34,639 bases of DNA from Planctomycetota bacterium (lineage in GTDB: Bacteria; Planctomycetota; Phycisphaerae; UBA1845; Fen-1342): contig JAHJAR010000208.1 in assembly GCA_018814045.1 (NCBI GenBank), positions 1 to 34,639 of the forward strand, in the 5' to 3' direction. The position numbers and the translations under genes are program-made. Positions 1-34,639 of this stretch are shown here, in pieces. The notes beneath the pieces were generated by a model. That model saw nothing but the letters and a program-made list of their open reading frames with translations, did no database searches and was not told where the DNA came from. The stretch's first letter is position 1, and each line of letters starts with the position of its first letter.

Positions 1-113
1 CCGACGTAGTCCCGAACCGGCCAGACCGCCATGAGCCCCGCGCGCTCAAACGCCGCCGAAAGAGCTTCCCCGGGCTCGTCCACCCCCGCGCCGCCGCCCG
101 CAAAACCGCTCAC
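1..113 (-). CDS. Possible 5' end of an unidentified gene running off the left edge
   Basis: The minus strand is open from a GTG at 113 to the window edge and reads VSGFAGGGAGVDEPGEAL followed by about 19 more residues. Third codon positions are strongly GC-biased, as expected for a real gene in this genome. No Shine-Dalgarno sequence precedes the GTG, and an in-frame stop lies a few codons upstream. I do not recognise the family. With only about 37 codons visible this could also be chance open sequence. Confidence 0.25.
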   Translation of the reverse strand, partial: MSGFAGGGAGVDEPGEALSAAFERAGLMAVWPVRDYV

Positions 114-155
114 TACGACAAGCGTTAGTTACATGCCATTCGGGTAGGCTCGGTC

Positions 156-312
156 CTAAATCGAGATTCGCTCGACCTCATCGAGCGCGATTTCGTCGCT
201 CGTTCGGTCGTAGAGCACCCCCGACGAAGCCCAGAAAGTCCTGCTCAACGGTCTGGGCCTGACGCTGCCATAGCGCCTGCGCACCCTGAACGAGGTCGTA
301 CGAATGTTGTGA
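156..312 (+). pseudogene. Coding-like remnant with shifted frame
   Basis: Two adjacent plus-strand stretches read like protein but lie in different frames. About 156-213 gives LNRDSLDLIERDFVARSVVE; 214-312 gives STPDEAQKVLLNGLGLTLP, a TAG, then RLRTLNEVVRML and TGA. The pattern fits the C-terminal end of a decayed gene with one frameshift and one stop. The tail loosely resembles the ends of some transposases, but I cannot assign a family. Nothing else is visible in 1-383. Confidence 0.2.
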
Positions 313-383
313 AGACATCGGCCCGGAAACCGACCTGACGCTACCGTCAGCGCCGATACTGCCCCGCTACTGGGTAACTTGGG

Positions 384-2030
384 CTAGACCTGAAACACCC
401 CCGTGCGCAACGGTTCCAGCTCGCCCACGTGCGCTACCGCTTCCAGCGACAGCGACAGGACCGCGCGTGTGTCCGCCGGTTTGATGATCTCATCGATCCA
501 GCCGCGGGCGGCCCCGTAGCGGATGTCCATCGTCTTCTCGTAGTGCTCGTTGATACGGCGTTCCAGGTCCTTCATTTCCTCGGCGTCCGGCTCGTGCCCC
601 TTGCGTTTGAGCGAGGCGATCTCGACGCCCAGCAGGGTCTTGGCGGCCGAGGCCCCGGCCATCACCGCGTACTTGGCCATGGGCCAGGCATAGATGAAGG
701 TCGGGTCATACGCCCGCCCGCACAGGGCGTAGTTGCCCGCCCCGAAGCTGCCGCCGGTGATCACCGTGATCTTCGGCACGATGCTGTTGCTGACGGCGTT
801 CACGACCTTGGCCCCGCAGCGAATGATGCCGTCCTGCTCCGAGTCGCGCCCGACCATAAAGCCGCTCACGTCCTGGATGAAGATGATCGGCATCTTGTAC
901 TGGTTGCAGGTCAGGATGAAGCGGGACATCTTGTTCGCGCTGTCGGTGTAAATCACCGACGGAAACTGGATTGGCCCACGGGCGGGTTTGACCAGCTTCT
1001 TCTGGTTCGCAACGATTCCGACCGCCCAGCCATCCACACGTGCGTACCCACATACGATCGATTGCCCGTACTCGGCCTTGTACTCATCGAACGTGTCGGC
1101 GTCGACGATATGCTGCAACAGGTCGCGCGTGTCGTACTCGCCGCGCTTGCCCGTGCAAGCCGGGTCGTACACGCGCTCGGCCGGTCTCTTCGGGGCCACG
1201 GGCGTCACCCGATCAAAGGGGCATGTCGGCGGGGCACCGAGCTTGCCAAGCAAGCGCCGCAGACGCTCGAGGCACAGCTCCTCATTCGGCTCGAGGAAGT
1301 CGATCGTGCCGCTGATGGCAGCGTGCATCGACGCACCGCCTAGCTCCTCGTGACTGGTTTCCTGCCCGATCGCGGCCTTCACCAGCGCCGGACCGGCCAG
1401 GTACAGGCCCGAGCCCTCGGTCATCAGCAGCTTGTCACACATGACGGGCAGATAGCCGCCGCCGGCAACGCAGTTGCCCATGATCGCCGAGAACTGCGGG
1501 ATACCCTTGGCACTGATCACGGCGTTATGGCGGAAGATGCGGCCAAAATCGTCCTCGTCGGGAAAAATCTCGTCCTGCATCGGCAGGAACACGCCGGCCG
1601 AGTCGACCAGGTAGATGATGGGCAGCCTCGTCCGCAGACAGCAGTGCTGCGCGCGGATGACTTTCTTGCACGTCGCGGGGAAGAATGCGCCGGCTTTCAC
1701 GGTGGCGTCATTGGCAACAATGATGCACAACCGCCCGGAAACGCGGCCCAGACCGACGATCACACCAGCGGCCGGCACGCCCCCCGCCTCTTCGTACATT
1801 CCCTCGGCGGCCCATAGACCGAGTTCGAAGAACGCGTCGTCCCGGTCCCGGTCACAGAGCAAGGCGATTCGTTCGCGAGCCGTCAGCCGCCCGTGGCGGT
1901 GCTGGCGGGCGATGCCGCGTTCGCCGCCGCCCTGACGGATGACCGCCTCCCGCTCCTCGATCTCCTTGAGCAGTTGCTCCAGGGCTGTCTGGGCCGGGCT
2001 GTTCTCCGCCGTTTGCACTTTTGCGCTCAT
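384..2030 (-). CDS. Acyl-CoA carboxylase carboxyltransferase (beta) subunit, methylcrotonyl/propionyl type
   Basis: This 548-residue protein is the carboxyltransferase half of a biotin-dependent acyl-CoA carboxylase, which moves CO2 from carboxybiotin to an acyl-CoA in branched-chain or odd-chain acyl-CoA metabolism. The N-terminal crotonase-like half contains VKAGAFFPATCKK, IYLVDSAGVFLPMQDE (about 139-154) and GNCVAGGGYLPVMCDK. The C-terminal half has QDVSGFMVGRDSEQDGIIR and TGGSFGAGNYALCGRAYDP, the two oxyanion-hole glycine loops. Overall the motifs look closest to methylcrotonyl-CoA carboxylase beta, so that substrate is my first guess. The frame stays open upstream to 2240, but the extra 70 residues are Arg/Pro-rich and non-family; MSAKVQTAENS at 2030 is the natural start although its Shine-Dalgarno is weak. 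No biotin carboxylase or carrier gene is in the window. Confidence 0.93.
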   Translation of the reverse strand: MSAKVQTAENSPAQTALEQLLKEIEEREAVIRQGGGERGIARQHRHGRLTARERIALLCDRDRDDAFFELGLWAAEGMYEEAGGVPAAGVIVGLGRVSGRLCIIVANDATVKAGAFFPATCKKVIRAQHCCLRTRLPIIYLVDSAGVFLPMQDEIFPDEDDFGRIFRHNAVISAKGIPQFSAIMGNCVAGGGYLPVMCDKLLMTEGSGLYLAGPALVKAAIGQETSHEELGGASMHAAISGTIDFLEPNEELCLERLRRLLGKLGAPPTCPFDRVTPVAPKRPAERVYDPACTGKRGEYDTRDLLQHIVDADTFDEYKAEYGQSIVCGYARVDGWAVGIVANQKKLVKPARGPIQFPSVIYTDSANKMSRFILTCNQYKMPIIFIQDVSGFMVGRDSEQDGIIRCGAKVVNAVSNSIVPKITVITGGSFGAGNYALCGRAYDPTFIYAWPMAKYAVMAGASAAKTLLGVEIASLKRKGHEPDAEEMKDLERRINEHYEKTMDIRYGAARGWIDEIIKPADTRAVLSLSLEAVAHVGELEPLRTGVFQV

Positions 2031-2254
2031 AAGCTGCGTTCCCAGAGAAACCTGGAATATAGTGCCGCGCTCTCGGCCGGGCAAGACACGCTGCCTGCGG
2101 AGCGCTGGGCCGCGGCGCGCCGGACATATGGTCAAGCGTAGCCGGCCGCGCATGATGGTGGGCAGCCGGGTCGTCGGCACGCCAGCCACAGCCGGCACGC
2201 GCTTCCACGATCCTGCTGCCCACGTCTTGGCACTGGCCACTCACTCAGGAGCGA

Positions 2255-3058
2255 TCACTCACTCATCAGCTCCACAAACGGATCGATGTCGAACCCGTTG
2301 ATGTCGCCATCGCCGTTGATGTCGGCCAGCATGTGGTTGCAGTCCGGATACTGCGTGTAGTACTCGTCGTACGGCTCCTGATCCTGCATGACCATCACGA
2401 ACGGGTCAATATCGAACCCGTTCAGCAGTCCATCGCAGTTCAGGTCACCCTTCTCAAACGTGGATACGCCGGTGAAGGTCACATCGTCGATGTTCCAGCC
2501 GCAGTAGGTGACGGAGTAGTCGGTCGGTCCCAGTCCCCAGCGAACGTACACGGTTGCCTGGCCATCAGCAGTGGCGGAGATATCGAAGCTTTGAGCCATC
2601 CAGGCTCCATCGTAGATGTTGCTGCCTCACCCATCCGGGTTGTGCCAGACCTCCACCCAGTTCACACCGTCGCTGCTGACCTCGATCCAGGCCTCGTCGT
2701 AGCAGATTGCTTCCACCCCCAGCCAGCGCTGGAAGTGCAGTTGCACCTCGGTGTAGCCGGTGAAATCGAGCGCCTTGGTGGTCAACCACAGCGTCTCATC
2801 CATGTAGTTGGGATAATCGCCGTTGAGGTTGTAGCCGTAGACGTTCTCGCCCGTGTAGCCGCTGGCGGGATCAGGCCCACCCGAGCTGCCGCCTCCGCCG
2901 GTCGGCACGCCGAAGGCCCAGTCTCCTTCCACAGCCCACCCCGGATCGTCATCCATAGGGAAGCTGTAGACCTCGTTCTGAGCCCACGCCGTGGTCACCA
3001 GCAACACAGCGACCAGCACCATCCCCCCGATTCTCGTGCAGATCCTAGCTGTACGCAT
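2255..3058 (-). pseudogene. Secreted dockerin-like protein interrupted by an in-frame TGA
   Basis: A single frame of 268 codons is broken by one TGA at 2627-2629; the sequence on both sides reads as one protein (VEVWHNPDG, stop, GSNIYDGAWMAQSFDIS). It starts at ATG 3058 with a strong GGAGG seven bases upstream and a Sec signal peptide (MRTARICTRIGGMVLVAVLL, cleavage near AWA/Q). The body resembles a beta-sandwich surface protein (WLTTKALDFTGYTEVQLHF, WNIDDVTFTG). The C-terminus carries a duplicated dockerin-like module, GDLNCDGLLNGFDID and ADINGDGDINGFDID, also found in the gene ending at 16549. Codons after the TGA show no SECIS-like hairpin, so selenocysteine is unlikely. A nonsense mutation or a sequencing error is the simplest reading. 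Cargo function is unknown. Confidence 0.75.
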
Positions 3059-3228
3059 CCAAGGTCCTCCGCTTCTGCGCTCGCAGCCAGTGGGCCGGCC
3101 GACGAAACCGACTGGCCACAGCATCCCCAGGTTGGCAGACTCATGTCGGCCGTTCAGACTGCTGACAGCGGGAGCGGCACACAACCGCTCCGTCAGTGAT
3201 TGTAGCACGTTACGGGCGTGGTTTACGG

Positions 3229-3262
3229 GCCGCACGCAATATGGGACGTTCCTGCGTGCGGC
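3229..3262 (-). terminator. Candidate hairpin terminator after the PLP enzyme gene
   Basis: A perfect 10-bp inverted repeat (GCCGCACGCA / TGCGTGCGGC) with a 14-base loop starts 18 bases past the stop of the PLP enzyme gene. There is no U-tract on the minus strand, so it may be an RNA-stabilising hairpin rather than a true intrinsic terminator. Confidence 0.35.
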
Positions 3263-3279
3263 ACACGCGTGACAGAGCG

Positions 3280-4731
3280 CTAGCCGCTGCCGACCGCCAC
3301 GGCAGTCCTAGCACTCGCCGCGTGCAACGCCTGATCGAGATCGGCGATAGTGTCGTCGGGGTGCTCGCCACCCACGCAGAGGCGCACCATATTCGGGGGG
3401 ATCGCGGCCAGTTCGCGACCTTCTTCGCCCTGTTGCTGGTGAGTGGAGATGGCGGGGATCGTGGCCACGCTCTTGATCCGTCCCAGGTCGGTCGCCCGCC
3501 AGATGCGCTGCAAGCCGTCGAAGAAATCGCGCGTGGCTTGGGCACCGCCGTTGACGCAGAAGGACATCAGATGTCCGTAGCGGTTGACCGGCTGGCCATA
3601 CTGCTCGTCGCACTCGGCATCCACGAGCCACATGTACCGGCTGGCCAGCTCGTGCAGGGGATGATTGGGCAAGCCGAGATACTGCACGCTCTCGATCTGC
3701 GGATGGGCCGAAAGAAACTCGGCCACTTTCATCGTGTTGCGACTGAGCAGGTCCATCTTGGACCGCAAGGTGCGCATGTCATTCAGCGTCATGATGGCCT
3801 GCATCGGATGCAGGTTGGGGCCATAATCGCGGTTCGGCAGGTACTTCACGTACAGCGCGAAGTCCCTCTTCAGATCTTCGTTGTCGATTGTGCTAACCAG
3901 GTCCTTCCGCGCGGTCAGCGCCCCGGCGACGCCGAACCCGCTGGTAGTCAGGCTCTTGGTCGCCGATTGCACGACGATGTCGGCCCCGTGACAGAGGGGC
4001 CGCATCAGCGCCGGCGAGGCCACGGTGGCATCACAGATCAAGGGCAGGTCGTGGCTGTGCGCCAAGTCGGCCACGGCCTCGATATCGAAGAAGCCCTGTC
4101 CCGGGTTGCTGGGCAGTTCGCCGTAGAGGAAACGCGTGTTCTCGTCGATCTGGGAGGCCCAGGCGTCGATATCGGTCGGATCTTTGATCCAGCGGCACTC
4201 GATGTCGCGTTCCTCCATCAGCCGCACGTTGAACTGCTGGAACGTGCCGCCGTAGCACTGCGCGGTGGCCAGGAAATTCCGCGGTTCGAGCTTGTTGTGA
4301 AAACGATGGACCAGGAACGGCTGCACGGCGGTCATGATCGCGGCCATCCCGGAGGAGGTCGAGCAGCACCCGGTTTCCCCGTCGTATCCATATCCTTCCA
4401 GCAGTGCCAGCGTCCATTCGTAGTAGTACGTCGACGGGTTCGCGATACGGGAATAGCACCAGGTCGGGATCAGATAGGCCAGGGCGGCCGCCATCTCGTC
4501 CGAGTCCCGGTAGGCCTGCGAGGCGCTCATGAAGATCGGCTCGATGATCGCGCCCTGATAGTCCTCGATCGCATCCTCGACGCTGTACAGTCCGTGCACC
4601 GCGATCGTGTCGAACTTCCATTTCTTGACGACCTCGCGGATGTACTTGTCGCGTTTGGCCAGATAGGCGTTGTTCCGATCGATATGCCGCTGCATGCCAG
4701 GAGTAATCTGGACGTCTTCGCCACCCAACAC
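3280..4731 (-). CDS. Cys/Met-metabolism PLP enzyme (cystathionine gamma-synthase / O-acetylhomoserine sulfhydrylase family)
   Basis: This 483-residue fold-type I PLP enzyme belongs to the trans-sulfuration family, whose members act on activated homoserine or on cystathionine. Visible landmarks are the tyrosine/arginine segment CYSRIANPSTYYYEWTLALLEG (about 92-113), the glycine-rich TSSGMAAI, the cofactor-binding CDATVASP (D234) and the Schiff-base lysine in QSATKSLTTSGFG (K259). It is longer than typical MetB/MetC (about 390), with about 60 extra N-terminal residues. The start is a GTG at 4731 with AGGAG eight bases upstream; the TTG just after it is an alternative. It faces threonine synthase across 199 bp, so a methionine-branch role on O-acylhomoserine is inferred. 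A lyase such as methionine gamma-lyase cannot be excluded. Confidence 0.88.
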   Translation of the reverse strand: MLGGEDVQITPGMQRHIDRNNAYLAKRDKYIREVVKKWKFDTIAVHGLYSVEDAIEDYQGAIIEPIFMSASQAYRDSDEMAAALAYLIPTWCYSRIANPSTYYYEWTLALLEGYGYDGETGCCSTSSGMAAIMTAVQPFLVHRFHNKLEPRNFLATAQCYGGTFQQFNVRLMEERDIECRWIKDPTDIDAWASQIDENTRFLYGELPSNPGQGFFDIEAVADLAHSHDLPLICDATVASPALMRPLCHGADIVVQSATKSLTTSGFGVAGALTARKDLVSTIDNEDLKRDFALYVKYLPNRDYGPNLHPMQAIMTLNDMRTLRSKMDLLSRNTMKVAEFLSAHPQIESVQYLGLPNHPLHELASRYMWLVDAECDEQYGQPVNRYGHLMSFCVNGGAQATRDFFDGLQRIWRATDLGRIKSVATIPAISTHQQQGEEGRELAAIPPNMVRLCVGGEHPDDTIADLDQALHAASARTAVAVGSG

Positions 4732-4930
4732 GATTGTCTCTCCTCTCGAAAACGAGCTCTGAACCTCCGTCCTGCATCCCTAGGATACACGATCCAGGGG
4801 CCCGTACGCCAGCCGCGCACCGCGTCTGGCCTGCCCATTCGCGCCGCGCTGCGGTAGACTCTTGTGGGGTGCGTTTTGCCCGGTCAGACACCGGCAGCGG
4901 ATTTATGCCCACCAACATCAGGAAGAGCAG

Positions 4931-6298
4931 ATGAGTGAACCAATCAGATTCTACAGCACCAACCACCAGACCCCTGCGGTCACGCTCGCCGAGGCCTTGC
5001 TGCAAGGCCAGGCCCCCGATCGCGGGCTGTTCATGCCGGAGACCGTGCCGGCCATCAGCAGCGCGACTCTGGCGGCCTGGGCCGACAAGACCTATCCAGA
5101 CCTCGCCCACGCCGTGCTGCTCCCCTTCGCCGCCGGCGTGTTCGACGACCAGACGCTGGCCGCGCTGTGCACCGACGCTTACGACTATGATGTGCCGCTC
5201 GAACCGGTTACGCAGAGGCGCTACCTGATGCGGCTTGATCGCGGCCCTACCGCCTCGTTCAAGGATTTCGCCGCCCGCCTGATGGCCCGCTGGATGAGTG
5301 TGCTGAACCGCGACGTGACCGGCGATCTGCTGATACTCACCGCCACCTCGGGCGACACCGGCAGCGCCGTAGCGCACGCCTACCACGGCGTGGAGCGCGT
5401 CCGGGTCGTCGTGCTTTTCCCCGTCGCAGAAGTATCAGACCGGCAGCGCAAGCAGATGACCACTATCGGCGGCAACGTCACGACGCTGGGCATCGACGGC
5501 AAATTCGACGACTGCCAGGCCATGGTGAAGCGGGCCTTTTCCGACCCAGCGCTGGCCGCCCTGCGACTCACCTCCGCCAACTCGATCAATATCGGCCGCT
5601 TGCTGCCGCAGGCCGTTTATTACGTGTACGCCTATGCGAAATTGGCCGAGGCCACGCGCGGCGAGCCGCTGCTGGTCAGCGTGCCCTCCGGCAATTTCGG
5701 CGACATGATGGGCGCCGTGCTGGCGCGGCGGATGGGGCTGCCCATCCAGCGGTTGATCATCGCCACCAACGCCAACGACGAGGTGCCCGTTTTCTTGCGG
5801 ACGGGCGTCTACCAGAAGATCGTCCCCTCGCGGGTCTGCATCTCCAACGCGATGAACGTGGGTCACCCCTCGAACCTGGCGCGGCTCGTCGACGTCTACG
5901 GCGGGCACATGGACGAGACCGGGCACTTGCACAAGTCGCCCGACCTCGAGCGCATGCGCGGCGATCTCTACGCCGTCAGCATCAGCGACGACGAGACCCG
6001 GGCAACGATCAAGGCGGCGTATGAGACACACGGCACAATCCTCGAACCGCACGGCGCGGTGGGCTGGGCCGGGCTGGCACGCTATGTGCGTGAGCATCCC
6101 GAGCACGCCGCCACGCTCGCGGTATCGGTCGAGACGGCCCACCCGGCCAAGTTCCCCGAGGAGATCCGCGCCACGCTGGGTATCGAGCCGGAGGTTCCCC
6201 CCAGCCTGGCCGGTCTCGAAGAGTGTCCGGAGAGCTACGAGACCTACTCGGCCGAGTACGAGCCTTTTCGCGACATGCTGCTGAGAGAGTACACGTAG
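4931..6298 (+). CDS. thrC: Threonine synthase
   Basis: This 455-residue PLP enzyme converts O-phosphohomoserine to threonine. The N-terminal segment (MSEPIRFYSTN, then LAEALLQGQAPDRGLFMPE) is the typical ThrC cap. The PLP lysine is K111 in GPTASFKDFAAR. TATSGDTGSAVAHAY is the phosphate loop, and ANSINIGRLLPQ and SVPSGNFGDMMG are also characteristic. Length fits the E. coli/yeast-like long form. ATG 4931 has AGGAAG close upstream and overlaps the stop of a short upstream frame by chance. It is divergent from a PLP enzyme of the methionine branch, so two users of homoserine derivatives share one intergenic region. It ends 19 bases from the convergent fdhD. Confidence 0.95.
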   Translation: MSEPIRFYSTNHQTPAVTLAEALLQGQAPDRGLFMPETVPAISSATLAAWADKTYPDLAHAVLLPFAAGVFDDQTLAALCTDAYDYDVPLEPVTQRRYLMRLDRGPTASFKDFAARLMARWMSVLNRDVTGDLLILTATSGDTGSAVAHAYHGVERVRVVVLFPVAEVSDRQRKQMTTIGGNVTTLGIDGKFDDCQAMVKRAFSDPALAALRLTSANSINIGRLLPQAVYYVYAYAKLAEATRGEPLLVSVPSGNFGDMMGAVLARRMGLPIQRLIIATNANDEVPVFLRTGVYQKIVPSRVCISNAMNVGHPSNLARLVDVYGGHMDETGHLHKSPDLERMRGDLYAVSISDDETRATIKAAYETHGTILEPHGAVGWAGLARYVREHPEHAATLAVSVETAHPAKFPEEIRATLGIEPEVPPSLAGLEECPESYETYSAEYEPFRDMLLREYT

Positions 6299-6317
6299 GC
6301 GGCCGCATGCGCGTGAA

Positions 6318-7100
6318 TCAGGATGCGCGCACGCGCTGCGGATGTGTGTACACCGTCGCTCGGTCACCCCGCACGAAACCGCACAATGTGACGCGGCACC
6401 GCTCGGCCACCTCGACCGCCAGCGACGAAGGCGCTGAGACCGCCGCCACGAGTTCGATACCCGCCCGAGCAGCCTTGGTCATCATCTCCAAACTCACGCG
6501 CCCGGAGAGCAGGACGCCGCGGCTCTTCAGACCAACCCCCTCCAGAATGCACTTGCCGATCGCCTTGTCGAGCGCGTTGTGCCGCCCGATGTCCTCCGCG
6601 AAGGCGATGATCTCGCCCGCCCCGGAGAACACGGCCGCCGCATGTGCCCCGCCGGTCTGTTGGAACAGCTTCTGCCGTGACGCCATCTCCGCTGCCACCT
6701 CGCACAGCAACGTGGGCGACACCTGCACCGTCTCCTCGCACGCCAGCGATCCCTCAAGCAGCTTCTCGACGTTGCGGCTGCCACACAGCCCGCAGGAGGA
6801 GGTGACAATCAGGTTCCGCCCTGCCACGGCCGCGGGCGGATTGTCGATGTGCAGCGCGGCAATGCGTTGCTGTGGCTCCCAGGTGAACTGAAGCACGTCG
6901 GCGGCGCACTCAATCATCCCCTCCGAGAAGGCGAACCCGACCGCGAGCGCCTGGACGTCGCAGGGCGTACACATCAACGCGAAACTGCCCACCTCGGCGA
7001 CCATCACCGTTACGAGCGCCTCGACCACGACCGCCTCGTCCGGCACATGTTCCGGCTCGCGCATGGCGCCCGAGTAGCGCCGCGCACCAACGCCGCGCAT
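6318..7100 (-). CDS. fdhD: Formate dehydrogenase accessory sulfurtransferase FdhD
   Basis: FdhD carries sulfur from the cysteine desulfurase IscS to the molybdenum cofactor and is needed for active formate dehydrogenase. The CxxC sulfur-carrier pair is C103/C106 in TSSCGLCGS. FAEDIGRHNALDKAIGK and the SGRVSLEMMTKAARAG region are signature segments. I chose ATG 7100 (MRGVGARRYSG), giving 260 residues, because family homology begins there; a GTG at 7133 is possible, and the frame stays open to 7214 inside the previous gene. No strong Shine-Dalgarno is visible. It is the last gene of the minus-strand formate dehydrogenase/molybdenum cluster, 71 bases after the ModE-fusion gene. Confidence 0.95.
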   Translation of the reverse strand: MRGVGARRYSGAMREPEHVPDEAVVVEALVTVMVAEVGSFALMCTPCDVQALAVGFAFSEGMIECAADVLQFTWEPQQRIAALHIDNPPAAVAGRNLIVTSSCGLCGSRNVEKLLEGSLACEETVQVSPTLLCEVAAEMASRQKLFQQTGGAHAAAVFSGAGEIIAFAEDIGRHNALDKAIGKCILEGVGLKSRGVLLSGRVSLEMMTKAARAGIELVAAVSAPSSLAVEVAERCRVTLCGFVRGDRATVYTHPQRVRAS

Positions 7101-7171
7101 CGATTCACTCAGACTGTCGTCGCTCGTACCCACCGCGGGCCTGCACTTCCGATCCGCGCCGCTGCGGCGCT

Positions 7172-7978
7172 TTAGCGCGTGACATCCAACTCCTTCAAGG
7201 CGGCCGCGGCACACCGATCAGCGCATGTCGCCACCTCGGCGTTGACGCGCTGATATGTTTCCAGCAGGTGCCGCCCTTCCGACGAGAGTTCGGAACGCCC
7301 GCCGCCGGCCCCACCGGGCTGGGTCACCAACAACGGCTTGCCCCAATGCTTGTCGGCGGTCTTGATCAGATCCCAGGCATGACGGTAGCTCATCCGCGAG
7401 GCTGCCGCCGCTTCACGTAGCGTGCCCAACTCGTCGACGTTCTCGAGCAGGCGGGCGAGTCCCGTTCCAAACGCATGCTGACCACCCACGACAAACCAGA
7501 CCTTGGTCCGCACTCCCGGCCCGCAGCGACACACGAATCGTTCCTGCGCCGCCAACAAATCGCAGACCGCCTCGCGCAGGGCCGTATCGCCGAGCCGTGG
7601 ACGCAACACGCGCTTCCAGGCGCGCATGGTCCCGCGCGGGCCGATTCGGATCTGGGCTCGTGCGGCCAGGGCCGCGGCATCGCCGCGCTCATCCGTCTCG
7701 CCCGGAATGCTCTCGATAAAGATGACGACATCGCCTTTCTGCTTGCGCACCCAGGCGTTGCACTCGAGCACGATGTGTTCGTGTGTACCGCGGACTTGCT
7801 CCAGAAACGCGGCCAGTTCCCCTTCGGTATGAAAGAAGTTGCCGGGCTTGTCCGGCCTCGTCTGCCCGTGCCCGACCTTCGCGTACACAGAACTCGGAAG
7901 CAGCCGGCAGAGCCCCAGCGCCAGATGAGTCTTGCCCACGCCGCGCCCGGCACCACCGATGACCCAGATCATCGTCAT
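7172..7978 (-). CDS. P-loop NTPase fused to a ModE-like winged helix-turn-helix domain
   Basis: This 268-residue protein has two parts. Residues 1-155 look like a small P-loop NTPase: a Walker A motif, GGAGRGVGKTHLALGL, sits at 8-23, with further beta-strand/acid segments (HIVLECNAW, GDVVIFIES). Residues 157-250 match the DNA-binding domain of the molybdate regulator ModE: FGTGLARLLENVDELGTLREAAAASRMSYRHAWDLI followed by PLLVTQPGGAGGGRSELSSEGRHLLETY. The molybdate-binding MOP/TOBE domains of classical ModE are absent. The NTPase may be MobB-like, but its loop differs from the usual MobB motif, so I leave the substrate open. Its ATG overlaps the preceding stop in an ATGA. Inferred role: regulator or sensor tied to molybdenum cofactor supply for the adjoining formate dehydrogenase. 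Confidence 0.8.
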   Translation of the reverse strand: MTMIWVIGGAGRGVGKTHLALGLCRLLPSSVYAKVGHGQTRPDKPGNFFHTEGELAAFLEQVRGTHEHIVLECNAWVRKQKGDVVIFIESIPGETDERGDAAALAARAQIRIGPRGTMRAWKRVLRPRLGDTALREAVCDLLAAQERFVCRCGPGVRTKVWFVVGGQHAFGTGLARLLENVDELGTLREAAAASRMSYRHAWDLIKTADKHWGKPLLVTQPGGAGGGRSELSSEGRHLLETYQRVNAEVATCADRCAAAALKELDVTR

Positions 7979-8271
7979 TCAAAGCAACCCAGCTCGCAAT
8001 CGCGGATCTTCACGTCCAGCAGATCGCACAGCTTGCCGATCTTGCGGCCGTCGAGCCGGAGCTTGCCAGCCATCGCCCGCGCGCTCTGGCACGAGATCCA
8101 ACCGCCCACCCGCAGGGTCCTCTCGTCACCTTGCTCGCGCTCCCCGGCCTCCACGACCGAAACAGCACAGTCGCCCCCCGCCGCTACGACTTCCACCGCC
8201 AGGGCTCGTTCAGACACGAACGTACTGACCCGTTCCCGCAAGGCCTCTGGCACTCCCAGCGTTGCCGCCAT
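7975..8271 (-). CDS. Small conserved-looking protein with C-terminal IRDCELGCF motif
   Basis: A 98-residue soluble protein. ATG 8271 follows AAGGAG at five bases; a GTG at 8286 in the same frame is less well placed. The second half reads like a short helical DNA-binding or adaptor fold (WISCQSARAMAGKLRLDGRKIGKLCDLLDVKI) and ends in a compact two-cysteine tail, RDCELGCFE. It overlaps the ModE-fusion gene by four bases and is very probably co-translated with it. I have an impression of similar tails in small proteins near molybdoenzyme genes but cannot name a family. Function unknown; a metal or cofactor-related accessory role is inference from context. Confidence 0.75.
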   Translation of the reverse strand: MAATLGVPEALRERVSTFVSERALAVEVVAAGGDCAVSVVEAGEREQGDERTLRVGGWISCQSARAMAGKLRLDGRKIGKLCDLLDVKIRDCELGCFE

Positions 8272-8371
8272 CACGACTCCTTCCACTGGTGCAGTTCGCC
8301 GCTCGGATCATCCGGCGTCCCCGCCCGGAAGGCAAGCTCGTCGTCAGCGGCCGGTCCGGGTGGTATGTTGA

Positions 8372-8397
8372 CCGATATGCACACTTGTGCATATCGG
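8372..8397. promoter_or_regulatory. Perfect 12-bp inverted repeat, candidate operator (ModE-like)
   Basis: CCGATATGCACA and TGTGCATATCGG flank a 2-base centre in the 163-bp gap between fdhE and the operon that encodes the ModE-like regulator. The CGATAT...ATATCG ends recall the CGnTATATA half-site of E. coli ModE boxes, though the inner bases differ. Position about 100 bases upstream of the regulator operon fits autoregulation. As RNA it would also form a hairpin after fdhE. Confidence 0.55.
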
Positions 8398-8434
8398 CTC
8401 ACAGAAAGCAACTCTCACACGTACTTCGCGGTTC

Positions 8435-9373
8435 CTACCACGGAGCTGCGTAGGGCAGCTTGCGCGCAAAACCCTCCCGTTCGGCCAGCATGTCCAGGTG
8501 CAGTGTGCCCGTGTCCTCCACCAGCGGCAACACCTCCTCCCCCAGGGGCAGCCTGCGTTCATCGATCGTCTTGATGTAGTTCTTGCACTTGTCGCACGTT
8601 TCGATCCAACGCGCGTCGCCCTCCGAAATGCGCAGCAGACCGTGTGTCTCGCGCTCGTGGTTTCCACAGGAAACACACTTTACGCGCGGGAACATCCAGC
8701 TTGTGCCGCATAGCGAGCAAAACAGCACGCGCTTCCCGTCGTCGCGGCGCAGCATGGCCAGCCCCGGAGGTGAGCCGCACGCGCGACAGGTCGAGGCGGC
8801 GCCAGGACCGCCGGCGAATGGAACACCCCAGCAGGCGCTGGCACCGGCCGCCGCAGCCAGAAACGGCGCGGCCAGTGTTCGTCCAAAGAAGAGCAGCGCC
8901 TCGGCAGCGACCGCGATCCGTTCCGCGGTCGCCTCCAAATACTGCCAGTTGGGACCAAAGGCTGACTTACGGGTCAACTGCTCGAGCAGCCCCGATTCCG
9001 CAGAGGCCGCCGCGCTCAGCCGCTTCAGGTCCTCACTTTGCCCGCCGTGTTCTTCCACGGCCGACCGGAAGTCGGCGAGCAGCGCCGCCAGGAGTGCCTG
9101 GTCGAGGTGCAGCGCATCCTCGGCAACCAGTGGCTCGGCCGCGCCAGGGTGCGTCGCCGCGTCGCCGTTTGGCTCGCCATTGCCGCGTTTGCCCAAGCCC
9201 GCGTCCGCCGGGGCGGCACTCAGCTTGTCGAGGGCCTTCCGCTGGGCGCGCATCAGGTCGATCCGCGCGCGCACGTAGTCTTCGGAGACCTGCTCGCGGC
9301 CGATCAACGCTTCCAGGCGTTCGGCGACGGCTGCCGCCCCCGTCCTCGCCGCGCTCTCCTCGATCGCAGACAT
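8435..9373 (-). CDS. fdhE: Formate dehydrogenase accessory protein FdhE
   Basis: FdhE is a cytoplasmic rubredoxin-like maturation factor for respiratory formate dehydrogenases. The 312-residue product has four CxxC pairs at C196/C199 (CRACG), C219/C222 (CSLCG), C233/C236 (CVSCG) and C260/C263 (CDKC), followed by KNYIKTIDERR and a long acidic C-terminal segment, all typical of the family. ATG 9373 is preceded by AGGAG at eight bases; the in-frame GTG at 9382 would sit on the ribosome-binding site. It follows the cytochrome gene after 131 bases holding a hairpin, and ends before the palindrome at 8372. Confidence 0.93.
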   Translation of the reverse strand: MSAIEESAARTGAAAVAERLEALIGREQVSEDYVRARIDLMRAQRKALDKLSAAPADAGLGKRGNGEPNGDAATHPGAAEPLVAEDALHLDQALLAALLADFRSAVEEHGGQSEDLKRLSAAASAESGLLEQLTRKSAFGPNWQYLEATAERIAVAAEALLFFGRTLAAPFLAAAAGASACWGVPFAGGPGAASTCRACGSPPGLAMLRRDDGKRVLFCSLCGTSWMFPRVKCVSCGNHERETHGLLRISEGDARWIETCDKCKNYIKTIDERRLPLGEEVLPLVEDTGTLHLDMLAEREGFARKLPYAAPW

Positions 9374-9426
9374 AGCTCGCACTCCTCGCGCGTCGCGTTG
9401 TGGTGGCCAGCGCGCCTATACAGAGA

Positions 9427-9454
9427 GGCCTCTCCGCTCGCCCGAGGAGAGGCC
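9427..9454 (-). terminator. Intercistronic hairpin between cytochrome c and fdhE
   Basis: A perfect 9-bp stem (GGCCTCTCC / GGAGAGGCC) with a 10-base loop lies between the cytochrome stop and fdhE. There is no proper U-tract, so partial termination or mRNA 3'-end protection that lowers fdhE relative to the structural genes is as likely as full termination. Confidence 0.35.
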
Positions 9455-9504
9455 CCTGCGGTCGTCACTCAACATGGTACCGCGGCCGATCCGCGGCGTC
9501 GTCC

Positions 9505-10008
9505 TCAGAAACCGCTCAACAGCTCGTACGAGCGCGCGATCGCCTCGGCTTCGTCGGGACTGAGCTTGGAGTCGGGCTTGGCGATCATCCGGCTGATGAT
9601 CTCCATGCGCTCCTCCGGCGACTTCAGCGACAACAGCTTCAACTTCTCGGCACCGTGGCACTGCGTGCAGCGCATCAGCGCCAACGAGGCGTGGATCTTC
9701 GCCATATCATCGTCGCTGAAGTTAGTGTCCGGCAGGGCGGACATATGGGCCAGAGCCTGGTCGATCTCGCCGCGCATGTTGTGCTGGCCCAGGAAACGCC
9801 GCTCGGTGTGGCAGCTTGTGCACTTGTCCTCGGTGAACAGTGCCAATTGGGGCGCGGCCACGTTGACCAGGTCCTGCTTGCTCGCCAGCACGTCCTTGAG
9901 GCCCGTGACCTCTGCGCCCAGGTTCACCACCATGCCGCAAAGTACCAGGATCAGGACCGCGTTGAGTAGCGTCAGAAAACCAGCAATGAACCGGAAACGA
10001 GTATCCAT
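9505..10008 (-). CDS. Membrane-anchored diheme cytochrome c of the formate dehydrogenase cluster
   Basis: A 167-residue protein with one N-terminal membrane segment (about 8-30, apparently uncleaved) and two c-type heme sites: CTSCH at 63-67 and CTQCH at 114-118. The heme domain must therefore lie on the periplasmic side. ATG 10008 has GGAGA upstream. It follows the membrane subunit by 45 bases in the same transcription unit, so it is a good candidate for electron exchange between the formate dehydrogenase membrane module and periplasmic cytochromes. The sixth ligands cannot be assigned with confidence. I do not recognise a named subfamily. Confidence 0.85.
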   Translation of the reverse strand: MDTRFRFIAGFLTLLNAVLILVLCGMVVNLGAEVTGLKDVLASKQDLVNVAAPQLALFTEDKCTSCHTERRFLGQHNMRGEIDQALAHMSALPDTNFSDDDMAKIHASLALMRCTQCHGAEKLKLLSLKSPEERMEIISRMIAKPDSKLSPDEAEAIARSYELLSGF

Positions 10009-10053
10009 TACGTCTCTCCATTCGCAGGGCCGGGGGGCCGAACCGCCGACCCG

Positions 10054-11340
10054 CTACGCTTTGGCTGTGTGTTCATGTTCCTCGAAGATGGGGAAAAAGC
10101 GGCAGACGAAGACGAACGCCAGGATGCCGAGGGAAACAACCCCGGCCGTGATGGCGATCTCCATCCAGTGCGGGTAGTACGTCGGGCCGGCCGGTGCCGA
10201 GATTCCGGTCACCGCCACGTTGATGCGGTTGATGATCAGCCCGATGACCACGAACAAGGCCGCCCAGAACAAACCCTTGCCGCTGCGTGCGAGTTCCGGT
10301 GTCATCAAGAACGCCAGCGGGATCAGCAGTCCCACGACGATCTCGATCCAGAAAGCGATCGCCACGTTACTGGTGGCCAACACCTCGGGGGCCGCGCCGC
10401 GCACGACGAGGTCGACCACTTTCAGCGCCAGGTAGATCAGCATGACCACGGTCAACCCGCGCCCCATGCCGACCAGCAGGTCGGTCTCCGGCTTCCGTTT
10501 GAAGAACCACCCGCTCCAGTTCGCCTCCACGATTATCATCGCCAGGCCGGCCATCACCGCCGACAGGAAGAACTGGATCGGCAGGAGCGGCGAATACCAG
10601 ATGGCGCTCAGCTTGTGCGGCACCATCAGGAACAGCGTGCCCAGCGAAGACTGGTGCAGCGTGGAGAAGATGATGCCCGCCATGATCAGCAGCGTTGGCA
10701 CCTTTGGATCGGTGTGGAGCACTCCAGCCAGGACCATAAGCTGGAACAGCACCAGCGCGGCGCCGATGATCAGCACCCACGTCATCGAATCGGTCATGAC
10801 GAACGTGAAGAACATGATCATCGCCACGATGATCCACGGTCCGAGCGCCTTCCACAGCGCGTGCAGCCCACGCAGTTTGAAGCGCTCAAAGACCACCGGC
10901 AGGAACTCGAGGAACAGCACGGTCGTGTACATCATCACGCACCAGCCGACCTCGAACATGGGTGACTCATGGTGCCAGTTGATCATCTGGCTCCAGATCA
11001 TCCACGGCCGTCCCAGGTCGATCAGCAGGGCAAAGATGAACAGGAGGTACCCGAGAAACGCCGTCAGAATTGCTGGTCGCACGAGCGGATGGTACTTCTC
11101 ACCGCCGAAGATGTGCACCAGCCCGGCCACCACGAAGGCCCCTCCGGCCAGGGCGATTCCCGCCAGCACGTCAAAGCCGATCCAGAACCCCCAGGGATAC
11201 CCCTGGTTCAGGTTCGCCACCGAGCCAATGCCGGTCGCATACCGGTAGACGATCAGGACGATTCCCAGCACCGCCAGGACGAACAGCAGGAAACCGCCGA
11301 AACCGAACCGACCTCTGTTTTCCGTCGCTATGGGTTGCAT
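10054..11340 (-). CDS. NrfD/HybB-family integral membrane subunit
   Basis: A 428-residue polytopic protein with about ten hydrophobic helices and no c-type heme motif. Segments such as QGYPWGFWIGFDVLAGIALAGGAF and LLIDLGRPW are typical of the NrfD/PsrC/HybB quinone-reactive membrane subunits that partner with four-cluster ferredoxin subunits. It takes the place normally held by the cytochrome b556 (FdnI) subunit in E. coli formate dehydrogenase-N. ATG 11340 follows GGAGGAAACC and is nine bases after the stop of the iron-sulfur subunit, so translation is probably coupled. Inferred role: passes formate electrons to quinone, or between quinone and the adjoining cytochrome c. HybB is the closest label, but no hydrogenase is present. 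Confidence 0.88.
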   Translation of the reverse strand: MQPIATENRGRFGFGGFLLFVLAVLGIVLIVYRYATGIGSVANLNQGYPWGFWIGFDVLAGIALAGGAFVVAGLVHIFGGEKYHPLVRPAILTAFLGYLLFIFALLIDLGRPWMIWSQMINWHHESPMFEVGWCVMMYTTVLFLEFLPVVFERFKLRGLHALWKALGPWIIVAMIMFFTFVMTDSMTWVLIIGAALVLFQLMVLAGVLHTDPKVPTLLIMAGIIFSTLHQSSLGTLFLMVPHKLSAIWYSPLLPIQFFLSAVMAGLAMIIVEANWSGWFFKRKPETDLLVGMGRGLTVVMLIYLALKVVDLVVRGAAPEVLATSNVAIAFWIEIVVGLLIPLAFLMTPELARSGKGLFWAALFVVIGLIINRINVAVTGISAPAGPTYYPHWMEIAITAGVVSLGILAFVFVCRFFPIFEEHEHTAKA

Positions 11341-11349
11341 GGTTTCCTC

Positions 11350-12150
11350 CTATTTCTCGCCCTGGGCGGCTGCGGCGTCTTCCTGGAGCCCGGGACGGTT
11401 CCGCAACCGGTAACTCGCACCGAGCAGGAACGCCAGACCCAGCATGACCGCCGGAATCGCCTTCATGGCGGTTTCCGTGTTCTTTACCATGGGCGTGGTG
11501 GGGACGTCTGTGATATAGCCGACCTTCTCGAAGGGAACGCTCGAGATGTGCAGCAGACACGTTCCACCCGCCTCGTGCAGACCGTATATGTGGTGAACAT
11601 AGAGGCTGGGATTCTGGCTGATGCGGCGTTGCGCCTCGCGGATCAACTCGTCCCGCTCACCAAAGACAATCGCCCCGGTCGGACAGGCCTTGGCACAGGC
11701 GGGAATCTCGCCCGCCTCCTGCCGGTCCGCACAGAACGTGCACTTGGTGATATAGGGATTCCAACTCGAATACTCGAACCGCGGCACCAGGAACGGACAC
11801 GCCAGCATGCAGTACCGGCAGCCGATGCACTTGTTCTTGTGATAGATGACCGGTCCGCTCTCCAGTTTTTCCAGGGCACCGACCGGACAAGCCGAGATGC
11901 AGCCCGGCACTTCGCAGTGCATACACTGCTTCTTGCCGAAGACCCACTCAAACCGGCCGTTCCTCTTCACTTCGTTGTAGGTGACCAAGCACCAGGTGTC
12001 CTTGCTCAGGTCCGCCGGGTTCTGGTACCCCGGCCCGCCGAAGAACTCCGTTTTCTCGGCGGGGCGCTTGTTCCATTGCTTGCAGGCCACCTGACATCCC
12101 CGGCAACCCGTGCAGCGGGGTAGATCGATGAGCATTGCATTCGTCGCCAT
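11350..12150 (-). CDS. fdhB: Formate dehydrogenase iron-sulfur (beta) subunit
   Basis: The 266-residue electron-transfer subunit has four ferredoxin-type cysteine groups: CTGCRGCQVAC (13-23), CMHCEVPGCISACP (76-89), CIGCRYCMLACP (108-119) and CTFC...CAKACP (137-157), enough for four 4Fe-4S clusters. A single hydrophobic helix near the C-terminus (about 228-247, AIPAVMLGLAFLLGA) anchors it, as in FdnH. It has no Tat signal and would be exported with the catalytic subunit. Its ATG shares one base with the fdhA stop (TGATG), with AGGAGG just upstream, which points to translational coupling. Confidence 0.94.
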   Translation of the reverse strand: MATNAMLIDLPRCTGCRGCQVACKQWNKRPAEKTEFFGGPGYQNPADLSKDTWCLVTYNEVKRNGRFEWVFGKKQCMHCEVPGCISACPVGALEKLESGPVIYHKNKCIGCRYCMLACPFLVPRFEYSSWNPYITKCTFCADRQEAGEIPACAKACPTGAIVFGERDELIREAQRRISQNPSLYVHHIYGLHEAGGTCLLHISSVPFEKVGYITDVPTTPMVKNTETAMKAIPAVMLGLAFLLGASYRLRNRPGLQEDAAAAQGEK

Positions 12151-15100
12151 CAGGCCACCTCCTCTGCTTTCTCAACCTGGCACAGGAACGCCTTGTACTC
12201 CGGGATCATCGTGTTGGCGTCGCCGACGTGCGGCGTCAGTTGATTGCCGCTGTCGCCCGTGGCAAGGCCGGCGTAGCCCCAGTGCCAGGGCACACCGATC
12301 TGATCAACCAGTTTGCCGCCCACGAAGAACGGTTCGAACCGCTCCGTCACCAGGGCGCGGGCCCGGAATCCCCCCCGCTTACTGGAGACATGAACCCAGT
12401 CGCCGGTCTTGATGCTCTTGCGCCCGGCCAGACTGGTGGACATCTCCACAAACGGGTCCGGCATCAGTTCCACCAGCCAGGGCGTGTTCCGCGTCATTGC
12501 ACCCGCCTGCCAGTGTTCGCTGACACGATAGGTCGTGCCCACGATCGGGAATTCGCTCGCGTCGCCGATCAACTCCGGCTCCCAGACCTTGATCGCCGGG
12601 TTGTACTGCTGCGCCGAGAACGGGTTCTTGATCGGGCTCTCGAGCGGCTCGTAGTGCTCGGGGAACGGCCCATCCGCCAGGCTGGTCGAGAAGAGGCAGG
12701 CCAGGCCTTCCGGGCGCATAATGAATGGATGGCGGGCCGCCGGCGGCCAACCGCCGTCCGGTACGTCACCTTCCCAGTTGCCAGCACCGTCCTTCAGGGC
12801 CGGGTTCCAGCGGATCACCCAGCGCTTCGGGGCCCATGGCTGACCTTCCAGATCAACCGAGGCGCGGTTGTAGATGATCCGGCGATTGATCGGCCAGCAC
12901 CACGACCAGTCCAGGTTCAGACCAAAGCAGCGCCCCGGTGGCACCTTGGCCGAGTCCTCCTTGAACCGCTTCGCCATGCGGTTGATGGTCTTGTCCGAGC
13001 GCCCGCGGACGGTCGTAACGTGTAGCCCGTCCTGCTCGACTTCGACGCCCGAACCTTCCGCATGCTCAATATAGGAGCCGCAGTACAGCCAGTTGCCCGA
13101 GCAGGTGCTGCCGTCGTCGGCCAGCTTGACGAAATTGAAAACCTGCTTGCCCTGATTGGGCCCGGACATGTAGTAGCCGTTGATTTCCGCGGCAACCGTC
13201 TGGATATCCGGCTCGCCGTGCTCATCGACGCCGTAATTCCAGGTCAGCTCGGTGATCGCCTCGGGCAGGGCGCCGCCCTGCTCGGCGTAGAGGCGTTTGA
13301 GTTCCTGGACGAGCCGCGTGATGATGGCCGCATCGGAAATCGCCGCTCCAGGCGCATTCGCCGCCTTGTAGCGCCATTGGCTCCAGCGTCCACTGTTGAT
13401 GACACTGCCTTCCTTCTCCATCGAGGCCGCCGCCGGGAGCAGGAAGACCTCGGTGTTGATGGAGGCCGGGTCCACACCGGGCCGTTTCCAGAAGACCGAC
13501 GTGTCGGTCTCGAAGATGTCGACCGCGACCAACCAGTCCAGGTTGCCCAGGGCCTTGCGCTCCTTGTACGAGTTCGGACCACCGACCGCGGGGTTCTGCC
13601 CGAAACAGAACAGCCCCTTGATCGCGCCCGCGTGCATGGCCTCGAACAGTGCGATGTGTGTCCGTGGCGGACCGCTGATCTTGCCCAGGAAGCTGTAGCA
13701 GAAGTCGTTTTCCTTGGTCGCGTGATCGCCCCAGAACGCCTTCAGCAGGCTGACCATGTACTTCGGATAGTGCTGCCACCAGTTGGCGCTCTTGGGATCG
13801 TTGCTCTTGGGCGTAGATGCGTCCAGGTGCGCCTGGAGCGTCGCCTGCGGCGCCTGCGGCGTCTTGAGATAACCCGGCAGAATATGGAACAGCAGGGCCA
13901 TATCCGTCGAGCCCTGCACGTTCGACTCGCCGCGCAACGCGTTGATGCCGCCACCCGCCACGCCGACGTTGCCCAGCAGCAACTGCAGAATGACGTACGT
14001 GCGGATATTCTGGGTGCCGTGCGTGTGTTGCGTCGTGCCCATCGCGTACATCCACGTCGCCACTCGGTCCGGAGCCCAGGTTGACGTATAGATGTCGCAG
14101 ACCTTCTTGTATGTATCGATAGGCGAGCCGGTCGTGTTGCAAACCGTTTCCGTATCGTAACGGGCAAAGTGCTTCTTCATGAGCTGGAACACGCAGCGCG
14201 GATGCTCCATCGTCATGTCGCGCTTCGGAAGCCCGTTCTCGTCCAGCTCGTAGGCCCACTTCGACTTGTCGTAGCTGGGCGGGTCGGTGTCCGGGTTGTA
14301 GCCGGCGAACAGGCCCGCGTCGAAGTCGAACTCCTGGTTGATGATGAACGTCGCGTTCGTGTAGTGCCGCACATACTCGCGGTTTACGCGATCATTCTGC
14401 AAGGCGAAGTTGATCATGCCGCCCACGAAGGCGATGTCCGTCCCGGACCGCATCTTGCAGTAATGATCGGAGAAGGCCGTCGTTCGCGTGTAGCGCGGGT
14501 CGCAGGAGAGCACCGTCGCGCCGCGCTCCTTGGCCCGCATGATCCACTTGGCCGCGATCGGGTGATTCTCGACGGCGTTGCTGCCGCAGATCATCACCAC
14601 GTCGGCGTTCGCCAGGTCGATCCAGTGGTTGGTCATCGCCCCCCGACCAAATGATGCCGCCAGACTAGCGACAGTCGAACTGTGTCATATCCGGGCCTGG
14701 TGTTCGATCCAAACCAGCCCCATGGCACGCATCGCCTTGGCCAGGAGGTAGCATTCCTCCGTATCCAGTGACGCGCCGCCCAGACAGGCGACCCCGTCCA
14801 CGCGATTCACAACCTGGCCGCTCGCGTCCGTCCCCACCCAGGTTTCCTCACGCGTCTTCTTGACCCGCTCGGCGATCATCTTGATCGCCTGATCCCAGGA
14901 GAGTTCCTCCCACTCCCGCGCACCGGGCTTGCGATGTCGCACGATTTGGTTGCGCCGCTCGTTGTGGTGCAACTGATACAGCGATGCGCCTTTGCTGCAC
15001 AGGGCCCCTTCGTTGATCGGGTGATCGGGATCACCCTCCATGTTAACGATGGTGCCGTCCCGGACCTCCACTATCCCCCCGCAGCCTACGCCGCAGTAGG

Positions 15101-15251
15101 GACATATCGTTGTGCTGATCGTGCCACGCTGTGGCTTCGCCTGCGCCGCAAAAGCCTCACTGGGACGGAGGTTCAATCCCAGGAAACCGAGCAGCGCACC
15201 GGTACCTGTGGCACCGGTGGCTCCAAGAAAGGTGCGTCGAGTTAGCTCCAT
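12150..15251 (-). CDS. fdnG: Formate dehydrogenase catalytic (alpha) subunit, selenocysteine-containing, Tat-exported
   Basis: This is one gene read through a TGA at 14685-14687; ordinary ORF calling splits it at that codon. The 1033-residue product oxidises formate at a Mo/W bis-MGD centre. It starts at ATG 15251, with GGAGG seven bases upstream, and a twin-arginine signal (TRRTFLGA, then a hydrophobic stretch and EAFA). A 4Fe-4S motif follows: C50, C53, C57 and C85. The UGA codon is residue 189 in WIEHQARI-U-HSSTVASLAASFGRG, exactly where FdnG-type enzymes have selenocysteine followed by the catalytic histidine, and TNHWIDLANADVVMICGSNAVENHP continues in frame. Length matches FdnG. The region after the UGA forms a SECIS hairpin. 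First gene of the fdh cluster. Confidence 0.95.
14656..14687 (-). promoter_or_regulatory. SECIS element with in-frame UGA (selenocysteine insertion)
   Basis: Counting the UGA as bases 1-3, bases 16-20 (GUCGC) pair with 28-32 (GCGGC), and U21-G27 closes an AGUCU loop at 22-26. The loop occupies the same distance from the UGA as GGUCU in E. coli fdhF, and keeps the GU required by SelB. The pairing is seen in the sequence; recognition by SelB is inferred from the family. Confidence 0.85.
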
Positions 15252-15453
15252 TGCGGTTCCTCCACGGACTTGGCGAACCTCCATCCAGGCACGCCGGAGA
15301 AGACCTACATCCGCATACAAACAGGCCCACGCCACGCTGGCAAAGGGCCCACGCTCTCCCAACCGAGTACGGCTTGCGCCGCCTCCCGGTGGCTGACTGC
15401 AACTCATTGCCGCGCCGCCAATGCGGTGCATTGTCACAGCCACCAGTCCGAGC

Positions 15454-15459
15454 ATCATA
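15454..15459 (-). promoter_or_regulatory. Candidate -10 element upstream of the formate dehydrogenase operon
   Basis: TATGAT on the minus strand lies about 200 bases before the fdhA start. No convincing -35 hexamer is found at the right distance, so this is only a candidate. The rest of 15252-15517 shows no gene. Confidence 0.2.
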
Positions 15460-15517
15460 GCGAAGTTCGACGCGAGCGAAAACGCCGCGCAAAAAAAACC
15501 GTTCAACTCATCGCCGG

Positions 15518-16549
15518 TTGCACGCAATATTTGCTCGCTTGCTAACGCGTACCGTGCGCTTTGCGCGTCAACCCGCAGCCGCACCGCGCGCGACGCAGCA
15601 ACAGACCGTATGGCATAACCGTGCCATTCGGTTGCTGCGGAAAGCTGGACTTATCACCAAACACGCCGACCCCACGAGCCTCGCCTTCGGGCACAGGAGA
15701 ATCGGCTTCACAACTAGTGGCGAAGCTGTGGCATTGGCTATCAGCCAGCGAAAAACGGGCCGCTCGCCCGCGACCCGAAGTGAAACGGGTTCTACGCACC
15801 TGACAGGATCAAGCCTGCGCAGCGCTGGCGGCGCCATCTACTGCGACGGGAGCAGCCCCACCATCGCCAACTGCGTCATCACCGGCAACGCGGCCGACCT
15901 CGGCGGCGGCATCTGCTGCGACTACTTCAGCAACCCCGCGATCATCAATTGCACACTCACCGACAACACTGCCGGTTGCTTTGGTGGCGGCATCTACTGC
16001 TGGTTCAGCAGCCCCACCGTTACCGATTGCACGATCAGCCGGAACGAAGCCGTCGAATGCTGCGGCGACAGCGTTGTTGCCAGCTATAGCTGCATCGAAG
16101 GTGGCTGGTCCGGGACCGCCAACATCGCTGACGATCCGCTGCTGACCGATCCGGACGGCGCCGATGACACACCCGGTACGACCGACGATGACATCCACCT
16201 GCTCCCCGGATCGCCGTGTGCTGGTGGTGGCTTCACACAGACCTGTCAACCGGGCGATCTGGATTACGACGGCGAGCCGCGCGTCATGGACGGTCGCATC
16301 GAGATGGGCGCCGACGAAATCAGCGGCACCGCCGGCTTCCTCTACGGCGACCTGAACTGCGACTGCATTGCCAACGGCTTCGACATCGACCACTTCATCC
16401 AGGCCCTCGACGACTGGGCCGGATACCTGGCGGACCACGACGGCGATCCCTATTCCCCCTGCGATCTCTGGTACGCCGACGTCAACGCCGACGGCGCCGT
16501 CAACGGTTTTGACATTGACGCGTTCGTGCTGCTGCTGGGCGGCGGCTAG
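15518..16549 (+). CDS. C-terminal remnant of a right-handed beta-helix protein with dockerin-like tail
   Basis: The frame is open for 343 codons, but only the part from about 15815 looks like real protein. There, three beta-helix repeats occur (GGAIYCDGSSPTIANCVITGN, then GGGICCDYFSNPAIINCTLTDN and GGGIYCWFSSPTVTDCTISRN), followed by a spacer rich in Asp/Thr and a duplicated dockerin-like module (GDLNCDCIANGFDID and ADVNADGAVNGFDID). The first 100 or so residues are Arg-rich, non-repetitive and lack a signal peptide, so the true N-terminus appears to be missing. Such cell-surface or secreted proteins normally have many more repeats. The TAG stop is also the first bases of the palindromic element. 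I read it as a 5'-truncated gene, probably not functional. Confidence 0.6.
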   Translation: MHAIFARLLTRTVRFARQPAAAPRATQQQTVWHNRAIRLLRKAGLITKHADPTSLAFGHRRIGFTTSGEAVALAISQRKTGRSPATRSETGSTHLTGSSLRSAGGAIYCDGSSPTIANCVITGNAADLGGGICCDYFSNPAIINCTLTDNTAGCFGGGIYCWFSSPTVTDCTISRNEAVECCGDSVVASYSCIEGGWSGTANIADDPLLTDPDGADDTPGTTDDDIHLLPGSPCAGGGFTQTCQPGDLDYDGEPRVMDGRIEMGADEISGTAGFLYGDLNCDCIANGFDIDHFIQALDDWAGYLADHDGDPYSPCDLWYADVNADGAVNGFDIDAFVLLLGGG

Positions 16550-16686
16550 TGTCCTGAGTCCGAATCTCGGTACAAGAGTCTCGTTCGCTGGATGAGCCGC
16601 AGGCTTCAGCCTGCGCGGGGCCGCGCGGGCTGAAGCCCGCGGCTCTTCGATCCAGGTTGCTACACGAAACTCGGACTCAGGACACT
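16548..16686. mobile_element. MITE-like palindromic element, 139 bp
   Basis: Perfect 16-bp terminal inverted repeats (AGTGTCCTGAGTCCGA at 16548-16563 and its complement at 16671-16686) enclose a second long palindrome at 16594-16645. That inner palindrome has arms of 25 bases beginning GAGCCGC and containing GGCTTCAGCC, with two mismatches and a 2-base centre. No ORF is inside. It begins within the stop codon of the upstream gene and lies between convergent genes, so it could also serve as a bidirectional terminator. No obvious target-site duplication is visible. Confidence 0.7.
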
Positions 16687-16841
16687 GGAGCGTTTTCACT
16701 TCTGATGTAGCGTCCGGGCCCTGCACCGGACGTTGATATCCACGGCCGATGCAGGGCTCGGCCGCTGCAGACTTGTGGAACTCGCCCTGATCGAGTGCCA
16801 ACCCCTGGGTGAATGAGCGCGTCGGCCGCTTGCGGACAACA

Positions 16842-17930
16842 CTACGCCACGCACCGCCGGCGACCATGCGTCTCGCGGAGAAGCTGCTCGGTTTCGTCCC
16901 AGCCGATGCACTCGTCTGTGATGGAGACGCCGTAACGCAGTTCCGCCGGGTTGTCGCCGAGCTTCTGATTGCCCTCGTGCAGGTTGCTCTCGAGCATCGC
17001 GCCGATCAAGGACGCATGGCCCATCTGGCGTTGCTCCAGAATGCTGCGCCAGACGACCGCCTGGTTTCGACAGCACTTCCCCGAGTTGGCGTGGCTGCAA
17101 TCGACCATCAGGGCCGGCGCCAGGCCACTCTGTTGCAGCGCCTCCGTGGCCTCGGCAGTCATCTCCGGGGCGTAGTTGGGGCCGGCGCGTCCGCCACGCA
17201 GAATCAGGTGTCCCCACGCGTTGCCGCGCGTGCGGATGACCGCGGTGCGGCCCTGTTGATCGATACCCAGGAAACTGTGCGGGTGGCGGGCCGCATCGAG
17301 CGCGTCGAGCGCGGCCTGAAGCCGACCATCCGTGCCATTCTTGAACCCCACTGGCATCGACAGGCCGCTGGCCATCTGGCGGTGGGTCTGCGACTCGGTC
17401 GTGCGGGCGCCGATCGCGGCCCAGCTCACCAGATCAGCGATGTACTGCGGCGTGATCGGGTCGAGCATCTCGGTCCCCGCCGCCAACCCCAGCTCGGTGA
17501 TGTGCTGGAGAATCCGCCGGGCCGCCCGGATTCCGGCTTCCATGTCAAATGTGTCGTCCAGACGAGGGTCGTTGATCAGTCCCTTCCATCCGGTCGTCGT
17601 TCGCGGCTTCTCGAAATACACGCGCATCACGAGGCACAGGTGATCTTCCAGCTCGAGACGCAGCTGGTTGAGACGTTCGGCGTACTCCAGGGCGGCGGCC
17701 TCATCGTGGATCGAGCACGGCCCGACGATGACGAGCAGACGCCGATCGTCGCCGCGTAGGATGCGCCGGATCGCCGCCCGGCTCTCGACCACCGTGCGCT
17801 GGGAAACGGGCCCCAGCGGGATTTCCTGCTTGGCCTCGTGCGGGCGAAACAGGCGGCGGGTGCTGGCAACGTTGAGGTCGTCAGTGGCCGGTGGCGTCTG
17901 CGTCGCAGGACGTCGCGGGTTGGTCAACAT
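16842..17930 (-). CDS. 3-deoxy-7-phosphoheptulonate (DAHP) synthase, class I
   Basis: This 362-residue enzyme condenses phosphoenolpyruvate and erythrose 4-phosphate, the first step of aromatic amino acid synthesis. It belongs to the AroF/AroG/AroH type: GPCSIHD with metal-ligand C72, [20 protein letters not shown] (103-122), [16 protein letters not shown] (H280), ESNLHEGNQ (E314) and [10 protein letters not shown] (D339) are all present, so the metal site is complete. Length matches the E. coli isozymes. ATG 17930 has only a weak GAGG upstream. It is preceded by an aromatic leader peptide and terminator (17981-18115), so transcription is very probably controlled by charged Tyr/Trp/Phe tRNA levels. 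Which amino acid inhibits the enzyme cannot be told by eye. Confidence 0.95.
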
Positions 17931-17980
17931 GCGCGTGGCCTCGTAGTGTTGGAGATCCCGACCGGTCGGCGACGTGGCAT

Positions 17981-18010
17981 AAAAAGCGACGCCGGCCGAA
18001 GCCGGCGTCG
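17981..18010 (-). terminator. Intrinsic terminator of the DAHP synthase attenuator
   Basis: On the minus strand a perfect 10-bp stem CGACGCCGGC / GCCGGCGTCG with a UUCG tetraloop is followed by C and five U. It lies between the leader peptide and the DAHP synthase start, so it would stop transcription before the gene. Its 5' arm can instead pair with 18045-18050. Confidence 0.85.
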
Positions 18011-18040
18011 ATGGTCTCGCGATTCCTTACGGCCGCACCA

Positions 18041-18115
18041 TCACCCGGCTACGCTCCACGCGTAGTACCAGGAATAAAAGCGATAGTGCCTTGTGTACGT
18101 GCTCACGTTTCTCAT
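18041..18115 (-). CDS. Aromatic leader peptide of DAHP synthase attenuator
   Basis: A 24-codon ORF starts at ATG 18115 and ends at TGA 18041. Eight of its residues are aromatic: Tyr 7, 11, 14, 17 and 18, Phe 13, and Trp 16 and 20, concentrated in RFYSWYYAW. An in-frame TAA lies five codons upstream, so the ATG (or GTG 18106) is the start. There is no Shine-Dalgarno; a candidate promoter places the transcript start only a few bases before the ATG, so translation may be leaderless. It overlaps RNA segment 2 at its last codons. The density of Tyr/Trp/Phe codons directly before a terminator and an aromatic pathway gene makes a regulatory peptide the clear reading. Confidence 0.82.
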   Translation of the reverse strand: MRNVSTYTRHYRFYSWYYAWSVAG

Positions 18116-18124
18116 GGCTGTTAC

Positions 18125-18154
18125 ATCTTAGTGCTTACGCACTCACAGAATCAA
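18125..18154 (-). promoter_or_regulatory. Candidate sigma70-type promoter for leader peptide and DAHP synthase
   Basis: TTGATT (18149-18154) and TAAGAT (18125-18130) are separated by 18 bases; each hexamer matches the consensus at four of six positions. Transcription would begin around 18117-18119, almost at the leader ATG. The rest of the gap to the kinase stop at 18279 holds nothing else I can identify. Confidence 0.5.
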
Positions 18155-18278
18155 CGAAATCTGTTGGCCCGGGCCGCATTTCTCGCCGATCGGGCGTGCC
18201 CGTTATCGGCGTTGTGAAGCGAGGCGGCGTCCGGATCAGGGTCAGGACGATAACGCGGCGCCGCGACGCGCTTCGGTC

Positions 18279-21200
18279 TCAGCCCATGACCGAGGCGCGT
18301 GACAGGTGCGCACGAACAACCCCGATCAGCTTCTTGCGGCTGATGGGTTTGGTCTCGTAATCGTCGCAACCGACCTGAAGGCACCTCTCCCGGTCGCTCG
18401 CCATCGCGTGGGCGGTTAACGCGATGATGGTGCCGCTGTAGCCTCTCTGCCGCAGAAGGCGCGTCGCCTGGTACCCATCCATCACCGGCATCTGCATATC
18501 CATCAGGATAACGTCGTAGGGTTGGCCCGTGTGTCGAGCGGCGAGCGCCGCGTCGACGGCCAGCGCACCGTTCTCGACGACCGTGACCTGCGCACCGGCC
18601 CTCTCCAGGATGTGGGAGATGAGCCGCTGGTTATCGGGGCCATCCTCGGCCAGCAGAATGTGTCCGGCTAGCGCCGGCAACGCGGGGTCGCCGGCAACGT
18701 CTGCTTCGGGCCCATCCAACGCAGCTTCGGCCGGGCGGTCGACGATTCGCACGCCGCGCAGCGAACCGGTCGCGATCGTCACGCGAAACGTGCTGCCTGC
18801 GCCGGGCCGGCTGTGCACGCAAATGTCACCGCCGAGCAGGCTGGCCAGGCGCTTGCTGATCGCCAGGCCCAGCCCGGTACCACCGTACCGCCGGGTCGTG
18901 GTCGAGTCTGCCTGCGTGAAGGCCTGGAATAGCCCGGACATCTGCTCCGCTGACAGGCCGATCCCGCTGTCGATCACATCGATTTGCAGCCCGGCCTGCT
19001 CCGTACGTGTGTATTCCGGCGTGCTGACCAGACGGGCCACCAGCCGTACGCCCCCCTGCTCGGTGAACTTGACGGCGTTCCCGATCAGGTTGACCAGGAT
19101 CTGCCGCAACCGTGTGGGATCGGTCTGGATGGTCTCGGGTAGGGGGCCGTCGTATTCGATGTCGAGGCTCAGGTGCTTCTCCCCCGCGCGGACTCCCATG
19201 AGCGACTGAACTTCGGCGAGCATCTGCATCGGTGAGCAGGGAAGCCGCTCAACCTCGAGCAGGCCGGCCTCGATCTTGGTGAGATCGAGGATGTCGTTGA
19301 TCAGTTGCAGCAGGTGATCACCGTTGCGGCGGATGGTGTGGACGGCATCCAACATGTCCGCGTGCGAGATGTCGGCGGCCAGGAGACTCTCCGCGAAGCC
19401 CAGAATTGCCGTCATCGGCGTGCGGATCTCATGGCTCATGTTGGCCAGGAACTCGCTCTTGGCCCGATTGGCCGCCTCGGCCGCCTCCTTGGCCGCTTGC
19501 AGCTCTGCTTCGGTGCGCTTGCGGTCGGTGATGTCGCGGATGATGCCCACCGCGTGCCATTCGTCGCGCAGTCGAATGGGAGAGATGGACAATTCAACGG
19601 GGAATTCGGTGCCGTCCTTCCGCAGTGCGGTCAGTTCCAGAGTCCTGCCCATCGCCGCGCCTTGCCCAGTCTGCTGAAAGTGGCCGAACGCCGTCCGGTA
19701 GGCGGCGTGGTAGCGGCTGGGGGCCAACAGGGAATGGAGGTTGCGGCCGAGGGCTTCATCACGGGCGTAGCCGAAGATGTTCTCTGCCGCCGCGTTCCAG
19801 AAAGTCATCTCGCCCCGGGCATCCATCATCACGATGGCGTCGAGGGCCGACATGCTAATGCTGCGGAACCGCTCTTCACTCTCATGCAGGGCGGCGGTGG
19901 CCCGCTTGCGCTGAATCAGACGCCACATGCCCTGCATGAGCAGCTTCATTTGCCGAACATCAGTTTCGTCGTACTCATCCTCCTTGTTACCGACGCCGGC
20001 CACGGCCACAATCCGCTTGTCATCGAATACCGGGATGCTCATGTGCCGGCGGACAGCCACGTGCCCCGGGGGATAGCCTTTCTTGAGGGGGCTGGGAGCG
20101 CCGTAGTCGTTGGTGATTATGGGCTTTCTCTGTCGTATCGCCTCGCCCCACAGGCCCGTGTCCGCCACTGGATAGACCGTCGGCTTGTCGCTGATTTCGC
20201 ACCGCGCCAGCGCCTCCCGGGACCATGCGTGCATCGTGAGCACTGACTCGTCTTCGTTGGTGAAGGCCAGGTACCCGAGCTTGCTGCGCGTGAATTGGAC
20301 CGCGCTCTCAAGTGCGAAATTCGTGATCTCCTCGAGCGGCGCGTCCGTCATCTGATTCAGCGTCAGTAACGCCTCGAGCCGAGCTTCGTTCAGACGCAGC
20401 GTTTCGTCCGCCCGGCGGCGCTCGCTGATATCGATCCCCATCCCGACGAGGTACTGCTTTCCGTCCAGGGTGACGCGCTTGCCAGTGAGGAAGTAGGGAA
20501 CGACGGTGCCGTCTTTGGCGACCAGGTCCGCTTCGCGCGTTGCTTGCCCCTCGGTAAATACCTGGTGGATGCCCTCTGCGATGGCCTGTTTGTCCGCGCC
20601 GGCGAAGAGTTCCAGGGGGTGCAAAGCAGCCAGTTCCGCAGACGAATATCCGGAAACGCGGCCAAAGTTCTGATTCCAGCGCAGAAAGTGCCCCTGCTCG
20701 TCGAAGAGATAGAAGACGCCCGGCAGACTGTCGATGGTCGAAGCAACGAAATCCTTCTCCCTGCGCGAGTTCGCTTCCATCTGCCGGAGTTCGACCAGCG
20801 TCCTGTCTTTGAAGGACTCGTAAAAATACGCAAGCGTCGCAATCACCAGAACCATGCCTGCCAGACCCGCCAGTTGCAGCAGTCTGAACTCGGCCGGCGT
20901 TGCGTCCTGAGGGAAGACGAAGCCACCGAGGTCAAGTAGATAGAACCCGCTCAGCGCCGCGATCGCCAGTATGAGCCATAACAGTGCCGAGCGCCGGCCG
21001 GCAGTGCTCATGGCAATGATCGGAACTGCGGCGTACCACGCCAGTGACGGGCTCCCGTGCCCACCCAACCTGCACGTGATGAAGGTGAGCACCCCCAGCA
21101 GAGTACCCGCCAGCAGGTTGCCTAATAGAGCAGGCGATCCCATGCGCCGCATGAGATACAGCGCGCAGCCCACGTTGCCGGTAGCAAGCGCCAACGCGAC

Positions 21201-21434
21201 TGAACTACCTGGACTACCCAGCCAGGCCAGAACGCCCGTGTAGAGCAGGCCCAGGAGAATCAGCGCCACGGCGTAGGTGACCGCCAAACGCGCGCGGTGC
21301 AGGTGGTCCGTATCGCCGGCGCGAACTGCCGGAGGCAACATGCGATCGGCGGCTCCGCTCACCCTGCTCCCGAGGCGGATCCGGGCCCAACGTGATCGCG
21401 TGTCAGGGGTGTGGCCACCTTGCTCGGCACACAT
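18279..21434 (-). CDS. Hybrid sensor histidine kinase (membrane, PAS-GAF-PAS-HisKA-HATPase-REC)
   Basis: A 1051-residue hybrid kinase. Domains in order: a membrane region of about five or six helices (46-205), a PAS domain (about 225-345, ending GMGIDISERRRADE), a GAF domain (about 355-510, LGYLAFTNEDESVLTMHAWS), a second PAS (about 515-640, ending GIIRDITDRKRTE), the dimerisation/phospho-acceptor helix with H668 in FLANMSHEIRTPM, a HATPase with N, G1 and G2 boxes (NLIGNAVKFTEQGG, DSGIGLS, GGTGLGLAISKRL), and a C-terminal receiver with D979 in VILMDMQMPVMDG and K1029. All catalytic residues are present. ATG 21434 has GAGAGG nearby; a GTG at 21446 or ATG at 21341 is also possible. No output regulator is adjacent, so the partner and signal are unknown. 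Confidence 0.92.
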   Translation of the reverse strand: MCAEQGGHTPDTRSRWARIRLGSRVSGAADRMLPPAVRAGDTDHLHRARLAVTYAVALILLGLLYTGVLAWLGSPGSSVALALATGNVGCALYLMRRMGSPALLGNLLAGTLLGVLTFITCRLGGHGSPSLAWYAAVPIIAMSTAGRRSALLWLILAIAALSGFYLLDLGGFVFPQDATPAEFRLLQLAGLAGMVLVIATLAYFYESFKDRTLVELRQMEANSRREKDFVASTIDSLPGVFYLFDEQGHFLRWNQNFGRVSGYSSAELAALHPLELFAGADKQAIAEGIHQVFTEGQATREADLVAKDGTVVPYFLTGKRVTLDGKQYLVGMGIDISERRRADETLRLNEARLEALLTLNQMTDAPLEEITNFALESAVQFTRSKLGYLAFTNEDESVLTMHAWSREALARCEISDKPTVYPVADTGLWGEAIRQRKPIITNDYGAPSPLKKGYPPGHVAVRRHMSIPVFDDKRIVAVAGVGNKEDEYDETDVRQMKLLMQGMWRLIQRKRATAALHESEERFRSISMSALDAIVMMDARGEMTFWNAAAENIFGYARDEALGRNLHSLLAPSRYHAAYRTAFGHFQQTGQGAAMGRTLELTALRKDGTEFPVELSISPIRLRDEWHAVGIIRDITDRKRTEAELQAAKEAAEAANRAKSEFLANMSHEIRTPMTAILGFAESLLAADISHADMLDAVHTIRRNGDHLLQLINDILDLTKIEAGLLEVERLPCSPMQMLAEVQSLMGVRAGEKHLSLDIEYDGPLPETIQTDPTRLRQILVNLIGNAVKFTEQGGVRLVARLVSTPEYTRTEQAGLQIDVIDSGIGLSAEQMSGLFQAFTQADSTTTRRYGGTGLGLAISKRLASLLGGDICVHSRPGAGSTFRVTIATGSLRGVRIVDRPAEAALDGPEADVAGDPALPALAGHILLAEDGPDNQRLISHILERAGAQVTVVENGALAVDAALAARHTGQPYDVILMDMQMPVMDGYQATRLLRQRGYSGTIIALTAHAMASDRERCLQVGCDDYETKPISRKKLIGVVRAHLSRASVMG

Positions 21435-21446
21435 AGCGCCTCTCAC

Positions 21447-21823
21447 GACTGGGCCGGGAAACAGAAAGTCGCTACGCGCCCCGTCGCCGTTGTCCGCGCG
21501 TCGACTAATCCCGTGGGCTGGGACACTCCACGGGCAGCACTAATAGCGGGATTCGCGGCAGGGCTGCTGCCGGCGTCCGAACCAGAACACACCACGTACC
21601 GCCGGCGATGACGCTTCGGCTGCGACGTACGCGGCCGCCCGCCGCGCGGGCGCTCCCACGTACAGGAGACACCCCGCACACGGGTAATCGGCAAAAAGCC
21701 CCAGTTGCATCAGCGCCAGCCGGGCCGCGGCGTTTACCTCTTATCGGCCGCTACACGCGCTGGTCGCCTATCCTCGGCGGTTGCCGCGCGCAGCCACGTC
21801 CGCCCGTGGAGCAGGTGTCCGGA
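21447..21823. other. Intergenic region between fliM and the histidine kinase
   Basis: No convincing gene is seen in these 377 bases. A 7-bp hairpin (CCCGTGG / CCACGGG, 21510-21534) is the only structure noted. A TATTAG on the minus strand could be a -10 element for the kinase but has no clear -35. Confidence 0.4.
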
Positions 21824-22849
21824 TCAGAGTCTCTCATCGATCGTGGCGTGACGCCCAAGGCGGATGGCGCGCCGACCGCGCAGTTGTCCGACGCGGCCAG
21901 CAAACTTGTTGGTGCCCTCGATCTGCACAATCAGATCAGCGCCCGCGCGCTTGTCGAGCTGGATCAGGTCGCCGCGCTGGAGTGTGCGCAGCTCGCTGAG
22001 CTTCACTGTCGTTTCGCCCAGAAAGGCCGCCAGGCCGACCTTGGATTTGACCAGGTTGCGCAACAGGCGGCGTTGCTGCATATCGGATGCACCCTTGGGC
22101 TTGTAGCCAAACCACGACTGCGTGGTCAGCTTGGCGAGGACCGATTCAATCACGTTGAAGGGGATGCACATGCTCATCGTGCCGGCGCATTGCCCCATCT
22201 TGATCTCAAACGTTATGAAAACGACTACCTCAGTGGGCGCCACGATGTGCACCAACTGCGGGTTGCTCTCGGTCTCCACCATCTGAAAACGCACGTCGAC
22301 CAGATTGTGCCACACCTCGGAAAGGTGCGCGAGAGCCCGCTCGATCAGGCGGGTGATCAGCCGCCATTCGATGGACGTTAGCGGACGCTGTGGGATGTGC
22401 ATGTCGGTGCTGCTGCCGCCCAACAGACGATCGATGATCGGGTAAACGATCAGCGGACTGATCTCCAGGCACATCTGCCCCTCGAGTGGCGGCGCCTGGA
22501 CGATCGCAAAACAGGTCGGGTTCGGCAGCGAGTGGATAAACTCGCTGTAGGTGAGCTGCTCCACCCCGACCACCCGGACGTCGATGATCGTCCGCAGGAA
22601 GCCGGAGAGGGTCGCCCCAAAATTGCGGGCAAAACCGTCGTGAATCGCCCCCAGGGCACGGATGTGGTCCTTGCTTACCCGCTCAGGCCGCTTGAAGTCG
22701 TAGACGCCAACCTTTGGCTGACTTACGGTCGCCGTCACGGCTGTCACCGCCGATTGGGCTCGTGTAGGGCTCTCCTCCGCTGCCGCTGCGTCCCTGGCCA
22801 CGGAATTTAGCAGGGCATCGATTTCAGCCTGGTCGAGGACTTCGGACAT
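21824..22849 (-). CDS. fliM: Flagellar motor switch protein FliM
   Basis: FliM forms the C-ring of the flagellar motor with FliG and FliN and binds phospho-CheY to switch rotation. The 341-residue product starts MSEVLDQAEIDALLNSV, which contains the CheY-binding N-terminal motif. Then come the CheC-like middle domain (ALGAIHDGFARNFGATLSGFLR, LPNPTCFAIVQAPPLEGQMCLEI, DRLLGG) and the C-terminal SpoA/FliN-like domain (VKLSELRTLQRGDLIQLDKRAGADLIVQIEGTNKFAGRVG). Length is normal. The frame stays open to 23386, but the extra upstream part is compositionally random, so ATG 22849 is preferred despite a weak ribosome-binding site. No other flagellar or chemotaxis gene is in the window, which is unusual for fliM. 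Confidence 0.95.
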   Translation of the reverse strand: MSEVLDQAEIDALLNSVARDAAAAEESPTRAQSAVTAVTATVSQPKVGVYDFKRPERVSKDHIRALGAIHDGFARNFGATLSGFLRTIIDVRVVGVEQLTYSEFIHSLPNPTCFAIVQAPPLEGQMCLEISPLIVYPIIDRLLGGSSTDMHIPQRPLTSIEWRLITRLIERALAHLSEVWHNLVDVRFQMVETESNPQLVHIVAPTEVVVFITFEIKMGQCAGTMSMCIPFNVIESVLAKLTTQSWFGYKPKGASDMQQRRLLRNLVKSKVGLAAFLGETTVKLSELRTLQRGDLIQLDKRAGADLIVQIEGTNKFAGRVGQLRGRRAIRLGRHATIDERL

Positions 22850-23489
22850 CGTCGGTTGCACCGTCCAGGTCGGCCGGGCGCACACTCTACACAACGGCTG
22901 ACGCGGTGAGTGGCGCGCAGCGCTCTCTGTCCGGATGATATCGGAGCGCCGTCGTGGGGGCCTTGAATACCCACCTGGAAGGTCGGCTAGACCCTCCCTA
23001 CGCCAGGCAGCCGCGCCAGCACCCACGGGCGGCGCGCCAAGAAACTCAAGAGCGGTTACGACCCTGCGGTCGCCCCCGTCGCGAGTTCTCCTGTCGCATG
23101 TGTCACGTAGGTCGACACCTGTGCAACGACCGACGAGCCAGGTCGCATGACGCGGCAGAGCACCTCGGACGGGTGTAGCACAATATGCTGCGATGGCTGC
23201 CGACAAAGCCACGTTATGTTGTGGTGCGATGGCCAAGCCCGCACAAACGGCTATGGTCCCGCGCGCGCTTGTTTCGCCATGGGGCAACCGGCGCGACGGC
23301 ATCCGTGCGACAGATACGGCGGGGCCAGCCGTGGAGGTCGGCGGCAGAGAGTGGTCGGGCGGCGGCAGCGCCGCGGGACCGGCCAAAGCGGTTGGCTGAG
23401 GGCTGGCCGGCGTGGAAGGCGCTCTGATCCCGAAACCTCGCCAGCCGGAAAAACACGCACGTTTGTGCCGGGACCGGCGGCTCCCGGGG
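22850..23489. other. Long intergenic region between divergent fliM and rpsB
   Basis: About 640 bases before the rpsB promoter carry only overlapping, antisense-type open frames with no recognisable protein. I see no RNA gene or repeat. It should contain the fliM promoter, which I cannot place. Confidence 0.4.
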
Positions 23490-23519
23490 TTGACGCGCCG
23501 CTGCGCGCGGGGTTATCAT
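23490..23519 (+). promoter_or_regulatory. Promoter of rpsB-tsf
   Basis: TTGACG (23490-23495) and TATCAT (23514-23519), each five of six to consensus, are 18 bases apart. This gives a leader of about 119 bases before rpsB, with ACCGA/TCGGT able to close a stem around 23584-23619. S2-binding leader autoregulation is known in other bacteria, but I cannot show it here. Confidence 0.65.
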
Positions 23520-23644
23520 CCGAGTTTCCGCTGTCTTCGGCGCACCGGGAACGGGTGTGTGTGCGCGTGCGGGAGCTTGTGGGTACCGACGGGCTTCCAC
23601 CGGCAACGCGTATCGGTGAGACGTAGCCTACGAGGAGAGAACGT

Positions 23645-24601
23645 TTGGCATCATCTTTGGTCCGTGAGTTGATGGACTCGGGTATCCACTTCGGGCACCA
23701 TTGCAGCCGCTGGAACCCGAAGATGGGACCTTACATCGCCGGCACGCGCAACTCGATTCATATCGTCGACATTCGCGAGACTGTTCGCGGGTTGCTGCGG
23801 GCAAAGAAGTTCCTCGCCCGCGTGACGGCCAACGGCCAGGACGTGTTGTTTGTCGGCACAAAACGCCAGGCCCGCGAGACCGTAACCAGGCACGCCGACC
23901 GGTGCGGCATGCACAGCGTCACTGAGCGCTGGCTGGGTGGAACACTGACGAACGCCCGCACGATCCGGGCCCGATTGCAGCGGCTGGAAGAACTGGAGGC
24001 GCTCGTAGACAGCCCGCAGTGGGACACCGACTACTCGAAGAAGATGAAGTCGACGTTGACGCGGGAACTGCGTAAGATTCGCCGCAACCTGGACGGGATT
24101 CGCCGTATGAATCGTCTTCCGGGCGCGTTGGTGGTGATCGATGTGCGCAAGGAGACCAACGCCGTCCGCGAAGCGCGGACGCTTGGCATCCCAACCATCG
24201 GTCTGATCGACACCGACAGCGATCCCGACTTCGCAAGCATCCCGATTCCCGGCAACGACGACGCGATGCGGGCCATCGAAGTCGTCATGCGCCAGTTGGC
24301 CGACGCCGTCGAGGAAGGCCGGCGGGCACGACCGGAGCCGATCGACCAAACCGACGGCCAGGATGCGACGGGGGCGGGAAAGCGGCGTAGGCCGCGGCGG
24401 CGCCCGACCTCCACCTGGGAGAACGCGCAAGCATTCGGCACGGTCGATAGCGGCGCGGTCGGAGTTGCATCCGAGACACCTGCGACGGACGTCAGCACAA
24501 CGACCGAGACGACGGCGTCACCGGCACCGATCGAGTCCCCCTCGGCGGCGATTCCGAACGGGGCTGCCTCGGGCAGTGAGCCACCGCGGGCCCAGGTTTA
24601 A
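23645..24601 (+). CDS. rpsB: 30S ribosomal protein S2
   Basis: This 318-residue protein is ribosomal protein S2, which bridges head and body of the small subunit and is needed for S1 binding. Conserved segments: [61 protein letters not shown] and [15 protein letters not shown]. The start is TTG 23645, with AGGAG seven bases upstream. The S2 fold ends near residue 226. Beyond it is an extension of about 90 residues, first basic ([14 protein letters not shown]), then rich in Ala, Thr, Ser and Pro; E. coli S2 has 241 residues. It is followed by tsf, the usual pairing, and a hairpin in the 90-base gap. Confidence 0.96.
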
Positions 24602-24632
24602 GCGCGGCCAACTCGGACAACCAGCAGGGTAT

Positions 24633-24656
24633 CGTCCCGTCGCCCTGATCGGGACG
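24633..24656 (+). terminator. Hairpin between rpsB and tsf
   Basis: CGTCCCG and CGGGACG form a 7-bp stem with a 10-base loop, followed after a few bases by TCTTTT. It could cause partial termination that adjusts tsf relative to rpsB. The stem is modest and the U-run is displaced. Confidence 0.35.
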
Positions 24657-24691
24657 CCGTGGTCTTTTCACAGCGGTTTTGGAGAGTGTCA

Positions 24692-25519
24692 ATGGGTATC
24701 AGCGCGGCCATGGTCAAGGCGCTTCGCGATAGAACGGGCCTGCCAATGATGGACTGCAAGAAGGCCCTCACCGAAGCAAGTGGGGACGAAGCGCAGGCGA
24801 TCGAACTACTGCGCCGAGCCGGCCTGGGACAGGTCAGCAAGCGTTCTGAGCGCACGACAACGGAAGGGCGCGTAGCTTGCTACGCTGATCCGGAAACGGG
24901 GCGTACCGGCATCGTGGAACTCCGCTGTGAGACTTCCCCGGTGGCCAATACGGACGACTTCATCAACCTGGCGGCGCTCCTGGCGCGAACCGCGGCCAAG
25001 GCCGACGACCCCACGCCCGATTCGCTGCCCCGACTGCCCAACCCGGACAATCCTGCTACTCCGGTCTCGGCCGCGATGGAGACAGCCCTAAACCGCCTGC
25101 GCGAGAACATCCAGATCGCCCGCGTCGGCTGCTGTAGTGGACACGTCGGACACTACGTGCACCATAACTCTCAGGTGGCGGTGGTGGTCAAGATGAACGA
25201 CGCCTGTCCGGACGAGTTGAAGGCCGACATCTGCATGCATATCGCCGCCATGAACCCACCCTACCTGCGGCGTGAAGATGTCGATCCGGCGGACGTCGAG
25301 AAGGAGCGCGAGCTCGCGGCGGAGAGCGCCCAGGGCAAGCCCGAGAACATAGTCGAGAAGATCGTGACCGGCAAGCTCAATCGCTGGTACGCGGATATCG
25401 TCCTGCTCGAGCAGCCCTTCGTCAAAGACGACAAGAAGTCGGTCGGAGAGACTCTGCTGGCGGCCGCCCCGCACCTGACTGTTGACAAGTTCCTGCGCTT
25501 CGAGGTGGGCGGCGCTTAG
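24692..25519 (+). CDS. tsf: Translation elongation factor Ts
   Basis: EF-Ts is the nucleotide exchange factor that recycles EF-Tu-GDP. The 275-residue product has the N-terminal UBA-like helix set and EF-Tu contact (MVKALRDRTGLPMMDCKKALTEASGDEAQAIELLR), then EGRVACYADPETGRTGIVELRCETSPVANTDDF and two core subdomains, ending with QPFVKDDKKSVGETL. ATG 24692 has GGAG eight bases upstream; the frame extends 11 codons further without better support. It is co-transcribed with rpsB. Confidence 0.96.
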   Translation: MGISAAMVKALRDRTGLPMMDCKKALTEASGDEAQAIELLRRAGLGQVSKRSERTTTEGRVACYADPETGRTGIVELRCETSPVANTDDFINLAALLARTAAKADDPTPDSLPRLPNPDNPATPVSAAMETALNRLRENIQIARVGCCSGHVGHYVHHNSQVAVVVKMNDACPDELKADICMHIAAMNPPYLRREDVDPADVEKERELAAESAQGKPENIVEKIVTGKLNRWYADIVLLEQPFVKDDKKSVGETLLAAAPHLTVDKFLRFEVGGA

Positions 25520-26019
25520 CATTCCGCCAGTATCCAGCCGCGCCGGCCAGTTCGGGGCCTGCGCGCGCCCGAGCAACCTAGGCGATGGCCAGGCGCCTCT
25601 GCCCGCCATCCGGGTGGTGCCTGCGCAAGACCCGCGCAACAAACCTGAATAACCGCGCCACCTCTCAGTGTGCCTCAGCCCTGACGACGATAAGCCTATA
25701 ACAACAACAACGGCTGGCTCCGGCCGGTCGTCGCGTGCCACGGATGGCACCAATCCTTGACGCGCGAGCGGGCATGGCGCCGGGCAGGAAGCCCGAAGAT
25801 GGTTCACCGCGCCGGGCAGGGACGCCCAAAACGGAGAATCGGCCCCTCGCCGCCAAGGTCCGCGCGCGGCGCGGCCCAGATTGCGTCGGCTCCCTCCGCG
25901 AGGGGCCGAGGCGTCACCCGGGGGACGCGCCCGTGGCGCGCCCCGCACTCCGGCGTTCTGGCGCGGCCTGCTCGAGTCGCTCGACCGCGCTCCAGCGCGG
26001 CAAGTGTGGCGCAGGCTTC
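25520..26019. other. Intergenic region after tsf
   Basis: About 500 very GC-rich bases contain no supported gene and no convincing terminator with a U-tract. The overlapping frames here have the look of chance openings in GC-rich DNA. Confidence 0.35.
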
Positions 26020-26048
26020 TTACCTTCGCTGGCAGACATCCGTACAAT
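26020..26048 (+). promoter_or_regulatory. Candidate promoter of the RNase D gene
   Basis: TACAAT (26043-26048) is five of six to the -10 consensus; TTACCT lies 17 bases upstream as a weak -35. Transcription would start about 110 bases before the chosen start codon. Confidence 0.4.
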
Positions 26049-26167
26049 GTGGTCTGTGCCTCGAATCGGTAAGTCCTCCGACACGCCAGGCTGTTCCCGT
26101 GGTTGCAGCGCGGTAGTGCCTGGCCGTGCCCCCTGAGACAGCGGCGGGACGAAACGTTCGGCTTGTT

Positions 26168-27394
26168 ATGGCTACGGTTCGCCCAGAGACGACGATGAGT
26201 CCACCTGAAACCGTCTGTGACCAACAGCACCTGGAGACCTGCTGTCGCAAGTGGCGCGCGGCGGGACGCTTGGCCTTCGACACTGAGTTCATCCGCGACG
26301 AAACATACGAGGCCGCTCTTTGCCTGATACAGGTCAGCATCGGCGACGGCGAAGTGGTGCTGATCGATCCGACCTGTGATCTCGACGTGGCGCCATTCTG
26401 GGACCTCATCGCGGACCCGCAGGTCACCGCGATCGTCCACGCCGGCAAGGAAGACTTCGAACTGTGCCTGCGGACTACCGGCAGACTGCCCCGCAACGTC
26501 TTCGACGTCCAGATTGGGGCGGGGTTCGTGGGCTATGGCTATCCCCTGAGCCTGGCCCGCCTCGTGGATCAGGTGCTGCATCGCCGGATCGCCAAAGGCC
26601 AGACGATGACCGACTGGCTGCGGCGCCCGTTGACGGAACAGCAGATCCGCTACGCCGTGGAGGATGTCACTCACTTACCAGACGTGTACAGCAAGCTCGT
26701 GGCGCAATTGGAGGAGGCCGGCCGCCTGGCTTGGGCCCAGGAGGAATTCCGCCGTTTCGAGGAAGCCGGGTTCTATCGCCCCCGCATCCCGGAACGATTG
26801 TTCAAGCTCAGAGGCAGCAAGCGCCTGGATGGCCTCGGACTGGCAGCTCTCGAACGCCTGATCGAATGGCGCGATCACTGGGCCCAGGAACGCAACCGGC
26901 CAATCCGGGCGATGATGCGCGACGACGTGCTGGTGGAGATAGCGCGGCGGCGCCCCGCGCACGCGTCCGATTTGCAGGTCTTGCGCGGCTTTCCCCAAGC
27001 CCGCAACCGCAAAGTCGTGGACGAATTGCTCGCACTAATCAAGGATGCCAGTGCTACGCCGCGCCGCGAGTGGCCAAAACCCTACCAGCCGCGTGAAGAC
27101 ACGCCGATGATCAAGGCCACGCTCGACATACTGTCCGCAGTCACACGGGCAATCTGTTACGAGGAGGGGCTCGGACACGAGTTGGTGGGCAACTCGCAAC
27201 GGCTGCGCGAATTCGTGGATTTCCACGTCGGCCGCGAGAGCGAGCGCCCGTCGCTGATGCTCGGCTGGCGCGCGGAGTTCATCGGCCAGCGTCTGGAGAA
27301 CCTCCTCAGCGGGCGCAGCGAGCTACATCTGTTCGGCTGGCCAGACGACCCGCGGCTCGACGTCGTCACGCACGCTGCCACGCCCACGGATTGA
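26168..27394 (+). CDS. rnd: Ribonuclease D (DEDDy 3'-5' exoribonuclease with HRDC domain)
   Basis: RNase D trims 3' ends of tRNA precursors and other RNAs. The 408-residue product has the Exo I motif in LAFDTEFIRDETYEAALCLIQV, Exo II in IVHAGKEDFELC and Exo III in QIRYAVEDVTHLPDVY, so the DEDD acids and the tyrosine are present. One or two HRDC-type helical domains follow (LAALERLIEWRDHWAQERNRP...ARRRPAHASDLQVLRGF). It is slightly longer than E. coli RNase D (375). The start is uncertain: ATG 26168 is chosen, while GTG 26126 and ATG 26195 are in frame and none has a clear Shine-Dalgarno. Confidence 0.92.
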   Translation: MATVRPETTMSPPETVCDQQHLETCCRKWRAAGRLAFDTEFIRDETYEAALCLIQVSIGDGEVVLIDPTCDLDVAPFWDLIADPQVTAIVHAGKEDFELCLRTTGRLPRNVFDVQIGAGFVGYGYPLSLARLVDQVLHRRIAKGQTMTDWLRRPLTEQQIRYAVEDVTHLPDVYSKLVAQLEEAGRLAWAQEEFRRFEEAGFYRPRIPERLFKLRGSKRLDGLGLAALERLIEWRDHWAQERNRPIRAMMRDDVLVEIARRRPAHASDLQVLRGFPQARNRKVVDELLALIKDASATPRREWPKPYQPREDTPMIKATLDILSAVTRAICYEEGLGHELVGNSQRLREFVDFHVGRESERPSLMLGWRAEFIGQRLENLLSGRSELHLFGWPDDPRLDVVTHAATPTD

Positions 27395-27504
27395 ACGCGC
27401 GCGCCGACAATTATCCACATCTCGCCGAATCACCTTTCACAGGCCTGCTGAGCTCTGTTGCGCAACCGCCACAAGCGCGCCGGCCAACCACCACGGAGGA
27501 CGCT

Positions 27505-27534
27505 TTGGGAAACCCGGCCCTTTCTCCGTACAAT
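27505..27534 (+). promoter_or_regulatory. Candidate promoter of the tricorn-like protease gene
   Basis: TTGGGA (27505-27510) and TACAAT (27529-27534) are 18 bases apart, four and five of six to consensus. The resulting leader to the ATG at 27603 is about 60 bases. Confidence 0.5.
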
Positions 27535-27602
27535 CGACAATCAACGACGGGGCGACGCTCCTCGGCCCAACCCGGCTCCCTGCTTGCTGGAGATTCAACC
27601 TG

Positions 27603-29306
27603 ATGCCTGCGAAACACGTGCTGCGCGCCCAGGCGCTTCTGCTCGTCACGCTGGGCGTGCTCGCCGGATCCTCGGCGAATGCCGAACCGGTGGTCTTCGC
27701 GCGACACCTGTCGCTGTCCCCCGCTGGCCAAACGCTGGCCTTCAGTTGGGCGGGCGATATCTGGACGGTGTCGATCGCAGGGGGGGCGGCTCGGCGACTG
27801 ACGGTTCACCCGGGCCACGACAGTCGCCCGGTATGGTTGCGTGATGGGCGGCGGCTGGCGTTCACCTCCAACCATGACGGCGGCAACAAGCTCTACACCA
27901 TCAGTTGGAATGGCCAGGACCAGAAACGCATCCTCGCTTCCGAAGTTGGTGCCCTGCGGTGGGATCTGACCGGCGGCAAGCTGTTCTACCTCAAAGGAGG
28001 CGTGCCGAACTCGTGCACGGCCGAAGGCAGCGACGCCAAGGCGCACGCCTACCAGGCCAAGCTGGTCATCGACCTGCCCGCCGAGGCAGCGCAGAAGTTC
28101 GACGACGCGGCGCGGGCTCTCGGCCGCGGGTTCTACCATCCAACCATGAAGGGGCTCGACTGGCCCGCGCTGACCGCCCAGTACCGCGCGCTGGCCCTCG
28201 AGACTCGCACCGTGAATGAGTTCAACGAAGTTTTCAACATGCTCCTGGGCGAGTTGAACGCCTCGCACCTGGGAATACACGGAGGTGCCCCGCGCGACTC
28301 GCGTACGTCCGAGGACGTCGGCTATCTCGGGTGCGAGTTCGACGCCGACCACCCCGGGCCGGGGTTGAAGGTCACCGCCGTGACGCCGCAGTCTCCGGCC
28401 GATCGCAAAGAGAGCAAGCTGGTGCCCGGCGATACCATCGTCACGGTCAATCGTCAGCCGGTCGGACCGGACAGTCCGCTGGACCAGGCCCTGATCGACA
28501 CGGTAGGTGAGCAGATCGTAATCGCGTACATCCCGGCCCCGCAGCGTGCGCCTCCCAGCAGCCTGCCCGCGGAGCCGGCCGAAGACGCCGCTGACCCGAC
28601 GTCGGACGGGGCCGCGCAGCAGACCCGGGAGTTGGTCATCCGTCCGACCTCCAGCGGCGCGTTCAGCAACCTGGTGTATGACGAGTGGGTGGCGGACAAC
28701 CGTCGATACACGGAGCAGAAAACGGCCGGACGGGTTGGCTATTGCCACGTTCGCTCGATGGGCACACCGAGCTTCGACGTCTTCGAGCGCGACCTTTACG
28801 CCGCCGCCCACGGCAAGGATGGTCTGATCATCGACGTGCGGAATAATGGCGGGGGCTGGACGGCGGACTGGATGCTCGCCGTGCTGAGCGTGCGTCGGCA
28901 CGCCTGCACGATCCCGCGCGGCGGCACACGGGGCTACCCGCAGGATCGGCTGATCTTCTATTCCTGGACGAAGCCGGCGACGATGATGTGCAACCAATAC
29001 AGCTATTCGAACGCCGAGATCATCTCGCACGCGTTCAAGAACCTGGGCCGCGGTCCGCTGGTCGGCATGACCACGTTCGGCGCGGTGATCAGCACTGGCG
29101 CCTACCGATTGATCGACGGGGCCTACGTGCGGATGCCGTTCCGCGGCTGGTACACCTTGCCGGACGGCGTGGACATGGAGAACCACGGCGCGGTTCCGGA
29201 TATCCTGGTGCCGCTGACGCCGCAGGACGAAGTGGCGGGGAGACGGCCGCAACTGGACGCGGCGATAGAAGCCACGCTGGAGCAGCTCCCACCCGCCGAC
29301 GAGTAG
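27603..29306 (+). CDS. Tricorn-like S41 protease with a shortened beta-propeller
   Basis: A 567-residue exported protein with a Sec signal peptide (ALLLVTLGVLAGSSANA, cleaved near 27). About two propeller blades follow (HLSLSPAGQTLAFSWAGDIW, RPVWLRDGRRLAFTSNHDG; 30-130), then a tricorn C1-type helical domain (EAAQKFDDAARALGRGFYHPTMKGLDW; 160-228), a PDZ-like domain (about 240-315) and a C-terminal S41 core. Candidate catalytic residues are H382 (GYCHVRSM), S469 (YSYSNAEII) and E526 (DMENHGAVPD). Tricorn-family proteins are usually about 1050 residues with 13 blades, so most of the propeller is missing while the frame is intact. Function would be peptide degradation outside the cytoplasm. GGAG lies ten bases before the ATG. 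Confidence 0.88.
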   Translation: MPAKHVLRAQALLLVTLGVLAGSSANAEPVVFARHLSLSPAGQTLAFSWAGDIWTVSIAGGAARRLTVHPGHDSRPVWLRDGRRLAFTSNHDGGNKLYTISWNGQDQKRILASEVGALRWDLTGGKLFYLKGGVPNSCTAEGSDAKAHAYQAKLVIDLPAEAAQKFDDAARALGRGFYHPTMKGLDWPALTAQYRALALETRTVNEFNEVFNMLLGELNASHLGIHGGAPRDSRTSEDVGYLGCEFDADHPGPGLKVTAVTPQSPADRKESKLVPGDTIVTVNRQPVGPDSPLDQALIDTVGEQIVIAYIPAPQRAPPSSLPAEPAEDAADPTSDGAAQQTRELVIRPTSSGAFSNLVYDEWVADNRRYTEQKTAGRVGYCHVRSMGTPSFDVFERDLYAAAHGKDGLIIDVRNNGGGWTADWMLAVLSVRRHACTIPRGGTRGYPQDRLIFYSWTKPATMMCNQYSYSNAEIISHAFKNLGRGPLVGMTTFGAVISTGAYRLIDGAYVRMPFRGWYTLPDGVDMENHGAVPDILVPLTPQDEVAGRRPQLDAAIEATLEQLPPADE

Positions 29307-29327
29307 CCCTGGAGCAGCGAGTTCGCA

Positions 29328-30482
29328 ATGCCCAATCGCCGCGCTACGAGTGTTGTCCGCCGCGGTTCCCGGTACGTGGCGGTGCTCTTCCTGGGGGCTG
29401 CGGCCGGCTGGCTCATGATGGCAGCCGGCTGGCTACCGCGACCGTCGGCCAAGAGCGCGTCTTTCCCTGACCCGCTGGCGACGCCCGCCGAGCGCTACGC
29501 CTGGAGCGCGCAACCCACCCCCGTCTTCCCGATTCCCCCCTACGCGCGCTTTCTGGAAGATGTCGTGATTGTTCTCGATCCGGGGCACGGCGGGCGGGGT
29601 AATCGACCCAACTGGAAACGTGGACCAACCGGGCTGCGCGAGGCAGAGGTGAACCTGCGCGTCGCGCAATTCCTGCGCGATTTTCTGGCCGCGGCGGGTG
29701 CTGACGTCGTCATGACGCGCGATCGCGACGTGTACCTGGATGCCGACGAAAACGCCGATGTGCGCAAACGGATCAACCTGGCAAACGAGCTGGGGGCGGA
29801 TTTGTTCCTGTCGATCCACCACAACGCGTCTGACTCCGCGGAGGCCAACTACACCACGCTGTTCTACCATCGCTCGGCCGACCACAGCCCCGCCAGCCTC
29901 TGTGCGGCGCGCCACCTGCTCACCGGCCTGGACGATGCGCTGCGGCTGGAAAGGCATTTGGACTGCCCCTTGCTGAACGACACACTAGTCGCCCGCCGCA
30001 GTGGGTTTGCCGTCTTGCGGCTGGCGCAGGTGCCGGCCGTGCTGGCGGAATCATCTTTCCACTCCAACCCGGCCGAGGAACAGCGACTGCGTGACCCCGT
30101 CTATAATCGCCGCGAGGCGTACGGGCACTTCCTCGGGCTGGCCCGCTGGGCACAAGCGGGGCTGCCGAGTGTTACGCTGGTGTCGCCGGACGATGGTCAT
30201 GTCGGGCGCGGGGGCCAGGTAATCGTCGCCCTGGACGACGGGGTGAGCCGGCGGCGCAGTTGGGGGCACGAGACGGTCAAGATCCTCCGCGACTCGCTCA
30301 CGTTGTATTGTGCCGGCGAGGCTGTCCCGTTTCACGTCGAACTGGACCAGGGGCAGGTGACGGTCACGCTGCCGCGCCGCCTCGAGCCGGGCGCGCACTA
30401 CTTGTACGTCGATTTTGAGACCATTTTCGGCCAACACGTGCTGCACCCATGGATCGCGATCACGGTCGGCGCGGGGCCCTGA
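29328..30482 (+). CDS. N-acetylmuramoyl-L-alanine amidase (Amidase_3)
   Basis: This 384-residue zinc amidase cleaves the amide bond between MurNAc and the peptide stem of peptidoglycan. An N-terminal membrane segment (about 17-36, VAVLFLGAAAGWLMMAAGWL) serves as signal or anchor. The catalytic domain shows the zinc ligands and base in order: VLDPGHGG, REAEVNLRVA, FLSIHHNASD and AESSFHSNPAEEQRL. A C-terminal beta-rich domain of about 110 residues (LVSPDDGHVGRGGQVIVALDDG...GAHYLYVDFE) may be a wall- or partner-binding module; I do not recognise it. It starts 21 bases after the protease stop and is probably co-transcribed with it. Its presence implies a peptidoglycan wall. Confidence 0.92.
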   Translation: MPNRRATSVVRRGSRYVAVLFLGAAAGWLMMAAGWLPRPSAKSASFPDPLATPAERYAWSAQPTPVFPIPPYARFLEDVVIVLDPGHGGRGNRPNWKRGPTGLREAEVNLRVAQFLRDFLAAAGADVVMTRDRDVYLDADENADVRKRINLANELGADLFLSIHHNASDSAEANYTTLFYHRSADHSPASLCAARHLLTGLDDALRLERHLDCPLLNDTLVARRSGFAVLRLAQVPAVLAESSFHSNPAEEQRLRDPVYNRREAYGHFLGLARWAQAGLPSVTLVSPDDGHVGRGGQVIVALDDGVSRRRSWGHETVKILRDSLTLYCAGEAVPFHVELDQGQVTVTLPRRLEPGAHYLYVDFETIFGQHVLHPWIAITVGAGP

Positions 30483-30583
30483 GGCGGTCTTCTGGACCGG
30501 GATCTTCCGCCCACTCGACCGCTTGTGGTCGCCCCGCGGATCGGTGGTCCCGGATGGTGGGCCGCTGGATGCGGCGCAAGGCA

Positions 30584-30614
30584 ACGGCCCATCCTCAGCG
30601 AGAGGACGGGCCGT
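30584..30614. terminator. Bidirectional hairpin between convergent genes
   Basis: ACGGCCC-A-TCCTC and GAGGA-C-GGGCCGT form a 12-bp stem with one mismatch and a 5-base loop, midway between the amidase stop and the convergent basic protein. No long U-tract follows on either strand. Confidence 0.45.
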
Positions 30615-30683
30615 GGATAGACGAAGCAGCAAGCCGAGCTTTGGCTGATACCCTACTCGTGGACCCCGATGTGAGCGGTAGCT

Positions 30684-31145
30684 CTACCGCCAGTTGTAGT
30701 AGTTACCAAACGGACGGGCCGAGACCCGTTCGTTGGCTGCCACGAGCCAGCAATTGGCCTTGCCGCGCGTGACGGCCTTGATACCGGCCCCGTATTTCTG
30801 CTTGAGCCAGCGCGCGGTAGCCGTGGGCGTGGCATTCTGCCACTGGTTGCCGAAGTGCCGGTAGAAATCCGCGCTCTTGAACTTGTAAACCCGCATGCCG
30901 CTGTTGACGTACTTGATCCAGCGGTTTGCGACGGTGGGCGAGAACGCCGTGACCTTGCCGGCTCCCGTGAACTGCGAATTGATGTTCCGGTAGGAACCGA
31001 TCCGCCACTGGATCTCGCACTGAGCGTTCTTGTACTGCGTGGGCATGTACGACCATCCGGTCTTTTGCGTGCTGGTCGACGTCGGGGTGCGACGATAGTT
31101 GGTCACACGCCTGCCGGTCTTGTAGCTGGTTCTGGATGTTGGCAT
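30684..31145 (-). CDS. Small basic Tyr/Trp-rich protein of unknown function
   Basis: A 153-residue protein with a strong Shine-Dalgarno (GGGAG, six bases before ATG 31145). The frame upstream of that ATG is random-looking. The N-terminal 35 residues are Ser/Thr/Arg/Lys-rich and probably disordered (TSRTSYKTGRRVTNYRR). The rest is strongly basic, with many Trp, Tyr and Asn residues (CEIQWRIGSYRNINSQF, TVANRWIKYVNSG, RHFGNQWQNA, ARWLKQKYGAGIKAVTRGK). There is no signal peptide or membrane helix. The repeated aromatic/basic segments suggest binding of nucleic acid or another polyanion, but I do not recognise the family. It is convergent with the amidase gene and divergent from nfeD. Confidence 0.75.
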   Translation of the reverse strand: MPTSRTSYKTGRRVTNYRRTPTSTSTQKTGWSYMPTQYKNAQCEIQWRIGSYRNINSQFTGAGKVTAFSPTVANRWIKYVNSGMRVYKFKSADFYRHFGNQWQNATPTATARWLKQKYGAGIKAVTRGKANCWLVAANERVSARPFGNYYNWR

Positions 31146-31664
31146 ATGTTTCTCCCTTAGCTCGCCGTTCGCCAAACTTGGTCCGAGGGTATGCATTCGA
31201 TACCTGCTGTATCGGAGCTTCCGTCGAGTGGATTGAATAATCACGCTAAAGTTTCCGACAGAACTGACCAACATCGACACGCCGCATCGCGGCTCGCTGA
31301 CCGGCAGAATTGCCACAGCACACTCGGACGCCACGCTGCCAACAGGGCCACGAACCGCCATGCGGCCGCGCGCACCTTCGCTCCGCGCGCGTGCTGACTC
31401 ACTGTGGACCCGCCCCGAAATGCAACCGAGACCGCGCGCATTGGCGACATTTCGTCAGCGCGCCCCGACCACGAGCCGCATTCGCGTCGCAGCCTGCCCG
31501 GCTGTTCGGCAGCCACTCGACCGGGCCCCTCCCCCAAACCGCAGCGCCGAGCGCGGGCGCAGCCTGGCAGCGGTATATTTTCGCGGCAGTTTTCTAGTGG
31601 CGAAGACGCCAACCGGCACGGAGAATACTCGTGAGCGACTGATATGAGCTCGGAGGATCAGGTC
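31146..31664. other. Intergenic region between the basic protein and nfeD
   Basis: No gene is supported in these 519 bases. TATATT at 31574-31579 could be a -10 element for nfeD but lacks a -35. A short palindrome, CGATAC...GTATCG (31198-31214), lies upstream of the basic-protein gene and might be an operator. Confidence 0.35.
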
Positions 31665-33281
31665 ATGAATGGGCGTCCCGTTGGTCATGCAGACGTGTTC
31701 TGGTCGGGCCGCTACCGGCGCACGGGCCGGGCGGCGTTCGTGTTGGCGGTGCTGTGCGCCAGCGCTGTTCCGCTCGTGGGGCAGAGCCCCGCCGCCAGCA
31801 CCCAGGCAGTCGTGGTGCCGATCAAAGGCGTCATCTCCGACATCCTCCACGACAGCGTGCAGCGGCGGGTGACTGAGGCCCAGGCCGCGGGGGCCAAGAC
31901 GATCATCTTCGAGATGGACACACCGGGCGGGATGGTCACCAGCGCGTTGGACGTTTGCACACTGATCAAGGAGCTGCCGGACGACGTGCACACCGTCGCC
32001 TGGGTGCACCCGCAGGCCTATAGCGCCGGAGCCATGATCTCGGTGGCCTGCAAAGAAATCGTCATGAGCACGCGTTCCTCCATCGGCGACTGCGCCCCGA
32101 TCATGGTCAGCCCCGTGGGCGGCCTGCAGGAACTCGGCGAGGCCGAGCGGGCCAAGGCGGAAAGCCCGGTGCTCGAGGAGTTCGCAGACTCGGCCGCGCG
32201 CAACGGCTACCCGGCCCTGCTCTGCCGCGCCATGGTCACCGTGGGCGAGGAGGTCTGGTGGCTCGAGCACGCCGAAACCAAGGAGCGCAAGTTCGCCAAC
32301 GCGGCCCAGAAGAAATCCCTGATCGACGACCTCGAACCGGCGCAGCGCGAGTGGCAACTCGTCACCGAGTACATCGACGCGAATGGCGGCCAGCCGCGCC
32401 CCGTCGAGCAACCAATCGACCATGCGAGTTCTCTGCTCACGCTCTCGCAAAGCCAGGCCGTCGCGTTCGGGTTCGCGCGCGCAATCGCCGGTGATCTCGC
32501 CGCCCTGGGCGAGCATCTTGGTCTCTCGGCGGTGCCAACGTACCACGAAATCAGCGGGTGGGAGAAGTTCGCCATGTGGCTGAACAGCCCGCTCGTGCGC
32601 GGCATTCTGTTCGTAATCATGCTGATTGGCGGGTACATCGAATTTCAATCGCCCGGACTGATCCTGCCCGGAGCCGTGGCCGTGGTCGCTCTGGGGATCT
32701 TCCTCGGAGCGCCCTATGTGGCCGGTCTGGCGAACATCTGGACAATCATCCTGCTCGTGGTCGGACTGATTCTGCTGGCCTTGGAGATCTTCGTCATCCC
32801 GGGCTTCGGTGTGGCGGGAATCTGCGGGGTGCTCCTGATTCTCGTGGCGTTCGTGGGGACGTTCGTGCCCGCCGAGCCGGGCAGTCCGGCGTTCTCCTGG
32901 CCGAATCTCCAGGGCACCTGGGAAGCCATCAAGACCGGGATCATCGTGCTCAGCAGCAGCATGATCATCGCGGTGATCGGCATCCTGCTATTGGCCCGCT
33001 ACCTGCCCGAGCTGCCGGGCGGGCGCCGCCTCGTGCTGGCCAACCCCGACGCCGCCGCCATGGCGCTCGTCGATCCCCATCCAGACGTGGCTTTGGTGGG
33101 TGACATCGGCGTGGTGGTGGGAGACCTCCGACCGGGTGGACAGGTTCGTTTCGGCACGGAGATAGTGGACGTACACAGCCAGGGCGAGTACGTTGACGCG
33201 GGGCGACGCGTGCAGGTGCTCGAGCACGAAGGTCCCAGGGTTATCGTGCGCCCACTGCCCGACGGAACAGACAAGACCTAG
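31665..33281 (+). CDS. NfeD-family membrane serine protease (ClpP-class)
   Basis: The long form of NfeD, 538 residues from ATG 31665, which has GGAGG eight bases upstream (ATG 31644 is in frame but poorly placed). A signal peptide or anchor ([19 protein letters not shown]) precedes a ClpP-like protease domain: [21 protein letters not shown], and the nucleophile S120 in [10 protein letters not shown]166 is a possible partner lysine. Four or five membrane helices follow (about 300-445), then a C-terminal OB-fold domain ([35 protein letters not shown]). Long NfeD proteins partner with SPFH proteins and are thought to cleave membrane proteins; the next gene is such an SPFH protein. Confidence 0.93.
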
Positions 33282-33316
33282 GGCCTGCACCTCTCCCCGC
33301 GCAAGGAGCAACTGCC

Positions 33317-34339
33317 ATGCTGGCTGCCGCCAACTACGTCGTTATCGGAATCAGCATCATCGCCGGGATCTTCGGCCTGGTCGCCGTGATCGTGATCGCG
33401 AACTTCGGTGCCCTGTGGGTTCAAGCCACGGCTGCCAAGACGAAGATTACGTTCTTTGAGCTGATCGGGATGTCGCTGCGCCGCGTGAACGGCGGAGCGA
33501 TCGTCAGGACCAAGATCCAGGCGTGGAAGGCCGGTCTAACGGACATCACGACCGAGGATCTCGAATCGCACTACCTCGCCCGCGGCCGCGTTCCCAACGT
33601 GGTCGTAGCCCTGATTTCCGCACAGCGGGCCAATATTCCGCTGGACTTTCGCACCGCGTGTGCCATCGATCTGGCCGGCCGCGACATCGTCGACGCGGTC
33701 AACACCAGCGTGAATCCCAAGGTCATCGACGTCCCCAATCCCGCGCACGGCCGGCCGACGATCGACGCGGTCGCCAAGGACGGCATCCAGCTCAAGGCCC
33801 GGGCCCGAGTCACCGTCCGCACGAACATCAGCCGTTTGGTCGGCGGCGCCACCGAAGAGACCGTTGTGGCCCGCGTGGGGGAAGGCATCGTGTCCGCCAT
33901 CGGCTCGGCCGACACGCACAAGGCGGTCCTGGAGAACCCCGACAAGATTTCCAAGGCCGTGCTCGCAAAGGGGCTCGATGCCGGGACGGCGTACGAGATC
34001 CTGTCGATCGACATTGCCGACATCGACGTTGGTATCAACATTGGCGCCCAACTCCAGGCCGACCAGGCCGAGGCCGACAAGAAACGTTTTCAGGCCGAGG
34101 CCGAGAAACGCCGCGCGATGGCCTACGCGCTCGAGCAGGAGATGGTGGCACAGGTGCAGGAGAATCGCGCCAAGGTCGTGCTGGCCGAGGCCGAGATTCC
34201 GAAGGCGATGGCCGAAGCATTTCGCAGCGGCAACCTGGGTGTCATGGATTACTACCGGATCCGGAATATCCAGTCCGATACAGGGATGCGCGAGCGGATC
34301 GCCGGCAGCGACAGCGGATCGGCTGAGAGGAAGGACTAG
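33317..34339 (+). CDS. floA: Flotillin-like SPFH protein FloA
   Basis: A 340-residue membrane-microdomain scaffold protein. One N-terminal hydrophobic segment (about 7-30) is followed by the FloA-specific region ([26 protein letters not shown]), the SPFH core ([41 protein letters not shown]) and a coiled-coil rich in Ala/Glu ([29 protein letters not shown]). Length matches B. subtilis FloA (about 330). AGGAG is eight bases before ATG 33317, and it lies 35 bases after nfeD, the usual operon. Confidence 0.95.
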
Positions 34340-34365
34340 TCACTGTCCGGCAGGAGGCAGCGCAC

Positions 34366-34639
34366 GTGCCGATTATCTTGGCCCAGAACGGATGGTTGAC
34401 CAGTTGGGAGACGATGGCCCCGATCGTCTTCGTGGTCATCTACGTCCTGGCCCACCTGGGCAAGGCGCTGAAGAAAGGGCAAGACAAGTCCGAGCCGCCA
34501 ACGCGATCCACGACCCAACGCGGGCCTGTGCCGCCGCCTCGCAGGACGGAGCCGCCGCGCCCGCCACGCGTGCAAGAGGTCCCGCCGGCGACCGCGACGC
34601 CTCTGCCGAAGACGCCACCGCCCGAGCCCGTGCGGCCGC
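34366..34639 (+). CDS. Proline-rich single-pass membrane protein, truncated by the window end
   Basis: A GTG at 34366 with AGGAGG eight bases upstream opens a frame that runs off the window, 91 codons visible. It begins with a short polar stretch (MPIILAQNGWLTSWE), has one membrane helix (about 17-32, MAPIVFVVIYVLAHLG), then becomes basic and very proline-rich (RGPVPPPRRTEPPRPP). It lies 26 bases after floA in the same operon, so it may belong to the NfeD-FloA system. I do not recognise the family; the proline-rich part looks like a flexible cytoplasmic or periplasmic tether. Confidence 0.7.
   Translation, partial: MPIILAQNGWLTSWETMAPIVFVVIYVLAHLGKALKKGQDKSEPPTRSTTQRGPVPPPRRTEPPRPPRVQEVPPATATPLPKTPPPEPVRP

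Follow-up and report, generated by a model that had tools for sequence, protein, structure and literature searches.

The window analysed here, the whole 34,639-nucleotide stretch of DNA from a Planctomycetota bacterium, includes a gene for DAHP synthase, the first enzyme of the aromatic pathway, which is preceded by a short ORF rich in aromatic codons and by a terminator-like hairpin. The question raised by this locus is whether these elements form a transcription attenuator in which translation of the short ORF controls the expression of the DAHP synthase gene, as proposed in a first-pass annotation. Our analysis indicates that the element is very probably a ribosome-mediated transcription attenuator of the DAHP synthase gene.

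The DAHP synthase gene and its genome

The features of the locus are listed in Table 1. The same genome bin also includes two type I-beta DAHP synthases and KdsA, and no aromatic leader was found before any of these three genes. The attenuated gene in the window looks like a regulated extra isozyme, and one of the type I-beta DAHP synthases or KdsA may be foreign, given the 7.35% contamination of the bin. Contamination as the source of the window locus itself was rejected because its DAHP synthase falls within the clade of its order (support 99) and a repeat located at 16552-16694 is found on other contigs of the bin. This repeat, just downstream of the DAHP synthase gene, is a MITE-like element with long imperfect inverted repeats; it has 50 matches in its own genome, a number of which are one copy matched again on the opposite strand, and seven other copies of 97-140 bp and 83-92% identity lie on other contigs. 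Elsewhere in the window, the gene for the alpha subunit of formate dehydrogenase-N (12150-15584, minus strand) is split into two ORFs by an in-frame TGA at 14687-14685. The product looks like a selenocysteine enzyme since the profile spans both ORFs and the frame is open past the TGA.

Table 1. Features of the DAHP synthase locus, in window coordinates.
Feature	Coordinates	Strand	Remarks
Candidate -35 box TTGATT	18149-18154	minus	strongest sigma-70-like candidate ahead of the leader; 8/12 matched, 18-nt spacer; weak by itself, shuffle p=0.13
Candidate -10 box TAAGAT	18125-18130	minus	ends 9 nt ahead of the leader ATG
Leader peptide ORF, MRNVSTYTRHYRFYSWYYAWSVAG	18115-18041	minus	24 aa; stop TGA 18043-18041
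Segment 1	18082-18089	minus	pairs with 18035-18042 in the minimum-energy fold, aided by 18068-18072 with 18044-18048
Segment 2	18037-18050	minus	overlaps the last leader codons and the stop
Segment 3, antiterminator partner	18000-18015	minus	contains the terminator 5' arm
Intrinsic terminator hairpin, segments 3:4	17987-18010	minus	10 bp, cUUCGg loop, -22 kcal/mol
Terminator U-tract	17981-17985	minus	read from the sequence
Possible Shine-Dalgarno GAGG	17939-17942	minus	8 nt ahead of the DAHP synthase start, read from the sequence
Type I-alpha (AroF/G/H) DAHP synthase, 362 aa	16842-17930	minus	NF009395 E=4.6e-153, TIGR00034 E=5.7e-142, both above cut-offs

Leader peptide and competing RNA structures

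The annotated 24-codon leader with eight aromatic residues is present on the minus strand. As expected of an attenuator, the short ORF is rich in codons for products of the pathway: 8 of its 24 residues are aromatic (one Phe, five Tyr and two Trp). Its core, YRFYSWYYAW, is the sole stretch with seven aromatics among the 57,825 stop-free 10-residue stretches in the six frames of the window. When the upstream 348 nt were subjected to dinucleotide shuffling, an ORF with at least six aromatics in 10 residues was generated in none of 20,000 shuffles and one with five in 54; the aromatic run exceeds chance.

An intrinsic terminator lies between the leader and the structural gene (18010-17981), with the UUCG cap, 10-bp stem and U-tract that had been annotated. 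The stem is formed by 18010-18001 paired with 17996-17987 around a loop at 18000-17997, and hairpins of this type at -15 kcal/mol or lower appeared in 8 of 2,000 shuffles of the upstream 348 nt. The three alternative pairings can form as proposed. The 1:2 helix (18089-18082 with 18042-18035) has 8 bp including one G-U, and the 2:3 helices (18050-18045 with 18005-18000 and 18042-18037 with 18015-18010) consist of standard pairs throughout. Their description as partly exclusive is correct because only the lower 2:3 helix rules out the terminator. The minimum-energy fold of the leader RNA combines the 1:2 helix with the terminator (z=-2.74, 1 of 200 shuffles equally good), and its 1:2 hairpin also takes in 18072-18068 with 18048-18044, beyond the pairings of the first-pass annotation. 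Without the terminator 3' arm, the antiterminator folds at approximately -25 kcal/mol. The window showed no match at gathering score to Rfam families, including T-box and amino-acid leaders; a search at relaxed thresholds rendered five sub-threshold matches, to four sRNA families and one snoRNA.

Predicted effect of ribosome stalling

If the transcription start lies only a few bases from the leader ATG, the first ribosome would load on a leaderless or nearly leaderless RNA. With charged tRNA-Phe, tRNA-Tyr and tRNA-Trp plentiful, it would reach the stop codon and cover segment 2, and the terminator would form; with no translation, the 1:2 hairpin would form and the terminator would likewise be free. 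When an aromatic tRNA is short, the ribosome would stall somewhere from Tyr7 to Tyr18, breaking the 1:2 hairpin and freeing segment 2 to pair with segment 3 while the terminator 3' arm is still to be transcribed, and RNA polymerase would continue into the DAHP synthase gene.

These steps were modelled assuming that the ribosome covers 12 nt past the A-site codon. Stalls at Tyr7, Tyr11, Phe13, Tyr14, Trp16, Tyr17 and Tyr18 free segment 2 in the model and place 10 of the 12 terminator-arm bases in an antiterminator of -25 to -32 kcal/mol, while a stall at Trp20 covers segment 2 and leaves 4 of the 12 arm bases paired. An antiterminator that is freed by a stall at control codons and excludes the terminator, by its lower helix only, is therefore predicted for the window. 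The leaders of three enterobacterial loci (L060, L075 and L089), which we take to be pheL from their peptides, follow the same pattern, last Phe included. Even with a stalled ribosome the terminator is the favoured structure at equilibrium, by 5.0 kcal/mol at Trp16 and at least 7.1 kcal/mol at the other codons of the window leader, and likewise in pheL, by 1.9-4.7 kcal/mol at the two best codons. Antitermination must therefore be kinetic, by trapping of the RNA.

The annotation also held that a shortage of any aromatic amino acid would be sensed. Codons for all three are indeed present in the window leader, and Phe, Tyr and Trp are found together in 19 of 22 leaders. The response would depend for Trp on Trp16, which is well placed, as Trp20 comes too late to work in the model. 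In the leaders of family f74, described below, a ribosome stalled at Trp covers segment 2 in the model, so these leaders may sense Phe and Tyr.

Initiation of transcription and translation

No Shine-Dalgarno core was seen before the window leader ATG, and a stricter promoter scan upstream of this leader found none. Judging from the position of the candidate -10 box, the leader transcript is probably leaderless or nearly so. A gap of 3-9 nt between the -10 box and the start was also found at L012, L017, L059 and L219 (promoter p 0.002-0.018) and at L216, L221, L222, L227 and L228, where the promoter matches were not significant (p 0.07-0.46). TTGACA-type promoter matches precede five f74 leaders and three from Chloroflexota (p 0.002-0.024), and four f74 leaders show GAGG ahead of the start, with longer gaps. 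A 14-bp inverted repeat, AGTGC-GTAA-GCACT, possibly an operator, is located between the candidate -35 and -10 boxes of the window (18130-18143).

Absence of the leader from close relatives

Conservation of the leader in close relatives was sought across 61, 397 and 114 genomes and was not seen; these searches yielded no further genome from the genus of the window. This DAHP synthase is found in 14 of the 114 genomes of the order, including the one analysed here. Among the 13 other loci L284 was left out, having no upstream DNA, and an aromatic leader was found at none of the 12 testable ones (L002-L009, L121, L122, L282 and L283). Weak terminator-like hairpins, again with no leader, occur at three of these loci (L005, -8.9; L006, -8.4; L283, -11.6). 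The search of the class gave a match in 71 of 397 genomes, and 69 of the 73 matched places were examined, the remainder being fragments or weak matches; the window was the only one of the 69 with at least five aromatics in 10 residues plus a terminator. By reading, the DAHP synthases of the same order at L003, L004, L005, L007, L008 and L009 appear to be extended at the N-terminus, with Gly-Gly-Trp or Gly-Trp motifs in the added part, and the window enzyme is without this extension.

These results count against a long-conserved element in the lineage of the window and, since the leader is missing from the testable relatives in the order, give no covariation support to the window copy. The first-pass annotation had expected that alignment of upstream regions of relatives would show a conserved leader frame and covarying helices, and had named the loss of both as evidence against it. 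This condition applies by half: the frame is absent from the testable relatives within the order (0/12), and conservation with compensatory changes in close relatives, which would support an attenuator without defining one, is not seen there. Recurrence of the arrangement and covariation were found elsewhere in the phylum, with compensatory changes in the helices of family f37 only.

Recurrence in the phylum and beyond

A search of the phylum gave a DAHP synthase match in 82 of 392 genomes. In family f74 the arrangement precedes the DAHP synthase gene at all five complete loci (L215, L217, L219, L226 and L230), the sixth match being a fragment, and in family f37 it does so at 9 of 30 loci (L209, L214, L216, L221, L222, L227, L228, L232 and L339). 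Named Planctomycetota sequences sit among these "same phylum" genomes in the tree described below, in agreement with the annotation of the genome as planctomycete-like. Outside the phylum, the arrangement was found at L012, L017 and L059 (contigs titled Dehalococcoidia or Chloroflexi), L029 and L045 (Deltaproteobacteria), L078 (Pseudomonadota) and L037 (Desulfobacteraceae); these matches were drawn from the best 80 of 591 stretches and no frequency is claimed for them. The terminators at L037, L228 and L339 were called by eye, having been missed by the scan rule.

This rule, at least six aromatics in 10 residues and a terminator of -12 kcal/mol or lower near the stop, was applied to the 243 upstream stretches, 25 of them from viral contigs, that had 330 nt of upstream DNA among 252 tabulated loci. 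It selected 12 of the 243 and none of the 243 reverse complements. Relaxing it to at least five aromatics gave 14 and 1, respectively, and to at least four, 20 and 2; at this last setting 1 of 243 stretches inside the gene was selected in the sense orientation and none in the antisense. One of the 20, L174, is an evident false positive and seems to be the tail of a dockerin-like gene lying upstream. Two further loci, L162 and L153, were also rejected as attenuators, their frames being rich in aromatics but lacking a terminator. L229 and L273, in or near the attenuated f37 group, were without a leader, and L284 and L251 were left out of the counts because of too little upstream DNA. At three loci titled Dehalococcoidia or Chloroflexota (L019, L028 and L049), aromatic-rich ORFs ending in Tyr-Arg-Ser-stop finish 143-159 nt before the DAHP synthase match; no terminator was found there, and these ORFs are possibly a different kind of leader.

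Other aromatic genes were scanned in eight genomes, and no convincing leader was found at 15 chorismate-binding (TrpE-like) loci with a rule, at least four aromatics in 10 residues with a nearby terminator or at least six, that might overlook leaders containing two or three Trp codons. L286 was too near a contig end, and the long TTG-started frames at L287 and L293, two weak hits of this rule, were judged to be coding by position only.

Pairing statistics and compensatory changes

Across 19 leader loci, pairing between the spacer and the 5' arm of the terminator exceeds that obtained with shuffled spacers (Fisher p=2e-9, rows of the same family not being independent); taken singly, neither the window (p=0.57) nor L017 (p=0.58) exceeds its shuffles. 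The whole-antiterminator fold compared with shuffles gave a Fisher p=6e-9 over the loci and p=0.10 for the window alone.

A few compensatory changes are present in the alignment of seven f37 leader sequences. At the 2:3 pair 50:100, two rows carry GC in place of AU, with both partners altered, and one row has lost the pairing; as the GC rows, L227 and L228, share a genus, one event may account for both. The 2:3 covariation score was reached by 22 of 500 shuffles, with 8 of 63 cells unpaired, and is thin. In the terminator (3:4), both partners are altered in pairs 98:112 and 100:110, with a score reached by 1 of 500 shuffles. Column 100 tends to covary with its partners in both segment 2 and segment 4, as predicted for a shared segment 3, with exceptions in L209, which breaks the first pair, and L221, which has a G-U in the second.

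Gains and losses of the leader

A quick tree was built from 104 DAHP synthases, without L273 (no leader) and L339 (leader); in it the window falls within an 11-row clade of rows from its order (99). All five f74 rows group together (100), each with the leader. Family f37 is divided into an 8-row group (98) with the leader in seven and a 17-row group (100) with the leader in none, and L214, which has the leader, branches outside both. The deltaproteobacterial-type and Chloroflexota leaders are found in further clades. The distribution of the leader on the tree requires at least seven changes, the number of origins being approximate because 36 of 101 inner branches are open; the leader has been repeatedly gained or lost. 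Six f37 genomes (G654, G661, G619, G566, G599 and G646) carry two type I-alpha copies each, one attenuated and the other not, a natural experiment on the specialisation of isozymes.

The leader peptides of the window and f74 are 35-42% identical. Since the terminators differ and the genes lie apart in the tree, convergence is preferred to homology between them, although not proven. On balance we lean towards the view that in Planctomycetota, Chloroflexota and deltaproteobacterial lineages mixed Phe/Tyr/Trp leaders have appeared or disappeared on many occasions upstream of one DAHP synthase isozyme, as convergent three-way sensors of aromatic amino acids. If so, one enzyme at the entrance of the pathway would respond to shortage of any of three end products.

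Alternative explanations

The leader could act through its peptide rather than its codons. The TnaC peptide arrests within the ribosome when tryptophan is sensed, and an aromatic-rich peptide could contact the exit tunnel; a leader that stalls the ribosome on a free metabolite instead of uncharged tRNA, with the same terminator downstream, would be compatible with the anatomy. However, the f37 leaders share the aromatic run and no other common sequence. L217 and L226 keep 7 of 8 aromatic positions across six synonymous and seven non-synonymous codon changes, and L227 and L228 keep only 4 of 7, with one synonymous and eight non-synonymous changes. Because relatives share aromatic content and not the peptide, a reading of codons fits better than a fixed arrest peptide, and we regard a nascent-peptide sensor as very improbable.

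It could also be argued that an ordinary small ORF with a coincidental aromatic run lies next to an unrelated terminator of a short RNA or of an upstream transcript, since terminators are common at the ends of upstream genes and all 12 testable relatives in the order lack the leader. Such a coincidence is very improbable given that no shuffle matched the aromatic run, that the arrangement recurs before the same gene in separate clades with no counterpart in the reverse-complement control (0/243), and that folding in the stalled state resembles that of pheL. Control of the terminator by a protein or another RNA, for instance by a promoter repressor or Rho, with the leader ORF serving only to couple translation, would give a role to the 14-bp inverted repeat between the candidate promoter boxes (18143-18130), which could be an operator; it would leave the aromatic codons unexplained, no T-box or other Rfam family reached threshold in the window, and we consider it extremely improbable. 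Attenuation by a translating ribosome, as first annotated, remains the best-supported reading because separate cases precede the same gene in the same phylum and the competing helices of one family show compensatory changes, the window copy itself being without covariation among its 12 order relatives.

Comparison with known systems

The mechanism is already known, including for aroF of Corynebacterium glutamicum, whose aroR-aroF attenuator was reportedly described by Neshat et al. in 2014. The phyla, the leaders with three amino acids and the repeated gain or loss appear to be new. E. coli has three feedback-controlled DAHP synthase isozymes; mixed Phe/Tyr/Trp leaders point to a simple means by which a single shikimate-entry enzyme could track three end products. 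The enterobacterial pheL-pheA and trpL-trpEDCBA systems have the four-segment logic in common with the window and differ from it in that one amino acid is sensed and another gene is controlled.

According to a 2010 survey (PMC2965389), demonstrated leader-peptide systems were until then confined to Proteobacteria and Actinobacteria, and the survey itself added Firmicutes hisS; the several separate planctomycete and Chloroflexota cases would widen this range. Predicted leader genes have been counted in Planctomycetes in another study (PMC4833913). A literature search found no report of leader-peptide attenuation in Planctomycetota; it left subscription journals mostly uncovered and so does not establish absence from print. 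The annotation's statement that no planctomycete case is described for DAHP synthase agrees with this search, with the qualification that an attenuator precedes this gene in C. glutamicum and, as a prediction, in Shewanella. The Shewanella aroF attenuator appears as a table entry, "Attenuator sensing tyr-tRNA" (PMC2659441); like that of the window it precedes a DAHP synthase gene, and unlike it, it is a gammaproteobacterial prediction for Tyr only. A survey of Actinobacteria detected no conserved RNA structures ahead of operons for Phe or Tyr (PMC1262725). Leader peptide ORFs are described as transcribed leaderless in Streptomyces lividans (PMC8079986), resembling the window, where the start is suggested by the candidate -10 box 9 nt before the ATG; the S. 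lividans leaders described there sense Trp, Leu and others, unlike that of the window. The nearest known case is C. glutamicum aroR-aroF, described as an aromatic-codon leader before a DAHP synthase gene in which ribosome stalling raises transcription (PMC11802643, PMC4046766). By these descriptions it resembles the window in having an aromatic leader ahead of the same kind of gene, and differs in phylum and in codons, AroR having Phe-Tyr-Phe and reportedly responding to Phe limitation, not to Tyr availability (PMC11802643), whereas the window leader includes Phe, Tyr and Trp codons.
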